A stretch of 64,000 nucleotides of DNA from Prochlorococcus sp. scB243_495K23 (GTDB taxonomy: Bacteria > Cyanobacteriota > Cyanobacteriia > PCC-6307 > Cyanobiaceae). Under the pieces are notes generated by a model, which saw only the letters and a list, made by a program, of their open reading frames with translations, made no database searches and was not told the DNA's origin. Made by a program: the position numbers and the translations under genes. Where the stretch lies: NCBI GenBank assembly GCA_000635495.1, contig JFLW01000002.1, positions 1-64,000 of the forward strand, given 5' to 3'. The number at the start of each line of letters is the position of its first letter. The stretch's first letter is position 1. Below, piece after piece: positions 1 to 64,000 of the stretch.

Positions 1-20
1 ACCTCTCCCTTACCAAGGGA
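1..20 (-). repeat. tRNA-Thr(GGT) 3' fragment, att-like
   Basis: The first 20 bases, acctctcccttaccaaggga, match 20226-20245 inside the intact tRNA-Thr(GGT) gene exactly. The match covers the anticodon arm and stops at base 21. The copy could extend left of the window towards the tRNA 3' end. Orientation is that of a displaced 3' fragment at the far end of an element inserted in the tRNA at 20200-20271. What is seen is the repeat; the attachment-site role is inferred. Confidence 0.75.
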
Positions 21-86
21 AAACTTTATTTTGTAAAATCAAGTATTAGCAGTAGTTTAAAGAGCAAAATATCTTATATATTACTT

Positions 87-112
87 AATTAGTGCAAAAA
101 ATTAGTGCATAA
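87..112 (+). promoter_or_regulatory. 13-base tandem direct repeat upstream of a small gene
   Basis: The string aattagtgc occurs at 87-95 and again at 100-108, a period of 13, just upstream of the ATG at 134. Two near-identical boxes in front of a gene for a small DNA-binding-like protein suggest an operator or an integrase arm site. The role is inferred. Confidence 0.35.
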
Positions 113-133
113 TAAGTTTAATTAGTTTGATTT

Positions 134-475
134 ATGAATAAAAGAGCAACTAAGCAAGAAACTGAATTAAGAGTTGCACATGCTGCTGAATTAGTTGCTG
201 AAGGACAAGCCTATTCATCTATTACTTCCTTTGTTGCCGCAAAATATGAAATCTCAAGAAGAAGAGCCAGGCAGATCAATTCTAATGCTTATCTTTTGCT
301 GAAAGATGATATTGAGGAAGGTGACTTAAATCGCCCTGAAATGACAGCAAAATTAGTATGTACTTTAGAAACTGCAATGTATAGAGCAATGCGGGAGAGA
401 CAATATTCAGCAGTTGCAAGTAATGCAAAAGTTCTTATGAAATTAATCGGTCTAGAAGCAAAAATAAAAAGTTAG
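134..475 (+). CDS. Small HTH-like protein, possibly phage small terminase-like
   Basis: This 113-aa protein is mostly helical. Residues about 10-48 read like an HTH: a helix rich in Ala and Glu (VAHAAELVAEG), a turn, then FVAAKYEISRRRARQI, a plausible recognition helix rich in Arg. A second helical part follows, ending in VLMKLIGLEAKIKS. Small terminase subunits of tailed phages and phage satellites share this size and layout, but I cannot confirm the family. It is the outermost gene of the island, next to the tRNA-Thr fragment, and ends just before the first tRNA-Pro fragment. A plain transcription regulator is the main alternative. Confidence 0.5.
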   Translation: MNKRATKQETELRVAHAAELVAEGQAYSSITSFVAAKYEISRRRARQINSNAYLLLKDDIEEGDLNRPEMTAKLVCTLETAMYRAMRERQYSAVASNAKVLMKLIGLEAKIKS

Positions 476-479
476 AGCT

Positions 480-526
480 GGTGCTTTGGGAGCACTAGGT
501 CGCAGGTTCGAATCCTGTCGCCCCGA
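480..526 (+). repeat. tRNA-Pro(TGG) 3' fragment, copy 1
   Basis: The sequence runs from the 5' side of the anticodon stem (ggtgc), through the loop tttggga with anticodon TGG, to the T arm (ggttcgaatcc) and the acceptor 3' strand (cgccccga). There is no matching 5' half, so it is not a gene. It starts just after the stop of the previous gene. It is the least degenerate of three copies and the best reference for the attachment core. Confidence 0.85.
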
Positions 527-550
527 CTCAATCAAAACCAAGTCATACTA

Positions 551-576
551 GCGAGTTACCCAGACTCGCTTTTTTA
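551..576 (+). terminator. Hairpin plus T-run after tRNA-Pro fragment
   Basis: gcgagt (551-556) pairs with actcgc (564-569) and is followed by a run of six T. This is a standard intrinsic terminator. It lies 25 bases after the tRNA-Pro fragment and may have come with a tRNA 3' flank. Confidence 0.65.
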
Positions 577-602
577 TTGTGAAAATCTGTCCACAGCAAC
601 CA

Positions 603-624
603 CGGACAAATTGCGGACAAATTC
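603..624 (+). repeat. Paired 11-base direct repeat near att copy 1
   Basis: cggacaaattg is followed at once by cggacaaattc, a tandem pair with period 11. The pair recurs at 2913-2934. Paired direct repeats one helical turn apart beside an attachment core resemble the arm-type binding sites of tyrosine recombinases. That role is inferred. Confidence 0.6.
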
Positions 625-666
625 CTATTATGAGTTTTTAATTGGTTAGCTTAATTTCACTGAAAT

Positions 667-1563
667 ATGTTTGTAACCCTTATTTTTTTAGTAGTTGTAG
701 TTATCTTTATTTTTTTAAATCTAAGGTCTAAGAAAATCATTAGGGAATCTTCACCTAAAATTCGCAAAATATCTGAAGTTCAAAATAGTTCTTATCAAGG
801 ACAATTAAAGGGCAGAGATAAAGATATTTCAACAAAAACTATTAATAAAACAAATAATCCTAAAAACAAAGGATACTTATCAGGACCAATTGAGAAATAT
901 TATTTAACTCTTCCTCTTGAAAATAATAGCAAAGGTAAAGACCCACAAAAAAAATTAACCGAGGCTGTAGAACATAAAAAAAATGAAAATTGGGAAATGG
1001 CTTTTAAAGCTCTACACGAAGCTTACGAAAGAATGAAATATAGTGAAATCGATTATGGCATAGATAAATTCTTAAGACTACCAATGTACTTACATGCTGC
1101 AGGGAAGAAAGATATCGCATGGAAGATACTTAATAACTATTTAAGAGGTGAATATCCAATAATTAAAGGAGAAAAAAATCTATTTCAACAAGTTATGGAT
1201 CAACTAGAAATAAAAGACAAAATGAGGGTGGTTTTAGAACGTGAGAAAAAATTCACTCAATCTCTTTTATTTTTCTGTGAAGTGCAATATTTGAATATCC
1301 AGAATCTGAAAGAAATTTCAAAATGGGATTTTGATTCAAGAGAGACAAAGTCTTTTCACAAAAAAAGACTAGCTGAAGCATCTTCACTTAAGAAAATATC
1401 AGAACTATTGAAACCTAAACTTAAAAAAGCAAAGCTATCTGGTCAAGAAGAAAAAATTGCAAAACAAATTTTAATTATTTTCAAAAAAAATATGAATCCT
1501 ATTATTGGAACTAATGAAGTAAGGAACTCAGTAAATGAAATAATAAAGAACAGTCTCAGTTAA
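667..1563 (+). CDS. Membrane-anchored helical protein of unknown function
   Basis: This 298-aa protein begins with one hydrophobic segment (residues about 2-19), then a basic stretch (LRSKK), so it is probably anchored with its body in the cytoplasm. Residues about 35-75 are polar and probably disordered. Residues about 95-175 contain helix pairs (KLTEAVEHKKNENWEMAFKA, FLRLPMYLHAAGKKDIAWKI) like tetratricopeptide repeats. I do not recognise the family. It lies with rmuC between tRNA-Pro fragments 1 and 2, so the two genes probably form the cargo of one inserted element. Confidence 0.6.
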   Translation: MFVTLIFLVVVVIFIFLNLRSKKIIRESSPKIRKISEVQNSSYQGQLKGRDKDISTKTINKTNNPKNKGYLSGPIEKYYLTLPLENNSKGKDPQKKLTEAVEHKKNENWEMAFKALHEAYERMKYSEIDYGIDKFLRLPMYLHAAGKKDIAWKILNNYLRGEYPIIKGEKNLFQQVMDQLEIKDKMRVVLEREKKFTQSLLFFCEVQYLNIQNLKEISKWDFDSRETKSFHKKRLAEASSLKKISELLKPKLKKAKLSGQEEKIAKQILIIFKKNMNPIIGTNEVRNSVNEIIKNSLS

Positions 1564-1725
1564 TAACTAAATTCCTTGAAGATTTAAATTTAAAACAAAA
1601 AGTCTTTAATAATTTATCTAAATCTGATAATTAGATTTTTAAATTTTGAAAAAACAAAGGAAACAAAATTATGGTTAAATTACTTCAGATTATTTAAAAT
1701 TTAAAAATATAAATTTAGGCAAAGG

Positions 1726-2868
1726 ATGAATAGTTTTTTACTTTTTCTAACTGGGGTATTTTCCGGAATATTTGCTGGTTTCTTTTTGACTAAATCTTTC
1801 TGGAAAACAAACAGAGAAGCTGAATTGAATATCAAGTTGAAATCTCAAGAAAAACTTGAAAATGATTTGAAAACACAATTTGAAATCTTAAGTTCAAGAA
1901 TGCTTAAAGAATCAAGGGAGGAATTAATAAAAGCAACAAAAACAAATGTTTCTGAACCTTTCAACCAACAAGTAGATAAGTTAGCCAAACAAGTAAAAAA
2001 TCTAAACGATGAATCGAGAGAAAAATTATCTGTCTTGTCTACTACTACTAAAGATTTAAAGACAAAGAATGAGGATGTTGAAAGTGCCGCTAAAGAATTA
2101 GCCAATGCTTTACGTAATCCAAACATAAAAGGAAGGTGGGGAGAGGTGACACTTAGAAGAACTATGGAATATGTAGGTCTTAATAGGTATTGCGATTTTG
2201 ATGAGCAGGTAACATTAACAACAAATGATGGGACTTATAGGCCCGATTGTGTAATAACAATTCCTGGTGAAAGATTATTTATTATTGATTCCAAAGCTCC
2301 TCTCGATAGTTATCAGGATGCTTTAAAAGCGAAAGATGAAAGGACTTATAAATTGGCTTTAGATAATCATGTTAAAAAAGTTCAAGGACATATTAATGAG
2401 CTTTCTAAAAAGAAATATTCAAATAATAAGACTAATAAAGGAGTCGTATTAGATGGTGTAATTATGTTCATTCCAATTGAAGGTGCATTGGCAATGGCAT
2501 TAGCTCATGATGAAAAATTACTAGAATATGCTTTTGATAAAAAAATAATTCTCACTTTCCCAACAAGTTTCCTTGCAATTTTACAAAATCTTTCTATGAA
2601 TATTGAACAAGCAAATTTAACAAGAGGTATTCAAGAAGCATCAAATAAAGCGGGAGAGTTAAATAACGCTTTAGAAGCTTTTTTAAAGAGATTTAATGAT
2701 ATTGGTTTAAAAATAAAACAAACAGCCTCGATTTATAATGAAGCTCATAATAAATTGAAAACGACTATTAAAAAAGGAGAGCAATTTGCAGAATTGACAG
2801 CTAAAAAAACAAGTCTTTCATTATCTGAAGAAATTTCTGAAAATAAAATAAAGCAATTTGATATTTAA
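1726..2868 (+). CDS. rmuC: RmuC family DNA recombination protein
   Basis: This 380-aa protein has an N-terminal membrane segment (about 3-22), a coiled coil (about 30-125) and the RmuC domain. The signature GRWGE is at about 136, and YRPDCVITIPG followed by FIIDSKAPLD at about 171-195 is the nuclease-like PD-(D/E)XK core. RmuC proteins limit recombination at inverted repeats and are presumed nucleases. The coiled coil and anchor are usual for the family, so the gene looks complete. It lies 162 bases after the 298-aa gene and is bounded by the paired 11-base repeats at 603 and 2913. Whether its role here is recombination or defence is not shown by the sequence. Confidence 0.9.
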   Translation: MNSFLLFLTGVFSGIFAGFFLTKSFWKTNREAELNIKLKSQEKLENDLKTQFEILSSRMLKESREELIKATKTNVSEPFNQQVDKLAKQVKNLNDESREKLSVLSTTTKDLKTKNEDVESAAKELANALRNPNIKGRWGEVTLRRTMEYVGLNRYCDFDEQVTLTTNDGTYRPDCVITIPGERLFIIDSKAPLDSYQDALKAKDERTYKLALDNHVKKVQGHINELSKKKYSNNKTNKGVVLDGVIMFIPIEGALAMALAHDEKLLEYAFDKKIILTFPTSFLAILQNLSMNIEQANLTRGIQEASNKAGELNNALEAFLKRFNDIGLKIKQTASIYNEAHNKLKTTIKKGEQFAELTAKKTSLSLSEEISENKIKQFDI

Positions 2869-2912
2869 TAATTTTAAATTTATTTCTAAGAATTTAAATA
2901 AAGAAAGAATTT

Positions 2913-2934
2913 CGGACAAATTGCGGACAAATAT
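2913..2934 (+). repeat. Paired 11-base direct repeat, second occurrence
   Basis: cggacaaattg-cggacaaatat matches the pair at 603-624 over its first 20 bases. It lies about 85 bases before tRNA-Pro fragment 2. With the copy at 603 it brackets the 298-aa gene and rmuC as one unit of about 2.3 kb. Confidence 0.6.
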
Positions 2935-2994
2935 TGCTTAATTTGTCATGACAAACTTCGCAGATCTAAGCAGGAAATTTGATATAGCTTGAAA

Positions 2995-3040
2995 ACCTAG
3001 TGCTCTACTAACCTTGTGCGGTGTTTTGGGAGCACTAGGT
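2995..3040. repeat. 11-base inverted repeat overlapping att copy 2
   Basis: acctagtgctc at 2995-3005 is the exact reverse complement of gagcactaggt at 3030-3040, which lies inside tRNA-Pro fragment 2. The arms are 24 bases apart. Only copy 2 has this inverted arm. Tyrosine recombinase core sites use inverted arms, though usually closer together. Confidence 0.5.
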
Positions 3041-3066
3041 CGCAGGTTCGAATCCTGTCCCCCCGA
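3020..3066 (+). repeat. tRNA-Pro(TGG) 3' fragment, copy 2
   Basis: This is the same 47-base segment as copy 1 with two differences: ggtgt for ggtgc in the anticodon stem, and tgtcc for tgtcg near the acceptor. There is no 5' half. The sequence just after it (tatagcagtaagtctcagct) reappears, nearly unchanged, after copy 3. Confidence 0.85.
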
Positions 3067-3118
3067 TCAGTTATAGCAGTAAGTCTCAGCTAATACATAA
3101 TTCAAGCAAATTATTGCT

Positions 3119-3140
3119 TCACGCAAAACTCACGCAAAAG
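3119..3140 (+). repeat. Paired 11-base direct repeat after att copy 2
   Basis: tcacgcaaaac is followed directly by tcacgcaaaag, again with period 11 but with a different sequence from the pair at 603 and 2913. It lies 52 bases after fragment 2. The same architecture with another sequence suggests a different recombinase specificity. This is inferred. Confidence 0.55.
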
Positions 3141-3291
3141 TTATTTTCTCCAGAATAATTGGCATAAGTTTAGAAGATACTCAGGTATTTGGTTCTGCCC
3201 AACTTATGGACTAATATTAGGAAGAATATTTTGTCTCTAGTTATAGTTCAAATCAGTTTAATATATATTTAATTCAAATAAAACTCAATTA

Positions 3292-4281
3292 ATGGCAAAT
3301 ATTGCTACTGGTTATTTATCTATATCTTTAGACAAAGATTCTGAATTAAATAAAAGTGCAGTTGATGAAATCATAAATAATTTAGAGGACAATAATCACT
3401 TCACATATTGCGGGCCAGATGGTTTCAATGCAATTTTTAATAAGGAAGATAGAATCCTTGATTTAGACTTCTGCGGGAGATGGTCATGCGATTCATGTTG
3501 GGAATGGATTGAAAATGAATTGTCAGATGCCAAGGATAATAAAGAACTAAATCCTGAAGCTAGGACTCTTTTGATAAATTCTGAAATCATTGGAGGCTCC
3601 TTTGAATTTGGTGCTCCATATATGGATAGAGTAACCAAAAAAAAAGGAGTCAAGAAATTAGATATTTATTATCACTCAAAATTAGATTCGAAATGGTGGG
3701 AAGTATTAGAGATAATTAATGCATTCAATCTAAATGAAGGCGTTTCACAAAATTTTGGAAATGGTGTAGAGGTGACTCTCTGCGAGAAGTCAGAGTCAGA
3801 ACAATATTTATTTAAGATAGAAGGAGGTGTAGGCGGTTTTATTGTTTTGTATGATAAATCTGATAAAGAGGATCATCCTCAGCCTTTATTTTTTTGCGAA
3901 AGTGGCTTTGGAGGGGAGTTGGAAGAATTATCTATTAAAGCAATAATCGAAGGTTTAGAGAGTGGAGATTTAGAAGAGCTAGATGATTTTCCAGAGTCTT
4001 TTCATGGCACTGGAGAATTAATTTATGATCTTATAGGAGATAGCGATGATTTTTTTGAATTGGAGGAGGAAGAGTTGAGTGAAGAAGAACTAAAATTATC
4101 AGAACAGAGAGAAAGTGATCCAAAACTAAATACTACAGATTGGAGACAACATAAGAGAAGATTAGATAAATTTGGGGAATCAAAGTATCAAGACGCTCAT
4201 ATATTTGTTGGTCCAAAAGGTGGTACATATGAAATGAGAATTTCTAAAAAAACTGGTAAAACTTATAGGCATTATTTTTAA
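3292..4281 (+). CDS. Acidic protein with C-terminal PBCV basic adaptor-like motif
   Basis: This 329-aa protein is of unknown overall function. Residues 1-225 look globular. Residues about 225-285 are very acidic (for example DSDDFFELEEEELSEEEL). The last 28 residues include VGPKGGTYEMRISKKTGKT followed by YRHYF, which fits the GP+GG-Y-(7-10)-GK-Y pattern of the PBCV-specific basic adaptor domain. That small C-terminal module was first described on chlorovirus proteins. A 'CDSCW' Cys pair lies near residue 66. The gene is alone between tRNA-Pro fragments 2 and 3 apart from the two small genes that follow. The adaptor assignment is from memory of the motif. Confidence 0.6.
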   Translation: MANIATGYLSISLDKDSELNKSAVDEIINNLEDNNHFTYCGPDGFNAIFNKEDRILDLDFCGRWSCDSCWEWIENELSDAKDNKELNPEARTLLINSEIIGGSFEFGAPYMDRVTKKKGVKKLDIYYHSKLDSKWWEVLEIINAFNLNEGVSQNFGNGVEVTLCEKSESEQYLFKIEGGVGGFIVLYDKSDKEDHPQPLFFCESGFGGELEELSIKAIIEGLESGDLEELDDFPESFHGTGELIYDLIGDSDDFFELEEEELSEEELKLSEQRESDPKLNTTDWRQHKRRLDKFGESKYQDAHIFVGPKGGTYEMRISKKTGKTYRHYF

Positions 4282-4418
4282 ATAGATAAAAAAAGAGTTA
4301 CTTGATGCCCTTCGTTTTCTGCAGTAAGAGCATCCAATAAACCTAAAGTTACTTTATTTTTGGATTTTAAACCGCTGCAAATATTAACTAGTACTTTATT
4401 GTCAGTAATGATAGACAT
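4278..4418 (-). pseudogene. Short DsrE-like fragment
   Basis: The minus strand encodes 46 aa: MSIITDNKVLVNICSGL, then a segment containing KNKVTLGLLDALTAENEGHQ, ending VTLFLSI. This resembles the first beta-alpha-beta unit of DsrE/DsrF-fold proteins, which normally exceed 100 aa. The stop comes where the usual chain continues (FLSxDGV), so this is probably a truncated remnant. It overlaps the 3' end of the opposite-strand gene by four bases. Confidence 0.45.
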
Positions 4419-4522
4419 TTAATTCTGCTTAAAATTTACTTATCAAATCTAAGTTTTTCTTTTAATTTTATCAACCATCTAATCTATCAGCGTAATCCCT
4501 CAAAATTCCCTCAAAAGGTCTT

Positions 4523-4545
4523 TTGCCTAAATATTAAATATTGAA
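4523..4545 (+). repeat. 23-base dispersed repeat, copy 1
   Basis: The string ttgcctaaatattaaatatt plus gaa recurs at 5286-5308 with one mismatch (a for c). The two copies bracket the sigma-like gene and tRNA-Pro fragment 3. Function unknown. Confidence 0.45.
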
Positions 4546-4665
4546 AGGCAATCTAAAATAAAGGGAATTAGTTTCTTGTGGAAAGGTTTTCAAAACACCA
4601 CAACTTCTTTTTTTGATATGAGGTTGTAAATACAATTATTAATATGAATAGTCAGGTAAAAAGGA

Positions 4666-5088
4666 ATGGATGAAAGAAATTTAGTTTCTATAAACAAAAA
4701 TAAAGAGCCAGAAATTGATACTTATGGATATTATATTAAACTACTAGAATCCTTTCCACCATTAGAAAGAGATGTTCTTAAATTACGTTTAGGTTTAGGG
4801 GAACCTTTTGAAGTTTTGCATACAACCGATGAGATCGCAGAAATATTAAATGAGTCAAAAGAAATAATCGAAAAAAACTTGTCAACTGGATTGAAACGGA
4901 TGAGAGATAATTCTGAAAAGGAAAGATTAAAACAAGAAAATGAAGACGCGTATTTTGAGATCAGGTTGCAAATAAATAATAGATTAATTAAAAAACTTCA
5001 TTTACTTAAGGAGGAGTGGAAACTGGACAATATTAGTCAGGTAACAGAAAGAATCATGCTTGCTTTCTTTAAATATGATCTTGAATAA
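4666..5088 (+). CDS. Sigma-70 region 4-like HTH fused to ribbon-helix-helix-like domain
   Basis: This 140-aa protein has two parts. Residues about 28-88 (FPPLERDVLKLRLGLGEPFE, then TTDEIAEILNESKEIIEKNL and LKRMR) match the layout of sigma-70 region 4, which contacts the -35 element. Residues about 97-138 (EIRLQINNRLIKKLHLLKEE, then NISQVTERIMLAFF) read as a beta strand plus two helices of the Arc/MetJ ribbon-helix-helix type. Sigma regions 1-3 are absent, so it is not a full sigma factor. A good Shine-Dalgarno (aaaaagga) precedes the ATG. A transcription regulator of the element is the likeliest role; this is inferred. Confidence 0.6.
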   Translation: MDERNLVSINKNKEPEIDTYGYYIKLLESFPPLERDVLKLRLGLGEPFEVLHTTDEIAEILNESKEIIEKNLSTGLKRMRDNSEKERLKQENEDAYFEIRLQINNRLIKKLHLLKEEWKLDNISQVTERIMLAFFKYDLE

Positions 5089-5159
5089 AGATATAAAAGT
5101 AAAATTAAGAAATAAATATATTTTTTTCAAATTATGCAACACCTTGCAAGAAATTAATA

Positions 5160-5206
5160 AGTACTTTGGGAGCACTAGGTCGCAGGTTCAAATCCTGTCG
5201 CTCCAA
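5160..5206 (+). repeat. tRNA-Pro(TGG) 3' fragment, copy 3 (degenerate)
   Basis: This is the same 47-base segment with five changes from copy 1: two in the anticodon stem (agtac), one in the T arm (ggttca) and two near the acceptor end (ctccaa). It is the most decayed copy and the one farthest right. It is followed by tatagctgtaagtctcagct, near-identical to the sequence after copy 2. Confidence 0.8.
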
Positions 5207-5285
5207 ACTTGTATAGCTGTAAGTCTCAGCTAAAAATATTTTTCCCTAAAAAAAGCTTTCCTTCCTTTTTAACTCAAATGGATTG

Positions 5286-5361
5286 TTGCCTAAATCTTAA
5301 ATATTGAATTTAATATCTTAGGCTTATATTTCTTTTTTAGTAAATTATCTTTTACTAAAAA
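5286..5361. repeat. Second copy of 23-base repeat and an 11-base inverted repeat
   Basis: 5286-5308 repeats 4523-4545 with one mismatch. A few bases on, tttttagtaaa (5334-5344) and tttactaaaaa (5351-5361) form a perfect inverted repeat with a six-base loop. The hairpin may terminate transcription between the tRNA-Pro array and the convergent AlbA_2 gene. No gene is seen from 5207 to 5452. Confidence 0.4.
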
Positions 5362-5452
5362 CATTAGGACTGGAAACCTTAGTTAGCTTTGAAAGCTGAT
5401 TATTAGAAAGAATCAATTTGTTTTTTCTTAAACCCCTCTTCTAGTAGTGGTT

Positions 5453-7003
5453 TTATTTCTGCGAAATATAATTATAAAATGCCTCAATATCAAGATTATC
5501 GGATGAGGGGCCATTTCTAATATAAAAAATCTTTTCTTTTTTATTTTCTCCTGTTTTTAAAAAGAAAACAGGTTTTTTAGATTTTTTAACTTTAATAATA
5601 ATTATTTCTTTCTTAAAAACTTCAACTAATCGGGGCCTAATAAGCTTAATTTGATCACTAAAATTCTTCTTGATAAATCCCTTTAGATGCAATAGATATT
5701 CATCATTTGATGAATTAAAAAGGAAATCAACTTCATTTTTAATTCCAACTATTTCTACGGGCTTATCAGCTACACCAATATAGATTTCGCCTCCTTCAGT
5801 ATTTAGTAAGGCACATATTGCTTTTAAAGTGTTGGACTCTATTATTTGTCTCTGTGATTTCTTTCTTACAGTATCTAAGTCACCTTCTCTGTACTTTTTA
5901 GCATCCATACTAAAAGTCTCTTTAAATTCTAAATATACATTCTCCTCCATTTGAACCTTTTCCCAGATTTCTTTTTGTTCCTTTGTACCTATTAACGCAA
6001 AATTTTTACACAACGTAGCAAGTTCATTTGCCTCTTGATATAACTCATATCTCAATCCTTCTTTGTATAAAAGCCTATTTTCTTGATTGAAGTGATTTCC
6101 CCTTATCACAAGTAACGCATTTAAAAATATGTTCTTATTAAGTCCTCCTCTAATAAATGCTAATGGGAGTAAAAACGATTCTTTATCAGAATAATGAAAC
6201 AAAGTCAAAATTGCTATCTTTTCAGGTTCTGTAGAATCTTCATATATTTTTGTTATTTTTTGGGAGATTTCATTTTGACAAAATTCATTTTCAGAAGTAA
6301 AGATACCATTTTCTAAAAAATCAGAAATGTTGTTTAAATAATAACTTTCACTAAAATGTATTTTTGAATTTGATTTACTATTTTCTATAACTGATGGAAC
6401 TTCTACTTCATTTGATTCAATATTATTATCATCTTGCTTAGTCCTAAAGTATATTCTATTTTTTCTAAATTTAATTGAATCACTTTCATTATAAATTGCA
6501 TTAAAAATATCTTCCATCTCTTCATAATAAAAACTTCTAAGATCACTAAAATATAATCTACCCAAAGCATAATTACGCAATTCTTCAAAATACTTCTCTT
6601 TCTTTAATTCTTTACTAATCATTTTTTTTATATAATCCCTTGCATTCTTTAATTCTTCTATATTTTTATTTGATTGATTTACTAATATCCAATCAAAAAT
6701 ATAATAAGATTTTATAAATTCTCGAAAAGTTTTACCTTCATATAATTCTTCATTTTGGAGAGATTTTAGGGAGGAAAAAAGTATATAAGCACTATTAACT
6801 TTTTTATGTTCAATTTGATTTCTTGAATTTAAAGAAAATTCTCCACATTTAAAAAGATCATCTCTAATGAACTCCAATAATTCTTTATTAGGATGTTCAA
6901 TTACTTCATCACTATGAAAACATACTATATTTATATCTTGATACCTTAAATGATATAAATCCTTTCCCTTTACCTTTTTAATTGTTAAATCAGAAGATTG
7001 CAT
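5453..7003 (-). CDS. AlbA_2 (Schlafen-type) domain protein with novel N-terminal region
   Basis: This 516-aa protein has a C-terminal AlbA_2 domain (about 345-516). The marks are YLEFKETFS near 355, then KAICALLNTEGGEIYIGVAD near 395 and FYIRNGPSS near the end. This is the ordinary layout of the divergent-AAA/Schlafen AlbA_2 fold that binds nucleic acid or nucleotides. The first 340 residues are helical and charged with no family I know. The gene stands alone, transcribed towards the tRNA-Pro array, with AT-rich DNA upstream. AlbA_2 proteins often lie in defence islands, so an anti-phage role is possible; that is an inference from domain and place. Confidence 0.7.
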   Translation of the reverse strand: MQSSDLTIKKVKGKDLYHLRYQDINIVCFHSDEVIEHPNKELLEFIRDDLFKCGEFSLNSRNQIEHKKVNSAYILFSSLKSLQNEELYEGKTFREFIKSYYIFDWILVNQSNKNIEELKNARDYIKKMISKELKKEKYFEELRNYALGRLYFSDLRSFYYEEMEDIFNAIYNESDSIKFRKNRIYFRTKQDDNNIESNEVEVPSVIENSKSNSKIHFSESYYLNNISDFLENGIFTSENEFCQNEISQKITKIYEDSTEPEKIAILTLFHYSDKESFLLPLAFIRGGLNKNIFLNALLVIRGNHFNQENRLLYKEGLRYELYQEANELATLCKNFALIGTKEQKEIWEKVQMEENVYLEFKETFSMDAKKYREGDLDTVRKKSQRQIIESNTLKAICALLNTEGGEIYIGVADKPVEIVGIKNEVDFLFNSSNDEYLLHLKGFIKKNFSDQIKLIRPRLVEVFKKEIIIIKVKKSKKPVFFLKTGENKKEKIFYIRNGPSSDNLDIEAFYNYISQK

Positions 7004-7295
7004 TTATAAAATAATCCTTTAAATCTAAATAAGATAATAACCAAAAAATAAATAGTTAAAAGTAAGAGATTTTTAAGTTTTTAATTTTTAAATAATAAAA
7101 TAAGTAACTTGAAAAGGTTTCACCTTTCATTAAGATTAAGCCTATATTGATAAAAATAATATTCTTCAATTCTTTTCAATTTTATTAATTTTTAGAAATA
7201 ATTAATTTAAAAATATAGCAAGGTCTATTTCTAAAAACTTTTTAAAACTTCTCTTTAGATTCATTAAAAGTATTAAGGTTGATAAGTTTTTTTCA
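7004..7295. other. AT-rich intergenic stretch, nothing recognised
   Basis: No convincing reading frame, RNA gene or long repeat is seen. The stretch presumably holds the promoter of the minus-strand AlbA_2 gene. Confidence 0.4.
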
Positions 7296-7496
7296 TTATT
7301 TTTCTATATGATTTTTGGGATTTCCTAAACCATATTTTCGATTTTTAGTTAATTCTTCCCAAGTTTCTTTACTTGCAATGAAATGTTCATAGGATGGTTT
7401 TCTTTTCCTATAGGAATTGATTGCCATATAAGTTGGAAATCCACTTTCAGATTAATACCAAATCGTTTTTGTTTTATGGTCAATAAACTTTTTCAT
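7296..7496 (-). pseudogene. Small ORF interrupted by an in-frame TAA
   Basis: On the minus strand a frame starts MKKFIDHKTKTIWY, meets TAA at 7452-7454, then continues open as SESGFPTYMAINSYRKRKPS and on to a second stop at 7296-7298, giving 52 more codons. The second part looks like real protein. The frame could be a 66-aa gene broken by one nonsense change, or translation may restart at the internal ATG (MAINSYRK, 7296-7427, 43 aa). No family is recognised. Confidence 0.4.
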
Positions 7497-7633
7497 TTTT
7501 ACCAAAACATTTAACTAATTTTATATTTAATACAATGCACTTAAAATTTAGTTAAAAAACTAAATCATTAATTAAATTTTTAATAAAAAGTGATTTTCCC
7601 GTCTATTATTCGTAGGATTCTTTTGTAATTTTA

Positions 7634-7774
7634 ATGAGATCATTTACGGTATCAGCACTTCTTGAGGGCTATAGAGTTGAAGAAAAGATCCAGGCTGTAT
7701 CCATACATCATGCTATTAAGATAATGAAGGCAAAATATGGAAACTCAGCTAGGAATATTTATGTTCTTGATTAG
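7634..7774 (+). CDS. Small protein, paralogue of 14887-15045
   Basis: This encodes 46 aa: MRSFTVSALLEGYRVEEKIQ, then AVSIHHAIKIMKAKYGNSAR, then NIYVLD. It aligns end to end with the 52-aa protein at 14887-15045 (KSFIVSGLVEEYRIKTNLFA). Shared features are a +SF-VS-L-E-YR strand, an A-S-hh-A+++++K+Y helix and a closing IYV strand. This suggests a compact beta-alpha fold. Function unknown. It lies seven bases before the next gene, so the two may be co-transcribed. Confidence 0.55.
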   Translation: MRSFTVSALLEGYRVEEKIQAVSIHHAIKIMKAKYGNSARNIYVLD

Positions 7775-7780
7775 TTTGCA

Positions 7781-8074
7781 ATGTTAATTAATCTTTTAAA
7801 ATTTTCTAATGATTATTGCTTCCTTAATTACTCCCTAACTAAGGAGAATCTAGAATTGCTTGGAGTAAAACATTGGCTTTACAAACTTTATAAGAGTTAT
7901 AACAATAAGGAATTTAAAAAAATTTTTGGATCAGATTATTTTTCTAAACATATAAAGGTTGTAGAAATCAATAAAATTCCTGATATAACTTTAAAAAGTC
8001 AGAATATTATTATCGACTGGATTGATATAAGTGGTTATGACGAAGAGGGCTATACGATTGAGGCAGAAAAATAG
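7781..8074 (+). CDS. Hypothetical protein, 97 aa
   Basis: I do not recognise this 97-aa protein. It is rich in Lys, Asn, Ile and aromatic residues. The middle (KLYKSYNNKEFKKIFGSDYF) is probably helical and the end is acidic (DISGYDEEGYTIEAEK). It has no signal peptide or membrane segment. It begins seven bases after a 46-aa gene and is probably in the same transcript. Confidence 0.45.
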   Translation: MLINLLKFSNDYCFLNYSLTKENLELLGVKHWLYKLYKSYNNKEFKKIFGSDYFSKHIKVVEINKIPDITLKSQNIIIDWIDISGYDEEGYTIEAEK

Positions 8075-8266
8075 TTGTATAATTTTTAATGAAATTTGTA
8101 GAAATTACTAATAAGAATATAAATAATGAAAATTTTGAGAACGGTTTTAAAGCTAGTAATTTAATTTTTGTTTTTTTCATGAGAGGAATTTATTATGCGA
8201 TTGAGTTTTGTTTTAATAGAAAGAAAATATTTACTATAATTCTTAAAGTTTTTGGTAACCAAATAT

Positions 8267-8452
8267 TTAATCTAGACCAATAAATTTAATAATATCTTCA
8301 TCAACATTTTCTTTTAAAAATTTAAACTTTCGCATAAATTCTTTCGAATCTTTGCATTCTAATTTATTAGTAGATCCATTTGATCCAATAATCAAAAATG
8401 ATTTTGAAGGAATATTTACCTTAACAAAATCTACGAACTCTAGATTTTCCAT
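8267..8452 (-). CDS. Hypothetical protein, 61 aa
   Basis: This minus-strand frame encodes a balanced composition: MENLEFVDFVKVNIPSKSFL, then IIGSNGSTNKLECKDSKEFM, then a Lys-rich helix. The alternation suggests two or three strands followed by a helix. No family is recognised. It could be a decayed remnant. Confidence 0.4.
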   Translation of the reverse strand: MENLEFVDFVKVNIPSKSFLIIGSNGSTNKLECKDSKEFMRKFKFLKENVDEDIIKFIGLD

Positions 8453-8567
8453 GATTATTAATTTTATTTAATTGTTGATTGTTAGTAATAATTTTGAATG
8501 AAAGTCTGAATAATTTTTTTATTAAAAATTTTATTCGAAAGTTTATTTTTTAGAGGGATAAAAACTT

Positions 8568-8756
8568 TTAAGAGTAATTAAAATAATCCCAAAAAATAAG
8601 TTCTTCTTTTTTAAAGGAGGATTTATTCATCCATTCTCCAAATTCTTCTCTGATGGCAGATCTTGATTCTGGTTTAATTGAAACCCATCTCTTTTTAAAG
8701 TCATTTTTTGCCATTTGTATTGAGATTTCAATTCTCAATTTTTCATGTTCAGTCAT
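8568..8756 (-). CDS. Hypothetical helical protein, 62 aa
   Basis: This encodes MTEHEKLRIEISIQMAKNDF, then KKRWVSIKPESRSAIREEFG, then EWMNKSSFKKEELIFWDYF and a short tail. The protein is helical, amphipathic and rich in charged and Trp residues, which supports real coding. It shows no membrane segment or known domain. Confidence 0.45.
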   Translation of the reverse strand: MTEHEKLRIEISIQMAKNDFKKRWVSIKPESRSAIREEFGEWMNKSSFKKEELIFWDYFNYS

Positions 8757-9029
8757 TGTTGATAAAAGTTATATATGAATACAAAAAATAAGTTTTATAT
8801 TTTATGAAGTTAAAATTCAAAAGAATTTTATATTCTAAAAATTTTAATCAATTTGCTTATTTTTTTCTTTTCCTGTTCTCTATATAAAGAGTGGTTTTAT
8901 GACAGTCAGGTTTGTCTCTTTCTTAATCTAGCAGGGTCTTAAAAATATTCAATATTGGTGTTCACTATTTAAATCGCCCATATGATTTTTTAATTCCATT
9001 TTTTATTAATTGACTAATATGTGTTGTTC

Positions 9030-9167
9030 TTATTCCTGCAAAGCTTTAAATCTTTGAAGAGCTTCTCCTCTTAAAGCTCCTTTACTTGTAAAAAATAATT
9101 TCTCTCTACGATTAGAAGCTGTAAATATAAATGCTGACCAATTAGTAATTTCAACAATATTAAACAT
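9030..9167 (-). CDS. Hypothetical protein, 45 aa
   Basis: The minus strand reads MFNIVEITNWSAFIFTASNR, then REKLFFTSKGALRGEALQRF, then KALQE. The mixed strand-then-helix composition is unlike random AT-rich translation. No family is recognised. The rest of 8757-9235 shows nothing else I can support. Confidence 0.35.
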   Translation of the reverse strand: MFNIVEITNWSAFIFTASNRREKLFFTSKGALRGEALQRFKALQE

Positions 9168-9235
9168 ATCTTTAAAATAATTAATTGTAAAAAGTTAATT
9201 ATTTAAAAATCATATATATTATTTCTAGAGCTAAG

Positions 9236-9356
9236 TAGTTCATCCAGAACACTAACGTCAATCTTCCAGAAGATTGTTAGTTACCAACCTGTCTTAAGTT
9301 CCTGCTGAATAAGGATTTTTAATCTATATCCCATTAGGGTTCATGAGTAGGAACCT
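9236..9356 (+). promoter_or_regulatory. Structured leader upstream of a 76-aa gene
   Basis: A strong stem-loop is formed by caatctt (9259-9265) and aagattg (9270-9276), extended by actaa/ttagt outside a small bulge. An outer pairing gttcct (9298-9303) with aggaac (9349-9354) closes a second domain ending 18 bases before the ATG at 9374. The leader is less AT-rich than its surroundings. It may be a cis-regulatory RNA. I could not match it with confidence to a known riboswitch class. Confidence 0.4.
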
Positions 9357-9373
9357 AAATTAAAAGCACACCT

Positions 9374-9604
9374 ATGAAACCTTATGATGACTCCAATTGG
9401 AGGGAAGAATACAAAAAATATACAAGTAATAAAAGGTATCTTGAATTACTTGAGAACGGACCTAAGAGTCTTTCCCAAGCATGGATACTAGGAGCAATGT
9501 ATTCTGATTGGAAGAAGATAAAGGGATATAATAAGTTAGATCCAAAAGAAAACGTAGGTCAATGTCAATCATCTCTCAAAGATTTCTACAAGAGAAATGG
9601 ATAG
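9374..9604 (+). CDS. Small conserved-looking protein, 76 aa
   Basis: This encodes MKPYDDSNWREEYKKYTSNK, then RYLELLENGPKSLSQAWILG, then AMYSDWKKIKGYNKLD and a polar tail. It is soluble, rich in Trp and Tyr, with a central amphipathic helix. I do not recognise a family. It has a long structured leader and overlaps a 27-aa ORF at its 3' end, suggesting translational coupling. Confidence 0.55.
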   Translation: MKPYDDSNWREEYKKYTSNKRYLELLENGPKSLSQAWILGAMYSDWKKIKGYNKLDPKENVGQCQSSLKDFYKRNG

Positions 9605-9680
9605 TGTAGAAACCCTTTTCGAGGATATCGAACAACTCAACATGCTATATGAAGAGATGTGCTGGATACATGATTTTTAA
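9597..9680 (+). CDS. Tiny acidic protein overlapping the previous gene
   Basis: This encodes 27 aa: MDSVETLFEDIEQLNMLYEE then MCWIHDF. It starts inside the previous gene and overlaps its last eight bases, the layout of a coupled gene pair. The sequence is a clean acidic amphipathic helix with a Cys-Trp end. It is too short to assign, but composition and overlap argue against chance. Confidence 0.4.
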   Translation: MDSVETLFEDIEQLNMLYEEMCWIHDF

Positions 9681-10104
9681 CTTGATTTCAGAGCAGATTA
9701 TTTTTGATAAAGGAGGATCAAATCCAAGAAGAATAAAAATACGTTTTTAGCATCTAAAGTGTTCTGCATGGATGAGGGTTTCGGCTCTGCAAAGAAATTT
9801 ATCTTAAATTAAGATAGTTATTCCGATTTTCTAATTGAATAATTGGAACTTATTAAAACCAAGATCTTCTGAATCATCAAGCTATAAAAACTTCTTTTAT
9901 TGAAGTTCATATTTTCTATTAACTATTTCGATTTTTTTAGGCATATGAATTATTTGAAGACTAATTTCAGATAAAAAAATTAGTACCTTCTGATAATTTC
10001 GAATCAATCATTAGTCTTGAAAGATAGTCTTTTAAAAACGTACTGAGGTTTTTAAAAAATGTTAATATGATATAAAATTTATTCAGGATAGTAGAAGGTC
10101 TTAT
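9681..10104. other. Intergenic stretch of about 420 bases, nothing recognised
   Basis: Both strands carry frequent stops. There is an aaaggagg near 9710 with no ORF behind it, which suggests a decayed gene. No repeat or RNA gene was recognised. Confidence 0.35.
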
Positions 10105-10290
10105 ATGAACTTAAAAGAAAATAAAAGTCTTGTCAAATATCAGAAAGGACATGTCTTTAGAAGTCCTGAAGATTCATATCGAAAGGCTGATATATATCTC
10201 CGAAATATATCTTAAGAACAATTAACTCAAATTAAAAAAGGAGATCGTAATTTAGCTGAGTTATTAATTTCCAATGAAATCAAAAATTAA
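10105..10290 (+). pseudogene. Small ORF with in-frame TAA, overlapping helicase start
   Basis: The frame opens with 36 codons ending YRKADIYLRNIS, meets TAA at 10213-10215, then stays open as EQLTQIKKGDRNLAELLISN and EIKN to a TAA at 10288-10290. Joined, this is a smooth 61-residue helical protein, so one change from a Lys or Gln codon probably broke it. The end overlaps the start of the large nuclease-helicase gene by 17 bases, so it may still serve as a coupled leader. No family is recognised. Confidence 0.45.
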
Positions 10291-13200
10291 AGTAGTAAAA
10301 CGAAAATTCACACCAACGCAGCTTGCCCTATTTAGTCGGAGTCCAATTATAGGAGCTTGGTGGGAAGAATTAAAATCTCAAGGCCTTTTTAAAGATAAAC
10401 TTCCAGATGATACTGAATTAGATAAACAACTATTTATTGATGGTTTGCGTCATGAAGAAGTCCTTATAAAAAAATTAAAAAAGCAAGGATTTCAAATCGC
10501 TGAATTAGAAGGCAAGCAAAATGAAAGTGATTATAAGGCAACAAAAAAAGCAATGTCTGAAGGTTATGACTTTATCTGGCAAGCTTCATTAACTAATGAA
10601 GAGATGCGAGGTTCTGCAGATTTATTAAGAAAAATTCCAGGCTCTTCTCCTTTTGGAGATTGGAGTTATCAACCGATTGAATGCAAACTTTCTTCTAAAA
10701 CTAAAACAACTTTTTTAGTACAGGCTTGCTCATATTGTGATCTCTTATCACCCTTACTTAAAAAGAGACCAAATCAATTTGAACTATATCTAGGTGGTGG
10801 AAAATTCAAGGAATTTAAAACTGATAAGTTCTGGTATTGGTATCAACTTTTAAGAAAACGTTATGGAGATTTTCAAAATAGTTTTAATCCAAATAACATC
10901 CCAATTGATAATCCAGGTGATCATGGAAGCTGGGAAGCATTTATACAGGAACGATTAGAAGCTTCAAGAGACTTAGTGACGGTAGCAAAAATGCGCCAAA
11001 CTCAAAGATTAAAACTCAAAGAATCTGATATTCATACTATTGATGACTTAGCAGAATTAAAAGAGGGGACAAAAGTTCAAGGATTAAGGTTAGAAGCTTT
11101 AAATGATTTAAAAGAGCAAGCTAAGTTACAAGTTAAACCTAAAGGTCCAGATGGGAAACCAAACTATATATTAAAAAAAATAATTGAAGGGAAAGGATTA
11201 ACGATATTACCAAAACAAAATCAAGGTGATATCTGGTTCGATTTAGAGGGTGTTCAAGATCCTGTTCTTGGAACTCAGTTGGAATATCTTATTGGTCTTT
11301 GTTATCAGAACGAATCTGATACCTCTACTGTTTATAAAGCATGGTGGGCACATTCTCCTTCAGAAGAAAAAAAAGCGTTTGAAGATTGGGTGGAATGGGT
11401 AGAAAATCGTTTAAAAAGATATCCAAATTTAAAAATTTATCACTACGGCAGTTATGAAAAAAGTGCAATCAGAAGATTAGCTCAGCAATATTCAACTAAG
11501 GAGACAATAATTGATAACTGGTTACGTTCTTCGCTTTTAGTTGATCTTTTGCCTGTTGTTACTGGCTCTCTTGTTTTAGGCGAAGATAGTTATTCAATCA
11601 AAAAGGTTGAGAAACTATATATGGATCATCGAGATGCAGATGTTAAGACGGCTGGAGATTCAGTAGTCGCATATCGAAAGTGGTCCGATTCAGGAGAACC
11701 AAAGAATCCAGGAATACTTCCAAAAGGAAGTCCTCAACTACAAATAATTGAAGACTACAACAGAGAGGACTGTGAATCGACTCAACTCCTTCATGAGTGG
11801 TTGCTTAATCTAAGAAAGAATAAAGGCTTGCCTGAACAACCTTTAGAGCCATTACTAAAAGAAGAAAATATAGGAATAATAACCCCTCTTGAATATCTAA
11901 GTCATAAGTTATTAGATGAACTCCCTGAAAAATGTAAAACTTTAAACTCATTAGATTTAAGAGATGACTCTATTAAAATAAATCAGAAGGGTAGTAGAGG
12001 AATGACTTGGCGGGCACAACTTTTACTAGCTCACCTTCTTCCCTTTCACCTCAGAGAAGCAAAAGTTTTATGGTGGACATATTTTGATCGAAAAGAGATA
12101 GCTTCTTATAATTCTGATGAGTTACTAGAAGATAGCGAAGTTATTGAAGGTGCTGTTTGGGAAAAATCTGAATCGCGACAAAGTGTAAGGACTGGAGCAG
12201 ACTTTCACTCATTAAAATTCAACCCAGACCAAAATCTCAAGCTTTATAGCAGTCAAGATGGAGCTTCTAGACTTACTCTTGAAATAGCATCAACAGGTTT
12301 AAAGATTGATGCTGTTGAAGTTGATAGTGACAGAGGCCAAGTCACTCTTAAATATCCTTGGAAAAAAAAAGAAAAGAGAATAGATGATGGATTTTTAGAT
12401 GGAATTCCAAAAGAGCCATGCACTCTAATAAAAGTCCCCTCTGATATTGCCAAACCTCTTCGAGATCGTCTCGAGATACAAGCAGATTCCTGGATTAATG
12501 GAAATAAAAAATTACCAAATGCCATACATCAATTACTAGAGTGTCAATCAGTCAAAGGTTTAATAGAACTAAATAAAAATATCCGAGAAAATCCAAAAGC
12601 TCTTCCGAAGCTTTTAGCTAATTTTTTAGAAATAGAATTTGAAACAGTAATTGCTTTGCAAGGCCCACCTGGCACAGGTAAATCTTCTGTAACAGCAAAA
12701 TTCATATCTGAATTAATAAAACTAAATAAGAAAATAGCTATAAGCTCCAATAGCAATCAAGCTATAAATAATTTGTTATTGAAAGTAAAAAATATTTGTA
12801 AAAAGGAAGGTCTTAATAATCAGATTGTTAAAGCTACTAGTCAGAAAAAAGATCAACAACTTACAAATAGTGGAATAGGTTTAATTCCTTCTTCGTCATT
12901 GACTTTAAATGAAACTGTTATTGGGGGAACTACTTGGGTATTCTCACGAGAGGAATTAAATAATGTTTTTGATGTTCTTGTAATTGATGAAGCAGGACAG
13001 ATGTCTCTTGCAAACTTGCTTGTAATGGCTGGATGCGCTAAATCAATTCTTTTAGTCGGAGATCAGCAGCAACTTTCACAACCAACTAAAGCTGATCATC
13101 CAGGAGATTCAGGAAAATCTTGTTTGGAATATTTAATGCAAGGAGCAAATGTCGTGCCAGAAGATAAAGGAATCTTTTTAAATACAAGCTGGCGAATGGA

Positions 13201-13813
13201 ACCTTCTATAACCAATATTGTTTCTGAACTTTTTTATGATAAAAGACTTATGGGTAATCCTTCTAATGAGAATAATTCTATTAATTGGGGGAAGCCATGC
13301 TTAAGAGGATCAGGTAATCCATTTCCTAATCAAGGTATAGTTTTTGAAGCGATTGAACATTCTGGATGTAGTGTAAAAAGTATTGAAGAGATTGACTTTA
13401 TACAAAAACTTGTTGAATCTCTACTTGGAGGAAGCTATACATATTCTCAATTTAATGAGAAACGTACAGGAGAAATCACACCCAATGACATTCTTGTCAC
13501 GGCTCCATATAACGTTCAGGTAAACAGATTAGAACAAAGGCTAGAAGGTAAAGCAAAAGTAGGAACAGTTGATCGTTTTCAAGGCCAAGAAGCTCCTATT
13601 GCTATTCATTCCTTAACCTCAAGTTCCGGTGATAATGCTCCAAGAGGTATAGACTTTTTATTAGAACCAAATCGATTAAATGTAGCAATAAGTAGAGCTC
13701 AATGTCTATCAATTATTATTGGTTGTCCTAGGCTTGCAACTGGATTAATTAATACTGTAGATGAAGCTGAAAAAGTTAATAGACTATGTCTATTAATGAT
13801 GAGAAATTTATAA
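10274..13813 (+). CDS. TM0106-type RecB-like nuclease / RNase H-like / SF1 helicase fusion
   Basis: This 1179-aa protein has three catalytic-looking parts. The first is an N-terminal RecB-like PD-(D/E)XK nuclease (about 10-200), with GSADLLRK near 114 and PIECKLSSK near 134. The second is a YprB-type RNase H-like exonuclease (about 315-510), with DIWFDLEGVQ near 318 and EDYNREDCESTQLLHEWL at its end. The third is a C-terminal DNA2/NAM7-type SF1 helicase (about 750-1170), with LQGPPGTGKSS near 794, LVIDEAGQMS near 903, LVGDQQQLSQP, TSWRMEP, VDRFQGQE and NVAISRA. All key motifs are present, so it is probably active. The family is presumed to process DNA or RNA ends. Its place in an island suggests a defence or mobile-element role, which is inferred. 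Confidence 0.85.
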   Translation: MKSKIKVVKRKFTPTQLALFSRSPIIGAWWEELKSQGLFKDKLPDDTELDKQLFIDGLRHEEVLIKKLKKQGFQIAELEGKQNESDYKATKKAMSEGYDFIWQASLTNEEMRGSADLLRKIPGSSPFGDWSYQPIECKLSSKTKTTFLVQACSYCDLLSPLLKKRPNQFELYLGGGKFKEFKTDKFWYWYQLLRKRYGDFQNSFNPNNIPIDNPGDHGSWEAFIQERLEASRDLVTVAKMRQTQRLKLKESDIHTIDDLAELKEGTKVQGLRLEALNDLKEQAKLQVKPKGPDGKPNYILKKIIEGKGLTILPKQNQGDIWFDLEGVQDPVLGTQLEYLIGLCYQNESDTSTVYKAWWAHSPSEEKKAFEDWVEWVENRLKRYPNLKIYHYGSYEKSAIRRLAQQYSTKETIIDNWLRSSLLVDLLPVVTGSLVLGEDSYSIKKVEKLYMDHRDADVKTAGDSVVAYRKWSDSGEPKNPGILPKGSPQLQIIEDYNREDCESTQLLHEWLLNLRKNKGLPEQPLEPLLKEENIGIITPLEYLSHKLLDELPEKCKTLNSLDLRDDSIKINQKGSRGMTWRAQLLLAHLLPFHLREAKVLWWTYFDRKEIASYNSDELLEDSEVIEGAVWEKSESRQSVRTGADFHSLKFNPDQNLKLYSSQDGASRLTLEIASTGLKIDAVEVDSDRGQVTLKYPWKKKEKRIDDGFLDGIPKEPCTLIKVPSDIAKPLRDRLEIQADSWINGNKKLPNAIHQLLECQSVKGLIELNKNIRENPKALPKLLANFLEIEFETVIALQGPPGTGKSSVTAKFISELIKLNKKIAISSNSNQAINNLLLKVKNICKKEGLNNQIVKATSQKKDQQLTNSGIGLIPSSSLTLNETVIGGTTWVFSREELNNVFDVLVIDEAGQMSLANLLVMAGCAKSILLVGDQQQLSQPTKADHPGDSGKSCLEYLMQGANVVPEDKGIFLNTSWRMEPSITNIVSELFYDKRLMGNPSNENNSINWGKPCLRGSGNPFPNQGIVFEAIEHSGCSVKSIEEIDFIQKLVESLLGGSYTYSQFNEKRTGEITPNDILVTAPYNVQVNRLEQRLEGKAKVGTVDRFQGQEAPIAIHSLTSSSGDNAPRGIDFLLEPNRLNVAISRAQCLSIIIGCPRLATGLINTVDEAEKVNRLCLLMMRNL

Positions 13814-13969
13814 ATTATGATAACTTGGTAAAGATCGAACTTAATTGAGATAAGCTATTTTGTAGAAGCGATAAGAAATGAATATAAAACTTAAATTAGA
13901 AAGTTATCTTAAAGGAGGATATCCAATTAGAGAATGTATAGATTTTTGGATATTTTCAAAATTAGATTT

Positions 13970-14431
13970 TTATGACGAGTTGATTGATTTAATAGTCCAT
14001 TTACCACTTTCCATTCTGTTAAACCAGATTAGACCATGAGAAATCATGAATCCTCTCCATCCAATAGAATCACAATCTATTTCGGCAGTAATAACATTAT
14101 TTACCCATTCTTTAGGGAAGATTTCATCAAAACTTTTATTTTTTATGAATTCTCTTCTTGGACCATTTTGAAGTTCATCAATTAGAACATTTTTATAAAT
14201 TCCTTGAATATCTTTTTTTGCTATGAGATTTTGAATCTTTCTCCCAAAATCATGTGCTTCCTGTCTGTCATAGTAATCATAACTTTGTTTCTTTTTTAAT
14301 AAAGAACAATCTTTTCTACTTGGTATTAGACTTTCAGAATTTGCTTGAAGAGGCACCGTAAAAATTATCAATAAAGCAAGTATTAATTTCTTACAAAAGT
14401 TCTCTGCTCGGAACTTATCTTTCTGAACCAT
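13970..14431 (-). CDS. Secreted hypothetical protein, 153 aa
   Basis: A signal peptide is likely: a basic start (KFRAENFCKK), a hydrophobic core (LILALLIIFTVPL) and a probable cleavage after QANS at about residue 32. The mature part of about 120 aa is charged and contains two Cys that could pair. No family is recognised. Its start overlaps the upstream gene by 17 bases, so the two form one minus-strand unit. Confidence 0.55.
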   Translation of the reverse strand: MVQKDKFRAENFCKKLILALLIIFTVPLQANSESLIPSRKDCSLLKKKQSYDYYDRQEAHDFGRKIQNLIAKKDIQGIYKNVLIDELQNGPRREFIKNKSFDEIFPKEWVNNVITAEIDCDSIGWRGFMISHGLIWFNRMESGKWTIKSINSS

Positions 14432-14876
14432 TTACCCAGCCACCTGATCTACATTTGCCAGAATTATTAATATCGTAGCTATCGCACCAATAGCTATTTA
14501 AAGCAAATATTACATTGCTTTTAATTCTCTTAGCCCCACCAGAAACAGGCAAATAATGGATACCTTTTTTTGCATTTAATTTCTCCGAACAAAAGAAATC
14601 AGAACCGCACATTGCGTATGCTATGCCCTTTTCATTTACATAAAGTACTGCTGATGTTCCAGTATTTCTCCAATAAGGGATGCCTGGGAATCCATTTTCT
14701 TTTGCTTTTTGGTGGTGGCGAGCAACTCTTGTTTTATTAGATTCAAAGACATATTTCCATTCAATTTTTGGAAGATTCACAAAAATAACCCAAAAAAGAA
14801 TCGGTCCATATATAGCTCCTACCCAAGCCCATATTCCATACCTTTTGCGATTTTTTATTTTTTGATTTTTAGACAT
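14415..14876 (-). CDS. Membrane-anchored hypothetical protein with Cys-rich end
   Basis: This 153-aa protein has a basic N-terminus (KNQKIKNRKR) followed by one transmembrane segment (about 14-36). The remainder is predicted outside the cytoplasm and carries four or more Cys (AMCGSDFFCSEK, YWCDSY, GKCRSGG). The middle segment (GIPYWRNTGTSAVLYVNEKG) and the spaced Cys resemble the periplasmic part of minor pilin (pseudopilin) proteins, but I see no prepilin cleavage site. It is translationally coupled to the secreted gene downstream. Confidence 0.5.
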   Translation of the reverse strand: MSKNQKIKNRKRYGIWAWVGAIYGPILFWVIFVNLPKIEWKYVFESNKTRVARHHQKAKENGFPGIPYWRNTGTSAVLYVNEKGIAYAMCGSDFFCSEKLNAKKGIHYLPVSGGAKRIKSNVIFALNSYWCDSYDINNSGKCRSGGWVNGSER

Positions 14877-14886
14877 ATCTTTGAAA

Positions 14887-15045
14887 TTACTTTTTTCTTC
14901 TGAATAAATTTTGAATAACGTATATATCTTTTGCTTCAGGATATTTTTGCTGGAAAACTTTTACAGCACTTTTAGGAGATAGCGCAAAGAGATTTGTTTT
15001 TATTCTGTATTCCTCTACCAATCCTGAAACTATAAAGCTTTTCAA
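14887..15045 (-). CDS. Small protein, paralogue of 7634-7774
   Basis: This 52-aa protein has a TTG start: MKSFIVSGLVEEYRIKTNLF, then ALSPKSAVKVFQQKYPEAKD, then IYVIQNLFRRKK. It is homologous by eye to the 46-aa protein 7 kb away, over the whole length of the latter. The extra basic tail (FRRKK) is unique to this copy. It lies 10 bases upstream of the membrane-protein gene, in the same orientation, so it probably heads that unit. Confidence 0.5.
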   Translation of the reverse strand: MKSFIVSGLVEEYRIKTNLFALSPKSAVKVFQQKYPEAKDIYVIQNLFRRKK

Positions 15046-15093
15046 AAGTAATTAATTCTTTTCAATAATTTTAGAGTACTTGTCAAATAAAAA

Positions 15094-15330
15094 TCAGTCT
15101 GGCCATTGATGAGGAATTAGCCCACCTAAAGCAGCTTTGTTTCTTGGAGTGTCTTTAAAAAATGCAGCGTCACAATTACGACAGCCCCAAGTTCTATTAA
15201 TAGGAAAGTCTGGAATACAGCCAATTACAAATATATCGTCACGGAAATAGTCCTCTTCTAGTGGCATACCTAGAACAGCTTTTCTAACTTCTTTCTGTTT
15301 GCATCTGGGGCAAATAGCTCCTTTTTTTAT
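15094..15330 (-). pseudogene. Zinc-ribbon-like protein lacking a normal start
   Basis: The minus-strand frame carries two Cys pairs, ICPRCKQKEVRKAVLGMP and WGCRNCDAAFFKDT, which fit a four-Cys zinc site. The chain runs about 78 codons to a stop at 15094-15096. The only upstream codons in frame are ATA AAA AAA GGA after a TAA, so there is no ATG, GTG or TTG before the first Cys pair. A run of seven A at this point suggests a slippage frameshift. An unusual start cannot be excluded. Confidence 0.45.
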
Positions 15331-15404
15331 TTAGGAATTCAAAATAAATTAATTTTTCCTTTACAAATTCGAAGTAGGTTGAATAGTAACGCGCCCATTT
15401 TTTT

Positions 15405-15794
15405 ATGACTGATAGAGAAACAATTGAGTCAATGTTGTATGAGCTAGCTACGCCAGAAAAAATGGGCTCATTTTTTGTGAATAACGCTACTTCAGATTTT
15501 CTATTTATAAGGCCTAGTGGGAATCCAATAAGTGCAAAGGGATTCGAGGAAATGATGAGTTCTGGCGATGTGGTTCAGGAAAAAGCGGAAATTACAAAAA
15601 TTCATAAGTTTGAATTTCTCTCTTCTGATGTAGCAATGTGTGTTTTTACACTTGGGGCAAAATTCTCTTATAAAGGAACTCCTAATGATGATTTGCCAAC
15701 AGTCACTTCTATCTTCAAAAAAATTGAGGGGATTTGGAAAATTCATTGGATGCAGAGATCGACTGGCAATTCAGATTTGTCTTTATGGGATTAG
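15405..15794 (+). CDS. NTF2/SnoaL-like small protein
   Basis: This 129-aa protein fits the NTF2/SnoaL-like cone fold: N-terminal helices (TIESMLYELATPEKMGSFFV), a strand with FLFIRPSGNPIS, then long strands ending in FKKIEGIWKIHWMQRST, the GxWKIxxxQ-like closing strand of this superfamily. Such proteins bind small ligands or act as isomerases, so no substrate can be given. It is first in a run of small genes separated by similar terminator elements. Confidence 0.6.
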   Translation: MTDRETIESMLYELATPEKMGSFFVNNATSDFLFIRPSGNPISAKGFEEMMSSGDVVQEKAEITKIHKFEFLSSDVAMCVFTLGAKFSYKGTPNDDLPTVTSIFKKIEGIWKIHWMQRSTGNSDLSLWD

Positions 15795-15812
15795 CTAATA
15801 CTTATTAGAAAT

Positions 15813-15853
15813 TAATAGTCGATCGATAAAGGGGCTTTTTAAGCTCTTTTTTC
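15813..15853 (+). repeat. Diverged intergenic terminator element (copy A)
   Basis: agtcgatcgataaaggggct is followed by ttttaagctcttttttc. It shares agtcga, aaggggc and agctc plus a T-run with the elements at 16294 and 16641. It probably terminates the NTF2-like gene. It is the most diverged copy. Confidence 0.45.
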
Positions 15854-15893
15854 GTAAGTTACATATAAAATATACATAGGTTACTTTTTATTT

Positions 15894-16283
15894 ATGACAA
15901 ATTTTGGAGCTGATACCCCCTTTATTCTTTTAGCGAAAATCACGGTAAAAGAAGATAAAGTTTCTGAGTATTTAGAACTTGCGGATAAAACAGATAAAGC
16001 CGTTGAGGCTGCTGAGCCAGGAATGCTACATCATACTTTTGATCAGGATCCAGAAAATCCTCTGATATTTGTGTGGTCTGAGGCTTATAAAAACGATGAA
16101 GCATTTATCGCGCACTTGGCTAATCCAGCAATTGGTGAATATTTACAAGAGCATCCAAAACTTGCGGATGATTTTACTGTTGAAGTATATGGAACAGTTG
16201 GGGATAAGTGTTTAGAAGTAATGAAAGGAACTGGTGTTCCCTTTAAGGTTTTTCAGTCAAAATTAGGTTACAGCAGACTCTAA
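15894..16283 (+). CDS. ABM-domain protein (putative quinol monooxygenase-like)
   Basis: This 129-aa protein has an antibiotic biosynthesis monooxygenase (ABM) ferredoxin-like fold: ILLAKITVKEDKVSEYLELA at the start, GMLHHTFDQDPENPLIFVWS in the middle and EAYKNDEAFIAHLANPAIGE. Members are cofactor-free oxygenases or heme-binding proteins. The substrate is unknown. The C-terminal 25 residues (VMKGTGVPFKVFQSKLGYSR) extend past the usual domain end. It is bounded on both sides by the repeated terminator element. Confidence 0.65.
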   Translation: MTNFGADTPFILLAKITVKEDKVSEYLELADKTDKAVEAAEPGMLHHTFDQDPENPLIFVWSEAYKNDEAFIAHLANPAIGEYLQEHPKLADDFTVEVYGTVGDKCLEVMKGTGVPFKVFQSKLGYSRL

Positions 16284-16293
16284 TGAAATATGT

Positions 16294-16337
16294 TTGACAG
16301 TCGAACTAAAATAAGGGGCAATTAGCTCCTTTTTTTT
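16294..16337 (+). repeat. Terminator element abutting the next start (copy B)
   Basis: ttgacagtcgaactaaaata is followed by the hairpin aaggggc-aatta-gctcctt and a T-run. The ATG of the next gene begins at the very next base. It is nearly identical to the element at 16641-16683. As an intrinsic terminator it would end the ABM gene transcript. The absence of any leader before the next ATG is odd. Confidence 0.7.
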
Positions 16338-16601
16338 ATGCCAAATACATTAGTTGTTTCGACCTTTGGTTGTCCTTTTTCTGAATTTGAAATGATGGTA
16401 AAAAAAGTTGATAAAGAACAAGGATACATTTTTTGTTCTGAGCTAGAAATTATCAAAGTAAATGAACATAAAGCAATGATTCTTATGAACTGTTCTGATT
16501 TAGAGAAGTTTGGTGCAATGCTTAAACAACCAGAATTAAAACAATGGGATATTGATAATAACTGCGTTGATACAGTTTATAATCTTGAACTTGTTGAGTA
16601 A
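16338..16601 (+). CDS. Hypothetical small protein, 87 aa
   Basis: The protein reads MPNTLVVSTFGCPFSEFEMM, then VKKVDKEQGYIFCSELEIIK and so on to VYNLELVE. The strand-helix-strand pattern and size resemble the DUF3764 protein encoded next and ABM-type folds, so it may be a distant relative. Function is unknown. The ATG follows directly on a terminator T-run, with no Shine-Dalgarno between them. Confidence 0.5.
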   Translation: MPNTLVVSTFGCPFSEFEMMVKKVDKEQGYIFCSELEIIKVNEHKAMILMNCSDLEKFGAMLKQPELKQWDIDNNCVDTVYNLELVE

Positions 16602-16635
16602 ATCAAACGCTTATTACTTGTACCGCTTTATTAAA
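16602..16635 (+). pseudogene. Relic of a repeated signal-peptide coding sequence
   Basis: atcaaacgcttattacttgt and the following accgctttattaa align closely with the first 30 bases of the gene at 18250 (ttgaaacgcttattactagc). The translation would be a broken MKRLLL start that stops after about 10 codons. It looks like the leftover 5' end of a lost or moved secreted-protein gene. Confidence 0.5.
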
Positions 16636-16640
16636 TGCGC

Positions 16641-16683
16641 TTGACAGTCGATCTAAAATTAAGGAGCAATTAGCTCCTTTTTT
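16641..16683 (+). repeat. Terminator element abutting the next start (copy C)
   Basis: ttgacagtcgatctaaaatt is followed by aaggagc-aatta-gctcctt and a T-run ending at the ATG of the DUF3764 gene. The hairpin has a perfect 7-base stem. It is nearly identical to copy B, placed the same way relative to both neighbours. Confidence 0.7.
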
Positions 16684-16968
16684 ATGACAATTGAAACAAC
16701 TGTTTTAGATTTCAAATTAAGCAATACTTTTGAGGAATATGAGGCTCATATGAATGCTCCTGAACAACAGGCCATGTTTAAAGAGATGGGAGTAAAAACC
16801 TTTTATATTGGCAAATCACTTGAAGACCCAAAAAGAGCAACCGTTATGTTTCAAGGACCAGTAAATACCTGTTACGACATCTTTGTTAATCCAGAAACTA
16901 AACCAATAGTTGAAGCATCGGGTCATATTTATGAAGGGACAATAATTAACCGCTGGATTTCTGAATAA
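16684..16968 (+). CDS. DUF3764 family protein
   Basis: This 94-aa protein fits the DUF3764 pattern known from marine cyanobacteria: TTVLDFKLSNTFEEYEAHMN, then FKEMGVKTFYIGKSLEDPKR and GHIYEGTIINRWISE at the end. The fold is probably ferredoxin-like, as in the ABM group. No activity is known. It starts directly after terminator copy C. Its stop is two bases from the TTG start of the secreted gene that follows. Confidence 0.6.
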   Translation: MTIETTVLDFKLSNTFEEYEAHMNAPEQQAMFKEMGVKTFYIGKSLEDPKRATVMFQGPVNTCYDIFVNPETKPIVEASGHIYEGTIINRWISE

Positions 16969-16970
16969 TT

Positions 16971-17288
16971 TTGAAACGCCTACTGCTACCACTGCTAGCT
17001 GCCTTGGCATTACCTAATTCACTTAATGCCAATGAAAAAGTTTCATCTGAAATGACTGAAATTGAAGCTAATAAAATACTTCTTGGTCAAGTTCTTTCTG
17101 TCTGCTATGCAGTAGATCGAAATCACATAACCATGAAACAAAAAATAGATATGTTGGGATTTGCTCTAAACCTCCATGAACGTGCTCATGGAAATAAACA
17201 AACCATACAAGAAGATCAAATGAAAGCTGTTGGGAAAGTCCTGGATATTTTTCCAGATTGTTTCCCTGAAGTAAAAAAGGATAAATGA
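16971..17288 (+). CDS. Secreted hypothetical protein, repeated-type signal peptide
   Basis: This 105-aa protein has a TTG start. Its signal peptide MKRLLLPLLAALALPNSLNA has cleavage expected near residue 20. The mature part is helical (MTEIEANKILLGQVLSVCYA and so on) with two Cys that may pair. The TTG start is supported because it sets the signal peptide and lies two bases from the previous stop. The first bases (ttgaaacgcc) match the starts at 18250 and the relic at 16602. It overlaps the next gene by four bases (ATGA). Confidence 0.65.
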   Translation: MKRLLLPLLAALALPNSLNANEKVSSEMTEIEANKILLGQVLSVCYAVDRNHITMKQKIDMLGFALNLHERAHGNKQTIQEDQMKAVGKVLDIFPDCFPEVKKDK

Positions 17289-18253
17289 ACCCCTTGGAAG
17301 ACAAAACTTATCAACTTACAGAAAAGGACGCTTTGAGTATCTACGCGAAAATGATGCATACTCTTGATTCATCTGAGTTTGAATCGTTTTTGTCAGAAGA
17401 TTTCTCATACTCTTCACAAAAAGTCTTGACCGATATGAACTCAAAAGATGAATTTATTGAATATATCAGACCGAAACTCGAAACAATAAAAAAAACTAAG
17501 AGTTCTGTTTATGCTGAATTAGGCGTCTGCCCAGCCTATGGTCATACTGATTGCCTTATCATGGCTCAAGGCGATAAGTCTAATTTACTTGGAGTTGCTT
17601 ATGCTTCTGTAGATGAGGGAAAAATATCTGGTCTTTCCTTGTGCATTGTTCCAACTCCTGATTCGGCTATTCGGAGTGGAATTTATCCAGGTCTTAATGA
17701 GGTGGATCCAGATCTTAATGTGAAAAAAGATCAAGTCATAATAACTGAAGAAGAATTTCAACCTAAAAAGAAACAGTTTTTAGATTTAGGAAAAGAAACT
17801 TATCAAATAACAGATTACGTTCACGATGAGGTAGTTGCTTTTTGTGGTGCGATGGATCCCAAAGGTAAGCTGGAGCACAGTGAAGATGAGATGTATTCAA
17901 CTGAACGTCTTAAATTAGAGAGTTACAACCCTGAAGATGCTATTCCAGTAGCAACTTTCTTTTATGAAAAGTACTCTCCTAAAAAAGCATATTTTTATGT
18001 CGCAGCATTTACAGAACCACATTGGGAAGCAAATCATCAAGAAGTATATTCGCTCTTCGCTATTTTTTGGGATAAAGAGTGGAGTCATTGGCAAAAAGCA
18101 CCTGAGTACTGCTGTTCTGTAATATCTGAAGAACCTCAACCACCTTTACATAAAGAAGCAGCAAATTGGATGTTAAAAAGAATGACTACGAAAGGCAGTG
18201 GTTTTAGATACGTAGATTACTTTTTAAAAGGAAAACTAGAGTTATTAATTTGA
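17285..18253 (+). CDS. Two-part protein: NTF2-like N-terminus plus unknown C-terminus
   Basis: Residues about 10-125 of this 322-aa protein resemble an NTF2-like domain (DALSIYAKMMHTLDSSEFES, FLSEDFSYSSQKVLTDMNSK, DEFIEYI). It carries Cys in GVCPAYGHTDC. Residues about 165-322 are a separate acidic, aromatic-rich domain that I do not recognise, including YSLFAIFWDKEWSHWQKAPE. The ATG overlaps the upstream secreted gene, and the end overlaps the next TTG, so three genes are read as one coupled unit. It has no signal peptide of its own. Confidence 0.55.
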   Translation: MNPLEDKTYQLTEKDALSIYAKMMHTLDSSEFESFLSEDFSYSSQKVLTDMNSKDEFIEYIRPKLETIKKTKSSVYAELGVCPAYGHTDCLIMAQGDKSNLLGVAYASVDEGKISGLSLCIVPTPDSAIRSGIYPGLNEVDPDLNVKKDQVIITEEEFQPKKKQFLDLGKETYQITDYVHDEVVAFCGAMDPKGKLEHSEDEMYSTERLKLESYNPEDAIPVATFFYEKYSPKKAYFYVAAFTEPHWEANHQEVYSLFAIFWDKEWSHWQKAPEYCCSVISEEPQPPLHKEAANWMLKRMTTKGSGFRYVDYFLKGKLELLI

Positions 18254-18801
18254 AACGCTTATTACTAGCATCGCTTTTATTGGGTTTTATTTCTCCAGTA
18301 ATGGCTAAAGAAATTTGTACTCTTACAAGTGAAGTAGAACCAGATGTAACTATAACTTTGAAATATACTGGTTCCGCCGGTGGTATAGGATCTCTAAATT
18401 ATAAAAATAAACCTTCATTAGGTTTCTATGTGGGTATCTGGAATGGATATGGAGGTCAGTATTACACTGCAAGATCATATTCACCTGAATTGTTAAACGA
18501 AGAAAAAACCTATCAGGAAAGAACAAAAAATACAAAAGAAATAGGTACTGGACATTTTATGAATTTTGTTGGCAATCAACTAGCAAGAGCGACTTCAAAA
18601 GAAGATAGGAAATCTGGAAAATTTAGAGCATTGATGCCGCAACTTTCTCAAAATTATTACTATTCAATTCCGTTTACAGAGAAGGGACAATATGGAAGAC
18701 AGAAATTATCAAAAGAAATGAAAACTATTATTGATGCATCAGAAGGTTTCTTTGTTGATTCAGGTGGATGCAGAAAGTTTTTCCCCTATGGTTGGGATTA
18801 G
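18250..18801 (+). CDS. Secreted hypothetical protein, 183 aa
   Basis: The TTG start gives MKRLLLASLLLGFISPVMAK, a signal peptide with likely cleavage after VMA. The mature protein is rich in Gly, Tyr and Lys with two Cys, one near each end (EICTL, GGCRKFF). No family is recognised. The TTG is supported by the signal peptide and the four-base overlap with the gene before. Its 5' end belongs to the same repeat family as 16971 and 16602. Confidence 0.6.
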   Translation: MKRLLLASLLLGFISPVMAKEICTLTSEVEPDVTITLKYTGSAGGIGSLNYKNKPSLGFYVGIWNGYGGQYYTARSYSPELLNEEKTYQERTKNTKEIGTGHFMNFVGNQLARATSKEDRKSGKFRALMPQLSQNYYYSIPFTEKGQYGRQKLSKEMKTIIDASEGFFVDSGGCRKFFPYGWD

Positions 18802-19040
18802 ATTAGGGGATTTTTAAATATTTTGTCTAGTTCTTTATAGTCATTTTCGTAATACAAATATACTTCTTGCGAAGCGTTATTTCATTTGGCAATATTAGTA
18901 ACCGACTCCAAAATTGGCACATCCGAGTTGGATGTTCCATTAATGGCCAGATAGAACTGAAGGAATAAAAGTCAGGGATTTTCCAATATTTTTCTTTCGG
19001 TTCAGCTGTTAAAAAGCTCCTACACACATACTGATAGACA

Positions 19041-19823
19041 ATGAAAATTATTAAGAGACTCAGGTCGCTGCCGGGCGATTCTCTGGGCGTTATACGCCGC
19101 ACTCCGCCACTTGTTTTCGCAATGGCTGTATTATCTCTCGGAGGATTTATAGGTGCCTCTACGGTGCTTGTAAGAGGGTTCAGAACCGTTGAGAATACTA
19201 TCACTGTTACCGGTGCAAGTACTGAAAGTTTCGAGAGTGATATTGCAAAATGGTCAGTCCAGGTAAAGACCTCAGGTCAAACCCAGATTGACTCATTTAC
19301 CAAGCATAAAGAGTCAATGGAAAAGACAATGAATTTCCTTAAAGCCAATGGAATTGAGGACAGTGTAAAGCAGGATGTTTATCTTGGACCTGCGAGTATC
19401 AGTGAATATAAAACCAAGCATCCAAAGACCAATGAAATCATTAGAACTGAATGGATTACTTATCAGAATATTGAGATTGAAAGTAGGGATGTTTATAACA
19501 TCCAGAAGACTCATAGTCAGATAACAGAATTGCTTGGGAAAGGTGTAATGGTGAAACCAAGCCGTCCTGAATTCACCTATTCAAAGCTGGCTGATAAACG
19601 AGTTGATATGCTTGCTAAGGCAGCAAAGGATGCAAGAGTTAGGGCTGAAGCTATCGCTCTTGAGGCAGGATCTGAAGTTGGTGGTTTAAAGAGAGTGAAT
19701 ACTGGAGTTTTTCAGATAACTGTTCCTAATTCCACCAAGGTAAGCAGTTGGGGATCTTATGACACCACCACCATCAAGAAGGACATCACTGCGGTTATGG
19801 GAGTGACTTTCGCGGTTAAGTGA
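19041..19823 (+). CDS. SIMPL domain (DUF541) membrane-anchored protein
   Basis: This 260-aa protein has a transmembrane anchor at about 25-48 and then a SIMPL/DUF541 domain, opening with TENTITVTGA-type sequence (ENTITVTGASTESFESDIAK). It continues with ITYQNIEIESRDVYNIQKTH and the late segment KAAKDARVRAEAIALEAGSE. SIMPL proteins are periplasmic or surface proteins of unclear function. The first 120 bases are about half G+C, far above the AT-rich neighbours, and codons such as CTG, CGC and GGC are common. This points to recent transfer from another genome, or to unusually slow drift. Confidence 0.75.
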   Translation: MKIIKRLRSLPGDSLGVIRRTPPLVFAMAVLSLGGFIGASTVLVRGFRTVENTITVTGASTESFESDIAKWSVQVKTSGQTQIDSFTKHKESMEKTMNFLKANGIEDSVKQDVYLGPASISEYKTKHPKTNEIIRTEWITYQNIEIESRDVYNIQKTHSQITELLGKGVMVKPSRPEFTYSKLADKRVDMLAKAAKDARVRAEAIALEAGSEVGGLKRVNTGVFQITVPNSTKVSSWGSYDTTTIKKDITAVMGVTFAVK

Positions 19824-19824
19824 T

Positions 19825-19845
19825 GACTTAGGGAGTCTTTTTTTT
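19825..19845 (+). terminator. Intrinsic terminator after the SIMPL gene
   Basis: gact (19825-19828) and agtc (19834-19837) form a short stem followed by eight T. It starts two bases after the SIMPL stop. The stem is short, so strength is uncertain. Confidence 0.5.
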
Positions 19846-19923
19846 ACCTTTAAGAATCATCAGCAAAGGCAGACCAATAAGCATCAGACTCCCATCAATT
19901 AATAAAAAAGTATTCAGGTTCAT
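19828..19923 (-). CDS. Tiny membrane peptide, 31 aa
   Basis: This encodes MNLNTFLLIDGSLMLIGLPL, then LMILKGKKKTP: one hydrophobic helix and a basic tail, so a single-pass inner-membrane peptide. The ATG overlaps the stop of the 67-aa gene upstream in an ATGA arrangement, supporting coupled translation. The DNA here shares the higher G+C of the SIMPL gene. No family is recognised. Confidence 0.4.
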   Translation of the reverse strand: MNLNTFLLIDGSLMLIGLPLLMILKGKKKTP

Positions 19924-20123
19924 TTATCCATTCCTTCTGGGGTATCCCGATTTAGAGGTATCCCTTTTTTAACTGGTTCTTTTTTCATATCATCCATCTC
20001 TTTTCTGATTTTGTTGTAGTAGGCCAACTCCTCTGGATCATCAGAACCAAGACCATAATTCATGGTCGCTGCAAGATAAATTCGGTGCATACGGTATGAC
20101 GATAGTGACATTACTAAAGACAA
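19920..20123 (-). CDS. Hypothetical protein, 67 aa
   Basis: The middle reads GLGSDDPEELAYYNKIRKEM and the end KKGIPLNRDTPEGMDK, soluble and polar. The first 20 residues are less protein-like, and internal Met codons at residues 5, 12 and 21 offer later starts. It is coupled to the 31-aa membrane peptide downstream. It is the last island gene before tRNA-Thr. Confidence 0.45.
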   Translation of the reverse strand: MSLVMSLSSYRMHRIYLAATMNYGLGSDDPEELAYYNKIRKEMDDMKKEPVKKGIPLNRDTPEGMDK

Positions 20124-20199
20124 TCTCTGTTAAATATATTTGAATTATAGTTATAGTGCTGATCTACGAAATCTCAGTTATATTAATCAATAGCTCAAG

Positions 20200-20271
<72 letters not shown>

Positions 20272-20281
20272 AATTTTAAAG

Positions 20282-20363
20282 TGGGCCGGGTTGGATTTGA
20301 ACCAACGTAGGCAGAGCCAGCGGATTTACAGTCCGCCCCCTTTAACCACTCGGGCACCGACCC
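20282..20363 (-). tRNA. tRNA-Tyr(GTA)
   Basis: The minus strand gives acceptor GGGTCGG with CCGGCCC, anticodon stem and loop CGGACTGTAAATCCG with GTA, the long variable arm typical of bacterial tRNA-Tyr, and T arm GTTGGTTCAAATCCAAC. The discriminator is A. It lies 10 bases from tRNA-Thr in the same direction, so the pair is probably one transcript. Confidence 0.95.
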
Positions 20364-20465
20364 CCACTATTTGAACTTATCAGTTAATGGACACTTTGTG
20401 TGAAATTGTTTTGGTTTTTTTGTTTCTTTCTAGATAGCATTTGTAAAGAAAAGACTTTATTGATG

Positions 20466-20906
20466 ATGAATATTTTATTGATAAATGGACCAAATCTTAA
20501 TCTTTTGGGCACTAGAGAACCTGAAATATACGGTAATAAAACATTGAGTGATATCGAAAAAGATTTAACTAAAGTTGCTAAAGAAAAAAGTATTAATCTT
20601 GAATGTTTTCAAAGTAATCATGAAGGAGAAATAGTAGATAAAATTCAGGAGTCTGTAGAAAGTATCCAAGGTATTCTTATAAATGCTGGTGCTTTTACTC
20701 ATACCTCGATTTCTATTCGTGATGCTTTAATTGGATCAAAAATTCCTTTTGTAGAATTACATATTTCAAATATTTTCAGTAGAGAAGATTTTCGTAAAGA
20801 ATCTTTTCTTACAGATAAAGCTATAGGAATTATTAGTGGATTCGGCATATCAAGTTATTCCTTAGCTCTTGAAGGAATCATTGGATATTTGAGTATTAAA
20901 GATTAA
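20466..20906 (+). CDS. aroQ: 3-dehydroquinate dehydratase, type II
   Basis: This 146-aa cytoplasmic enzyme of the shikimate pathway removes water from 3-dehydroquinate. Marks are [20 protein letters not shown] at the start (active-site Arg and Tyr), [27 protein letters not shown] and [16 protein letters not shown]. The frame is open upstream to 20400, but that extension is hydrophobic and not part of the family. The ATG at 20466 (or the adjacent one at 20463) gives the usual length. It abuts miaE with no gap. Confidence 0.95.
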
Positions 20907-21515
20907 ATGCTAGTCGATTTTAAAAGGCCCAATTCTCATATTAAATATTTATCGTCATTTACCTCAGATGAGTGGATTAAACTCGCATTATCTAATCCAA
21001 TAGATATTCTTATTGACCATGCTAATTGTGAAAGAAAAGCAGCAGGAGTAGCTATTCAATTGATGTTTAGATATCCATCAGAACCAAATCTGGCAGAAGT
21101 TTTAAGTCCAATAGCGAGAGAGGAATTAGAACATTTTGAAAAAATACTTTATTTTTTAAAGAATCTTGGACATTCTCTTGAGTCCTTAAAACCGCCTCCA
21201 TATGGAGCTGAATTGTCCAAGCATATAAGAAAGGAAGAGCCCAATAGAATGCTTGATAGTTTTTTAATAGCAGGACTTATTGAAGCAAGAAGTCATGAAA
21301 GATTAAGCTTGCTTGCACTGAATTATGAAGATAAATCGTTTAAATCCCTTTATGAGTCTCTGCTAGAGAGTGAGGCAAGACATTTTGGAGTTTACTTGAA
21401 ACTAGCGCAAACTAAATTCTCTAAAAATCAAACTTTCAAAAGGTTAGAGGAATTGTCTGAAATTGAGTCAGCAATATTGGCTGAAACTTTCTTATTGCCA
21501 AGGGTACATAGCTAA
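20907..21515 (+). CDS. miaE: tRNA-(ms2io6A)-hydroxylase-like protein
   Basis: This 202-aa ferritin-like diiron protein has the expected carboxylate and His ligands: CERKAAGVA, REELEHFEKI, EARSHERLSL and ESEARHFGVYL. MiaE hydroxylates the isopentenyl group of modified A37 in tRNA. The starting ATG follows directly on the aroQ stop. The first 20 residues (HIKYLSSFTSDEWIKLAL) are typical of the cyanobacterial form. Confidence 0.9.
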   Translation: MLVDFKRPNSHIKYLSSFTSDEWIKLALSNPIDILIDHANCERKAAGVAIQLMFRYPSEPNLAEVLSPIAREELEHFEKILYFLKNLGHSLESLKPPPYGAELSKHIRKEEPNRMLDSFLIAGLIEARSHERLSLLALNYEDKSFKSLYESLLESEARHFGVYLKLAQTKFSKNQTFKRLEELSEIESAILAETFLLPRVHS

Positions 21516-21531
21516 AGTTAAAAAAATAAAA

Positions 21532-22287
21532 ATGATAATAAAAAAGTTCTTAAGTTTACTTAATTCATATAAAACTGATTTACCAACATTCACCATCGTT
21601 GGTGTAGGCCCTGGAGATCCATCACTTTTAACAATTGCTGCTGTGGATGCAATAAAAAAAGCGAAAGTTATAGTTTTCCCAATATCAGATGATAATAAAA
21701 AGAGTTTTGCTGCGGAAATAGTCAAGAAATATACCAAATTTAAAAAAAATATCCCCATCATCTTCCCAATGGCTAGGAAGGATTTTGATCCAGATCAAAT
21801 ATGGTCTAATGCTGTAGAAAAAATTGTGAAATTTATAAAAAATGGCGAATCAGTTGTTTTACTTTGTCTTGGAGATACTTCACTATTTGCAAGTTCTTCT
21901 AATATCTTGAGGTTAATAAAAAATAATCATGCTGAGATTATTACCAAAACCATACCTGGTATTTCCTCTATTTCAGCGGCAGCAGCTTTGAATGATTTTG
22001 ATTTGGTAAAAAAAGGCGAGACTTTAATCATCAAAGAATGCCCTTCTTCAGAATCTGAACTAACAACCCTAATTAGGGAAAGTAAGGCAAATAAAACGGT
22101 ATTGGCCATTATGAAAGTTGGCAAAAGATGGAATTTAGTTAGGGAAATTTTAAAAAAAGAGGATATCATCAATACAACATTAGTAGCTTTGAGTGTTGGG
22201 ATGCCTGATCAAATTATTCAATATGCATCACAATATAATAAGGAATTTATGCCTTATTTTTCTTTGATTTTGATAAGGTTCGATTAA
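21532..22287 (+). CDS. cobI: Precorrin-2 C20-methyltransferase
   Basis: This 251-aa SAM-dependent methyltransferase acts in corrin ring synthesis for (pseudo)cobalamin. The fold begins with TIVGVGPGDPSLLT, the SAM-binding start of the CobA/CbiF group, and GDTSLFASSS and GISSISAAAA follow. I chose the ATG at 21532. An upstream in-frame start at 21463 would overlap miaE and lacks family similarity. It overlaps the next ATG by one base. Confidence 0.9.
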   Translation: MIIKKFLSLLNSYKTDLPTFTIVGVGPGDPSLLTIAAVDAIKKAKVIVFPISDDNKKSFAAEIVKKYTKFKKNIPIIFPMARKDFDPDQIWSNAVEKIVKFIKNGESVVLLCLGDTSLFASSSNILRLIKNNHAEIITKTIPGISSISAAAALNDFDLVKKGETLIIKECPSSESELTTLIRESKANKTVLAIMKVGKRWNLVREILKKEDIINTTLVALSVGMPDQIIQYASQYNKEFMPYFSLILIRFD

Positions 22288-22772
22288 TGTATAAAAAAGA
22301 AAAATTAGTTGAAAATAAATTTACATGGCCAATATGTAAGGATCTATTATTTCTTGTCCTCGAAGATAGGGTTAGTGACGTTTTTGTTTGTGAATTGGTT
22401 TGGGAAAGACTTTTTTATACTAAAGAACTCTCTATAAATGATTGGGCCTTTAGCGCATTAACTCCTTCTTATTGGTCAGAAAAATTTGAAAAAGCTCCTC
22501 AAATCATTTCAGAGCGACCAGCCTCAATACATTTGACTCGATCAATTCCAAAAGAATATAAACAGGGATTGAAAAATTTTCTCAATTTTAAAGGTTATAA
22601 GATTAATGAACTCTATCCAAGAAGAACTAGAAGAGCGACGGCAGTAAATTGGTTGATTTATTGGTCGATTGAAAATGATTGTTTTTCAAAAGATAGTGGA
22701 TTAATGCCAAGTCCTAGTTCACCCCCTGTTAATCCAGTTAAAGGACATTTTGGCGATCCAGAAATTAAATAA
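22287..22772 (+). CDS. DUF1823 family protein
   Basis: This 161-aa protein is found across cyanobacteria and has no known activity. Recognisable parts are the opening TWPICKDLLFLVLEDRVSDV with FVCELVWERL, the central ALTPSYWSEKFEKAPQIISE and RPASIHLTRSIPKEYKQGLK, and RRTRRATAVNWLIYW. It has no signal or membrane segments. The ATG overlaps the cobI stop by one base, so the two are co-translated. Confidence 0.75.
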   Translation: MYKKEKLVENKFTWPICKDLLFLVLEDRVSDVFVCELVWERLFYTKELSINDWAFSALTPSYWSEKFEKAPQIISERPASIHLTRSIPKEYKQGLKNFLNFKGYKINELYPRRTRRATAVNWLIYWSIENDCFSKDSGLMPSPSSPPVNPVKGHFGDPEIK

Positions 22773-22846
22773 GTTTTTTTGAAAAAGGTAAATGATTCTA
22801 TTAAAGGTATAGTTGTAATGGATACTACTTTCTTTGGAGAGAAGAA

Positions 22847-24220
22847 TTGATTCTTCCTACAATAGCAATTATCGGAAGACCTAACGTTGGGAAATCTACC
22901 TTAGTTAATCGTCTTTGCCAAAGTAATGACGCAATAGTATTTGATAAGCCAGGTGTTACAAGAGATAGAACTTATCAAAATGCTTCATGGGGAGGTAAGG
23001 AATTTCAAATAGTTGATACTGGAGGTTTAGTTTTTGATGATGATAGTGAATTTCTCCCAGAAATAAGGACACAAGTTTTCTTAGCTCTAGAAGAGGCTTC
23101 ACTCGCGTTACTGGTGGTAGATGGGAATCAAGGCGTTACTGATGGTGATTTATCAATAGCAAAATGGTTAAGAAACTCAAGCTGTAAAACAATTGTTGCT
23201 GTTAATAAATGTGAATCGACTACTCTAGGAATATCCCTAGCTTCAGAGTTCTGGAAATTAGGATTGGGCGAACCTAACCCTGTTTCAGCTATTCATGGTT
23301 CAGGTACTGGTGATCTTTTAGATCTCGTTATTGGCGAACTTCCTGAAAATAATATCCAGGATGATGAAGAAAAGATAATGATGTCTATTATTGGTAGGCC
23401 TAATGTTGGTAAATCTAGTTTGTTAAATTCAATCTGTGGAGAAAAAAGAGCAATAGTTAGTGATATTAGTGGTACGACAACTGATTCAATAGATACGCTC
23501 ATTAAAAAAGGTGATAATCATTGGAAAATTATTGATACTGCAGGGATTAGAAGAAAGAAAAATGTTAAATATGGCACTGAATTTTTTGGTATTAATAGGG
23601 CTTTTAAATCTATAGATAGAAGTGATGTTTGTGTTTTAGTTATCGATGCTATTGATGGAGTAACTGATCAAGACCAGAAGCTGGCTGGGCGCATAGAGGA
23701 ACAAGGCAGAGCTTGCATAATTGTTGTTAATAAATGGGATCTTGTAGAAAAAAATAGTTCAACAATTTATCAAGTAGAAAAAGAACTTAGATCTAAACTT
23801 TATTTTTTACACTGGTCAAAAATGATTTTTATATCTGCCCTAACTGGTCAAAGGGTTGATAATATTTTTGAGCATGCTCTTAATGCTGTAAATCAACATA
23901 GAAGAAGAGTTACAACATCTGTAGTTAATGAAGTACTTAAAGAATCAATTAGTTGGAAAAGTCCTCCAACGAAGAGAAGCGGAAAGCAAGGTAGGCTTTA
24001 TTACGGTACTCAAGTAAAGAACAAACCTCCCACTTTTACTCTTTTTGTAAATGACCCTAAATTATTCGGAATAACTTATAGAAGATATATTGAAAAACAA
24101 ATTAGAGTAAATTTAGGCTTTGAAGGTACACCCCTCATTTTACTTTGGAGAGGGAAACAGCAAAGAGCTTTAAATAAAGAAGTCGAAAGAGAAAATATAG
24201 AGTTAATTCAAAAAGATTAA
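22847..24220 (+). CDS. der: Ribosome assembly GTPase Der (EngA)
   Basis: This 457-aa protein has two GTPase domains in tandem: GRPNVGKST near 10 with DTGG and VNKCE, and GRPNVGKSS near 183 with DTAGIRRK and VNKWD. A KH-like C-terminal domain follows ([20 protein letters not shown]). Der acts in 50S subunit maturation. A TTG start at 22847 sets the normal N-terminus ([10 protein letters not shown]). The stop overlaps the next ATG by one base. Confidence 0.96.
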
Positions 24221-25134
24221 TGAATTTGCTAACCAAATTTTCTGTTGGTCAATACGTTCATGGTAATAGAAGTTGGCTAAGAATTATAGATAGTAGATTA
24301 AAAATAATTATCGTAATGATATTTTTAATCACTCCAATCTGGGCAGGTCCAATATGGAGATTGAGTTTAGTTGGTTTTTTACTATTAATTACTTTTTTAA
24401 GTTTTTTACCATCTAGAGTATGGTGGCGATCATTATTTTTTCTCTCATGCTTGTCACTTCTAATTGGATGTATATCAATTCTTGCCTCTTCTGATATTCA
24501 ATCTCTTGATGGCTACTTGAGAGATCCCAATGAGTTGCAAGTAGTACTGGAAAGCCAAAAAGAATGGAATATTTTGCAAATTCCTTCGCAAAAGATATGG
24601 TTTATTAATTTTGGTCCTTATAACTTATCAAGAAAAGCCTTTGAACTAGGAATAAAAACCTCTACTTTGATATTTACCGTTATTCATAGTGTAAATTTGA
24701 TGCTTTTAACCACATTGCAGGAAGATATCGTATGGGGATTAAGTTGGTTTATGTATCCATTAAGAAAGATTGGATTGCCAACTAGTAAGTGGCTGTTTCA
24801 GTTGTTAATTGCATTACGTTTTATTCCTCTAGTGCAGGAAGAACTTCAAAATATCATTAAATCAGTTTCAGTTAGATCAATAAATTTTCGAAATTTAGGA
24901 TTAAAGAAATCTTTTAATGTTTTGTTAATTTTAGTGGAGAGGTTATTTCAAAATATTTTTCTGAGAATTGATCATGGAGCAGAATCATTACTTTCAAAAA
25001 AAAATATTATTATTAAAACCAACAGATTTAGAACTCTTTATCCTTCAAAATCACTCAATGTAATTGTTAATACATTATCGATTTGTTTTATTTGCATAGC
25101 AATTTTTCTTAGAAAACTGTATGGTGCATTATAA
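24220..25134 (+). CDS. Energy-coupling factor transporter T component (CbiQ-like)
   Basis: This 304-aa integral membrane protein has about five hydrophobic segments, for example IIIVMIFLITPIWAG, LVGFLLLITFLSFL and LFFLSCLSLLIGCISILA, and a cytoplasmic loop near LRFIPLVQEELQNIIKSVSV, which is the conserved coupling helix region of EcfT/CbiQ. In ECF transporters this subunit links the ATPases to a substrate-binding S protein. The substrate cannot be told from this gene. It is coupled to der by a one-base overlap. Confidence 0.8.
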   Translation: MNLLTKFSVGQYVHGNRSWLRIIDSRLKIIIVMIFLITPIWAGPIWRLSLVGFLLLITFLSFLPSRVWWRSLFFLSCLSLLIGCISILASSDIQSLDGYLRDPNELQVVLESQKEWNILQIPSQKIWFINFGPYNLSRKAFELGIKTSTLIFTVIHSVNLMLLTTLQEDIVWGLSWFMYPLRKIGLPTSKWLFQLLIALRFIPLVQEELQNIIKSVSVRSINFRNLGLKKSFNVLLILVERLFQNIFLRIDHGAESLLSKKNIIIKTNRFRTLYPSKSLNVIVNTLSICFICIAIFLRKLYGAL

Positions 25135-25152
25135 ATAACACAATATTTAGGT

Positions 25153-25419
25153 TTGAGTTCTGAGCGTTATTTAAACCATCCAACATTTGGTATGTTGTAC
25201 CAAGTCTCTCCTGGAAATGATGGGAGAGATATTTATGCGACTTTATATGCTCAAAAAATGTTTTTTTTGGTAGAAGTTAGACAGAGAGAAGTTTTTTTTG
25301 AAGTAATACCTTACTTAGATGCTCGTAATCAGGCGGAATTAAACCTTCAAAAAGCTAGAAGAAAAGGATCTGAAGAACTATCTAAATGGGAGAATTTATT
25401 TACGCAAACTTTCTTATAA
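25153..25419 (+). CDS. pipX: PII-interacting protein X
   Basis: This 88-aa protein has a TTG start. PipX binds NtcA with 2-oxoglutarate as co-activator and is sequestered by PII when nitrogen is ample. The sequence has the Tudor-like N-terminal sheet (NHPTFGMLYQVSPGNDGRDI, YATLYAQKMFFLVEV) and two C-terminal helices (DARNQAELNLQKARRKGSEE and the rest). Length is typical. pipY follows after three bases, the conserved cyanobacterial arrangement. Confidence 0.93.
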   Translation: MSSERYLNHPTFGMLYQVSPGNDGRDIYATLYAQKMFFLVEVRQREVFFEVIPYLDARNQAELNLQKARRKGSEELSKWENLFTQTFL

Positions 25420-25422
25420 AAT

Positions 25423-26058
25423 GTGAACCCTGCAAATTATTTAGAAATAAAAAATAAAATTCCTTCAAATGTAAATATTCTTGCGGTAAGTAAAGGATTT
25501 AAAAGTCAAGAAATCAAGACTATTCAAAATATAGGTCAGAACGATTTTGGTGAAAGTAAGGTTCAAGAGGCGCTTGAAAAACAATTAACCTTAAAAGAAC
25601 ATAAACAAATAAATTGGCACTTTATTGGAAGAATACAAAGTAATAAAATAAGGAAAATAGTTCAAAATTTTAAATACATTCATTCAGTAGATTCATTTGA
25701 AAAGTTGCAAAAGATTTCTAATATTTCACGTGAAGAGAAGAAAAATCCATTAATAATGTTGCAGGTTAAGTTGAGTAATGACCCTACTAAAGGAGGCTTT
25801 AATCCTGAATATTTAATAATGAAATGGAGGGAAATTCAAGAGTTGAAAAATATTTCATTAAGCGGTTTGATGACTATCAATCCTAAAGGACTTAGCTCTA
25901 AAGAAAATTTAGGGTTGTTCAAAAAATGTCGTGCTCTTGCTGATTCACTGCAACTACCAGATTGTTCAATGGGGATGTCTGGAGATTGGGAGGAAGCTAT
26001 TGACGCTGGATCAACTTGGTTAAGATTAGGATCATTGATTTTTGGAGGTAGATCCTAA
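25423..26058 (+). CDS. pipY: PLP homeostasis protein PipY (YggS family)
   Basis: This 211-aa single-domain PLP-binding protein has a GTG start. The PLP Lys is in ILAVSKGF. QNDFGESKVQEALEK, WHFIGRIQSNKIRKI, and MGMSGDWEEAIDAGSTWLRL are family marks. YggS/PROSC proteins keep PLP levels in balance. In cyanobacteria the gene pairs with pipX, and both link to nitrogen regulation. The GTG lies three bases after the pipX stop. Confidence 0.93.
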   Translation: MNPANYLEIKNKIPSNVNILAVSKGFKSQEIKTIQNIGQNDFGESKVQEALEKQLTLKEHKQINWHFIGRIQSNKIRKIVQNFKYIHSVDSFEKLQKISNISREEKKNPLIMLQVKLSNDPTKGGFNPEYLIMKWREIQELKNISLSGLMTINPKGLSSKENLGLFKKCRALADSLQLPDCSMGMSGDWEEAIDAGSTWLRLGSLIFGGRS

Positions 26059-26157
26059 TTAGTTATTTTTTTATAAAAATCTTATCTATAAACTTGCAGT
26101 TAAGTTCAACTAACGTTATTTAAGTATAGGTAGTTTATTCATTTAAAAAATGAATCT

Positions 26158-26186
26158 ATTACTTAAGGTTCTTAAACCTTAGTAAT
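26158..26186 (+). promoter_or_regulatory. Hairpin upstream of sepF
   Basis: attact, then aaggtt (26165-26170), a loop ctta, aacctt (26175-26180) and agtaat form a long stem with one bulged base. It lies 22 bases before the GTG of sepF and may shape its leader or a transcription start. A similar ggtt-ctt-aacc hairpin lies before pdhC at 34183-34193. Confidence 0.35.
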
Positions 26187-26208
26187 CAATTTCAAGAGGA
26201 TTTAAAAG

Positions 26209-26784
26209 GTGTCACTTATTTCTAAATTAAAGGCAGTAGTTGCAGGGGATGAGTATCTCGATGATGATTTTGATGAGTTGGATTATGCTTCAGAGGATGA
26301 ATTAAATGATATTAATAATTTCAAACAAAATCCAAAGAATGCAAATGTCCTTGCAAATTCCAATCCATTCGATTTTATGAATAACAACAGATCATCAAAA
26401 GTAGTTGGTATGCCTGGAATCTCAAATTCATCCTCAGAAGTAAGCTTAATGGAACCAAGAAGTTTTGATGAGATGCCTCAAGCGATACAAGCATTAAGAG
26501 AAAGAAAAACTGTAATACTCAATTTAACTATGATGGATCCTGATCAAGCTCAAAGAGCGGTTGATTTTATTGCTGGGGGCACATATGCAATTGATGGACA
26601 TCAAGAGAGAGTCGGTGAAAGTATTTTTCTTTTTGCTCCAAGTTGTGTAAATGTAACTAGTTCTTCCCCAGACGAAGCTTCTCCTTCTTCTGTATCTACA
26701 GAAAACACGCCACAATATAGTTTGGGCAAAAATACTACTCCTGAACCAGCATGGGGTAATTCTAAATTAAGTGCTTATTCATGA
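26209..26784 (+). CDS. sepF: Cell division protein SepF
   Basis: This 191-aa protein has a GTG start. The N-terminal amphipathic stretch ([20 protein letters not shown]) serves as the membrane anchor. A flexible linker follows, then the SepF domain at about 83-160 with [40 protein letters not shown] and [20 protein letters not shown]. SepF links FtsZ filaments to the membrane at the septum. A Ser/Pro-rich tail follows. A good SD (aagagga) precedes the start. Confidence 0.93.
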
Positions 26785-26791
26785 TTAATCT

Positions 26792-27604
26792 GTGACAGAT
26801 AAAATTGCGGTAATTGGTTTTGGAAATATTGCAAGTGCTATAGTTACACCTCTATTAGATAACAAATTAATTCTGCCAGAGAATGTTTTTTGTGTTGTAA
26901 ATACAGATAAAAGTTTAGAAAAAATAAAAAATAATTATAAACATAATATAAACGTTTATAAATCAGGCTCTAAAGAGTCAAAAATAATTTGGGATTGTCA
27001 ATATAAACTTCTTTCGATAAAACCCCAACAATTAAATAACATAAGTGAGGCCCATCATATAAAAAATAAGGATAATTTAATAGTTTCTATTCTTGCCGGA
27101 GTTTCAATAAATAGACTTGCTCAAAAGTTTCCTAATCATAAATGTGTGAGAGTGGTTACAAATATTCCAATAACTATTGGAAAAGGTTTAACAGGGATTT
27201 CTTGGGGAGAAGAAATTACAGAAGATCAGAAACAATTCACAAAAAAATTATTTGAAAATACTAGTAAAATTTATGAATTTACTGAAGATTACCTTGATAT
27301 ATTTTTAGCTTTAACTTCATCAGGTCCTGCAATTATTGCTTTAATTATAGAAGCATTAAGTGATGGAGGATTAAGCGGGGGATTACCAAAAATAATTTCA
27401 GAGGAACTTGTTATGGAAATGATACTAGGGACTATTTTTCTAATAAAGGAAAATAAACTTACTACTTCTGAGCTTAAAAATTTAGTAACCTCTCCAGGTG
27501 GAACAACTATTTCTGCTTTAAGGGTTTTAGAAAAAAAGAGTGTAAGGTCAGCATTAATTGAATCAATAGTTTCAGCTAGTAATAGAAGTAAGGAGTTTCG
27601 TTAG
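26792..27604 (+). CDS. proC: Pyrroline-5-carboxylate reductase
   Basis: This 270-aa protein with a GTG start catalyses the last step of proline synthesis. The N-terminal Rossmann motif is AVIGFGNIASAIV, with ILAGVSINRLAQKFP in the middle. The C-terminal dimer domain holds LTSSGPAIIALIIEALSDGG and TSPGGTTISALRVLE. Length is normal. It lies seven bases after sepF and meets the minus-strand glycosyltransferase with a four-base overlap. Confidence 0.95.
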   Translation: MTDKIAVIGFGNIASAIVTPLLDNKLILPENVFCVVNTDKSLEKIKNNYKHNINVYKSGSKESKIIWDCQYKLLSIKPQQLNNISEAHHIKNKDNLIVSILAGVSINRLAQKFPNHKCVRVVTNIPITIGKGLTGISWGEEITEDQKQFTKKLFENTSKIYEFTEDYLDIFLALTSSGPAIIALIIEALSDGGLSGGLPKIISEELVMEMILGTIFLIKENKLTTSELKNLVTSPGGTTISALRVLEKKSVRSALIESIVSASNRSKEFR

Positions 27605-28767
27605 GTTTTTGAATTATCTTTTAAGTTCATATAAACTTTTTCAAGTGAATTTATATTTTTAGTAATTGTGTATCTCTGAAGTATACGTTCTCTAGCTTTC
27701 TCTCCAAGATCTTTTGTAAATGAAGGGTGCTCTACAAGAATTGGGATTATAGTTTTTAATTGTGCAGCCACATTATCAGTTGAAATTACTATTCCTGCTC
27801 CGTTATCTAAAACTTCACCGTCAGCTCCGGCATCTGTAGCTACACAAGCAGTACCAGCAGACATTGCCTCTAAAAGTGATAATGATAAACCTTCTACTAA
27901 GCTTGGTAAGAAAAAAACTTCTGCTATTTGCGTTATTGCTATTCTAGTTTCTAAATCTAATTCGGCACCCCACCATATTAATTTCTCATTACCAAGGTTA
28001 GAAAAACTATTTTCAAGTGTTGGCTTCATTGGTCCATCCCCAACAATAACTAATTTGCAATTTTGAGTTTTTGTTTGGCGCCAAGAACGTAAAAGTGCCT
28101 CGATATTTTTCTCATTTGCAATCCTTCCCATATATAAAAAGATTCTTTCATTTCCAAGTTTGTTTTTTACCTGATCATATTTTTTACTTTTTTCGCAAAA
28201 GGGTTTCCAAATATTTTCATCAACGCCGTTTGGAATAACTATTTGTTTTTCTGTAGGTACTCCTAATTTATCAAGAACATTTTTTTGAGGTTCAGAAAAA
28301 ATAATTATTTTATCGAACTTTGCTAAAGATGGAGCATAAAGTTGATAGGTTAATTGTTGAGTGCTCGCAGTTAGATTTCTATTTTTTGCATCAAATGGTG
28401 GATGAAATGTTCCTATAAGAGGAACATTAATTTCATTACACAGCTCTGGAAGTCTAAAGTCTAAAGGAGATAAAGTTAGGCTTGCATGTACTATGTCAGG
28501 TTTTAATCTTTCCAATGATAGTCTTAGCTCTTTTTCTGCCCTTGGTGAGGGTATTGTATAAACTTGAGATTTAATTAAATATGGGAGACTTACATCAGGA
28601 TCATTTGCAAGAAATAATGGTTCTGATGAATTTGAACTAGAGGGATTGTCGAAATGAATAAAACTAATTTTATGCCCTCTGGCCTTCAATTCCTTAGTAG
28701 TTGAATTGCCATAAGTTACATTTCCGCAAAAAGGGGATTTTTTACCCAACCAGGCAATATGAACCAC
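27601..28767 (-). CDS. Glycosyltransferase family 4 protein
   Basis: This 388-aa GT-B fold enzyme has an N-terminal acceptor domain (GNVTYGNSTTKELKARGHKI) and a C-terminal sugar-nucleotide domain. NGVDENIWKPF, FLYMGRIANEKNIEALLRSW, KLVIVGDGPMKP and LPSLVEGLSLSLLEAMSAG carry the usual EX7E motif. Donor and acceptor cannot be read from the sequence; lipid or cell-wall glycosylation is likely. It is convergent with proC and the last gene of a minus block. Confidence 0.85.
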   Translation of the reverse strand: MVHIAWLGKKSPFCGNVTYGNSTTKELKARGHKISFIHFDNPSSSNSSEPLFLANDPDVSLPYLIKSQVYTIPSPRAEKELRLSLERLKPDIVHASLTLSPLDFRLPELCNEINVPLIGTFHPPFDAKNRNLTASTQQLTYQLYAPSLAKFDKIIIFSEPQKNVLDKLGVPTEKQIVIPNGVDENIWKPFCEKSKKYDQVKNKLGNERIFLYMGRIANEKNIEALLRSWRQTKTQNCKLVIVGDGPMKPTLENSFSNLGNEKLIWWGAELDLETRIAITQIAEVFFLPSLVEGLSLSLLEAMSAGTACVATDAGADGEVLDNGAGIVISTDNVAAQLKTIIPILVEHPSFTKDLGEKARERILQRYTITKNINSLEKVYMNLKDNSKT

Positions 28768-28852
28768 ATTAATTGATTTAGCTATTTATAAAGTTAACAG
28801 TAAGAGCCGCTATGATCATAATTTTTAAATTTTTTTATGATTTATGAAAATC

Positions 28853-29638
28853 TTAACTATATATTTCTCTCAACATTTTTAGTGAAGATAATTCTTTCTC
28901 TAGTTGAGAAGAGATCCAAGTCTCAATAATAAATAATATTTTAAGCCAGACTTTTTTAGGTCCCAATAACTCTCCATTAGATTTTATTGGTAATTCGGGA
29001 AAAAGAAGTCTTTGTAATAGAGCAACTTCAGATGCATTTATTTTTAGATTACTTTGAGGAGCTTCAATTGACGAAAACCCTTCACTTGGCAAATAATAAC
29101 AACGCCATTCCCAATTTCCTAAAGGCGGAATAATAGGTTCTCCAGTTTTACAGCAATGATGAATTGGTAAATTTATACCTCCAATGGCTAATAGATGGAT
29201 TATAGATTGAATACTCATTGAGAGCATTTTAATATCTTCTTCTTTAGATTCTTCATATAAATAAATCCTATCTAGATGAGCAAGAACACAAGATAGATAG
29301 TTTTGTTGCTTATCATTATTACCTACTAATAAAAAAGTTAATTCAGTTATTGCTTGAGCGGCTGCAAGACATTCAATATTTTTCCCTAGACCAGAATAGC
29401 TTTTTAATATTTTAATTTGACGTACAGATTTAAGATTACTTTTCCCAAAAATTTGCAGACTTAAATACGTTAATGGAGTAGCTGCGGCAAGACTACTTTT
29501 AGGGCGTCTAGCACCAGGTACCGCTAATCGAACAATCCCCTGCTCATCAGTAAGAATAGTTATTAATCTATCATTCTCACCTAATGGAGAAGCTTTAATA
29601 CAGAGACCCTCTAGTCTGCACTCACCAGAACCAGACAT
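28853..29638 (-). CDS. recO: DNA repair protein RecO
   Basis: This 261-aa protein has an N-terminal OB fold (LEGLCIKASPLGENDRLITI, LTDEQGIVRLAVPGARRPKS) and a helical C-terminal domain. RecO loads RecA on SSB-coated gaps together with RecR. The usual zinc-site Cys cluster is only partly kept (HHCCKTGEPI, WEWRCYYL). It directly adjoins the DeoC-like gene upstream with no gap. Confidence 0.9.
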   Translation of the reverse strand: MSGSGECRLEGLCIKASPLGENDRLITILTDEQGIVRLAVPGARRPKSSLAAATPLTYLSLQIFGKSNLKSVRQIKILKSYSGLGKNIECLAAAQAITELTFLLVGNNDKQQNYLSCVLAHLDRIYLYEESKEEDIKMLSMSIQSIIHLLAIGGINLPIHHCCKTGEPIIPPLGNWEWRCYYLPSEGFSSIEAPQSNLKINASEVALLQRLLFPELPIKSNGELLGPKKVWLKILFIIETWISSQLEKELSSLKMLREIYS

Positions 29639-30295
29639 TTAAAAATTTACTTCTTGGAAAATCTCACAAAAATTAGAAGTTCCAACGCAACTAATTCCAT
29701 TATCAAACAAATCAATAACTTGTGTCAGTTTTTTTATACCACCTACAACTTTTATTTGATTTTGAGAGCCTGTTATTTTTAGTATTTCGAGTACATCATT
29801 AGATGTAAGAGGAGTTCCAAACCCGTCCCCGAATTGAAAATTTTTTATTCCTAATTCCAAACATATTTCTATCGCATTAATAAAAACTTCTTCTTGAAGT
29901 TTTGATTTATTTATGATTATTGAAACTGGTAATCCAGATAATTTAACTTGCTCAATTTCGGCAGCGAAAGTTTCTAAATTTCTTTTGGATAAATTGATAA
30001 AGTTTGGGATATATTCAATTCCTTTTGCACCCTTATCTTTTGCAAAACAAACTAATTCTTCAATAAATGAAACTGGTAAATCTGCTAAAGGGTAAGAAAT
30101 AAGTGCTTTTATATCCGCACTGTAATTACCCAAACAGTTTTTAAGATCAGTTAAATAATTTAGTGAAGTAGAAATATTTTTGATATTGTATTTTCTTATT
30201 AAATCGCAATTCACACAGAAATCTTCCCATGATAAATAAGGGTTAATAATAATCGCGTGAATTTTCTCGTTTAATTCATATTCAATATTGGGCAT
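29639..30295 (-). CDS. DeoC-like aldolase family protein, catalytic Lys apparently absent
   Basis: This 218-aa TIM barrel resembles deoxyribose-phosphate aldolase: YPLADLPVSFIEELVCFAKD matches the YPxG region and QIKVVGGIKKLTQVIDLFDN matches the region with the second Lys. At the Schiff-base position, where DeoC has FIKTSTG, this protein reads KNFQFGDGFG with no Lys in place. It may be catalytically dead or altered. It is fused in transcription with recO and lrtA. Annotation as deoC would be by similarity only. Confidence 0.75.
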   Translation of the reverse strand: MPNIEYELNEKIHAIIINPYLSWEDFCVNCDLIRKYNIKNISTSLNYLTDLKNCLGNYSADIKALISYPLADLPVSFIEELVCFAKDKGAKGIEYIPNFINLSKRNLETFAAEIEQVKLSGLPVSIIINKSKLQEEVFINAIEICLELGIKNFQFGDGFGTPLTSNDVLEILKITGSQNQIKVVGGIKKLTQVIDLFDNGISCVGTSNFCEIFQEVNF

Positions 30296-30302
30296 TTAAA
30301 AC

Positions 30303-30887
30303 TTATTTAGATTGAATCAATCCATAACCTCCATGATTCCTCTTGTATATAACTTGAAGTTCATTATTTTTCTTGTTTCGAAAAACATAAAAATCATGAT
30401 CAATTAGATCTAATTGTTTTCTTGCTTCGTCTGATGAAATTGGAGTCATTTCAAAGTATTTATTTTTTATAGATGGCTCAGGCAGACTTGCTTCAGTTCC
30501 TTCTTTAAAAAAAGCTTTATCTAAAAAATTTGATTCCATACTTTCAATTGGTAAAGAATCTTTATTTTTAAATTGTTTATTATGGATTGTTTTATTGTTT
30601 CTTTCTTTGTATTTGCGTAATTTTCTACAAAGTTTATTTGAAACTAAATCAATGCTTGAGTATAGATTTTCAGTTTTTTCTTCAGCTCTAATTACGGTAC
30701 CATTTGCAAAAATAGTAACTTCTGCAGTTTGGAACGAGACTCTTGGATTCTTTTCAATTGAAAGGTGTATGTCAGCTTCTTTAACGATATCCTTATAGTG
30801 ATGTGTTGCTTTTTCTATCTTTGCCTCAGTATATTCTTTTAATGCTCCAGTGAGCTCAAGATTCTTTCCATGGATTAAAATTTTCAT
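30303..30887 (-). CDS. lrtA: Long-form ribosome hibernation factor (LrtA/HPF)
   Basis: This 194-aa protein has an N-terminal S30AE domain (MKILIHGKNLELTGALKEYT, VRAEEKTENLYSSIDLVSNK-type core) that sits in the 30S decoding centre. The C-terminal domain (about 135-190: FEMTPISSDEARKQLDLIDH, FYVFRNKKNNELQVIYKRNH) joins two 70S particles. This is the light-repressed transcript protein of cyanobacteria. It is divergent from lipB with 44 bases between, so two promoters share that gap. Confidence 0.93.
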   Translation of the reverse strand: MKILIHGKNLELTGALKEYTEAKIEKATHHYKDIVKEADIHLSIEKNPRVSFQTAEVTIFANGTVIRAEEKTENLYSSIDLVSNKLCRKLRKYKERNNKTIHNKQFKNKDSLPIESMESNFLDKAFFKEGTEASLPEPSIKNKYFEMTPISSDEARKQLDLIDHDFYVFRNKKNNELQVIYKRNHGGYGLIQSK

Positions 30888-30931
30888 AACAAATCTAAAA
30901 ATATTTACTTACTTTCTAAATCTACTTAAAT

Positions 30932-31582
30932 ATGGATAATAGAACAGCAATAATTAAACAACCTGATAATATTTCTTCTTTTAATGATGTTTATAAATTA
31001 CAAAAAGAATATCAGGAGGCATTGATTTTAGATAATTCTAACCCTGATTTTATTTGGATAGGGGAGCATCAACTCTGTTATACATTGGGGAGAGGATCTA
31101 ATTACGATAATTTACTATTTTCTCTAAATGATGCTAAATATGATGTTTTTAAGATTGATAGAGGTGGTGAGGTAACTTGTCATATGCCAGGACAATTAGT
31201 AACGTATTTGGTTTTAGATTTGAAAAATTTTAATAAAGATTTAAATTGGTACTTAAGAAAAATTGAAGAAATTATTATAAAAATCCTTGGAGCTTTTAAT
31301 ATAGATTGTCACTCTAGAAAAGGGTTTACTGGTGTTTGGATAGGAAATAAGAAAATCGCATCAATTGGAATTGGGTGTAAAAGATGGATTACAATAAATG
31401 GATTTTCAATCAATATTGACTGCGAATTAGAAAACTTTAATAAGATTGTTCCTTGCGGAATAGAAAATTGTCTTATGGCAAATATGATTGATTACAACAA
31501 AAATTTAAATATTCAAGAAGTCAAGACAATTGTTAAAAAAACCATCGAGGAAGAATTTAATTTTGATTTTATATCAAAATAG
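30932..31582 (+). CDS. lipB: Octanoyl-ACP:protein octanoyltransferase
   Basis: This 216-aa cytoplasmic enzyme starts lipoate synthesis by moving octanoate to lipoyl domains, such as that of PdhC encoded 3 kb on. [33 protein letters not shown] and [20 protein letters not shown] are family marks. The catalytic Lys lies in KKIAS and the Cys in [10 protein letters not shown]. Length is normal. Confidence 0.94.
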
Positions 31583-31609
31583 AAATTAAAATTTCAAAAT
31601 CAATTTAAT

Positions 31610-33553
31610 ATGGGTGATTTAGCGTATTGGCCTGCAGCCAAACCTCTTTCTAAAAAAAATACATTTGCCAAAAATAGAGATTTTATTAAAAACCTTGATC
31701 ATATAGATCAAATTTGGGAAAAATTAAAATTTAAATGTGGTGATACTTTAGCTGTTTGCGATTTAAGAGGGAAATACAAAGAAAAATTTTCTTATTCTGA
31801 GCTGGCTGATTTGATAACAAAAGTCTCTTTTTCTTTCGAAAATTATGGTTTAAAAAAGGGGGATGTAGTTACTGTAATATCTGAAAATTCTCCAAGATGG
31901 CTAGCAGTAGATCAAGGCTTAATGCGTTTAGGAGCTATAAATGCAGTGAGAGGTATTAATTCTCCTTCAGTAGAATTAGACTATATTATTGGGCACTCTA
32001 ATTCAGTAGGACTAATAGTTCAATCTAAGGAAATTTGGCTAAGGTTAAACAACAAAGAAGAATTAAAAAAAAGACTGAAATTTATAATCAATTTAGAAGA
32101 TGAACAATTTGAAAGTTTAATAAGTTGGAGTACATTCATAAGTTCAGTAGAAAAAGAAAATTCACAAAATAATAATCTTGAAAAATTTAATCCAGAAATT
32201 GATGACGTCGCTACTATTCTTTACACCTCTGGGACGACCGGAAAACCTAAAGGTGTGCCTTTGACTCATGCAAATTTTTTACATCAAATAATCAATTTAG
32301 CCTATATCGCTGATCCAGAACCAGGAACCTCTGTATTAAGCGTTTTGCCTATCTGGCATTCTTATGAGAGAAGTGCTGAATACTTCTTTTTTTCATGCGG
32401 TTGTTCTCAATACTATACAATTCCAAAATTTCTTAAAGATGATATTACACAAATAAAACCTGTTGTCATGGCTACTGTACCGAGACTATGGGAAGCAATA
32501 CATGATGGTTTTTTTCAGGCTTTGAAAAAAATGCCTTTCAAAAAGCAAAAACTTATTAAGTTTTTGATAAGTAATAGTTCGGTTTTCAAAAGAAGTCTAA
32601 GAAAGATAAGAAATATAGATATAAATCAAATAACTTTTAAATCAAAAATCCCTTTAATGGGTTCTGTTATTAGCCGATATCCTTTACATAAATTGTCCAC
32701 TATTTTTTTATGGCCGAATATTCTGAAACAACTATGTGGAGAAAAACTGAAATTTCCCATTAATGGTGGAGGTGCATTACCAGAACATGTAGATCTTTTT
32801 TTTGAATCTTTAGGTGTAGATGTTTTGGTGGGATATGGACTCACAGAAACTAGTCCAGTATTAACTTGTAGAAGAAGAGAATTAAATGTTAGAGGATCAT
32901 CTGGGCAGCCTCTTTCATTTACTGAAATCAAAATAGTTAATGATGATAAAAAAAAGATTCTGAAGTTCAGAGAAGTCGGGAAAATTCTTGTTAGGGGGCC
33001 GCAAGTAATGAAAGGTTATCTTAATAATGCAATAGCTACAAATGATGTTTTATCCAAGGATGGTTGGTTTGATACAGGTGATTTAGGTTTTCTAATACCA
33101 AATGGTTCTCTCTTTATAACAGGAAGAGCTAAGGATACAATAGTGCTATCAAGTGGTGAAAATATAGAACCGAATCCGCTAGAGACTGAAATTCTTAGTT
33201 CTGAATTTATTAATCAGATTCAATTAGTAGGACAAGATAAGAAATGTTTAACAGCCCTTGTAGTTCCTAATGTCGAATTGGTTAAAAGCAAGTTTTTGGA
33301 AGAAGACCTTTCAAAATTAAACCTGAATAAGAAAATTGGTACATTTTTCAAATCACAAATTAATAATTTGCTTAAAAGTCGATTAGGAGCAAGATCAGAA
33401 GAACAAATATTAGATTGTTATTTTGTTGATGCCTTTACTCTAGAAAATGGGTTATTAACACAAACTCTTAAACAAAAAAGAAAAGAAATAGAAAAAAAGT
33501 ATTCATTACAAATAGAAAATATGTATGAAAACAAATTTAGTAAGAAAATTTGA
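31610..33553 (+). CDS. Long-chain acyl-CoA / acyl-ACP synthetase
   Basis: This 647-aa AMP-forming enzyme carries the P-loop-like ILYTSGTTGKPKGVPLTHAN, GYGLTETSPVL, and WFDTGDLGFLIPNGSLFITG followed by RAKDTIVLSSGENI. It activates free fatty acids. In cyanobacteria the single enzyme (Aas type) recycles them to acyl-ACP. Unlike E. coli Aas it has no acyltransferase domain. It lies 27 bases after lipB in the same direction, so fatty acid and lipoate genes are adjacent. Confidence 0.9.
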   Translation: MGDLAYWPAAKPLSKKNTFAKNRDFIKNLDHIDQIWEKLKFKCGDTLAVCDLRGKYKEKFSYSELADLITKVSFSFENYGLKKGDVVTVISENSPRWLAVDQGLMRLGAINAVRGINSPSVELDYIIGHSNSVGLIVQSKEIWLRLNNKEELKKRLKFIINLEDEQFESLISWSTFISSVEKENSQNNNLEKFNPEIDDVATILYTSGTTGKPKGVPLTHANFLHQIINLAYIADPEPGTSVLSVLPIWHSYERSAEYFFFSCGCSQYYTIPKFLKDDITQIKPVVMATVPRLWEAIHDGFFQALKKMPFKKQKLIKFLISNSSVFKRSLRKIRNIDINQITFKSKIPLMGSVISRYPLHKLSTIFLWPNILKQLCGEKLKFPINGGGALPEHVDLFFESLGVDVLVGYGLTETSPVLTCRRRELNVRGSSGQPLSFTEIKIVNDDKKKILKFREVGKILVRGPQVMKGYLNNAIATNDVLSKDGWFDTGDLGFLIPNGSLFITGRAKDTIVLSSGENIEPNPLETEILSSEFINQIQLVGQDKKCLTALVVPNVELVKSKFLEEDLSKLNLNKKIGTFFKSQINNLLKSRLGARSEEQILDCYFVDAFTLENGLLTQTLKQKRKEIEKKYSLQIENMYENKFSKKI

Positions 33554-33591
33554 TTTGTTCTATCTATATTGAAAAGGTAATTTAATTTTTT

Positions 33592-34035
33592 ATGGAAACA
33601 AAAAACTCAATATCTATAAAGCGCTCAATAGCTATTAAAGCTGTAGTTACACCAACTTGGAAGGAAGATGCTGAAAAAGAATTAAGTAAAGCAATTTCAA
33701 ACATTGATCAGCAATTATCGCAACTGGAGCAAGAGGGGCAGCAAATAGTAAATAATGTTAGATCCCAATCGGTTAATCCTCTAGATCCAAGGGTTCAAGA
33801 ACAGGTTAGTCAGGTGCAACAACAAGTCGCAGCAAAACGAAATGAAATTGAAGAACAAAAAAGAAATCTTCTTCAACAACAGAGTCAAGTTCGCGAATTA
33901 AAAATGGACGAAATTGTTGATCAAGGGCAAGTGGATAGTTTCTGTGATGTCACTGTGGGAGACAATCTTATTGAAAAAATGCAAGTATCGATTACGGTTA
34001 AGGATGGAGTTATTCAATCTATAGATAATAATTAA
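33592..34035 (+). CDS. YlqD family protein
   Basis: This 147-aa protein opens with SIKRSIAIKAVVTPTWKEDA, a strand pair found in YlqD-type proteins. A long Gln-rich coiled coil follows (about 30-108: EKELSKAISNIDQQLSQLEQ and on). It ends with the small domain DEIVDQGQVDSFCDVTVGDN, LIEKMQVSITVKDGVI. No biochemical role is established. It is probably in one transcript with the synthetase gene 38 bases upstream. Confidence 0.75.
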   Translation: METKNSISIKRSIAIKAVVTPTWKEDAEKELSKAISNIDQQLSQLEQEGQQIVNNVRSQSVNPLDPRVQEQVSQVQQQVAAKRNEIEEQKRNLLQQQSQVRELKMDEIVDQGQVDSFCDVTVGDNLIEKMQVSITVKDGVIQSIDNN

Positions 34036-34158
34036 AGAGAAGATTTAGTATTTTTGATAAATATAAGTAAATCTTAATTTCGAAAAGTTTAAAATTCTAA
34101 TCGATCTAAATTATTACTTTCTTAAGTTTTAAGAGTTCCCACTGTGAACATGATTTCG

Positions 34159-34193
34159 TATAATTAAAACAAGAGTTTAAAGGGTTCTTAACC
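34159..34193 (+). promoter_or_regulatory. Candidate -10 box and hairpin before pdhC
   Basis: A perfect TATAAT is at 34159-34164, followed by ggtt-ctt-aacc (34183-34193) in the probable leader. An upstream inverted repeat, gttc-ccact-gtgaac, lies near 34134. No TTGACA-like -35 is seen. The 218-base gap to the YlqD gene supports a promoter here. Confidence 0.4.
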
Positions 34194-34253
34194 ATAAAAA
34201 CTTTAGGAAGTTTGGTAGAAATCCCTTGAAACTTATGCAATAACAATTTTCTT

Positions 34254-35621
34254 ATGTCTCACGAAATATTCATGCCTGCCTTGAGTTCTACTATGACGGA
34301 GGGCAAGATTGTGGAATGGTTGAAAAATCCAGGAGATAAAGTTGAAAGAGGTGAATCTGTCTTGGTTGTTGAATCTGACAAGGCAGATATGGATGTTGAA
34401 TCTTTTCAAGATGGATATCTTGCGGCTGTTTTAATGCCTGCTGGCAGCACTGCACCAGTAGGAGAGACTATCGGTCTTATTGTAGAAAATGAGGACGAAA
34501 TAGCTTCTGTTCAAGAACAAAATAAAGGAAATCAACCCGAAGTTTCTAGTTCGGATCAACTTGAATTGGTAAGCAATAAAACTGAAGAAAAACCTGTGGT
34601 TCAAAGAGAAATTGTTGAAAAACAAGAAAAAGAAGTCGTATTAATGAGTGAAAAGGCTGCCTCATCTTTTAATAGTGATCAAATAAATGCTGCTACGAGT
34701 AATGTTTCTTCGAGGGTGATTGCATCTCCAAGAGCTAAAAAACTTGCCTCTCAAATGGGTGTTGATTTAGCAAAGGTTCATGGATCCGGACCTCACGGAA
34801 GGATTCAAGCCGATGATATTTTAAAAGCTAATGGCCAACCAGTCTCTACACCATGGATAGGTGAAGGTAGTTCTCCTGCAAGTATACCGGGTGCAAATTT
34901 GGGAGTTGAAAGTAAACCAGAAACTTCAGGAAATAGTTTTGGTAATCCCGGAGAGACAGTTCAATTTAATACTCTTCAAAAAGCGGTAAATAAAAATATG
35001 GAATCTAGTTTAGATGTGCCATGTTTTAGGGTGGGTTATTCCATTAACACAGATAAATTAGATAATTTCTACAAAAAAGTAAAACAGAACGGAGTTACTA
35101 TGACTGCTTTACTAGTAAAGGCAGTTGCAAAGACACTAAAGAAACATCCTCAAGTTAACTCAAGTTTTTCAGAGAATGGAATTTCTTATCCAGAAAATAT
35201 AAATATTGCTGTTGCTGTTGCGATGGAAGATGGTGGACTAATAACTCCAGTTTTAAAAGAACCATGCAATACTGATTTATTTGAATTGTCTAGGGAATGG
35301 AAAGATCTTGTAAAAAGATCAAGATCCAAACAATTAGAACCTGATGAATACTCAACGGGAACCTTCACTTTATCTAACCTTGGGATGTTTGGAGTTGATA
35401 GATTTGACGCAATTCTTCCTCCAGGTACCGGTGCTATTTTAGCCATAGCATCATCGAAACCAACAGTTGTTGCTAATAGTGATGGTTCAATATCGGTTAA
35501 AAAAATAATGCAAGTAAATCTTACAGCTGATCATAGAGTGATCTATGGAGCTGATGGAGCTTCATTCTTAAAAGACTTGGCTTCCCTAATTGAAGATGAT
35601 CCAGAGACTCTTGTCTCCTAA
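34254..35621 (+). CDS. pdhC: Pyruvate dehydrogenase E2, dihydrolipoamide acetyltransferase
   Basis: This 455-aa E2 has a single lipoyl domain (about 1-78) with the lipoyl Lys at residue 43 in ESDKADMD. A Glu/Gln-rich linker follows. The peripheral subunit-binding domain is near 160-195 (SPRAKKLASQMGVDLAKVHG, SGPHGRIQADDIL). The catalytic domain is at about 225-455, with DHRVIYGADGASFLKDL holding the active His. It transfers acetyl groups from E1 to CoA. queA follows after six bases. Confidence 0.95.
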   Translation: MSHEIFMPALSSTMTEGKIVEWLKNPGDKVERGESVLVVESDKADMDVESFQDGYLAAVLMPAGSTAPVGETIGLIVENEDEIASVQEQNKGNQPEVSSSDQLELVSNKTEEKPVVQREIVEKQEKEVVLMSEKAASSFNSDQINAATSNVSSRVIASPRAKKLASQMGVDLAKVHGSGPHGRIQADDILKANGQPVSTPWIGEGSSPASIPGANLGVESKPETSGNSFGNPGETVQFNTLQKAVNKNMESSLDVPCFRVGYSINTDKLDNFYKKVKQNGVTMTALLVKAVAKTLKKHPQVNSSFSENGISYPENINIAVAVAMEDGGLITPVLKEPCNTDLFELSREWKDLVKRSRSKQLEPDEYSTGTFTLSNLGMFGVDRFDAILPPGTGAILAIASSKPTVVANSDGSISVKKIMQVNLTADHRVIYGADGASFLKDLASLIEDDPETLVS

Positions 35622-35627
35622 ATTTAA

Positions 35628-36752
35628 TTGATTTCTCAAATTAATAATGATGAGAGAGATTATAAGCTTGAAGCTTATGATTATTTACTTGATCCTTCAT
35701 TAATTGCTAGTAAACCTTCTGCAATTAGGCATGAATCAAGATTGATGATAGTTAGAAATAGTTTTTTAGAAGAAGACTGTTTAACTAATAAATTTACCAA
35801 GAATCTTTTAGATGAATTCAGAGAAGGGGATCTTGTAATTGTAAATAATACTAAAGTTATGAAAGCTAGGTTAAAGGTTGAATTAGAAAATAAGACATTA
35901 GTCGAATTATTAGTTTTAGAAAGATCCTATGAAAGTGTTTGGTTATGTTTGGCAAAGCCAGCAAAAAAGTTAAAAATAAATAGAAAATTAAAATTAAAAT
36001 CTCCATTAGCACAAGATATTAATTTGATTTTTGATGGAGTTGATGAAGAAACTGGAGGGAGATTTATTAAATTTCCTGAAAATATAACTTGTCTCAATTC
36101 AATGAATGAACTTCTTGATAAATACGGGGAAATCCCTCTTCCTCCTTATATAAAAAATTCCGAAGAAGAATCTTTTCATGAGAAAAGTTATCAAACTGAG
36201 TATGCAACAAATCCGGGGGCAGTTGCTGCCCCAACAGCTGGTTTACACTTAAGCAAAAGTCTTATTACCAATCTAAAAAAAAAAGGCGTAATAATCTTAC
36301 CGATAACTTTGCACGTGGGTTATGGAACATTCAAACCAATTGATCAAGAAGATTTAAGTAACTTAAAACTTCACAAAGAATGGGTAAGTGTTAATAAGGA
36401 AGTAGTGGAGGAAATAAAAAGAATAAAGAAAACAGATAGAAAAATAATTGCTATTGGTACAACTAGCGTAAGAGCTCTTGAAAGTTGTTATTCTCACGAA
36501 ATTAATGACTTTATTCCCATAGCTAAATACGTAGATTTAGTAATTAAGCCAGGTTATAAATTTAAGGTAGTTGATGGATTATTAACTAATTTTCATCTCC
36601 CTAAAAGTTCATTATTACTTTTAGTAAGTGCAATGATTGGTAGAGAAAGATTATTAGATCTGTATAAAAAAGCCATAAAAGAAAAATTTAGATTCTTCTC
36701 TTATGGCGATGCGATGTATATTTCACCAGATTCACTACTGGAGAAGAAATAG
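35628..36752 (+). CDS. queA: tRNA ribosyltransferase-isomerase QueA
   Basis: This 374-aa enzyme makes epoxyqueuosine in tRNA from SAM and preQ1-modified tRNA. Marks are DYLLDPSLIASKPSAIRHES near the start, VIVNNTKVMKARLKVE, PTAGLHLSKSL, LHVGYGTFKPI and TNFHLPKSSLLLLVSAMIGR. The TTG at 35628 gives a slightly extended start. Family similarity begins at about residue 12. It is convergent with cysK, three bases apart. Confidence 0.95.
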   Translation: MISQINNDERDYKLEAYDYLLDPSLIASKPSAIRHESRLMIVRNSFLEEDCLTNKFTKNLLDEFREGDLVIVNNTKVMKARLKVELENKTLVELLVLERSYESVWLCLAKPAKKLKINRKLKLKSPLAQDINLIFDGVDEETGGRFIKFPENITCLNSMNELLDKYGEIPLPPYIKNSEEESFHEKSYQTEYATNPGAVAAPTAGLHLSKSLITNLKKKGVIILPITLHVGYGTFKPIDQEDLSNLKLHKEWVSVNKEVVEEIKRIKKTDRKIIAIGTTSVRALESCYSHEINDFIPIAKYVDLVIKPGYKFKVVDGLLTNFHLPKSSLLLLVSAMIGRERLLDLYKKAIKEKFRFFSYGDAMYISPDSLLEKK

Positions 36753-36754
36753 AT

Positions 36755-37741
36755 TTAGGCTTTGACTGGTTCTTGAATGATTCCGCTTGGAACTTCAGTA
36801 AACATAATTGATGATAAATACCTCTCTGCTAAATCAGGTAGAACAACTACAATTGTCTTTCCAGCATATTCATCTTGTTCAGCTAATCTAACAGCAGCAG
36901 CAGCGGCAGCCCCACAAGATATTCCTACTAATAAACCTTCCTCTTTAGCTAACCTAAGAGCCATCTCAATTGATTCGTCATTTGTTACTTGTTCAACCTT
37001 ATCAACAATTGATAAGTCAAGGTTCTTAGGAATAAATCCTGCTCCAATTCCTTGGATTTTATGTGGTCCGGATTTAACCTCTTCTCCATTCATTGTCTGT
37101 GTAATAACAGGACTGTGTGATGGTTCTACAGCTACAGAAGTAATATTCTTGCCCTTCTCTTGCTTAATGTATCTTGAAACTCCTGTAATTGTGCCGCCAG
37201 TTCCAACCCCTGCAACTAGGACATCAATTTCACCATCGCAATCATCCCAGATTTCTGGTCCAGTAGTTTTGAAATGAATTTCAGGGTTTGCTGGATTATC
37301 AAATTGACCTGGCATGAAATATTGAGAAGGATTACTTTCTGCAATTTCTTTAGCCTTAGCTATTGCTCCAGGCATACCTTTAGATGCCTCTGTTAAAACA
37401 ATTTCAGCACCCAACACTGCCATAACCCTTCTTCTTTCAATTGACATGGATTCTGGCATTGTAAGGATAAGTTTATAACCTCTTGCTGAAGCAGTAAAAG
37501 CTAGAGCAATTCCTGTATTTCCAGAAGTTGGCTCAACAATAGTTTTGTCTTTTGTAAGTTTCCCACTTTTCTCGGCATCCCAGATCATGTTTGCGCCGAT
37601 CCTACATTTGACACTATAAGCAGGGTTTCTACCTTCAATTTTTGCAAGTACTGTAGCTTTCGCGTTTTTAGTAACTGATTTTAATTTTACTAATGGAGTG
37701 TTTCCAATAGCAAAACTGTTGTCCTCATAAATTTTTGCCAT
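36755..37741 (-). CDS. cysK: Cysteine synthase A
   Basis: This 328-aa PLP enzyme makes Cys from O-acetylserine and sulfide. The PLP Lys lies in [11 protein letters not shown] at about 45. [14 protein letters not shown] binds substrate, and [16 protein letters not shown] is the phosphate-binding loop. Length and all motifs are normal. The minus-strand neighbours upstream are two trans-sulfuration-type genes, so this is a sulfur amino acid cluster. Confidence 0.95.
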
Positions 37742-37825
37742 TTATATATTGAGAAAATATATATTAATACTAACTATTTTTCAGAAAAAGAGTATATAAG
37801 TTTCTATACGGTAAATACTAGGAAT

Positions 37826-39295
37826 TTAGAAATTATTCAGTGCTTCAGAAAAGGTTTTCCATAATTGATCTTGGTCTTCTAATCCAACTGATACTCTAAT
37901 AAGGTGCGAGGGTATACCAAAACTTTCAGCCCAATCCAACTCGTCATAATGAGCTAGTAAAACATAAGGACAAACTAGAGTAAATTTTGTACCTAAACTA
38001 GGTCCTTTAGATACTTTTAGAGAATCATAAAATTTTTTCGCTTTGTTCAATCCTCCATTTAATTCAAACGATAATAAGCAGCCGTATCCCCCATTAGAAG
38101 TAAGTAAAGAATTAAAATTTGGACAATTTTCAGGATGGAAAATATTTTTAATCTCGCTATGAGTCTCTAATCTTTTTTTTAATTCTAAACATGCTTTATT
38201 TTGTTCAAAAACTCTTTGATTTACATCTCTACTAACTTTCTCTAGATAAACTATATCTCCATCGGAAAGTATTGGAATATTAATTTCGTTTAATGCATTT
38301 CTAAACTGATCAATCCATTTGCTTTTTGGATTTAGTATTAATGATCCGGCAAGAATATCACCACTTCCTGAAAAAATTTTTGTAAGTGAAGTAAAAACTA
38401 TATCTGCATATTCTATGGAATTTATATTTAAATTCGAACCAATTGTATCGTCAACAATTAACGGAATATTTAGCTTTTTTGCAATTTTTGAAATTTTTTT
38501 AATGTTTACACATTTGAGCATTGGATTACTTGGAAGTTCAATAATTAATGCTGATGGATTTATTCTTTTGATTTCTAATTCAATATCCGCGCAATTTTCT
38601 TCTGTAATTAACTGTGCTCCGTGAAAGATTTTCATGGGTAATTTAAGTACATCTACATATGGGAAACCAACTTGGAGTGTTGGTTTAGCTGGAAATAATT
38701 TATATATGATTTCTAATGATGTATGCAATGCAGACATTCCAGATGAAGTTAAGTGAATATCATTAGAGTCAATTTTTGTAGATTTAGAAATTCTATTTTT
38801 TATTCTTTGAGAACATTCATTTACGTAAGATTTTGGAGGGCAATCTTCAAGGCCTAGTTCTATAGCGGCAGCTCTTGAAGATAGACCAAGACCAGTATGT
38901 TGCCAAAAATATTTTGCATAAATACTTCCTTCTTTTTCAGTTATTAAGAAAGCTAAATTATTTCTTTTTTCTATTAACGAGAATTGTTCAGAAGTATTTC
39001 TATCAATGTATTTTTTAGCTTTAAAAGCTATGCTTTCATTCGGATATGGCCAAATACTTTTATTGTTGTAGTAATTTTGCTTTTTTACTTTTTCGCATAA
39101 TCTTTTCACTATGGGGTTTAGCCCGAATCGTGGGTAAATGGACTTCAATAAATTCATGCATTCTTGATCTTTTTCTTCGTAATTTATTACATCATTCCAA
39201 GTTGGTAATGCTACAGAAACGGCATGAATACTATCAGGAATTGCATATCCCAATTCTAAATTTTTCCATATAGGTTTTTTAAGTAAATCTCTCAA
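37826..39295 (-). CDS. Cystathionine gamma-synthase-like PLP enzyme, long form
   Basis: Residues about 150-489 of this 489-aa protein are a Cys/Met-metabolism PLP fold. The PLP Lys is in DIVFTSLTKIFSGSGDILAG, LTSSGMSALHTSLEIIYKLF binds the phosphate, and IRVSVGLEDQDQLWKTFSEA closes the fold. The first 150 residues (MRDLLKKPIWKNLELGYAIP) form an extension absent from ordinary MetB (about 380-400 aa), similar in layout to fungal-type cystathionine gamma-synthases. It is a diverged relative of the gene 3 bases upstream. Substrate is not certain. Confidence 0.8.
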   Translation of the reverse strand: MRDLLKKPIWKNLELGYAIPDSIHAVSVALPTWNDVINYEEKDQECMNLLKSIYPRFGLNPIVKRLCEKVKKQNYYNNKSIWPYPNESIAFKAKKYIDRNTSEQFSLIEKRNNLAFLITEKEGSIYAKYFWQHTGLGLSSRAAAIELGLEDCPPKSYVNECSQRIKNRISKSTKIDSNDIHLTSSGMSALHTSLEIIYKLFPAKPTLQVGFPYVDVLKLPMKIFHGAQLITEENCADIELEIKRINPSALIIELPSNPMLKCVNIKKISKIAKKLNIPLIVDDTIGSNLNINSIEYADIVFTSLTKIFSGSGDILAGSLILNPKSKWIDQFRNALNEINIPILSDGDIVYLEKVSRDVNQRVFEQNKACLELKKRLETHSEIKNIFHPENCPNFNSLLTSNGGYGCLLSFELNGGLNKAKKFYDSLKVSKGPSLGTKFTLVCPYVLLAHYDELDWAESFGIPSHLIRVSVGLEDQDQLWKTFSEALNNF

Positions 39296-39298
39296 TTT

Positions 39299-40462
39299 TC
39301 AGAATTTATTTAAAGCAAATAAAATGTCCGAGATTAAATCGTTTGTATCTTCACATCCAATTGATAATCTGACAAGAGCATCATCTATCCCTAGTAGAAT
39401 TTTTGTTTTGTCATCAACAGAAGCATGAGTCATCGTTGAAGGGTGACAAATTAAACTTTCAACTCCTCCAAGGCTTTCTGCTAGAGAGAAATATTTGAGA
39501 GATTTGCAAAATTTAAAAGTATCCTCTTTATTTAAATTTAATTTTAGGGTGATCATTGAACCTCCAGATTTCATTTGCGATTTTGCTAAATTAAATTGGG
39601 GATGTTGTTGATTAAAAGGGTAAATTACTTTACTAATAATTTTATGATTACCAAATTCTTCAGAAATAAATTCTGCACTTTTAGTTTGTTGTTCGATTCT
39701 CAAAGGAAGAGTTTTTACTCCTCTCGTAATGAGCCAACTATCAAAAGGAGATGGTTGAAGCCCGAGAGCTTTTTGAGAGAAAAGCATCTTACTATTCCAT
39801 TCCTCATTATTTGTAAGTACTGCTCCGCCAAGTGCGTCACTATGCCCATTAATGAATTTTGTGGTGCTTACAACCGATAGTGTTGCACCAAGGTCCAATG
39901 GTTTTTGAATAAGCGCTGTAGAAAATGTGTTGTCTACAACTACTGGTATTTCGAGTTTATTCGCTTCATCACAAATCGCCTTAATATCGAGTACCTTCAA
40001 AAGTGGATTAGTTGGACTTTCTAGCCATATCAAGGTTGGCTCGAAGTTTGAAATCTTTTTGACATTATTTTCGTTTGTAAAATCTGTGTATAAAACTTCT
40101 AGTCCAAATTTCTTGAAAACTTTTTCAAACATCCTCACTGTACAACCATAGAGATTTGATTCGCAGAGTATCTTGTTACCTGATTTTAGTGTTGATGAAA
40201 TTGCAGTTACCGCGCTAATTCCAGATCCAAAAACTGTACAGTATTTAGAATCTTCTATTGATTTAAGGACGCTTTCTAGAATTCTAAAGTTTGGATTGCC
40301 TGATCTGGTGTAGTCGAAATTATCTTTATTTCCATGTTTAAAAGTGGATGTAGAAAAAATAGGAGGCATAACGCATCCAGTTTCTTCCGCAAATGTTTCC
40401 CCATGGTGAATAGATAGGGTCTTAAAACCTGGCTTTTTGATATTATTTTCCTTATTTCCCAT
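39299..40462 (-). CDS. metB: Cystathionine gamma-synthase / beta-lyase family enzyme
   Basis: This 387-aa PLP enzyme has family marks FGSGISAVTAISSTLKSGNK, WLESPTNPLLKVLDIKAICD, VVDNTFSTALIQKPLDLGAT, and SVVSTTKFINGHSDALGGAV with the PLP Lys. The end (LVRLSIGCEDTNDLISDILF) is typical. It acts in trans-sulfuration for Met or Cys. Choice between synthase and lyase is not possible from sequence alone. It is followed by the long paralogue three bases on. Confidence 0.85.
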   Translation of the reverse strand: MGNKENNIKKPGFKTLSIHHGETFAEETGCVMPPIFSTSTFKHGNKDNFDYTRSGNPNFRILESVLKSIEDSKYCTVFGSGISAVTAISSTLKSGNKILCESNLYGCTVRMFEKVFKKFGLEVLYTDFTNENNVKKISNFEPTLIWLESPTNPLLKVLDIKAICDEANKLEIPVVVDNTFSTALIQKPLDLGATLSVVSTTKFINGHSDALGGAVLTNNEEWNSKMLFSQKALGLQPSPFDSWLITRGVKTLPLRIEQQTKSAEFISEEFGNHKIISKVIYPFNQQHPQFNLAKSQMKSGGSMITLKLNLNKEDTFKFCKSLKYFSLAESLGGVESLICHPSTMTHASVDDKTKILLGIDDALVRLSIGCEDTNDLISDILFALNKF

Positions 40463-40486
40463 TATTTTTAAAAATAAGAATTAAAT

Positions 40487-40517
40487 TAAATCTCTCAGTT
40501 TTTTAATGAGAGATTTA
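40487..40517 (-). terminator. Terminator-like hairpin downstream of rpsD
   Basis: taaatctctc (40487-40496) and gagagattta (40508-40517) form a perfect 10-base stem with an 11-base loop, between the rpsD stop and the metB start. On the minus strand it follows rpsD. The trailing run is AT-rich rather than pure T. Confidence 0.5.
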
Positions 40518-40538
40518 ATAATCCGAATAAAAGTAGTA

Positions 40539-41147
40539 CTAAACTTTTCTTGAATAATATTCAACAACTAGTAGTTCGTTTATTTCAAGAGCCACCCACT
40601 CTCTATCGCATTTTCCATTTATTTTTCCTGTTAATTTAGGTTTGTCTAAATCAAGATGAGGTGGAACATTTGCTAAGCCAGGGAATTCTATATTACCTTC
40701 AACAAGTTTTTTGCTTGCTTTGTTTTCTTTAATTCCGATTACATCTCCTGATTTGCATTGATAACCAGCAATATCAAGAACCTTTCCATTAACGGTTACA
40801 TGGCCATGATTTACTAATTGTCTTGAGCCTGGAATGGTACCTCCAAAACCTAATCTAAAACAAACATTATCAAGTCTGTTTTCCAAAAGTCTTAGTAGGT
40901 TAGTTCCTGTAGATCCTTCTTGAGCTCTAGCTTTTTTTACATAACGAACTAGTTGTTTTTCAGAAACTCCATAATTAAACCTAAGTTTCTGCTTTTCTTC
41001 TAGACGAATTGCATATTCTGATCGCTTGCGACGGGCTTGGCCGTGCTGACCTGGAGGATTAGACTTCTTTGAAGCTTTCCTGGTGAGACCTGGTAGTTCT
41101 CCCAAGCGACGCGTAACCCTTAATCTGGGGCCGCGGTATCTTGACAT
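40539..41147 (-). CDS. rpsD: 30S ribosomal protein S4
   Basis: This 202-aa primary 16S rRNA-binding protein of the small subunit has the N-terminal [20 protein letters not shown], typical of the cyanobacterial and chloroplast form, and an S4 RNA-binding domain at about 90-155 ([35 protein letters not shown]). Codons and G+C are richer at the 5' end, as in highly expressed genes. It is divergent from yidD across 94 bases. Confidence 0.97.
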
Positions 41148-41241
41148 AATTTAAATTAAATAGAAATTTGCAATAAATTGGATAATTGATTAAATTCAAT
41201 TAAACTAATTACTACTCGGATTATTATTTTACATCATTAAA

Positions 41242-41478
41242 GTGTTCAAAACTATTAATAAAGCATTAACTTCTATACTTCTTTTTATGATTTCGTTTTA
41301 TCAAAAGTGGTTTTCTCCTTTTTTTGGACCAAGATGCAGATTTATTCCAAGTTGCAGCTCTTATGGATATGAGGCAATTACTAGACATGGTCCTTGGAAG
41401 GGAGGGTGGTTAACTTTAAAAAGATTAAGCAGATGTCATCCTTTAACTCCCTGTGGATGTGACCCTGTGCCTGACTAA
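41242..41478 (+). CDS. yidD: Membrane protein insertion efficiency factor YidD
   Basis: This 78-aa protein has a GTG start. YidD aids insertion of inner-membrane proteins through YidC/Sec. The hallmark is [20 protein letters not shown], then [19 protein letters not shown], with the conserved Cys and His. The amphipathic N-terminus ([20 protein letters not shown]) lies on the membrane. Length is normal. Confidence 0.93.
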
Positions 41479-41482
41479 ATGA

Positions 41483-41785
41483 ATGAAAATATTTATTTTT
41501 GTTAGGCAGGGATGTTGCCTTTGTGATTCATTAAAAAACAAACTGGCAAAAATAAATCTTAATGAGTTATTCCCCAATCTAGAAGAGCTTAAAGAAATTG
41601 ATATTGATAGGGTCGATTTATATAAAGATAAATATAAAAAATATGATTATGAAGTACCTGTTATTGCTATTGAAAGAATTAGGTCTGAGGAGATCATAGA
41701 ATTGCCTCGCATTTCTCCAAGATTAAAAGATGATCAATTAAAGAATTGGTTTCAAAAAAATATTAGTACCATTCTGGAGAAATAA
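41483..41785 (+). CDS. Glutaredoxin-like protein (DUF836)
   Basis: This 100-aa thioredoxin-fold protein starts KIFIFVRQGCCLCDSLKNKL, with a CCLC redox-like motif. YDYEVPVIAIERIRSEEIIE carries the cis-Pro. It fits the glutaredoxin-like DUF836 group. The redox partner is unknown. An ATG four bases upstream is in another frame. It lies between yidD and murE, all in one direction with gaps under 10 bases. Confidence 0.8.
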   Translation: MKIFIFVRQGCCLCDSLKNKLAKINLNELFPNLEELKEIDIDRVDLYKDKYKKYDYEVPVIAIERIRSEEIIELPRISPRLKDDQLKNWFQKNISTILEK

Positions 41786-41794
41786 TTTTTTTAT

Positions 41795-43330
41795 ATGAGA
41801 TCTATAAAATTACATAAACTTTTAGATTTAGTAGGAATTATTCCTTCATTAGATTTAATCGATCATGAAATCAATAATATTTCTTTTAACTCCAAAGAAG
41901 TACAAAAAGGAACTTTATTTTTAGGAATGCCTGGTTTAAATGTTGATGGAGGAAAATTTTGTATTGAGGCAATTGAAAATGGCGCGGAGGCTGCCATTAT
42001 TGGGTCTGCTGCAAAAGAAAGAATTGGATCTATTGATCGAGAAAGGATTTTGGTTATTGAGGATAATTTAGATTATATTTTTGGTCAAATTGTCGCTGAG
42101 TTTTGGAATAGGCCTTCAAGAAAACTTAAACTTATTGGTGTTACTGGTACTAATGGAAAAACGACAATTACTTTCTTATTGGAATATCTTTTAAAAAAAT
42201 TAGGGAAAAAGACTGCATTATTTGGGACCTTGTTTAATAGATGGCCTGGCTTCTCAGAAGTTGCTTCTCATACAACTGATTTCGCCGATAAGCTTCAAAA
42301 GAAATTAAATGCTGCTGTTGAGGCAGAATCTGAATTCGCGATATTAGAGGTGAGTTCTCATTCTATTGCTCAAAAGAGGATATCAGGATGTGAATTTAAG
42401 GCGACTATTTTTACTAATTTAACTCAAGATCATCTTGATTATCACTCAGATATGGAATCTTATTTTCAAACAAAAAGAAAATTGTTTTTCCCACCTTATT
42501 TAATAGAAAAGGATGGAATTTCTGTATTAAATCACGATGACCATTGGATATCTAAATTATCGTCTGATCTTGAAAAAAGATCTTCATTAGTGTCTACAAA
42601 GATTACTGAAAGTGAATTTGAAAATGATGATTTTTTTTTCGTAACAGATAAAAAATTTACTGAAAGTGGTTCCACTTGTATTTTTCATACACCAAGGGAA
42701 AAAATTCAACTTTTTGTTCCACTTGTTGGAGAATTTAATTTAATGAATGCGATTCAAGCAATAACAATTTTGTATAAACTGAATTTTTCTTTAAAAGATT
42801 TATCAAAGTTAATACAATCTTTCCCTGGTGCTCCTGGGAGAATGGAGAAAATACAAATTGATGATAATGACGTTTCGAGATCTCTTCCAACAGTAATTGT
42901 TGATTATGCCCACACTCCTGATGGATTAAAAAAAGTTTTGCAATCAATTAAAAAACTTTGTGAAGGAAAACTAATAACTGTTTTTGGCTGTGGCGGAGAT
43001 CGTGATCGTAGTAAAAGGCCTTTGATGGGATCAATAGCTGAAGAGTTGTCTGATCAACTTTTCATAACTTCAGATAATCCAAGATCAGAAGAACCCCAAA
43101 AGATAGTAAATGATATTTTGATGGGTATAAAAAAAAGAGAAAAAATAACAATTGAAATTGATAGATTTAAAGCAATAAATGAATCTATTAAATTTGCCAA
43201 TAAAAAAGATATTGTTTTAATTGCAGGAAAAGGACATGAAGACTACCAAATTCTCAATGATAAAGTTATTGATTTTGATGATAGAAAAATAGCTTATAAA
43301 TTATTAAAAGAAAAAAATAAATCTCAATAA
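41795..43330 (+). CDS. murE: UDP-MurNAc-tripeptide synthetase MurE
   Basis: This 511-aa enzyme adds the third amino acid of the peptidoglycan stem. Marks are the ATP loop VTGTNGKTTITFLLEYL, SSHSIAQKRISGCEF, IVDYAHTPDGLKKVL and TSDNPRSEEP. The DNPR motif indicates meso-diaminopimelate as substrate. It has three domains of normal length. Role: cytoplasmic cell wall synthesis. Confidence 0.95.
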   Translation: MRSIKLHKLLDLVGIIPSLDLIDHEINNISFNSKEVQKGTLFLGMPGLNVDGGKFCIEAIENGAEAAIIGSAAKERIGSIDRERILVIEDNLDYIFGQIVAEFWNRPSRKLKLIGVTGTNGKTTITFLLEYLLKKLGKKTALFGTLFNRWPGFSEVASHTTDFADKLQKKLNAAVEAESEFAILEVSSHSIAQKRISGCEFKATIFTNLTQDHLDYHSDMESYFQTKRKLFFPPYLIEKDGISVLNHDDHWISKLSSDLEKRSSLVSTKITESEFENDDFFFVTDKKFTESGSTCIFHTPREKIQLFVPLVGEFNLMNAIQAITILYKLNFSLKDLSKLIQSFPGAPGRMEKIQIDDNDVSRSLPTVIVDYAHTPDGLKKVLQSIKKLCEGKLITVFGCGGDRDRSKRPLMGSIAEELSDQLFITSDNPRSEEPQKIVNDILMGIKKREKITIEIDRFKAINESIKFANKKDIVLIAGKGHEDYQILNDKVIDFDDRKIAYKLLKEKNKSQ

Positions 43331-43411
43331 AATTTTCTAATCAAATAAGAAAGATTTTTACGCAAATCACAAGAAAAGTTTCTTAGAATCAATGAAGTTA
43401 TTTTTAATAAA

Positions 43412-44116
43412 ATGAAAGGCTTAGCCTTAGTTGTAGGCGCAGGTGGAATTGGAACACAACTAGCTAAAGATCTTAATGAAAGTGAAAAAGATTTAGATGT
43501 TGTTTTGTGTGGAAGAAAAAGTGAATTTAATCCTTTTTGGGAATTGGATATAGAGGATTCTCAATCCCTTTTGCATTTGAAAAATAAAATATCAAATCAT
43601 CCTTCAAAATTAAGGCTAGTTGTTAATGCTACAGGTAGACTTCATAGTGATTCTCTTCAACCAGAAAAAAGATTACAACATCTTGATAAAAAAAATATGA
43701 TGGAAAGTTTTTCAATAAATGCCTTTTCTCCTATTTTGTTAGCTAAAGCGATTGAAGAATTTATACCAAAAGATTTTGATTTTAATTTTGCAAGTATAAG
43801 TGCAAGAGTTGGTAGCATTGGAGATAATCAAACTGGAGGTTGGTATTCATATAGAGCTGCAAAATCTGCGCAAAATCAGTTTTTTAAATCTTTAAGTATT
43901 GAATGGGCTAGACGTTTCCCAAAGGCTGCTATCACATTGCTTCATCCAGGAACAGTAGATACTGATTTATCTAGACCTTTTCATAAATTTGTTCCAGAAC
44001 ATAAATTATTTAGTAAAGAAAAATCCTCCCAATTCCTGATCAATATTATTAAAAATCAATCACCAGAATCTACAGGAAAATTTATTGCATGGGACAATTC
44101 GGAGATACCTTGGTAA
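43412..44116 (+). CDS. Short-chain dehydrogenase/reductase
   Basis: This 234-aa Rossmann protein has an N-terminal nucleotide motif VVGAGGIGTQLA, NATG in VVNATGRLHSD, a catalytic Ser in FASISARVGSI, and the YxxxK pair in YSYRAAKSA. C-factor-type SDRs have this length. The substrate is not known. It lies 82 bases after murE and is convergent with the aminotransferase gene. Confidence 0.85.
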   Translation: MKGLALVVGAGGIGTQLAKDLNESEKDLDVVLCGRKSEFNPFWELDIEDSQSLLHLKNKISNHPSKLRLVVNATGRLHSDSLQPEKRLQHLDKKNMMESFSINAFSPILLAKAIEEFIPKDFDFNFASISARVGSIGDNQTGGWYSYRAAKSAQNQFFKSLSIEWARRFPKAAITLLHPGTVDTDLSRPFHKFVPEHKLFSKEKSSQFLINIIKNQSPESTGKFIAWDNSEIPW

Positions 44117-44144
44117 ACTAAATTTTTTTTATATCAATAGATCT

Positions 44145-45320
44145 TTAAGTCAATATTTTTTTTATTTCTCTAGCAAGTAAATCAATCTCAGCTTCTGTAG
44201 TCATTTGATGTACGCATGCTCTAAACCATTTTGGATCTTCTAAAACTCTAATCCAAATTTTCTTTTCTCCAAGTTTCTTTACATATTTATCCTTATCTTT
44301 AATATTTTCGATATTAAAACTAACAATCCCATTTAAATATTTTTTTTCTAAAACTAATTCAACACCCTTTGATTGATTTAATTCATCCCAAAGTTTTCCA
44401 CTTAATCTTTTGATATTTTTGGTTTTTTCTTTTTCATGGCAGTCTTTATCCAAAAGATCTAAAGAATTCCGAAGCCCAGCAAGTAAAGGAATGCAAGAGG
44501 TAGCTATTTCAAATTTCCTTGCATCATCATGAAAAAGATTATCTGAAGGCTCATAAATGCCTTGTTCTTTTTTTAATGATTTCCAACCAATTATTGTTGG
44601 ATCTGTTTCACGAATAAATCTATCTGAGACATAAATGGCTCCAAGTCCTTCTGGTCCACATGCCCATTTGTGAGAAGTTATTGAATATAAATCAGAATAA
44701 AAAACTTCTTTTTCAATATTTATGTGCCCAAAGGTTTGAGCACCATCAACAAGTAAATAAGAGTTTTCTCGATTATTTTTTAATTCGATAGAAATTTGTT
44801 TTAAAGGAATTTTATATCCAAAGTTCCATAAGATATGAGAAATAATTAGGATCTTAGTCTTACTATTTAGATTTTTCAAAATCTCTAAAATTATATTTTC
44901 GTCGTTTAGATTTTTAATTTTTTGGATTGGCAAAATTTTGAATATTAATTTATTTCTTCTGCAAAATTCTCGACTTGCAGCCACTACTCCAGGATGTTCA
45001 CAGTCACTTATTAACAACTCTTCTCCCTCTTTTACTTTTATTCCCCAAAAGGGCAAAATCATACCGGAAGAGATATTTTCGGTAAAAGCTACATTCTTTG
45101 AATTGACACCTAATTTTTGCGCAATGATTCTTTTTGTAGTCAATATTTCTTTGTAAATAAAAGGCCACATATTATTGGTAAATGGTCCTAAATCTTGGAT
45201 AATTTCCCAAGTCTTAACTATTGCTTCTAGAGAAGATTTTGGTAATGGTCCTTGACCGCCATAGTTGAAATAATACTTATTTTTTAATGCGGGTATTTGA
45301 TCTCTTAGATTATTTCTCAT
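44145..45320 (-). CDS. Class V aminotransferase (cysteine desulfurase-like)
   Basis: This 391-aa PLP fold type I enzyme opens with KNKYYFNYGGQGPLPKSSLE, has LLVDGAQTFGHINI, the PLP Lys in YSITSHKWACGPEGLGAIYV, and a late FRACVHQMTTEAEID with a Cys near the SufS active-loop position. It could be a desulfurase or an isopenicillin epimerase-like enzyme. In this context sulfur transfer is plausible, and an Nfu gene is 1.6 kb away, but this is not proven. Confidence 0.75.
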   Translation of the reverse strand: MRNNLRDQIPALKNKYYFNYGGQGPLPKSSLEAIVKTWEIIQDLGPFTNNMWPFIYKEILTTKRIIAQKLGVNSKNVAFTENISSGMILPFWGIKVKEGEELLISDCEHPGVVAASREFCRRNKLIFKILPIQKIKNLNDENIILEILKNLNSKTKILIISHILWNFGYKIPLKQISIELKNNRENSYLLVDGAQTFGHINIEKEVFYSDLYSITSHKWACGPEGLGAIYVSDRFIRETDPTIIGWKSLKKEQGIYEPSDNLFHDDARKFEIATSCIPLLAGLRNSLDLLDKDCHEKEKTKNIKRLSGKLWDELNQSKGVELVLEKKYLNGIVSFNIENIKDKDKYVKKLGEKKIWIRVLEDPKWFRACVHQMTTEAEIDLLAREIKKILT

Positions 45321-45356
45321 GGAAATTTATATTATATTTTCAACTCTTGAATTTTT

Positions 45357-46151
45357 TTAAATATTGCCTACTAAAGTTACTGTTCTAAATTCAATATCCT
45401 CAATTACTTTCCAAGGTTCAGCACTCCTTTCTGCAAATTTTAAATTTTTAAATCCTAGTTCTTTAAAATCACTTATAAACTCTGGCTCATACCATGCTCC
45501 ACTAATACATCCTGTCCATAAATCATGATCACTTTGCAATCTTGAAGGAACTTTTTTGTTAGAGACGATATCGCTAATTGCAATTCTTCCATTATCGTTT
45601 AAAACTCTTTTTATGTTGTTTAGAAGGTTATTTCTAGATTCTGGACTTACCAAGTTTAAAACGCAATTACTTAAAATAATATCAACTGATTTATCTGCGA
45701 TTAATGGATTTAAATCTTTATCTAATTCATCAAGTTTTTCAATTGAACCTTCTAGAAATTCTGTATTGTTGAAACCTATATTTTTTGTAACTTCTTTAGA
45801 TGCTGATCTTGATAAAGAAAGCATGTCAGGATTCTGATCAACTCCAATAACTTTCCCTTCTTTTCCAACAATTTGGGCACAAATGAAAGCATTTTTGCCG
45901 CTACCACTTCCAAGATCTAAAACTATATCATTTTTTTGAACATATTTTGTTGGATCACCACACCCATAGTCTCTTTCTATAACCTCTTGAGGAATTGCTT
46001 CTAGTAAAACGGGATCAAATCCAACTGGTGTACAAAGACAACTTTCTTTTTCTTGTGCCGCTGAGCCATATCTTTCTTGAATCGCATCTTTATGATCGAA
46101 TTGATTAGGTGCTTTATTCGATGTGTTTGTATTACAGCAACTTTCAGACAT
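45357..46151 (-). CDS. ArsM-like arsenite S-adenosylmethionine methyltransferase
   Basis: This 264-aa class I SAM methyltransferase has SAM motif DIVLDLGSGSGKNAFICAQI and VIGVDQNPDML. The two later Cys expected for arsenic binding are present in ILSNCVLNLV and WTGCISGAWYE. The N-terminus has Cys pairs (SESCCNTN, ESCLCTPVGF). ArsM methylates trivalent arsenic and feeds arsenosugar synthesis or export. An upstream in-frame ATG at 46184 would add 11 residues. I prefer 46151 because the SESCC start is family-like. Confidence 0.8.
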   Translation of the reverse strand: MSESCCNTNTSNKAPNQFDHKDAIQERYGSAAQEKESCLCTPVGFDPVLLEAIPQEVIERDYGCGDPTKYVQKNDIVLDLGSGSGKNAFICAQIVGKEGKVIGVDQNPDMLSLSRSASKEVTKNIGFNNTEFLEGSIEKLDELDKDLNPLIADKSVDIILSNCVLNLVSPESRNNLLNNIKRVLNDNGRIAISDIVSNKKVPSRLQSDHDLWTGCISGAWYEPEFISDFKELGFKNLKFAERSAEPWKVIEDIEFRTVTLVGNI

Positions 46152-46182
46152 ATTTTTTAAAGAACTCTTGATAAATATAGCC

Positions 46183-46211
46183 AAAAAAAAAGCCCCTGAA
46201 AAAGAGGCTTT
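46183..46211 (-). terminator. Intrinsic terminator downstream of the DUF4278 gene
   Basis: On the minus strand agcctc-tttttc-aggggct followed by a run of nine T forms a terminator. It lies 18 bases after the DUF4278 stop and ends that short transcript before the ArsM-like gene. Confidence 0.75.
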
Positions 46212-46228
46212 TAATTTGTTTAATTAAA

Positions 46229-46402
46229 TTATTTAGTGTAATTAACACCTCTGTAATTTAATTCTGCTTTTTCATTACTTGAAGAAGCGTCATCCATTCT
46301 ATTGGTGTATACGTTTCTTCTGTAGGTAAGTTCAACAAGTTGCTTTTTAGCAGCTTCTTTGTTTTGAACGTAGTTTTTACCTCTGTAAGTTAAAGTAGTC
46401 AT
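46229..46402 (-). CDS. DUF4278 peptide with two YRG motifs
   Basis: This 57-aa protein has LTYRG near the start (MTTLTYRGKNYVQNKE) and again at the end (ELNYRGVNYTK), with a helical middle. This is the DUF4278 pattern of cyanobacteria. I chose the ATG at 46402. The frame is open to an ATG at 46438, but that codon lies inside the closing stem of the upstream RNA element. It is known as a class of short peptide behind glutamine-type riboswitches. Function of the peptide is unclear. Confidence 0.75.
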   Translation of the reverse strand: MTTLTYRGKNYVQNKEAAKKQLVELTYRRNVYTNRMDDASSSNEKAELNYRGVNYTK

Positions 46403-46430
46403 GTTTCGATGTGTCAACACGGCCATCCCC

Positions 46431-46476
46431 CGTTCCATGGTATGACTCGAACTGCGCCCTCAAATGAGGGTGAACG
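46431..46476 (-). promoter_or_regulatory. Downstream-peptide / glutamine (type II) riboswitch candidate
   Basis: The minus strand reads cgttcaccctcatttgaggg, then cgcagttcgagtcatacc, then atggaacg. Outer stem: cgttc with gaacg. Inner stem: ccctc with gaggg around attt. Conserved-looking single strands lie between. The layout matches the Downstream-peptide motif related to glnA RNA, as I recall it, and it stands before a DUF4278 peptide as expected. Glutamine would bind the three-way junction and change translation. The class call is from memory. Confidence 0.65.
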
Positions 46477-46657
46477 AAAAAGTAGCAATTGCTACAAAAT
46501 TATTATAAGCCTATTTTTAACTGTATGTCTAGCTTTTACAAATAGAAACGAAGATTTAATGTTTTTTTAATTATTATCTTAGGTAAATTTTTTTATAAAT
46601 AGTCTCTAAAAAGGTTTATGTTTATATTTGGTTTAATCTTCATTTAACTATTTATTT

Positions 46658-46915
46658 ATGACAGGTTTTTTATATTTCTTGGGAAATACTTTAAGGTGGC
46701 CAGTGTTAAAGCCAAAAGAATTTTTTTCACTACATGCTTATTTTTCAATTGTTTATTTGATAACTTTTACTTTGAGTAAATATGATGTAAGCCAATCAAA
46801 TTTAGTTTTTACATTAGGAATTCTTGCACCCCTTTTAATCGCTATTGGTCAAGGACTTCCAATTGATTGCCTTGATATGGAATCATCTTTGTTGAAGGAA
46901 TTAAAAACTAAATAA
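46658..46915 (+). CDS. Small membrane protein, 85 aa
   Basis: This protein has two hydrophobic segments (about 24-40, AYFSIVYLITFTLSKYDV and about 49-65, LVFTLGILAPLLIAIGQGL). The ends are polar. It looks like a conserved small membrane protein of picocyanobacteria, but I do not recognise a family. It stands alone, divergent from the DUF4278 gene and convergent with nfu. Confidence 0.6.
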   Translation: MTGFLYFLGNTLRWPVLKPKEFFSLHAYFSIVYLITFTLSKYDVSQSNLVFTLGILAPLLIAIGQGLPIDCLDMESSLLKELKTK

Positions 46916-46935
46916 TATATTTCAGTTAAAAATTT

Positions 46936-47181
46936 TTATAAAACTTGGACAACTTCGCTTATTTCAGGAATCATTTCTTTTAACTTTCTTTCAATACCCA
47001 TTTTGAGAGTCATAGTGCTACTTGGGCAACTACCACATGCTCCTTGAAGTCTGACTTTGACAATTGGACCATCTATTTCTGCAATCTCTACATTACCTCC
47101 ATCAGAAATTAAAAAAGGTCTCAGCTCGTCAAGGACTTTTTCTACATTTTCGTTTGTCAGCGAGAGAGTTTCAGTACTCAT
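46936..47181 (-). CDS. nfu: NifU-like iron-sulfur scaffold (Nfu)
   Basis: This 81-aa protein is a stand-alone NifU C-terminal domain: [40 protein letters not shown] with the CxxC cluster ligands, then [20 protein letters not shown]. It assembles and passes on Fe-S clusters, notably to photosystem I in cyanobacteria. Length is normal. It is divergent from mqo over 70 bases. Confidence 0.94.
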
Positions 47182-47251
47182 AATTTTCGTTTAACTTTAT
47201 AATAAGCCTAGAAAGAAATCTGATTAATTGCAAAAAAGATAATTTTCTGTT

Positions 47252-48748
47252 GTGACTTCATCTAAAAATCCCACTAATGACAATAGCTACTTTGATGCAG
47301 TCTTGGTAGGAGCAGGGATAATGAGTAGTACTTTAGCCCTCCTAATTTCAGAAGTTTTACCAGATATAAGATTTCTTATTATAGAGAAATTAAATGCTCC
47401 GGGAAGTGAAAGTACTGGCGCTTTTAATAATGCAGGTACAGGACATGCGGCTAATTGCGAATTAAACTATACGCCTTTAGATGAAAAAGGAAATCTAAAA
47501 ATAGATAAAGCGCTCTCAATAAATCGTTCATTTGAAACATCCATGTCTTTATGGGCCTCATTGTATGAAACAGGGAAAATTGATATTAAAAAGTTTCTAA
47601 AATTTATTCCTCATATTAGCTTTGTGTCTGGTCAGGATAATATTTCTTTTTTAAAAAAAAGATTTCAGAAAATGACCGAAAATCCTGAATTTTTCGATAT
47701 GGAATTTTCTACATCTTTTGATGAAATTTCATCATGGGCTCCTCTAATAACAAAAGATAGAAATCCATCTACTCAAATTGCCGCTACCAGGATAGGTAGA
47801 GGAACTGATATTAATTTTGAGGCTTTAACTAAAGAGTATTTGTCATTAGTATCTTTAAATAAAAATGTTGAAATAAGTTACAAAACAGAATTAGTAGATT
47901 TAAAGAAAATTAATAAAAAACAATGGGAACTAGAAATCAGTTCTGAAGGTAGAAAAACTTCAATTAGAACTGGCTACGTTTTTCTTGGTGCTGGTGGAAA
48001 AACAATTAATTATTTACAAAAATCAAAAATTCCAGAAGCAAAAAGTTATGGTGGATTTCCTGTTAGTGGTAAATGGCTTATTTGCGAGAAAAAAGATCTA
48101 ACAGAAAGACATAACTCAAAAGTTTATGGTAAAGCTGATATTGGATCGCCACCAATGTCTGTGCCTCATTTAGACACCAGATGGATTGATAATAAAAAAC
48201 TTCTTCTATATGGGCCTTTTGCTGGATTTACAACGAAATTTCTAAAACAAAGTTCATATTTTGACTTATTTAGTTCTATTAAAAAGAATAATATTTTTTC
48301 TATGTTAGACGTTGGTTTCAAGAACAACGATTTAATTAATTACCTAGTATCACAATCATTAAAGAACCATAACTCAAGAGTTGAGAATTTAAAGAATATG
48401 ATGCCATCAGCTAATCCTTCTGATTGGTATTTAAAAAATGCTGGTCAAAGAGTCCAAATAATTAAAAAAACTGAAGGTGGTGGTTCTTTGAAATTTGGAA
48501 CTGAGATTGTAAATTCATCTGATGGATCATTGTCTGCTTTGTTAGGAGCCTCTCCGGGAGCAAGTACTGCGGTTTCAATTATGGTTGAGGTTCTAGAAAA
48601 ATCTGTTTTATTTTTCAACGATAAGCATAATCTTAAGAAAAAAATAAATGACTTAATTTACCCAGAACTATCAGTCTCTGAAAATTACAGTATCTTCATA
48701 AAAAAAATTAAAAAAAGAAATAATTCCATTTTTGGTTTCCATCCATAA
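47252..48748 (+). CDS. mqo: Malate:quinone oxidoreductase
   Basis: This 498-aa FAD enzyme has a GTG start. It oxidises malate to oxaloacetate and reduces quinone at the membrane face. Marks are [20 protein letters not shown] (FAD site), [32 protein letters not shown] and [20 protein letters not shown]. Length matches the family. It lies 55 bases before lepA in the same direction. Confidence 0.95.
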
Positions 48749-48803
48749 TTCTAATTAGCTAATATTGATCAAGATGTAATAAGAGGAGAATTTTTCTTTC
48801 TAT

Positions 48804-50612
48804 ATGACTGATATATCGGTTTCAAAAATTAGAAATTTCTGCATAATCGCTCATATTGACCATGGTAAATCTACCCTTGCAGATAGGTTGCTTCAAGATA
48901 CTGGTACTGTGCAGCAAAGGGATATGCAAGAACAATTTTTGGACAGTATGGATCTTGAAAGAGAGAGAGGAATTACTATCAAGTTACAAGCCGCTAGGAT
49001 GAAATATAAAGCTGACGATTCCCAAGAATATGTTCTGAACTTAATAGATACTCCAGGGCATGTTGATTTCTCTTATGAGGTTAGTAGATCTCTTCAAGCT
49101 TGTGAAGGTGCCTTACTTGTTGTTGATGCAAGTCAAGGAGTAGAAGCTCAAACCTTAGCTAATGTTTATCTTGCCTTAGAAAATAATCTTGAAATAATTC
49201 CTGTTTTAAATAAAGTTGATTTACCAGGGGCTGATGCTGAAAAAATAAAACAAGAAATAGAGGAAATTATTGGACTTGATACATCTAATGCAATAAATTG
49301 TTCAGCAAAAACTGGAGTTGGTATTAAAGATATTTTGGAAGCAATCGTGAGAAGAGTACCTCCTCCTAAAGATGAAATTAAACTACCTACAAAGGCACTG
49401 ATTTTTGATTCTTATTATGATCCGTACAGGGGAGTTATTGTTTATTTCAGGGTGTTATCTGGGTCTCTAAATAAGAAAGAAAAAATATTATTAATGGCAA
49501 GTAAGAAAAATTATGAACTAGATGAGATAGGAATAATGGCGCCTGATCAGCAGCAAGTTGATGAATTACATGCAGGAGAAGTTGGATATTTAGCTGCTTC
49601 TATAAAATCAGTTGCTGATGCAAGAGTGGGAGATACGATTACTCTTTTAAATTCACCTGCCAATGATCCTTTGCCTGGATATAAAACAGCAAATCCTATG
49701 GTTTTTTGTGGCTTATTCCCGACTGATGCTGATCAATTCCCAGATTTAAGAGTATCACTCGAAAAATTACAATTATCTGATGCAGCTTTAAAATATGAGC
49801 CCGAAACCAGTAGCGCAATGGGCTTTGGATTTAGGTGCGGATTCCTAGGACTTCTTCATATGGAGATTGTTCAAGAAAGATTAGAACGAGAATATGACTT
49901 GGATCTAATCGTAACGGCACCATCAGTTATTTATAAAGTTAATTTAAATCAGCAGGAACATATCTTTATTGATAATCCTTCTACTATTCCTGATCCACAA
50001 CTTAGAGAATCAATAGAAGAGCCTTATGTGAAAATGGAAATTTATGCTCCTAATGAATTTAATGGAACATTAATGGGTTTATGTCAGGAAAGAAGGGGAG
50101 TATTTATAGATATAAAATACATAACAACAGATCGAGTTACCTTGATTTATGAAATTCCATTAGCAGAAGTTGTTACAGATTTCTTTGATCAAATGAAAAG
50201 TAGAACCCAAGGTTATGCATCAATGGAATATCATTTGATTGGTTATAGAAAAAATGACCTTGTTAGATTAGATGTTCTAATAAATTCAGAAAGAGCAGAT
50301 CCATTAACTTCTATTGTTCATAAAGATAAGGCTTATGGAATTGGCAGAAGTTTAGTTGAGAAATTAAAAGAACTTATTCCAAAACAACAATTTAAAATAC
50401 CCATTCAAGCATCAATCGGTAGCAGGATTATTGCAAGTGAAAGCATAAGTGCTTTGCGAAAAGATGTTTTATCTAAATGTTATGGAGGGGATATTTCTAG
50501 GAAAAAGAAACTTTTAAAGAAACAAGCCAAAGGTAAAAAGAGGATGAAGGCAATGGGAAAAGTTGAAGTCCCTCAAGAAGCTTTTATGGCAGTCTTGAAA
50601 TTAAACCAGTAA
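48804..50612 (+). CDS. lepA: Elongation factor 4 (LepA)
   Basis: This 602-aa translational GTPase has G1 [17 protein letters not shown]3 DTPGHVDF, G4 [13 protein letters not shown] and a LepA-specific C-terminus ([20 protein letters not shown]). It acts on stalled or mistranslocated ribosomes and in biogenesis. Domains and length are complete. No regulatory sites were recognised in the 55-base gap after mqo. Confidence 0.97.
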
Positions 50613-50689
50613 TTTCTTTTAATTTAAAATTTATAGCTATTTATTTTTAAAAGAATTGGGTATATTTCATTTATATCTTAAAAAAAATT

Positions 50690-51535
50690 TTGGATATTAA
50701 CTCATTTAATCGTGTCGGCGCAAATATCAGAAAAGCTGGATTTTTAATTGTACTTTTTTATCTTCTTGTTGTTTTAATAATGAAATTTTTAGAAGCCAAT
50801 AATTTTTTTGGCTATTCATTTTCAATGTTAAGTAATGATATCTTTGCCCCTCCTTCTCTTAATCATTTTTGTGGCACAGATAGATTAGGAAGAGATGTTT
50901 GCTTAAGAACTTTGCAAGGATCATCATTAGCTATAGAAGTTGTATTCTTAGCTATTCTTTTTTCATTAAGTTTGGGTTTGCCATTGGGATTATTAAGTGG
51001 GTATTTTGGTGGTTTTTTTGATAAATGCTTATCACTAATAATGGATACTATTTTTTCAATACCTGTAATTTTGCTTTCAGTTGTTGTGGCTTTTGTATTG
51101 GGTAAGGGTATCCTTAACGCGGCTTTGGCATTGTGTATTGTTTACTCTCCTCAATATTTTAGATTAATCAGAAATCAGACAATATTGGTTAAATCCGAAA
51201 CTTATGTGGAGGCAGCTCAAGTTGCAGGAGCTGATGTTAAAAAAATTATTTTTAAATATATTCTCCCAAATGTAATAACACCATTGCCTATTCTGCTTAC
51301 CCTAAATGCTGCAGATGCTGTTTTGGTATTAGGAAGTTTAGGATTTTTAGGTCTTGGTGTTCCTGCAGATGTCCCAGAGTGGGGAAGTGATTTAAATCTG
51401 GCTCTTGCCGCTTTACCGACAGGTATCTGGTGGACGGCTTTGTTCCCAGGTTTGGCAATGTTTTTTTTAGTTTTAGGTCTTTCTTTTATAGGAGAGGACC
51501 TTGAAGAAATTTTTGATAATCAAAATTCTGAATAA
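50690..51535 (+). CDS. ABC transporter permease, DppC/OppC family
   Basis: This 281-aa permease has a TTG start and about six membrane segments. The N-terminal OppC_N segment is followed by FGTDRLGRDVCLRTLQGSS-like sequence (CGTDRLGRDVCLRTLQG). The EAA coupling loop is YVEAAQVAGADVKKIIFKYI. Family substrates are peptides or nickel. The other subunits are not adjacent, so the substrate is unknown. It is convergent with trmH, two bases apart. Confidence 0.85.
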   Translation: MDINSFNRVGANIRKAGFLIVLFYLLVVLIMKFLEANNFFGYSFSMLSNDIFAPPSLNHFCGTDRLGRDVCLRTLQGSSLAIEVVFLAILFSLSLGLPLGLLSGYFGGFFDKCLSLIMDTIFSIPVILLSVVVAFVLGKGILNAALALCIVYSPQYFRLIRNQTILVKSETYVEAAQVAGADVKKIIFKYILPNVITPLPILLTLNAADAVLVLGSLGFLGLGVPADVPEWGSDLNLALAALPTGIWWTALFPGLAMFFLVLGLSFIGEDLEEIFDNQNSE

Positions 51536-51537
51536 AT

Positions 51538-52209
51538 TTAGTTATCTGTAATAGGATCAAGTTCTCCTTGATCATTCAACTTTGGATATTCTTTAGCTGA
51601 TTTTTTATACACCGCAGCTAATTCTGGGTAACACCATTCAAAAAGTGTTTTTTGATATTCATCCATATTTAACCCTTCTCCATGATCGGGCAATATACCT
51701 TTATTTTTTCTTTGGCGAACAGCTTCAAATAATAATATAGAAGCAGCAACTGAAACATTCAGAGATTGAACCATACCTCTCATAGGTATAAAAATTGATT
51801 GATCAACCATTGATATAAGTTCATTACTTAGTCCCCATTTTTCTGCTCCTAAAACAAAACATGTATTTTGAGAATAATCAAAATTTCTATAATCTACTGA
51901 TTTACTATTAAGAGTCGTTCCATATAATTTAAAACCCTTATTCTTTAAATCAGATATTGCCGTGATAGTGTTTTCATGATTATTCAGCTTTACCCATTTT
52001 TGACTTCCTTGAGCAGTACTATTAAAAGTCTTAACGGCATTTGTTTTGCTAATAAAATTTGCTTCGAAAACTCCTGCTGCATCACATGTCCTTAATATCG
52101 CAGATAAATTATGTGGTTTATTTACATCCTCAACTAAAACAGTCAAGTTTTTCATTCTGCAATCTAAAACACTTTTGATTCGTTCAAATCTTCTTGGCAA
52201 AATTGACAT
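51538..52209 (-). CDS. trmH: tRNA (guanosine-2'-O-)-methyltransferase TrmH
   Basis: This 223-aa SPOUT-fold enzyme has VEDVNKPHNLSAILRTCDAA with the catalytic Arg, FVLGAEKWGLSNELISMVDQ and the trefoil-knot SAM motif IPMRGMVQSLNVSVAASILL. It methylates the ribose of G18 in the tRNA D loop. The length fits TrmH with its C-terminal helices (LFEWCYPELAAVYKK). Confidence 0.93.
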   Translation of the reverse strand: MSILPRRFERIKSVLDCRMKNLTVLVEDVNKPHNLSAILRTCDAAGVFEANFISKTNAVKTFNSTAQGSQKWVKLNNHENTITAISDLKNKGFKLYGTTLNSKSVDYRNFDYSQNTCFVLGAEKWGLSNELISMVDQSIFIPMRGMVQSLNVSVAASILLFEAVRQRKNKGILPDHGEGLNMDEYQKTLFEWCYPELAAVYKKSAKEYPKLNDQGELDPITDN

Positions 52210-52305
52210 TTATAATTTTTTCACACCTTTAAATTATATTCAAAAAATATTGATTACCTATTAAATCTCTTGGTTTATAATATTTTGGTAGTTTAAGTTA
52301 ACTCA

Positions 52306-52509
52306 ATGGCATACATAGAATGGGACTATACAGTAATAACAAGTATGGTAGAAAAACAAGGGTGGGATTTACCTGATCGTGAATCGGAAGAATGGAATAA
52401 ATTTAACGATGAATTAGGAGAAAAAATGAGAGGTGTTGGACTTATTTTCGAAAAATATTGTAAATTTACTCCTGACATAGGAGAAGGGGTTCATCTTCTA
52501 GATGACTGA
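52306..52509 (+). CDS. Hypothetical small protein, 67 aa
   Basis: The protein reads MAYIEWDYTVITSMVEKQGW, then DLPDRESEEWNKFNDELGEK and MRGVGLIFEKYCKFTPDIGE. It is acidic, soluble and helical with a good codon pattern. I do not recognise a family. A TATAAT-like box at 52276-52281 precedes it. It is divergent from trmH. Confidence 0.6.
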   Translation: MAYIEWDYTVITSMVEKQGWDLPDRESEEWNKFNDELGEKMRGVGLIFEKYCKFTPDIGEGVHLLDD

Positions 52510-52686
52510 TCATAAAAAGTTTTAAACCATTGATGTATCCCTTAATCAATGGCTTATTAATTAATAAGATAATATAATTTCACTAAATTAGAACTGGCAA
52601 TTATTAAGGCTTTATAAAGCTTGTACTCAAAAAAAAATTTTTTATTCCACAAAAAAGTTATTTAATTTCTATATTTGAATAAAAAT

Positions 52687-53079
52687 ATGAAAAATAAATT
52701 AACTTTTTTATTCGACGGTGGTTGTCCACTTTGTTTGAGAGAAACAAATTTTCTTAAAAAAAGAGATACCTTAAATCAAATTGCATTTATAGATATTAAT
52801 AGTAAGGATTATGATCGAGGTCTTTTTAATGACATCTCATATTCAGAAGCTATGTCAAACCTCCATGGGATTATTGAAAATGGTGAAATTATTAGGGGAC
52901 TAGATGTACTTGCATATTCTTATGAATTAGTTGGTTTAGGTTGGGTTTATTATCCCTTGAAGATTAAGCTCTTATCTCCATTATTGAGATTGGTTTACAG
53001 ATATTGGGCAAAATATAGACTTCAAATTACAGGTAGATCTGATATTGAAAAACTTTGTACCTCACAATGTGAAAAATAA
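52687..53079 (+). CDS. DCC family thiol-disulfide oxidoreductase-like (DUF393)
   Basis: This 130-aa protein has the family motif FLFDGGCPLCLRETNFLKKR, with CPLC as redox Cys pair and the DxxCxxC layout of DUF393. The central LHGIIENGEIIRGLDVLAYS is typical. Another start (TTG at 52675) would add four residues. It begins a set of four same-strand genes that ends in the photolyase gene. Confidence 0.85.
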   Translation: MKNKLTFLFDGGCPLCLRETNFLKKRDTLNQIAFIDINSKDYDRGLFNDISYSEAMSNLHGIIENGEIIRGLDVLAYSYELVGLGWVYYPLKIKLLSPLLRLVYRYWAKYRLQITGRSDIEKLCTSQCEK

Positions 53080-53081
53080 AT

Positions 53082-53318
53082 ATGGAAATGATCGATATAG
53101 ACAGAATAATAGAAATGTGTTGGGAAGATAGAACACCCTTTGAAGCTATCGAGTATCAATTTGGTTTAAAAGAGGAAGATGCGATAAAAATTATGCGTCA
53201 AAATCTTAAACCCAAATCTTTCAAAGTCTGGAGAAAGAGAGTTTCGGGAAGAAATACAAAACATATGGCCCTTAAAGATTCAACTAGATTTAAATCTACT
53301 CATAGAAGAAAATTATAA
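53082..53318 (+). CDS. TIGR03643 family protein
   Basis: This 78-aa protein reads DIDRIIEMCWEDRTPFEAIE, YQFGLKEEDAIKIMRQNLKP and KSFKVWRKRVSGRNTKHMAL, with a basic end. This fits the small TIGR03643 family, often found next to photolyase or cryptochrome genes. An HTH-like fold is plausible. It lies two bases after the DCC gene. Confidence 0.8.
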   Translation: MEMIDIDRIIEMCWEDRTPFEAIEYQFGLKEEDAIKIMRQNLKPKSFKVWRKRVSGRNTKHMALKDSTRFKSTHRRKL

Positions 53319-53321
53319 ATT

Positions 53322-53453
53322 TTGAAAAATCTTTCTTCTAAAACTTGTCCTGTTTGCAATAGGCCGTTTGAGTGGCGTAAAAAATGGAAAAACTGTTGGG
53401 ATGATGTTATCTACTGTTCAAAAAGATGCAGTAACAGGAAGTCGCAAAGATGA
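53322..53453 (+). CDS. DUF2256 zinc-finger-like peptide
   Basis: This 43-aa protein has a TTG start: [20 protein letters not shown], then [20 protein letters not shown], then SQR. The five Cys include CPVC and YCSKRC, giving a four-Cys zinc site as in DUF2256. Its stop overlaps the photolyase ATG (ATGA). Gene order TIGR03643, DUF2256, photolyase is conserved in many bacteria, so a shared DNA repair role is likely. Confidence 0.8.
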
Positions 53454-54940
53454 AACAAGTATCAATTATTTTCCCGAATCAACTTTTTAGAGAAAGCCCA
53501 ATCTTAAATATAAATTGTGAAGTTTTGATTTTGGAAGACTCATTATTTTTTGGAAATGATAAATTTCATAAATTAATTAACCATAAAAATAAGTTAGTTT
53601 TTCATAGAGCATCTATGCTCTCTTATAAAAATTATTTAGAAATATCTGGCTTTAAAGTTTTATATATCGAAAACAAGAATAATGTTTCTACAGTTGATTA
53701 CTTATCGGAATTTATTAAAAATAAATATCAGAAAATAAATCTCATTGACCCTCATGATTTTTTAATAATGAAGAGGATTAATAATTTTGTTGAAAGTAAT
53801 AATTTAGCTTTAAATATTTTACCTTCTCCTATGTTTATGAGCAGTGAAGATTTAAAAGATTTATTTGCATCAAATGCAAAAAAACCTCTTATGGGGAGAT
53901 TTTATGAGAATCAAAGAAAGAGCCAAAAGATATTAGTTAATCCTGATGATACACCTGAAGGTGGTAAATGGAGTTTCGATGAAATGAACAGAAAAAAATT
54001 ACCAAAAAAAATAAATATACCCGATACACCTAAATTACAAAAAAATAAATTTGTAGTTAATGCAGAAAGGTCATTAGCCAATTTTGATATTGAGTTTATT
54101 GGAGAAAGTAATAACTTTTTATATCCAACTAATTTTGAAGAGGCAGATGAATGGTTAAATGATTTTTTTAAACATAGATTTTTCTTATTTGGAGATTATG
54201 AGGATGCTATTTCTAAAGAAAATTCTTTTTTATGGCACAGTTTACTTTCTCCTCTTTTAAATAGCGGCTTATTAACCCCAGATGTAGTAGTAAATAAAGC
54301 ATTATTTTTTGCAAAAAATAATAATGTTCCTATTAACTCTTTAGAGGGTTTTATTCGTCAAATTATTGGATGGAGAGAATTTATTTGCCTTGTCTATAAA
54401 AAGTACGGAACAAAGATGCGAAATAGTAATTTTTGGAATTTTGAAGATAAGCCAATTCCAAAATCTTTTTATCAAGGAAATACAGGAATTGAACCAGTAG
54501 ACGTTGTTATAAAAAATATTATTAAATTTGGTTATTGTCATCATATTGAGCGGCTAATGATTGTTGGCAACTTTATGCTTCTATGTAGAATTCACCCCAA
54601 CCAAGTTTATAAATGGTTTATGGAAATGTTTATTGATTCTTATGATTGGGTTATGGTCCCAAATGTTTACGGAATGAGTCAGTTTAGTGATGGAGGTATC
54701 TTTTCAACGAAGCCATATATATCAAGCTCTAATTATGTAAAAAAAATGTCTGATTTTAAAAGTGGCAAATGGTGTGAAATATGGGATGGCTTATTTTGGA
54801 AATTTATTAAAGATTATGAAAGCTTTTTTAGAAAGCAATATCGTCTGGCAATGCTAACGAGAAATCTCGATAAAATGTCAGAGGAAAAATTAAATAATCA
54901 CCTCAAAACTGCTGATAAATTTTTAAGAGATATTCAATAA
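53450..54940 (+). CDS. Photolyase-related protein (DPRP, FeS-BCP type)
   Basis: The N-terminal half of this 496-aa protein is the DPRP domain ([40 protein letters not shown]). The C-terminal half is an FAD-binding domain ([39 protein letters not shown], then [18 protein letters not shown]). These fit iron-sulfur bacterial cryptochromes and (6-4) photolyases, which repair UV lesions with light. Cys residues in FICLVY and LLCRIH lie in the right half for cluster ligands. It overlaps DUF2256 by four bases. Confidence 0.88.
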
Positions 54941-55046
54941 ATTAAGAGTAAAATAACCTACAGTTTTCTTTGAAAAATTAAAAGAATATTATGTTATGAA
55001 GAAATATTAAGTGCTGATGTTAAATTAGTAAAATTAGATTTATCTA

Positions 55047-55226
55047 ATGGAAATTGGGACACTTTTTTTAAAAAGTAATTCGACGGGAATTATCACTTTT
55101 TCTGAATTAGATTGGATAACTACCAATCAATCTAATTTCACTAGGTTGGAAGAATCCATAGCAATAAAATTAGGCAGAATGCTTGATGCAGGATCTATCA
55201 ATATTGGTTGCCGTTTGAAATCCTGA
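55047..55226 (+). CDS. Small conserved-looking protein, 59 aa
   Basis: The protein reads MEIGTLFLKSNSTGIITFSE, LDWITTNQSNFTRLEESIAI, then KLGRMLDAGSINIGCRLKS. The helix-strand pattern, with GRMLDAGSINIGCRL at the end, looks like a conserved picocyanobacterial small protein. Function unknown. It lies in the 500-base gap between the photolyase and rsmB genes. Confidence 0.55.
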   Translation: MEIGTLFLKSNSTGIITFSELDWITTNQSNFTRLEESIAIKLGRMLDAGSINIGCRLKS

Positions 55227-55247
55227 ATAAGTTTTTTTATTTTAATA

Positions 55248-55391
55248 ATGAAGTATCAAAAAGAGAAAAAAATATTTTTTCGGGAAAGAATCCATTATTT
55301 AAATATCTTTCTTTTTTTAGGATTTAATCTTTCACTTATTTCTATCTTAGGTTTTATTTGGTTTAATTCTCCAATTGAAAAAGTAGTTTAA
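55248..55391 (+). CDS. Small single-pass membrane protein, 47 aa
   Basis: A basic N-terminus (MKYQKEKKIFFRERIHYLN) is followed by one hydrophobic helix (IFLFLGFNLSLISILGFIWF) and a short tail. It is 21 bases after the 59-aa gene in the same direction, so probably co-transcribed. No family is recognised. Confidence 0.45.
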   Translation: MKYQKEKKIFFRERIHYLNIFLFLGFNLSLISILGFIWFNSPIEKVV

Positions 55392-55442
55392 ATTTTTGAA
55401 TTTTTTGTATATTAAAGTTATCTTTAAAAAATTAATTATATT

Positions 55443-56759
55443 TTGAGCATAGGATATTTACAAAGAAAGGCAGCTTGGGAAATTTTATTAAAAGTTAGTT
55501 CTGGTGAATTTTCTGATCATGCTCTTGAAAAGGTTTTAAAAAATTATCAATTTAATCCTCTTGATATAGCTTTTATTACGGAATTATCTTTTGGATGCAT
55601 AAGGTATAGAAAATTTCTTGATCTTTGGACTGATCATACATCAAAAATTACTCATAAAAAGCAGCCTCCAAAGTTAAGATGGCTTCTACATATAGGTTTG
55701 TATCAACTATTGAAAATGGATAAAATCCCATTTCCTGCTGCTATTTCTACAACTGTAGAAGTAGCTAAAAAAACAGATTTAAATGGTTTAGCGGGAACTG
55801 TAAATGCGATATTGAGAAATGCATCAAGAAAATTAGAACAAAAAATCTTTCCGGAATTATCTACTGATAGAAAAGAAAGAATTTCATATCTTGAATCATT
55901 TCCATTATGGCTTGTGAAGGATCTTTATAAATGGGTCGGCAATAGCGAGGGTGAAAATATCATTAAGGCATTTAATAAAAAACCATCAATTGATTTGAGA
56001 ATTAACCAATTAAAAACTAATTTAGATAACTTTTTGAAAGTACTTCATGAAAATAAAATTGATGCTGAAATTATTAAAGATTTACATAATGGAATTACTT
56101 TAAAATCTAATCCAAGATCTATAAAAAATTTACCAGGATATAGTGATGGACTTTGGACAATTCAAGATAGATCTTCTCAGTGGATAGCACCTCTCTTAAA
56201 TCCAAAAGAAGGTGAAAAGATTTTAGATGCTTGTGCAGCTCCAGGAAGTAAGTCTACCCACCTTGCAGAATTAACAAATGATAGTGCTGAAATCATTGCC
56301 GTAGATAGATCAGCAAAAAGATTGAAAATACTGCAATCAAATTTAGAAAGGTTAAATTTGAAATCTGTTAATACTCTTAAGGCTGATGCTACGAGTTTGA
56401 TTGAATTAAATCCTAAGTTTATATCTTATTTTGATAAGATTTTATTAGATGCTCCATGTTCAGGCATTGGAACTCTTTCCAGGAATCCAGATTCTAGATG
56501 GTCTTTAAGTAAAGAAAAAATAAAATCTTTAACTTTATTACAGGAAAAACTCTTGGAGAGTATTTTTCCTCTTTTGAAAAAAGATGGTACTTTAGTTTAT
56601 TCAACTTGTACTATTTGTCCCGATGAAAATAATCTATTAATTGAACGATTTATTGAAAAAAACAAAACTTTAAAATTGGTTAGCCAAAAGCAAATTTTAC
56701 CTAGCTTGGATTATCCTGGAGATGGATTTTATTCTGCAATAATTTCTTATAAATCTTAA
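55443..56759 (+). CDS. rsmB: 16S rRNA m5C967 methyltransferase RsmB
   Basis: This 438-aa protein has a TTG start. The N-terminal NusB-like RNA-binding domain is at about 1-140, the methyltransferase domain at about 165-438. SAM site: ILDACAAPGSKSTHLAELT. Catalytic Cys: LLDAPCSGIGTLSRNPDSRW and LVYSTCTICPDEN. It methylates C967 of 16S rRNA. It is convergent with the PBP gene. Confidence 0.94.
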   Translation: MSIGYLQRKAAWEILLKVSSGEFSDHALEKVLKNYQFNPLDIAFITELSFGCIRYRKFLDLWTDHTSKITHKKQPPKLRWLLHIGLYQLLKMDKIPFPAAISTTVEVAKKTDLNGLAGTVNAILRNASRKLEQKIFPELSTDRKERISYLESFPLWLVKDLYKWVGNSEGENIIKAFNKKPSIDLRINQLKTNLDNFLKVLHENKIDAEIIKDLHNGITLKSNPRSIKNLPGYSDGLWTIQDRSSQWIAPLLNPKEGEKILDACAAPGSKSTHLAELTNDSAEIIAVDRSAKRLKILQSNLERLNLKSVNTLKADATSLIELNPKFISYFDKILLDAPCSGIGTLSRNPDSRWSLSKEKIKSLTLLQEKLLESIFPLLKKDGTLVYSTCTICPDENNLLIERFIEKNKTLKLVSQKQILPSLDYPGDGFYSAIISYKS

Positions 56760-56768
56760 AAATATAAT

Positions 56769-58547
56769 TTATTTTTTAATTGGAATTTTATAAATTTCAG
56801 ATATGAACTTCTTCCATAAATAAGCTGCATTACCACTAGATAATTCAGATCCCTTATTATCGTCGTAACCTATCCAGATACCTGTTGTAAGGTTGTCAAT
56901 GGAACCAATAAACCAGAGATCTTTATTTCCATCAGATGTTCCTGTTTTCCCATAAATTTTCTTTCCTTTTATAGAGGCTGCTTTTGAAGTGCCTTCTTTT
57001 ACAGATTTTTCAAGAAGTTTATTTATTTTCTTGTTTATTTTTAAATCTAGTATTTTCTTGGAAATAGATTTATATTCCCAAATAGGTTGTTTCTTAAATG
57101 ATTCTATTTTTTCTATGATTTCAGGGCTTTGAATCTTTCCATTATTGTTTACAGCAGAATATGCATTTGTAATGTTTAAAAGATTATCTCCGTAGGAGCC
57201 AATAGCTAGTGATGGGAATTCCTCAAACGCTTGCTTATAACCTAGTCCAAATGAATTAGCTAAATTAATAATATTTTTTAAGCCGATTTTATTTGTTATT
57301 GATATTGGAACGATATTTGATGAACTTTTAAATGATTCAATCAGAGAGATTGAACCTCTATAGTCTTTTGAAAAATTTTTTGGGCAATAACTTCCCCAGC
57401 ATCTTGGTAAGTCTTCAAATTTGTCGCTTAATTTTATTCCTTCTATTAATGCAGCAGCATAAGGGATTATTTTAAAAGTAGAACCTAAAGGTCTTACAGA
57501 TGAAATCACTCTATTGTATTCATTAGTTGATGGATTTTTGCTGGTTATCATTGTCCTGATTAGTCCTGTGTTTGATTCGATAGATAACAGACTAAATTCC
57601 AGTTCTTTAGGCCCTGCGTATCTTGATATTTTTTGACCTTTTTCTTGCCAATCTTTGTTTATAGAAGATTTAATTCTTAAAAACTTATAATCATTTTTAC
57701 TTCCAATTTTTTTATCTGTTTCCTGAAGAATAAAGTTTATTAGTAATTTATCATCTAAAAAATTATTAGCTGTTTGATAATTTAACTTTATTTTTTCTTT
57801 AATAGCCTTATTCTTATTTGCAAGAGAAATATATCCATCAACATACATTGATTCAAGAACTCTATTTCTATTTTTAATAGCTAGTTCTAAATTTTGATAA
57901 GGTGAATAAATTGATGGAGCTGGAGCTACTCCTGCAATTAATGCGATCTCTGATAATGTCAATTCTTCTATAAATTTTCCAAAATAAACTTGAGCAGCCT
58001 CGTCTACCCCGTATGCTCCTGATCCTAGATAAATATTATTTAAATATAATTTTAAAATTTGATTTTTGTTATATCTAAATTCAAGTATGAGTGATATAAA
58101 TATTTCTTTGATTTTTCTTTGAAAACTTAAATCATTATTTAGAAAAAGTAATCTAGCAACTTGTTGTGTAATCGTACTTCCTCCCTCTTTAACATAACCA
58201 CTTCTAATATTTTGAATAAGGGCACGAGAAATACTTTTTAAATCTATTCCATTATGTTTATAAAATCTTTTATCCTCAGAAGATATAAAAGAGTGTTTAA
58301 GAAAAAATGGAATTTTATGATATCTATTATCTATTTCAAATTTGCGGCTTAATTTGCTTAGTATCTTATTATCAGAAGATGATATTACGTAAGAATATTT
58401 GGTCTCCCGAGACTGTTTATTTTTAGAAACGTCAAATTTTAAGGTACTAAATATTAGACTAAAAAAATAAAAAGATATTCCGGAAAAAATTAATATTGGA
58501 ATTATTAAAACAAAAGATTTGAATTTAATCTTTTGCACCTTAAGCAA
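56769..58547 (-). CDS. Class A penicillin-binding protein
   Basis: This 592-aa protein has a membrane anchor at about 12-33. The GT51 glycosyltransferase domain (about 60-230) has SSEDKRFYKHNGID, GGSTITQQVARLLF and LYLNNIYLGSGAYGVDEAAQ. The transpeptidase domain (about 310-590) has STFK in PLGSTFKIIPYAA, SSN in FKSSSNIVP, and KTG in IYGKTGTSDGNKDLW. It polymerises and crosslinks peptidoglycan outside the inner membrane. It overlaps the chlG stop by eight bases. Confidence 0.93.
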   Translation of the reverse strand: MLKVQKIKFKSFVLIIPILIFSGISFYFFSLIFSTLKFDVSKNKQSRETKYSYVISSSDNKILSKLSRKFEIDNRYHKIPFFLKHSFISSEDKRFYKHNGIDLKSISRALIQNIRSGYVKEGGSTITQQVARLLFLNNDLSFQRKIKEIFISLILEFRYNKNQILKLYLNNIYLGSGAYGVDEAAQVYFGKFIEELTLSEIALIAGVAPAPSIYSPYQNLELAIKNRNRVLESMYVDGYISLANKNKAIKEKIKLNYQTANNFLDDKLLINFILQETDKKIGSKNDYKFLRIKSSINKDWQEKGQKISRYAGPKELEFSLLSIESNTGLIRTMITSKNPSTNEYNRVISSVRPLGSTFKIIPYAAALIEGIKLSDKFEDLPRCWGSYCPKNFSKDYRGSISLIESFKSSSNIVPISITNKIGLKNIINLANSFGLGYKQAFEEFPSLAIGSYGDNLLNITNAYSAVNNNGKIQSPEIIEKIESFKKQPIWEYKSISKKILDLKINKKINKLLEKSVKEGTSKAASIKGKKIYGKTGTSDGNKDLWFIGSIDNLTTGIWIGYDDNKGSELSSGNAAYLWKKFISEIYKIPIKK

Positions 58548-59487
58548 CTAAAAAACTATGTCCTATCGCTAAAGCTGTAACTAACATTCCAGTTATAAGG
58601 AACGGTTGCGCACTTGCTTGATATTTGACATCAAACTTTAAAGGATCTCTAAGTAACCACATATCTTGAAATGTAATTTGTGGAATTACCAATAAAACCA
58701 AAATTACAGAGGCTAAATGTTGACCAATAATGATTAATACTACAACCATTGCTAATTGAAAAATGTCAATTAGTCCTGCACTTATTCTACTTGCATTTTT
58801 AATTCCAAATACTACTGGTAGAGAATTTAAGCCTAGCTTTGAGTCTCCTTCAACACTTTTGAAATCATTAATAACTGCAATTCCAAGTCCTGAGAGGCTA
58901 TAAGCAAGTGTTAGTATCGCCGTCACGATAGTTAATTTCCCAAACAAGGCTTGTCCTGCCCACCAAGGTAAAGCTATATAAGATGCTCCTAATGCATAAT
59001 TTCCAAGCCAACCATTCTGTTTTAATTTGAGTGGTGGAGCAGAATATATATAACTAACAAAGGAACCTCCTAATGCCAAAAGTAAGACGGAGGGGAAGCT
59101 GTGCTTAGCATATAAATCTAATAGAAAAGCAACTATTAAACCAGCTATAAGTAATACCCAGATTTGTATTTTTACATCTTTAATTGAAATTTTGCCAGAA
59201 GGAATTGGTCTATTTGGTTCATTAATTGCATCAATTTCTTTATCAAAAAAATCATTTATGGTTTGGGTATAACCAGCCAAAAGCGGTCCACTCATAAACA
59301 TACATGCCAATGAAGCTAGAACATTACTAAGTGTCCATTCAAAATTCCCACTTGCAGCTGCTCCACAAATAACCCCCCATATCAAAGGGATCCACGTTAT
59401 GGGTTTCATTAACTGTATACGGAGTTTCCATATGCTTGATGTTTCAGAGGCACCCTTAATTCCTAATAGTTGTTTTGGATCATTCAC
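58540..59487 (-). CDS. chlG: Chlorophyll synthase
   Basis: This 315-aa UbiA-family prenyltransferase has about eight or nine membrane segments. The Asp-rich motif NDFFDKEIDAINEPNRPIPS binds Mg and the prenyl diphosphate, and VINDFKSVEGDSKLGLNSLP is the second motif. It attaches phytyl (or geranylgeranyl) to chlorophyllide, here for divinyl chlorophylls in Prochlorococcus. This gene is strong evidence that the host is phototrophic. DUF2862 lies eight bases upstream. Confidence 0.95.
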   Translation of the reverse strand: MNDPKQLLGIKGASETSSIWKLRIQLMKPITWIPLIWGVICGAAASGNFEWTLSNVLASLACMFMSGPLLAGYTQTINDFFDKEIDAINEPNRPIPSGKISIKDVKIQIWVLLIAGLIVAFLLDLYAKHSFPSVLLLALGGSFVSYIYSAPPLKLKQNGWLGNYALGASYIALPWWAGQALFGKLTIVTAILTLAYSLSGLGIAVINDFKSVEGDSKLGLNSLPVVFGIKNASRISAGLIDIFQLAMVVVLIIIGQHLASVILVLLVIPQITFQDMWLLRDPLKFDVKYQASAQPFLITGMLVTALAIGHSFLVA

Positions 59488-59495
59488 TTTACTCT

Positions 59496-59720
59496 TTAAC
59501 CTTTCTCAATTTCTTCTGGGAAAAACCAATTTTGCTCACCATTCTGAAATTTTGCGGTGATCCCAATACTCCTGCCATCTGTCATTTTATAACCTGTTAT
59601 TATGGCTTTCGGATTAGAGGATATTTGATCAATTAATTTAGCTGGTAGTCTATCTTTTACTTTGTTAATGTTAATTTTAATTTTACTACCGATTTTGGGT
59701 AATAATTTTGTTTCAGCCAT
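59496..59720 (-). CDS. DUF2862 family protein
   Basis: This 74-aa protein fits DUF2862, a cyanobacterial and plant small beta-rich domain: KIGSKIKININKVKDRLPAK, then NPKAIITGYKMTDGRSIGIT, then KFQNGEQNWFFPEEIEKG. It probably has an SH3-like barrel. No role is established. It lies eight bases upstream of chlG in the same direction and is divergent from hisF. Confidence 0.8.
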   Translation of the reverse strand: MAETKLLPKIGSKIKININKVKDRLPAKLIDQISSNPKAIITGYKMTDGRSIGITAKFQNGEQNWFFPEEIEKG

Positions 59721-59779
59721 AAGAGGTAAAATGGAAGCTATTATGCAAGATTAACAGCATTTGGACAATTTTTACTAAA

Positions 59780-60550
59780 ATGGTAGCTCTTCGTTTAATT
59801 CCTTGTTTAGATGTCGCCAATGGCAGAGTCGTTAAAGGTGTAAATTTTGTTAACTTGAGAGACTCAGGAGATCCTGTTGAATTGGCTTGTAGGTACTCTG
59901 ATGAAGGCGCAGATGAATTGGTATTTTTAGATATTAGAGCAAGTGTGGAAAATAGGAATACATTAGTTGACCTTGTTTCTAGGACAGCAAAATCAGTAAA
60001 AATTCCCTTTACAGTAGGTGGAGGTATAGATTCTGTTTCTTCTATTAATGATCTTTTAAGAGCAGGAGCAGATAAAGTAAGTTTGAATTCCTCAGCCGTA
60101 AGAAATCCCTATTTAATTTCTGAAAGTTCTAGAGAATTTGGTAATCAATGCATCGTTATAGCAATTGATGCTCGAAGAAAAGTTGATAAGACTTATGAAT
60201 GGGAGGTATATGTGAAAGGAGGGAGAGAAAATACTGGTATAGATGTATTAAGTTGGGCAAAGAAAGTTGAGGAGTTAGGCGCAGGGGAAATATTGCTTAC
60301 TTCAATGGATGGTGATGGAACACAGAATGGATATGATTTAAATTTGACAGAATCTGTTGCAAATATTGTTGATATCCCAGTAATTGCTTCCGGAGGGGCA
60401 GGTTGTTTAGAAGATATCTATGATGTTTTCAATGAAGGCAGGGCATCTGCCGCACTTTTAGCATCATTACTTCATGATAAGAAACTTACTCTACAAGAAA
60501 TAAAAACTTTCCTTCTCGAAAAAAATCTTCCAATTAGACCATATGAATAA
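59780..60550 (+). CDS. hisF: Imidazole glycerol phosphate synthase subunit HisF
   Basis: This 256-aa TIM barrel cyclase of histidine synthesis works with HisH. The two catalytic Asp lie in [17 protein letters not shown] (near 11) and VIAIDARRK (near 130). The phosphate loops are [15 protein letters not shown] and [15 protein letters not shown]. Length is normal. Confidence 0.96.
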
Positions 60551-60594
60551 AAATTTAATTTAATACCAAAAAAAAATAAGTTAAAAATTTAAAA

Positions 60595-61294
60595 ATGAAA
60601 TTCACAAAAACTATCGAAGTCAAAAATATATTTAATAAAATTTCTTATAAATATGACTTTTTAAATAATCTATTAAGTTTTGGGCTGCACAGATTATGGA
60701 AAAGGAAATTAGTTAATTTATTAGAACCTTTAAATGGCGAAGATTGGGCTGATTTATGCTGTGGAACTGGAGATTTAGCATTCTTAATTTCTGAAAGAGT
60801 TAGTCCAAGGGGTTCAATTACTGGGATTGACAGTGCAGAGGATATCAAATATTGCAAAAAAAAAATCAGAGCTTAAAAAAAATAAATTTATTAAGTGGGA
60901 AATTAAAGATGTATTAGAAATTAATGATTATTCAAAAAATTTTGATGGGATTTGCATGTCATATGGACTTAGAAACTTAAATAATGTTGAAGAAGGAATA
61001 AAAAAAGTTTTTGATCTTTTGAAGGATAAGGGAAGGGCAGGATTTTTGGATTTTAATCACTCAACAAGAAATTCTTTATCCAATATTTTTCAGAAAATTT
61101 ATTTGAGATTAATTGTAGTATCCATTTCGCGGCTTTTTAATTTAGGTCCAGAGTACGCATATATTGAAAAAAGTATTAGTAATTTTCCAAAGAAAAATGA
61201 GCTTATAAATATTGCTAAGGAAGTTGGATTTAAAAAAGCTAAATATAGGACTATTTTGGGGGGGCAAATGGGAATACTAATTTTAGTTAAATAA
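60595..61294 (+). pseudogene. menG: Phylloquinone methyltransferase (MenG/UbiE), frameshifted
   Basis: This is a 2-phytyl-1,4-naphthoquinone methyltransferase of about 233 residues, read in two frames. The first (60595-60876) holds the start and SAM motif DWADLCCGTGDLAFLISERV, and runs on as GSITGIDSAEDI before going out of frame. The second, to 61294, gives NIAKKKSEL, CMSYGLRNLNNVEEGIKKVF and ILGGQMGILILVK. The shift is near 60846. The UbiE pattern D-S-A-E-D-I-x-x-I-A fits loss of two bases there. A run of ten A at 60856-60865 follows. It could be a sequencing error, a real null, or rescued by slippage. Confidence 0.85.
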
Positions 61295-61299
61295 AGAAT

Positions 61300-61785
61300 T
61301 TAGTTTTTTATTTTTCTCCAGCAAAAAGAACACTTTCCCCATCTTTTGATTTCGCCCTCAGGAGTAGGGGAATTACAAAGAGTACAAATGCACATATTAT
61401 TTTGATTGATTCTGCTTGGATGCTTTGCCCAAACTATCTTTGCATTGGTAGCTTTGATATTTTTATTTTTAATTTCATAATTTTGTATTATTTTTATTTC
61501 ATTCAAAGTTATTCCAATTTTCTCTATTCTCTCTTTTAATTTATGCTTGTTATAGATTAAAGCTTGGCGCCACTGTGGATGATTTACTGCAATAGTAAGT
61601 ATTTTTTTTTCAATATTTAATGGTTTACATTCTTGAAATAATTCTAATCCGATTAAGTTCTTCCAGTTTTCGTCGATTTTAGAGAGTTTATCTAAGTCTC
61701 CGCAGGATTTTTTGAAATTATCAAGACAATTTTTTAATAGATGTGGATTCCTTCTATTCACTATTGGCAAATACTTTTTGTCCAA
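61300..61785 (-). CDS. DUF721 (DciA-like) protein with C-terminal zinc motif
   Basis: The N-terminal part of this 161-aa protein (about 15-95) matches DUF721/DciA: ENWKNLIGLELFQECKPLNI, EKKILTIAVNHPQWRQALIY. DciA-type proteins load or aid the replicative helicase. The C-terminal part has CICTLCNSPTPEGEIKRWGK then CSFCWRKIK, a four-Cys zinc site seen in the cyanobacterial form. It is convergent with menG, five bases apart. Confidence 0.8.
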   Translation of the reverse strand: MDKKYLPIVNRRNPHLLKNCLDNFKKSCGDLDKLSKIDENWKNLIGLELFQECKPLNIEKKILTIAVNHPQWRQALIYNKHKLKERIEKIGITLNEIKIIQNYEIKNKNIKATNAKIVWAKHPSRINQNNMCICTLCNSPTPEGEIKRWGKCSFCWRKIKN

Positions 61786-61860
61786 TTTGTAAAATTTACT
61801 TATTAAGACTAAAGTTAATCTAATCTTTAAAAAGATGCTCGTTGTTTTAATAAAAAATTT

Positions 61861-62610
61861 GTGAAAGTTATTGGACCTGCAGCTAAGACAGTTTTTTATT
61901 TAAAAAAAATTCAGGGTCAATATCCAACCTGGACACTTCATTACAAAATAAAATGTAAAAGTACCGAAATTGAGCTAACAAACTTTTTTGAATATTGTGA
62001 AATAAAGAAAAATCAGCCTGTAGCTATAATCGCAAGAGAACAGTTCTCAGGGGTTGGCCAAAACTCAAAAACTTGGATTTCACCAAAAGGCGGGATTTGG
62101 TTAAGTGCAGCTTACCCAATATTTTCAAAAGAATTTGAATGTCAAATATTTAATTTGTCTTTAGGTATTAAGTTATGTGAAATGCTTAGACAAGAGAATA
62201 TAAATGTTTGTTTGAAATGGCCAAATGATATTTTTCTTGGTTCAAAAAAGTTGATTGGATTTTTGCCAAGGGTTATTACAAGAGGAAAAGAAATTATCTA
62301 CGTAAGAGTAGGACTTGGCATGAATGTTTTAAATTACACCCCATTAGAAGGTGTTTCATTATCAAAAGTACTTCAAACTAAGAATATCAATCAACATTAT
62401 TGGACAGCCAAAGTTCTTAAAGCTTTTAATGATTCAATTGAATGTAATAAGAAGAAAGAATATGTTATTAAATCTGCAAATAAGTTTCTTACTAAAAGTT
62501 TTTTACCTAGTGGTTATTGTCCTCATACATGGAAAATTAAAGATATTGATTCGAATGGGAATTTAAGAATTGAGAATGAAACTCAAGTGAAGGTAATTAG
62601 AAGGTTTTGA
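61861..62610 (+). CDS. birA: Biotin--[acetyl-CoA carboxylase] ligase
   Basis: This 249-aa protein has a GTG start. The catalytic domain opens with IAREQFSGVGQNSKTWISPK (a variant of the GRGRxGRxW loop), then GGIWLSAAYP, VCLKWPNDIFLGSKKLIGFL and VRVGLGMNVLN. It has no DNA-binding N-terminal domain, as usual in cyanobacteria, so it is a ligase and not a repressor. The loop is more degenerate than in E. coli BirA. Confidence 0.88.
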   Translation: MKVIGPAAKTVFYLKKIQGQYPTWTLHYKIKCKSTEIELTNFFEYCEIKKNQPVAIIAREQFSGVGQNSKTWISPKGGIWLSAAYPIFSKEFECQIFNLSLGIKLCEMLRQENINVCLKWPNDIFLGSKKLIGFLPRVITRGKEIIYVRVGLGMNVLNYTPLEGVSLSKVLQTKNINQHYWTAKVLKAFNDSIECNKKKEYVIKSANKFLTKSFLPSGYCPHTWKIKDIDSNGNLRIENETQVKVIRRF

Positions 62611-62612
62611 AT

Positions 62613-63299
62613 TTAATTAACTTTTAATTCAACTATTCTTCCATCCTTAAATTTAGCTATTTTTTTTGCCCGATTTGCAACTTCATCTTCATGCGTAACT
62701 AAAACTATAGTTATTCCAGATTCATGCAGTTTGTCAAAAAGATCTAATACATCTTCAGTGGTTTTTGAGTCTAGTGCTCCAGTAGGTTCGTCGGCTAACA
62801 AAATTGCAGGGTTATTGATAATAGCCCTCGCAATAGCAACTCGTTGTTGTTGACCCCCTGATAATTGGTTTGGGCGATTATTCATCCTTTCTGAAAGACC
62901 AACTTTTTTTAAGGCATTCTTACCTCGCTCTAATCTTTGCTCAGGCTCAATACCAGCATAAATCATGGGCAAAGTTACGTTTTCAAGTGCAGTTGCGTCT
63001 GAAAGAAGATGAAATTGTTGAAAAACGAAGCCTAATTTTTGGTTACGTATTTCCGCGAGCTCATCATCAGATAAATTCTCAACAGGAATACCATTTAATT
63101 TATAAATACCTTTAGATGGTCTATCTAAACATCCAATAATATTCATAGCTGTACTTTTACCTGAGCCACTTGCTCCCATTACAGCTAAATAATCACCTTT
63201 ATAAATTTCTAAATTTATGCCGTCTAAGGCTTTGACAGTTAAATCCTCTCTACCATATGTTTTAGATATATTTTCTAAACTTGCAACTTTCTTAGACAT
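62613..63299 (-). CDS. ABC transporter ATPase, LolD/MacB/DevA-like
   Basis: This 228-aa ATPase has Walker A GASGSGKSTAMNIIG, Q-loop FVFQQFHLLSD, signature NQLSGGQQQRVAIARAI, Walker B AILLADEPTGALDSKT and switch His in VLVTHEDEVANRAKK. The close match fits exporters of the LolD/MacB group, which work with a FtsX-like permease that is not in view. It lies between birA (convergent) and ndhB (same strand). Confidence 0.88.
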   Translation of the reverse strand: MSKKVASLENISKTYGREDLTVKALDGINLEIYKGDYLAVMGASGSGKSTAMNIIGCLDRPSKGIYKLNGIPVENLSDDELAEIRNQKLGFVFQQFHLLSDATALENVTLPMIYAGIEPEQRLERGKNALKKVGLSERMNNRPNQLSGGQQQRVAIARAIINNPAILLADEPTGALDSKTTEDVLDLFDKLHESGITIVLVTHEDEVANRAKKIAKFKDGRIVELKVN

Positions 63300-63315
63300 T
63301 TATTGAAGAATTCTT

Positions 63316-64000
63316 CTAGGAAATATTGTTTGCTGTAGCAATGATATCTTGTAAGAAAGGAGTTTCTGAAACTGCTGTATTGGCTAATTTAAAAAGAGGA
63401 TTAGATAGGATTCCTCCAAGAGCAGTTACCGCCACGCAAGTATAAAGTGCAATTCTCAAGGGAGGTAATCCTACAATTCCCCAATTAATTTCTGGATATG
63501 ATTTGACTATTTCAGAAGCTTCCTGTGGTTCTTTAACTACCATCATTTTTATCACTGAAATGTAGTAATAAATAGATATAACTGAAGTTACTAATCCAAC
63601 AATTACTAGTAGATATTGATGATTTGCCCAACCTGCAAAGAACAAGTATATCTTTCCAAAAAATCCCAACATTGGAGGTAACCCTCCAAGAGATAGAAGA
63701 CAAAGGCTTAAGCCTAATGTAATGAGAGGATCTTTTTGGTAAAGTCCTGAGTAATCAAGAATTCTGTCGGAACCAGTTCTTAGTGAGAAAAGTATTACAC
63801 AAGAAAATGCACCCAAATTCATAAATAAATATGCAGCCAAATATAAAACAGCAGCTGATAAACCATCTTGTGTGCCAGATACTATTCCAATCATTACAAA
63901 TCCTGCTTGTCCAATAGAACTGTAAGCAAGCATCCTTTTCATTGAGGTTTGAGCTAGAGCTACAACATTTCCTAGAGCCATGCTCAATATTGCCAAAATG
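63316..64000 (-). CDS. ndhB: NDH-1 subunit B (NdhB), 3' part
   Basis: About 228 C-terminal residues of an integral membrane subunit are seen; the frame runs off the right edge of the window. [15 protein letters not shown] and [19 protein letters not shown] are antiporter-like helices. [20 protein letters not shown] and [20 protein letters not shown], with the conserved Pro and Lys, follow. [20 protein letters not shown] ends the cyanobacterial form. It acts in cyclic electron flow and respiration at the thylakoid membrane. The window holds only part of the gene. Confidence 0.93.

What the first reader, a model, noticed from the sequence alone, without database searches (positions are those of the whole stretch)
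480..5206. Array of three tRNA-Pro attachment remnants with an apparent age gradient
Three 47-base 3' fragments of tRNA-Pro(TGG) sit 2.5 and 2.1 kb apart in the same orientation. Relative to copy 1 they carry 0, 2 and 5 changes from left to right. Repeated insertion at one tRNA to the left would push older fragments away, which predicts this gradient. From memory, such tRNA-Pro repeats were noted in a MED4 island. Each interval would be one captured element: the TM protein with rmuC, then the adaptor-motif protein with the sigma-like protein.
Basis: partly seen in the sequence, partly recalled or inferred. Interest (0 to 1): 0.85.

Follow-up and report, generated by a model that had tools for sequence, protein, structure and literature searches.

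The report
Portable landing pad for gene cassettes
In the ocean cyanobacterium Prochlorococcus, small gene cassettes insert one after another at a copied piece of a proline tRNA gene, and here that piece sits behind a phage-type gene at another tRNA's island, forming a second landing site far from the real tRNA.

Summary
The three tRNA-Pro(TGG) 3' fragments are real, and the 0/2/5 counts are right. By its relatives the genome is Prochlorococcus. Across the genus, such fragments run downstream of tRNA-Pro and diverge with distance from it (0 of 5000 shuffles).

The intact tRNA-Pro is on another contig; the window's left edge is a tRNA-Thr fragment with Thr-type repeats; single-contig relatives put the two tRNAs about 0.7 Mb apart. 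Fragment 1 is a portable attachment core just behind a 113-aa phage-family gene. Relatives carry this spot empty or filled: G234/G089 and G029/G211 are clean insertions with the core duplicated. So units insert without a tRNA gene.

Many units carry their own ~11-bp direct repeats at both inner ends, most likely integrase arm sites. In one class the specificity word matches end to end in 31 of 41 units (shuffles 4.2, maximum 11). Five of 5 testable viral contigs show matched arms around one core, as attP should. Only 12 of 152 intervals carry the integrase.

Interval 1 (298-aa protein + rmuC) is one integrase-less cassette; interval 2 looks like two fused ones.

The parts
1..20 (-). start of a tRNA-Thr(GGT) 3' fragment, cut by the contig end
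   Evidence: 20 of 20 nt to the intact tRNA-Thr at window 20199-20271; 16 of the 30 best pad loci have a Thr fragment with <=8 of 46 mismatches within 1.1 kb on this side of the gene
88..109 (.). direct repeats ATTAGTGCA x2: Thr-type arm sites, right end of a tRNA-Thr-site element
   Evidence: same motif beside two integrases (L169, L170) and, as TGCACTTAT/TGCACTAAT, at the left end next to tRNA-Thr in G015
134..475 (+). 113-aa phage-family protein (PHROG 34910, function unknown) that carries the landing pad behind its stop codon
   Evidence: no Pfam, NCBIfam, PADLOC or PDB-sequence match
480..526 (+). fragment 1 = landing pad, occupied; 35-nt core at 482-516
527..622 (+). class-A left end of cassette 1: terminator-like hairpin, then arms CGGACAAAT at 603-611 and 614-622
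   Evidence: 60 hits of left ends of other intervals begin here, best 93% over 527-621
667..1563 (+). cargo of cassette 1: 298-aa protein, no family found; N-terminal membrane helix by eye
1726..2868 (+). cargo of cassette 1: RmuC family protein
   Evidence: Pfam PF02646 E 6e-77; PADLOC RTasRmuC E 4e-46
2913..3019 (+). class-A right end of cassette 1, arms CGGACAAATTGCGGACAAAT at 2913-2932
   Evidence: 91% over 98 bp to G136.2 right end; in GTDB genomes the closely similar 21-nt arm lies next to a Pro core in 28 of 29 cyanobacterial places
3020..3066 (+). fragment 2, right end of cassette 1
   Evidence: 2 differences from intact tRNA over 47 nt
3067..3146 (+). class-B left end of cassette 2a, arms CACGCAAAA x2 at 3120-3139
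   Evidence: 96% over 80 bp to G139.1 left end
3292..4281 (+). cargo of cassette 2a: 329-aa 'adaptor-motif' protein (no family found)
   Evidence: homologous DNA without the rest of interval 2 in G013 and G104
4496..4545 (+). core-less class-B left-end piece (CCCTCAAAATTCCCTCAAAAGG...), boundary of cassette 2b whose tRNA fragment is gone
   Evidence: 4510-4545 is 86% identical to window 5273-5308; arms 4496-4515 match G112.2 left and G102.1 right ends
4666..5088 (+). cargo of cassette 2b: sigma-70 region 4-like protein
   Evidence: Pfam E 3e-5, 23.8 bits, just under the cut-off of 24.1
5160..5206 (+). fragment 3
   Evidence: 5 differences from intact tRNA over 47 nt
5207..5308 (+). decayed class-B left end of a further cassette
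   Evidence: 84% over 77 nt to G050.3 left end
20199..20271 (-). intact tRNA-Thr(GGT), 3' end pointing to the array

Best explanation
The window holds a cassette array grown at a portable tRNA-Pro attachment core. A tRNA-Thr-site element carries a 113-aa phage-family gene with a 35-nt piece of tRNA-Pro (anticodon stem-loop to T-loop) a few bases behind its stop. Tyrosine integrases that normally use tRNA-Pro also use this pad. Each insertion leaves a core next to the gene and pushes earlier cassettes, each closed by a core copy, away from it. Units that share the core carry element-specific direct-repeat arms at both inner ends, so one unit can be recognised as a pair of ends. Most units carry no integrase and were probably moved by an integrase acting in trans, or lost their own after insertion. 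Shown by sequence: pad, empty and occupied states, unit insertion, matched ends, genus-wide gradient. Inferred: that the repeats bind integrase, that pushing was serial in this window, and trans-mobilisation.
For: Pad: in the 30 best loci of 266 genomes, 26 have a Pro core (<=8 of 35 mismatches) right behind the gene; by a fixed rule 16 are full-length and 10 core only (L202, L203 and L216 borderline); 4 have none. Empty/occupied: G234 matches G089 on both sides (93.5% over 539 bp, 91.2% over 4159 bp) with a 37-nt overlap, and G089 has about 3 kb (two cassettes) between; G029 and G211 likewise with one cassette (93.2% over 607 bp, 96.8% over the 94 bp fetched). Same units at both kinds of site: a 16,326-bp satellite in G050 is 100.00% identical at tRNA-Pro and at the pad; a 4330-bp cassette is shared by 4 tRNA-Pro islands and 2 pads at 98.3-99.4%. 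Ends: own left/right ends share >=12 nt in 59 of 152 intervals, against 2.1% of mismatched pairs and 1 of 119 pairs flanking the same fragment; specificity word 31 of 41, shuffled mean 4.2, maximum 11 of 5000. attP: 5 of 5 testable viral contigs have the same arms on both sides of one core (11-21 nt; mismatched >=12 in 0 of 42), each with an integrase. Arm geometry: 28 of 29 cyanobacterial places of the 21-nt arm lie beside a Pro core, 19 of 20 right arms at exactly 89 bp. Gradient at tRNA-Pro.
Against: The left end of the Thr element was not found in the window: tRNA-Thr here is followed by the sequence that elsewhere follows the last Thr fragment, so the extent of the Thr element in this genome is unresolved, and contig C2 ends inside the Thr fragment. 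Window interval 2 has no matched arms, and 93 of 152 intervals stay below 12 shared nt. Pad arrays show the gradient weakly: of 12 with two or more fragments, 5 rise outward, 5 are flat, 1 is mixed (G131) and 1 falls (G211). Of 24 tRNA-Pro islands with three or more fragments, five have zero or negative rank correlation (G106, G113, G112, G091, G094) and two are constant. No integrase beside the window's arm motif was found in this genome; the one found in G194 lies at a contig end without its core. The link from arm motif to integrase rests on neighbourhood, and its 9-mer test has a noisy control: 68 of 103 against 21%.
Confidence: 0.78

Rival explanations
1. One reading: an intact tRNA-Pro lies just left of the window and pushed all three fragments away from it.
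For: The mechanism holds at true tRNA-Pro islands of the genus, and this genome has a tRNA-Pro with its own first fragment on contig C121.
Against: Window 1-20 is a tRNA-Thr fragment preceded by Thr-type arms; the same gene-plus-core block lies in the tRNA-Thr island of the four-contig genome G083; tRNA-Pro and tRNA-Thr are about 0.7 Mb apart in five single-contig relatives.
Confidence: 0.07
2. The array was built at tRNA-Pro and then moved as a block into the Thr element by homologous recombination or as cargo, so the pad did not receive the cassettes one by one here.
For: G039 at tRNA-Pro has an interval whose last 61 bp match the end of the 113-aa gene, so the two kinds of site exchange pieces; the 0/2/5 order could be inherited.
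Against: Empty and occupied pads with single or double insertions and native distal flank exist in relatives, so insertion at the pad does occur.
Confidence: 0.14
3. The matched end repeats are not integrase arms but replication iterons or binding sites of a directionality factor.
For: They are short direct repeats with a period of about 10-13 bp; no binding data exist.
Against: They sit on both sides of the core in attP-like viral contigs and beside the integrase gene, the layout of arm sites in known tyrosine-integrase attP sites (recalled).
Confidence: 0.12
4. The fragments are unrelated tRNA pseudogenes or segmental duplications.
For: Copies share flanking sequence in places.
Against: 151 fragments downstream of tRNA-Pro on one strand and 1 on the other, unit-exact boundaries and clean empty sites.
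Confidence: 0.01

Closest known systems
Tycheposons of Prochlorococcus (Hackl et al., recalled; not held in the library; described second-hand in PMC10872708, passages read)
   Same: Same genus, tRNA sites; the large integrase-bearing elements next to the tRNA-Pro fragments look like these (inference).
   Different: The window's units are 2-2.5 kb, carry no integrase, and sit at a portable core, not at a tRNA gene. I saw no text on matched arms or portable cores, but the original paper could not be read.
Tandem ssrA genomic islands of Dehalococcoides (PMC3146451, passages read)
   Same: Array of islands bounded by 3' repeats of one RNA gene, all downstream of it; 15 islands without an integration module.
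   Different: 20-bp repeats and an integrase compared there with CcrB (a serine recombinase, recalled); no end-matched arm repeats or portable site in the passages read.
CIMEs / accretion of ICEs and IMEs (PMC5704250, passages read)
   Same: Element that lost integration genes but kept attL and attR, stacked by site-specific accretion.
   Different: Here the integrase-less units are the large majority (140 of 152 intervals), with many different arm words at one core.
Integron cassette arrays (recalled)
   Same: Polarised array with young units at a fixed anchor.
   Different: Anchor is a tRNA core and not attI; no attC-like site was sought; integrases lie in the elements.

Membership tests
CIME (cis-mobilizable element) | no integrase in the element | tested here: met
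   integrase profile finds none in window intervals 1 and 2; profile and Pfam integrase searches of the genome hit only contigs C121 and C3
CIME (cis-mobilizable element) | attL and attR retained | tested here: met
   interval 1: cores at both ends and the same 20-nt arm inside both; interval 2 lacks matched arms
CIME (cis-mobilizable element) | moved by accretion with an integrase-bearing element | not testable with these tools
   needs excision and transfer assays; only sequence evidence of units at different sites
tycheposon | tyrosine recombinase carried by the element | tested here: not met
   absent from window intervals 1 and 2; so these are not filed as tycheposons. Present in the C121 element
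tycheposon | integration at a tRNA gene | tested here: not met
   here at a tRNA-Pro core behind a protein gene; units of the same kind elsewhere are at tRNA-Pro itself
tycheposon | length 4-200 kb (as given in PMC10872708) | tested here: not met
   2.5 and 2.1 kb
integron | IntI integrase, attI and attC sites | not tested
   no integron model was run; integrases found match PF00589 or PHROG integrase models

The most novel reading that the evidence does not exclude
Prochlorococcus runs a decentralised, integron-like cassette system: many small integrase-less units share one 35-nt tRNA-Pro core but carry private, covarying arm words, so that each is handled by its own integrase lineage in trans; portable cores carried by other elements let the arrays grow away from the tRNA.
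Probability: 0.4. Interest if true: 0.82.

Novelty: new variant of a known kind. Interest (0 to 1): 0.64.

Why it matters
Island arrays at tRNAs are known, but which stretch is one mobile unit is hard to tell from gene content. End-matched arm repeats would mark a unit and its likely integrase directly from sequence and predict which cassettes can move together. The portable core explains how arrays can arise far from the tRNA they match, and gives ready-made empty and filled sites for testing integration in one of the most abundant photosynthetic organisms of the ocean.

Tried and rejected
Rejected: contig C121 (intact tRNA-Pro) directly left of the window. The contig edge is a Thr fragment and the closed genomes disagree. 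Rejected: a simple inversion between the tRNA-Pro and tRNA-Thr islands, because the strand of the fragments does not fit (reasoning, no call). Rejected: interval 2 as one element. Led nowhere: PDB sequence search of the 113-aa protein, 0 hits; AlphaFold model of it, mean pLDDT 57, all-helical, not used for a fold search; viral contigs for that protein, no relative. My early label 'TerS-like' for it (also used in my notes) is an impression without a database match. PADLOC gives an RmuC label tied to defence reverse transcriptases, but none of the eight window proteins scanned matched a reverse transcriptase in Pfam, so I do not call interval 1 a defence cassette. The mismatch count of a distal pad fragment can reflect native flank and not age (G089), so the gradient was recomputed on the 35-nt core and without the distal-most fragment. 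Rows dropped: two intervals shorter than 450 bp of 154; only 30 of the 144 matching genomes were fetched for the island survey, chosen because the tRNA lies far from a contig end or the assembly is good; one of them (G118) had no fragment on its contig; only the 30 best pad loci were examined, and pad arrays were fetched for 20 of them or their listed neighbours.
Full report
Observation. The three direct repeats are present as described. The window is bases 1-64000 of contig C2 of a 124-contig genome; relatives with the same end sequences are named Prochlorococcus, one Synechococcaceae. The intact tRNA-Pro(TGG) lies on contig C121 at 7192-7265. Against it the three copies have 0, 2 and 5 differences over 47 nt.

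Genus-wide arrays. A tRNA-Pro query matches 144 of 151 genomes. I fetched the stretch downstream of the intact gene in 30 of them, up to 40 kb each. They hold 151 fragments (at most 12 mismatches in 45) in 29 islands, all on the tRNA's strand, and 1 on the other strand. Mismatches rise with rank from the tRNA: concordant minus discordant pairs 205 against 0 +- 29 in within-island shuffles, 0 of 5000 as high. On the 35-nt core alone it is 179 against 0 +- 28, and 123 against 0.5 +- 23 with the distal-most fragment dropped; 0 of 5000 each. Of 24 islands with three or more fragments, G113, G112 and G106 are negative, G091 and G094 zero, G034 and G104 constant.

Units with matched ends. Searching interval 1 in 151 genomes gave hits that mostly fall at its two ends, bases 1-95 and 2381-2491 of the query, with other interiors; only five genomes matched in rmuC (listed part). 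Inside both ends of many intervals lie two or three direct repeats of one motif with a period of about 11 bp, for example AGTGGACAAAT, TGCCGTCAAAT, GGTAGCTAGAG or TAGCGATTA. Left and right ends of the same interval share at least 12 nt in 59 of 152 intervals; mismatched pairs do so in 2.1%, and the two ends that flank the same fragment in 1 of 119. The match fades with age: 32 of 64, 20 of 48 and 7 of 40 for intervals whose worse flanking fragment has 0, 1-3 and 4-12 mismatches. Within the NNNNWCAAA class, 31 of 41 intervals share the five-letter word; shuffles give 4.2 on average and 11 at most. Window interval 1 has CGGACAAATTGCGGACAAAT at both ends (603-622 and 2913-2932).

Further tests of the repeats. 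The 21-nt arm GCGGACAAATTGCGGACAAAT was sought in 84,980 species genomes: 33 places, 29 of them in cyanobacterial records; 28 of these 29 lie beside a Pro core, 20 as right arms (19 at exactly 89 bp, one at 87) and 8 as left arms at 51-75 bp. The exception lies near a contig end. The 4 places in Bacillales have no core. Several of these records are the same genomes as in the island survey, so the search is independent but the sample is not. In viral contigs the exact 36-nt core was found in 9. Three hold a full tRNA-Pro, one is cut, and all 5 others have the same repeats on both sides of a single core, with an integrase on the contig. That is the layout of an attP site, and it differs from the island arrays, where ends across a fragment do not match.

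Integrases. A profile from the islands finds the integrase inside 12 of 152 complete intervals, always on the minus strand and 93-148 bp from the right fragment. In 266 genomes, 116 have a match at E <= 1e-20; the weakest listed ones look like the core Xer gene. Arm motifs of integrase-less cassettes recur beside integrases, among them the window's motif in G194 at a contig end (L147). 68 of 103 integrase-less intervals that share a left/right 9-mer also share it with an integrase-bearing right end; random interior words do so in 21%. The 13 integrases aligned are 26-43% identical to the first, incomplete one.

The anchor in this window. In five single-contig relatives the tRNA-Thr/Tyr pair of this window is at 0.37-0.41 Mb and tRNA-Pro at 1.05-1.09 Mb; in G083 and G039 they are more than 0.9 Mb apart on one contig; in six more they are on different contigs. 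The window's base 1-20 is the start of a tRNA-Thr 3' fragment, and ATTAGTGCA repeats at 88-109 match arms beside two integrases and the left end next to tRNA-Thr in G015. In G083 three Pro fragments lie between tRNA-Thr and its 3' fragment, and window 134-579 is 91% identical there. Of 12 other Thr islands scanned over 20-60 kb, G083 has three Pro fragments, G015 one, the other ten none. In this genome the intact tRNA-Thr is followed by the sequence that elsewhere follows the last Thr fragment, so the other end of the Thr element was not found.

The pad. Bases 21-526 were searched in 266 genomes. In the 30 best loci the 113-aa gene is followed at once by a Pro core in 26, by a fixed rule full-length in 16 and core only in 10; 4 have none. 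G234 has the core only. G089 has the same flanks with two cassettes between, the last fragment running into the native sequence of G234: 93.5% over 539 bp on the left, 91.2% over 4159 bp on the right, 37 nt shared. G029 and G211 are a second such pair with one cassette (93.2% over 607 bp; 96.8% over the 94 bp fetched). In G050 a 16,326-bp satellite is present at tRNA-Pro and at a pad, 100.00% identical, and a 4330-bp cassette occurs in 4 tRNA-Pro islands and 2 pads. Of 12 pads with two or more fragments, core mismatches rise outward in 5 (the window among them), are flat in 5, mixed in 1 and fall in 1.

Interval 2. It has no matched ends. A class-B left end without a core lies at about 4496-4545 and resembles 5273-5308. 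Relatives carry the adaptor gene, the 4287-4507 stretch and the sigma-like gene as separate hits. I read it as two cassettes whose boundary was deleted.

Both sides of the tRNA. On C121 a 5' half of tRNA-Pro (0 of 38 mismatches) begins 4856 bp upstream of the intact gene, with GCGACAAAA-type repeats at both ends of the stretch between. The 5' and 3' fragments overlap only around TGCTTTGGGAGCA, the anticodon stem-loop, which places the crossover there (inference).

Comparison. Tycheposons, tandem ssrA islands of Dehalococcoides (PMC3146451, passages) and CIMEs (PMC5704250, passages) cover arrays, integrase-less members and accretion. PMC2784084 (passages) reports pseudo-tRNA-Met copies in one Prochlorococcus, and PMC10872708 (passages) tRNA-Lys repeats in a methylotroph. 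My searches (listings and abstract starts) showed no paper on arm sites or portable cores in Prochlorococcus by title or abstract start. The original tycheposon paper and the 2006 island paper are recalled only and were not among the papers listed, so novelty against them is open.

Noticed in passing
L006 (contig C121) 2336-7191: Element on the 5' side of tRNA-Pro, bounded by a 5' half of the tRNA, with GCGACAAAA-type repeats at both ends; carries a 1198-aa helicase-like protein.
   Followed up: partly
L119-L126, about 210 bp 5' of intact tRNA-Pro: A 468-476 aa integrase sits divergently next to tRNA-Pro in at least nine genomes, with TGTACGCAA-type repeats between in those read.
   Followed up: partly
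window 1726-2868; L047, L048, L050, L051: RmuC genes recur near Pro fragments in other genomes: 4 of 5 loci with related DNA have a Pro fragment (0 to 12 mismatches of 45) on the fetched stretch, within about 1.5 kb.
   Followed up: partly
window about 4287-4507: A stretch of 150-220 bp that accounts for most listed hits of interval 2, at many places in many genomes; minus strand reads like a truncated DsrE-type protein (recalled).
   Followed up: no
window 16293-16334 and 16641-16682 (-): 42-nt copies of a stretch also found just before right arms of other intervals (95% and 93%).
   Followed up: no
window 5453-7003 (-): 516-aa protein with SLFN_AlbA_2 domain right behind fragment 3, perhaps cargo of the next, decayed cassette.
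   Followed up: no
window 10274-13813: 1179-aa RNase H/helicase protein with PADLOC MkoA matches, found in 2 of 13 relatives (G041, G119), there near tRNA-Thr but in the other orientation.
   Followed up: no
G106 island (L021, L022): Fragments of 4 and 7 mismatches lie between perfect ones, with a 146-bp interval: insertion at an old fragment is possible.
   Followed up: no
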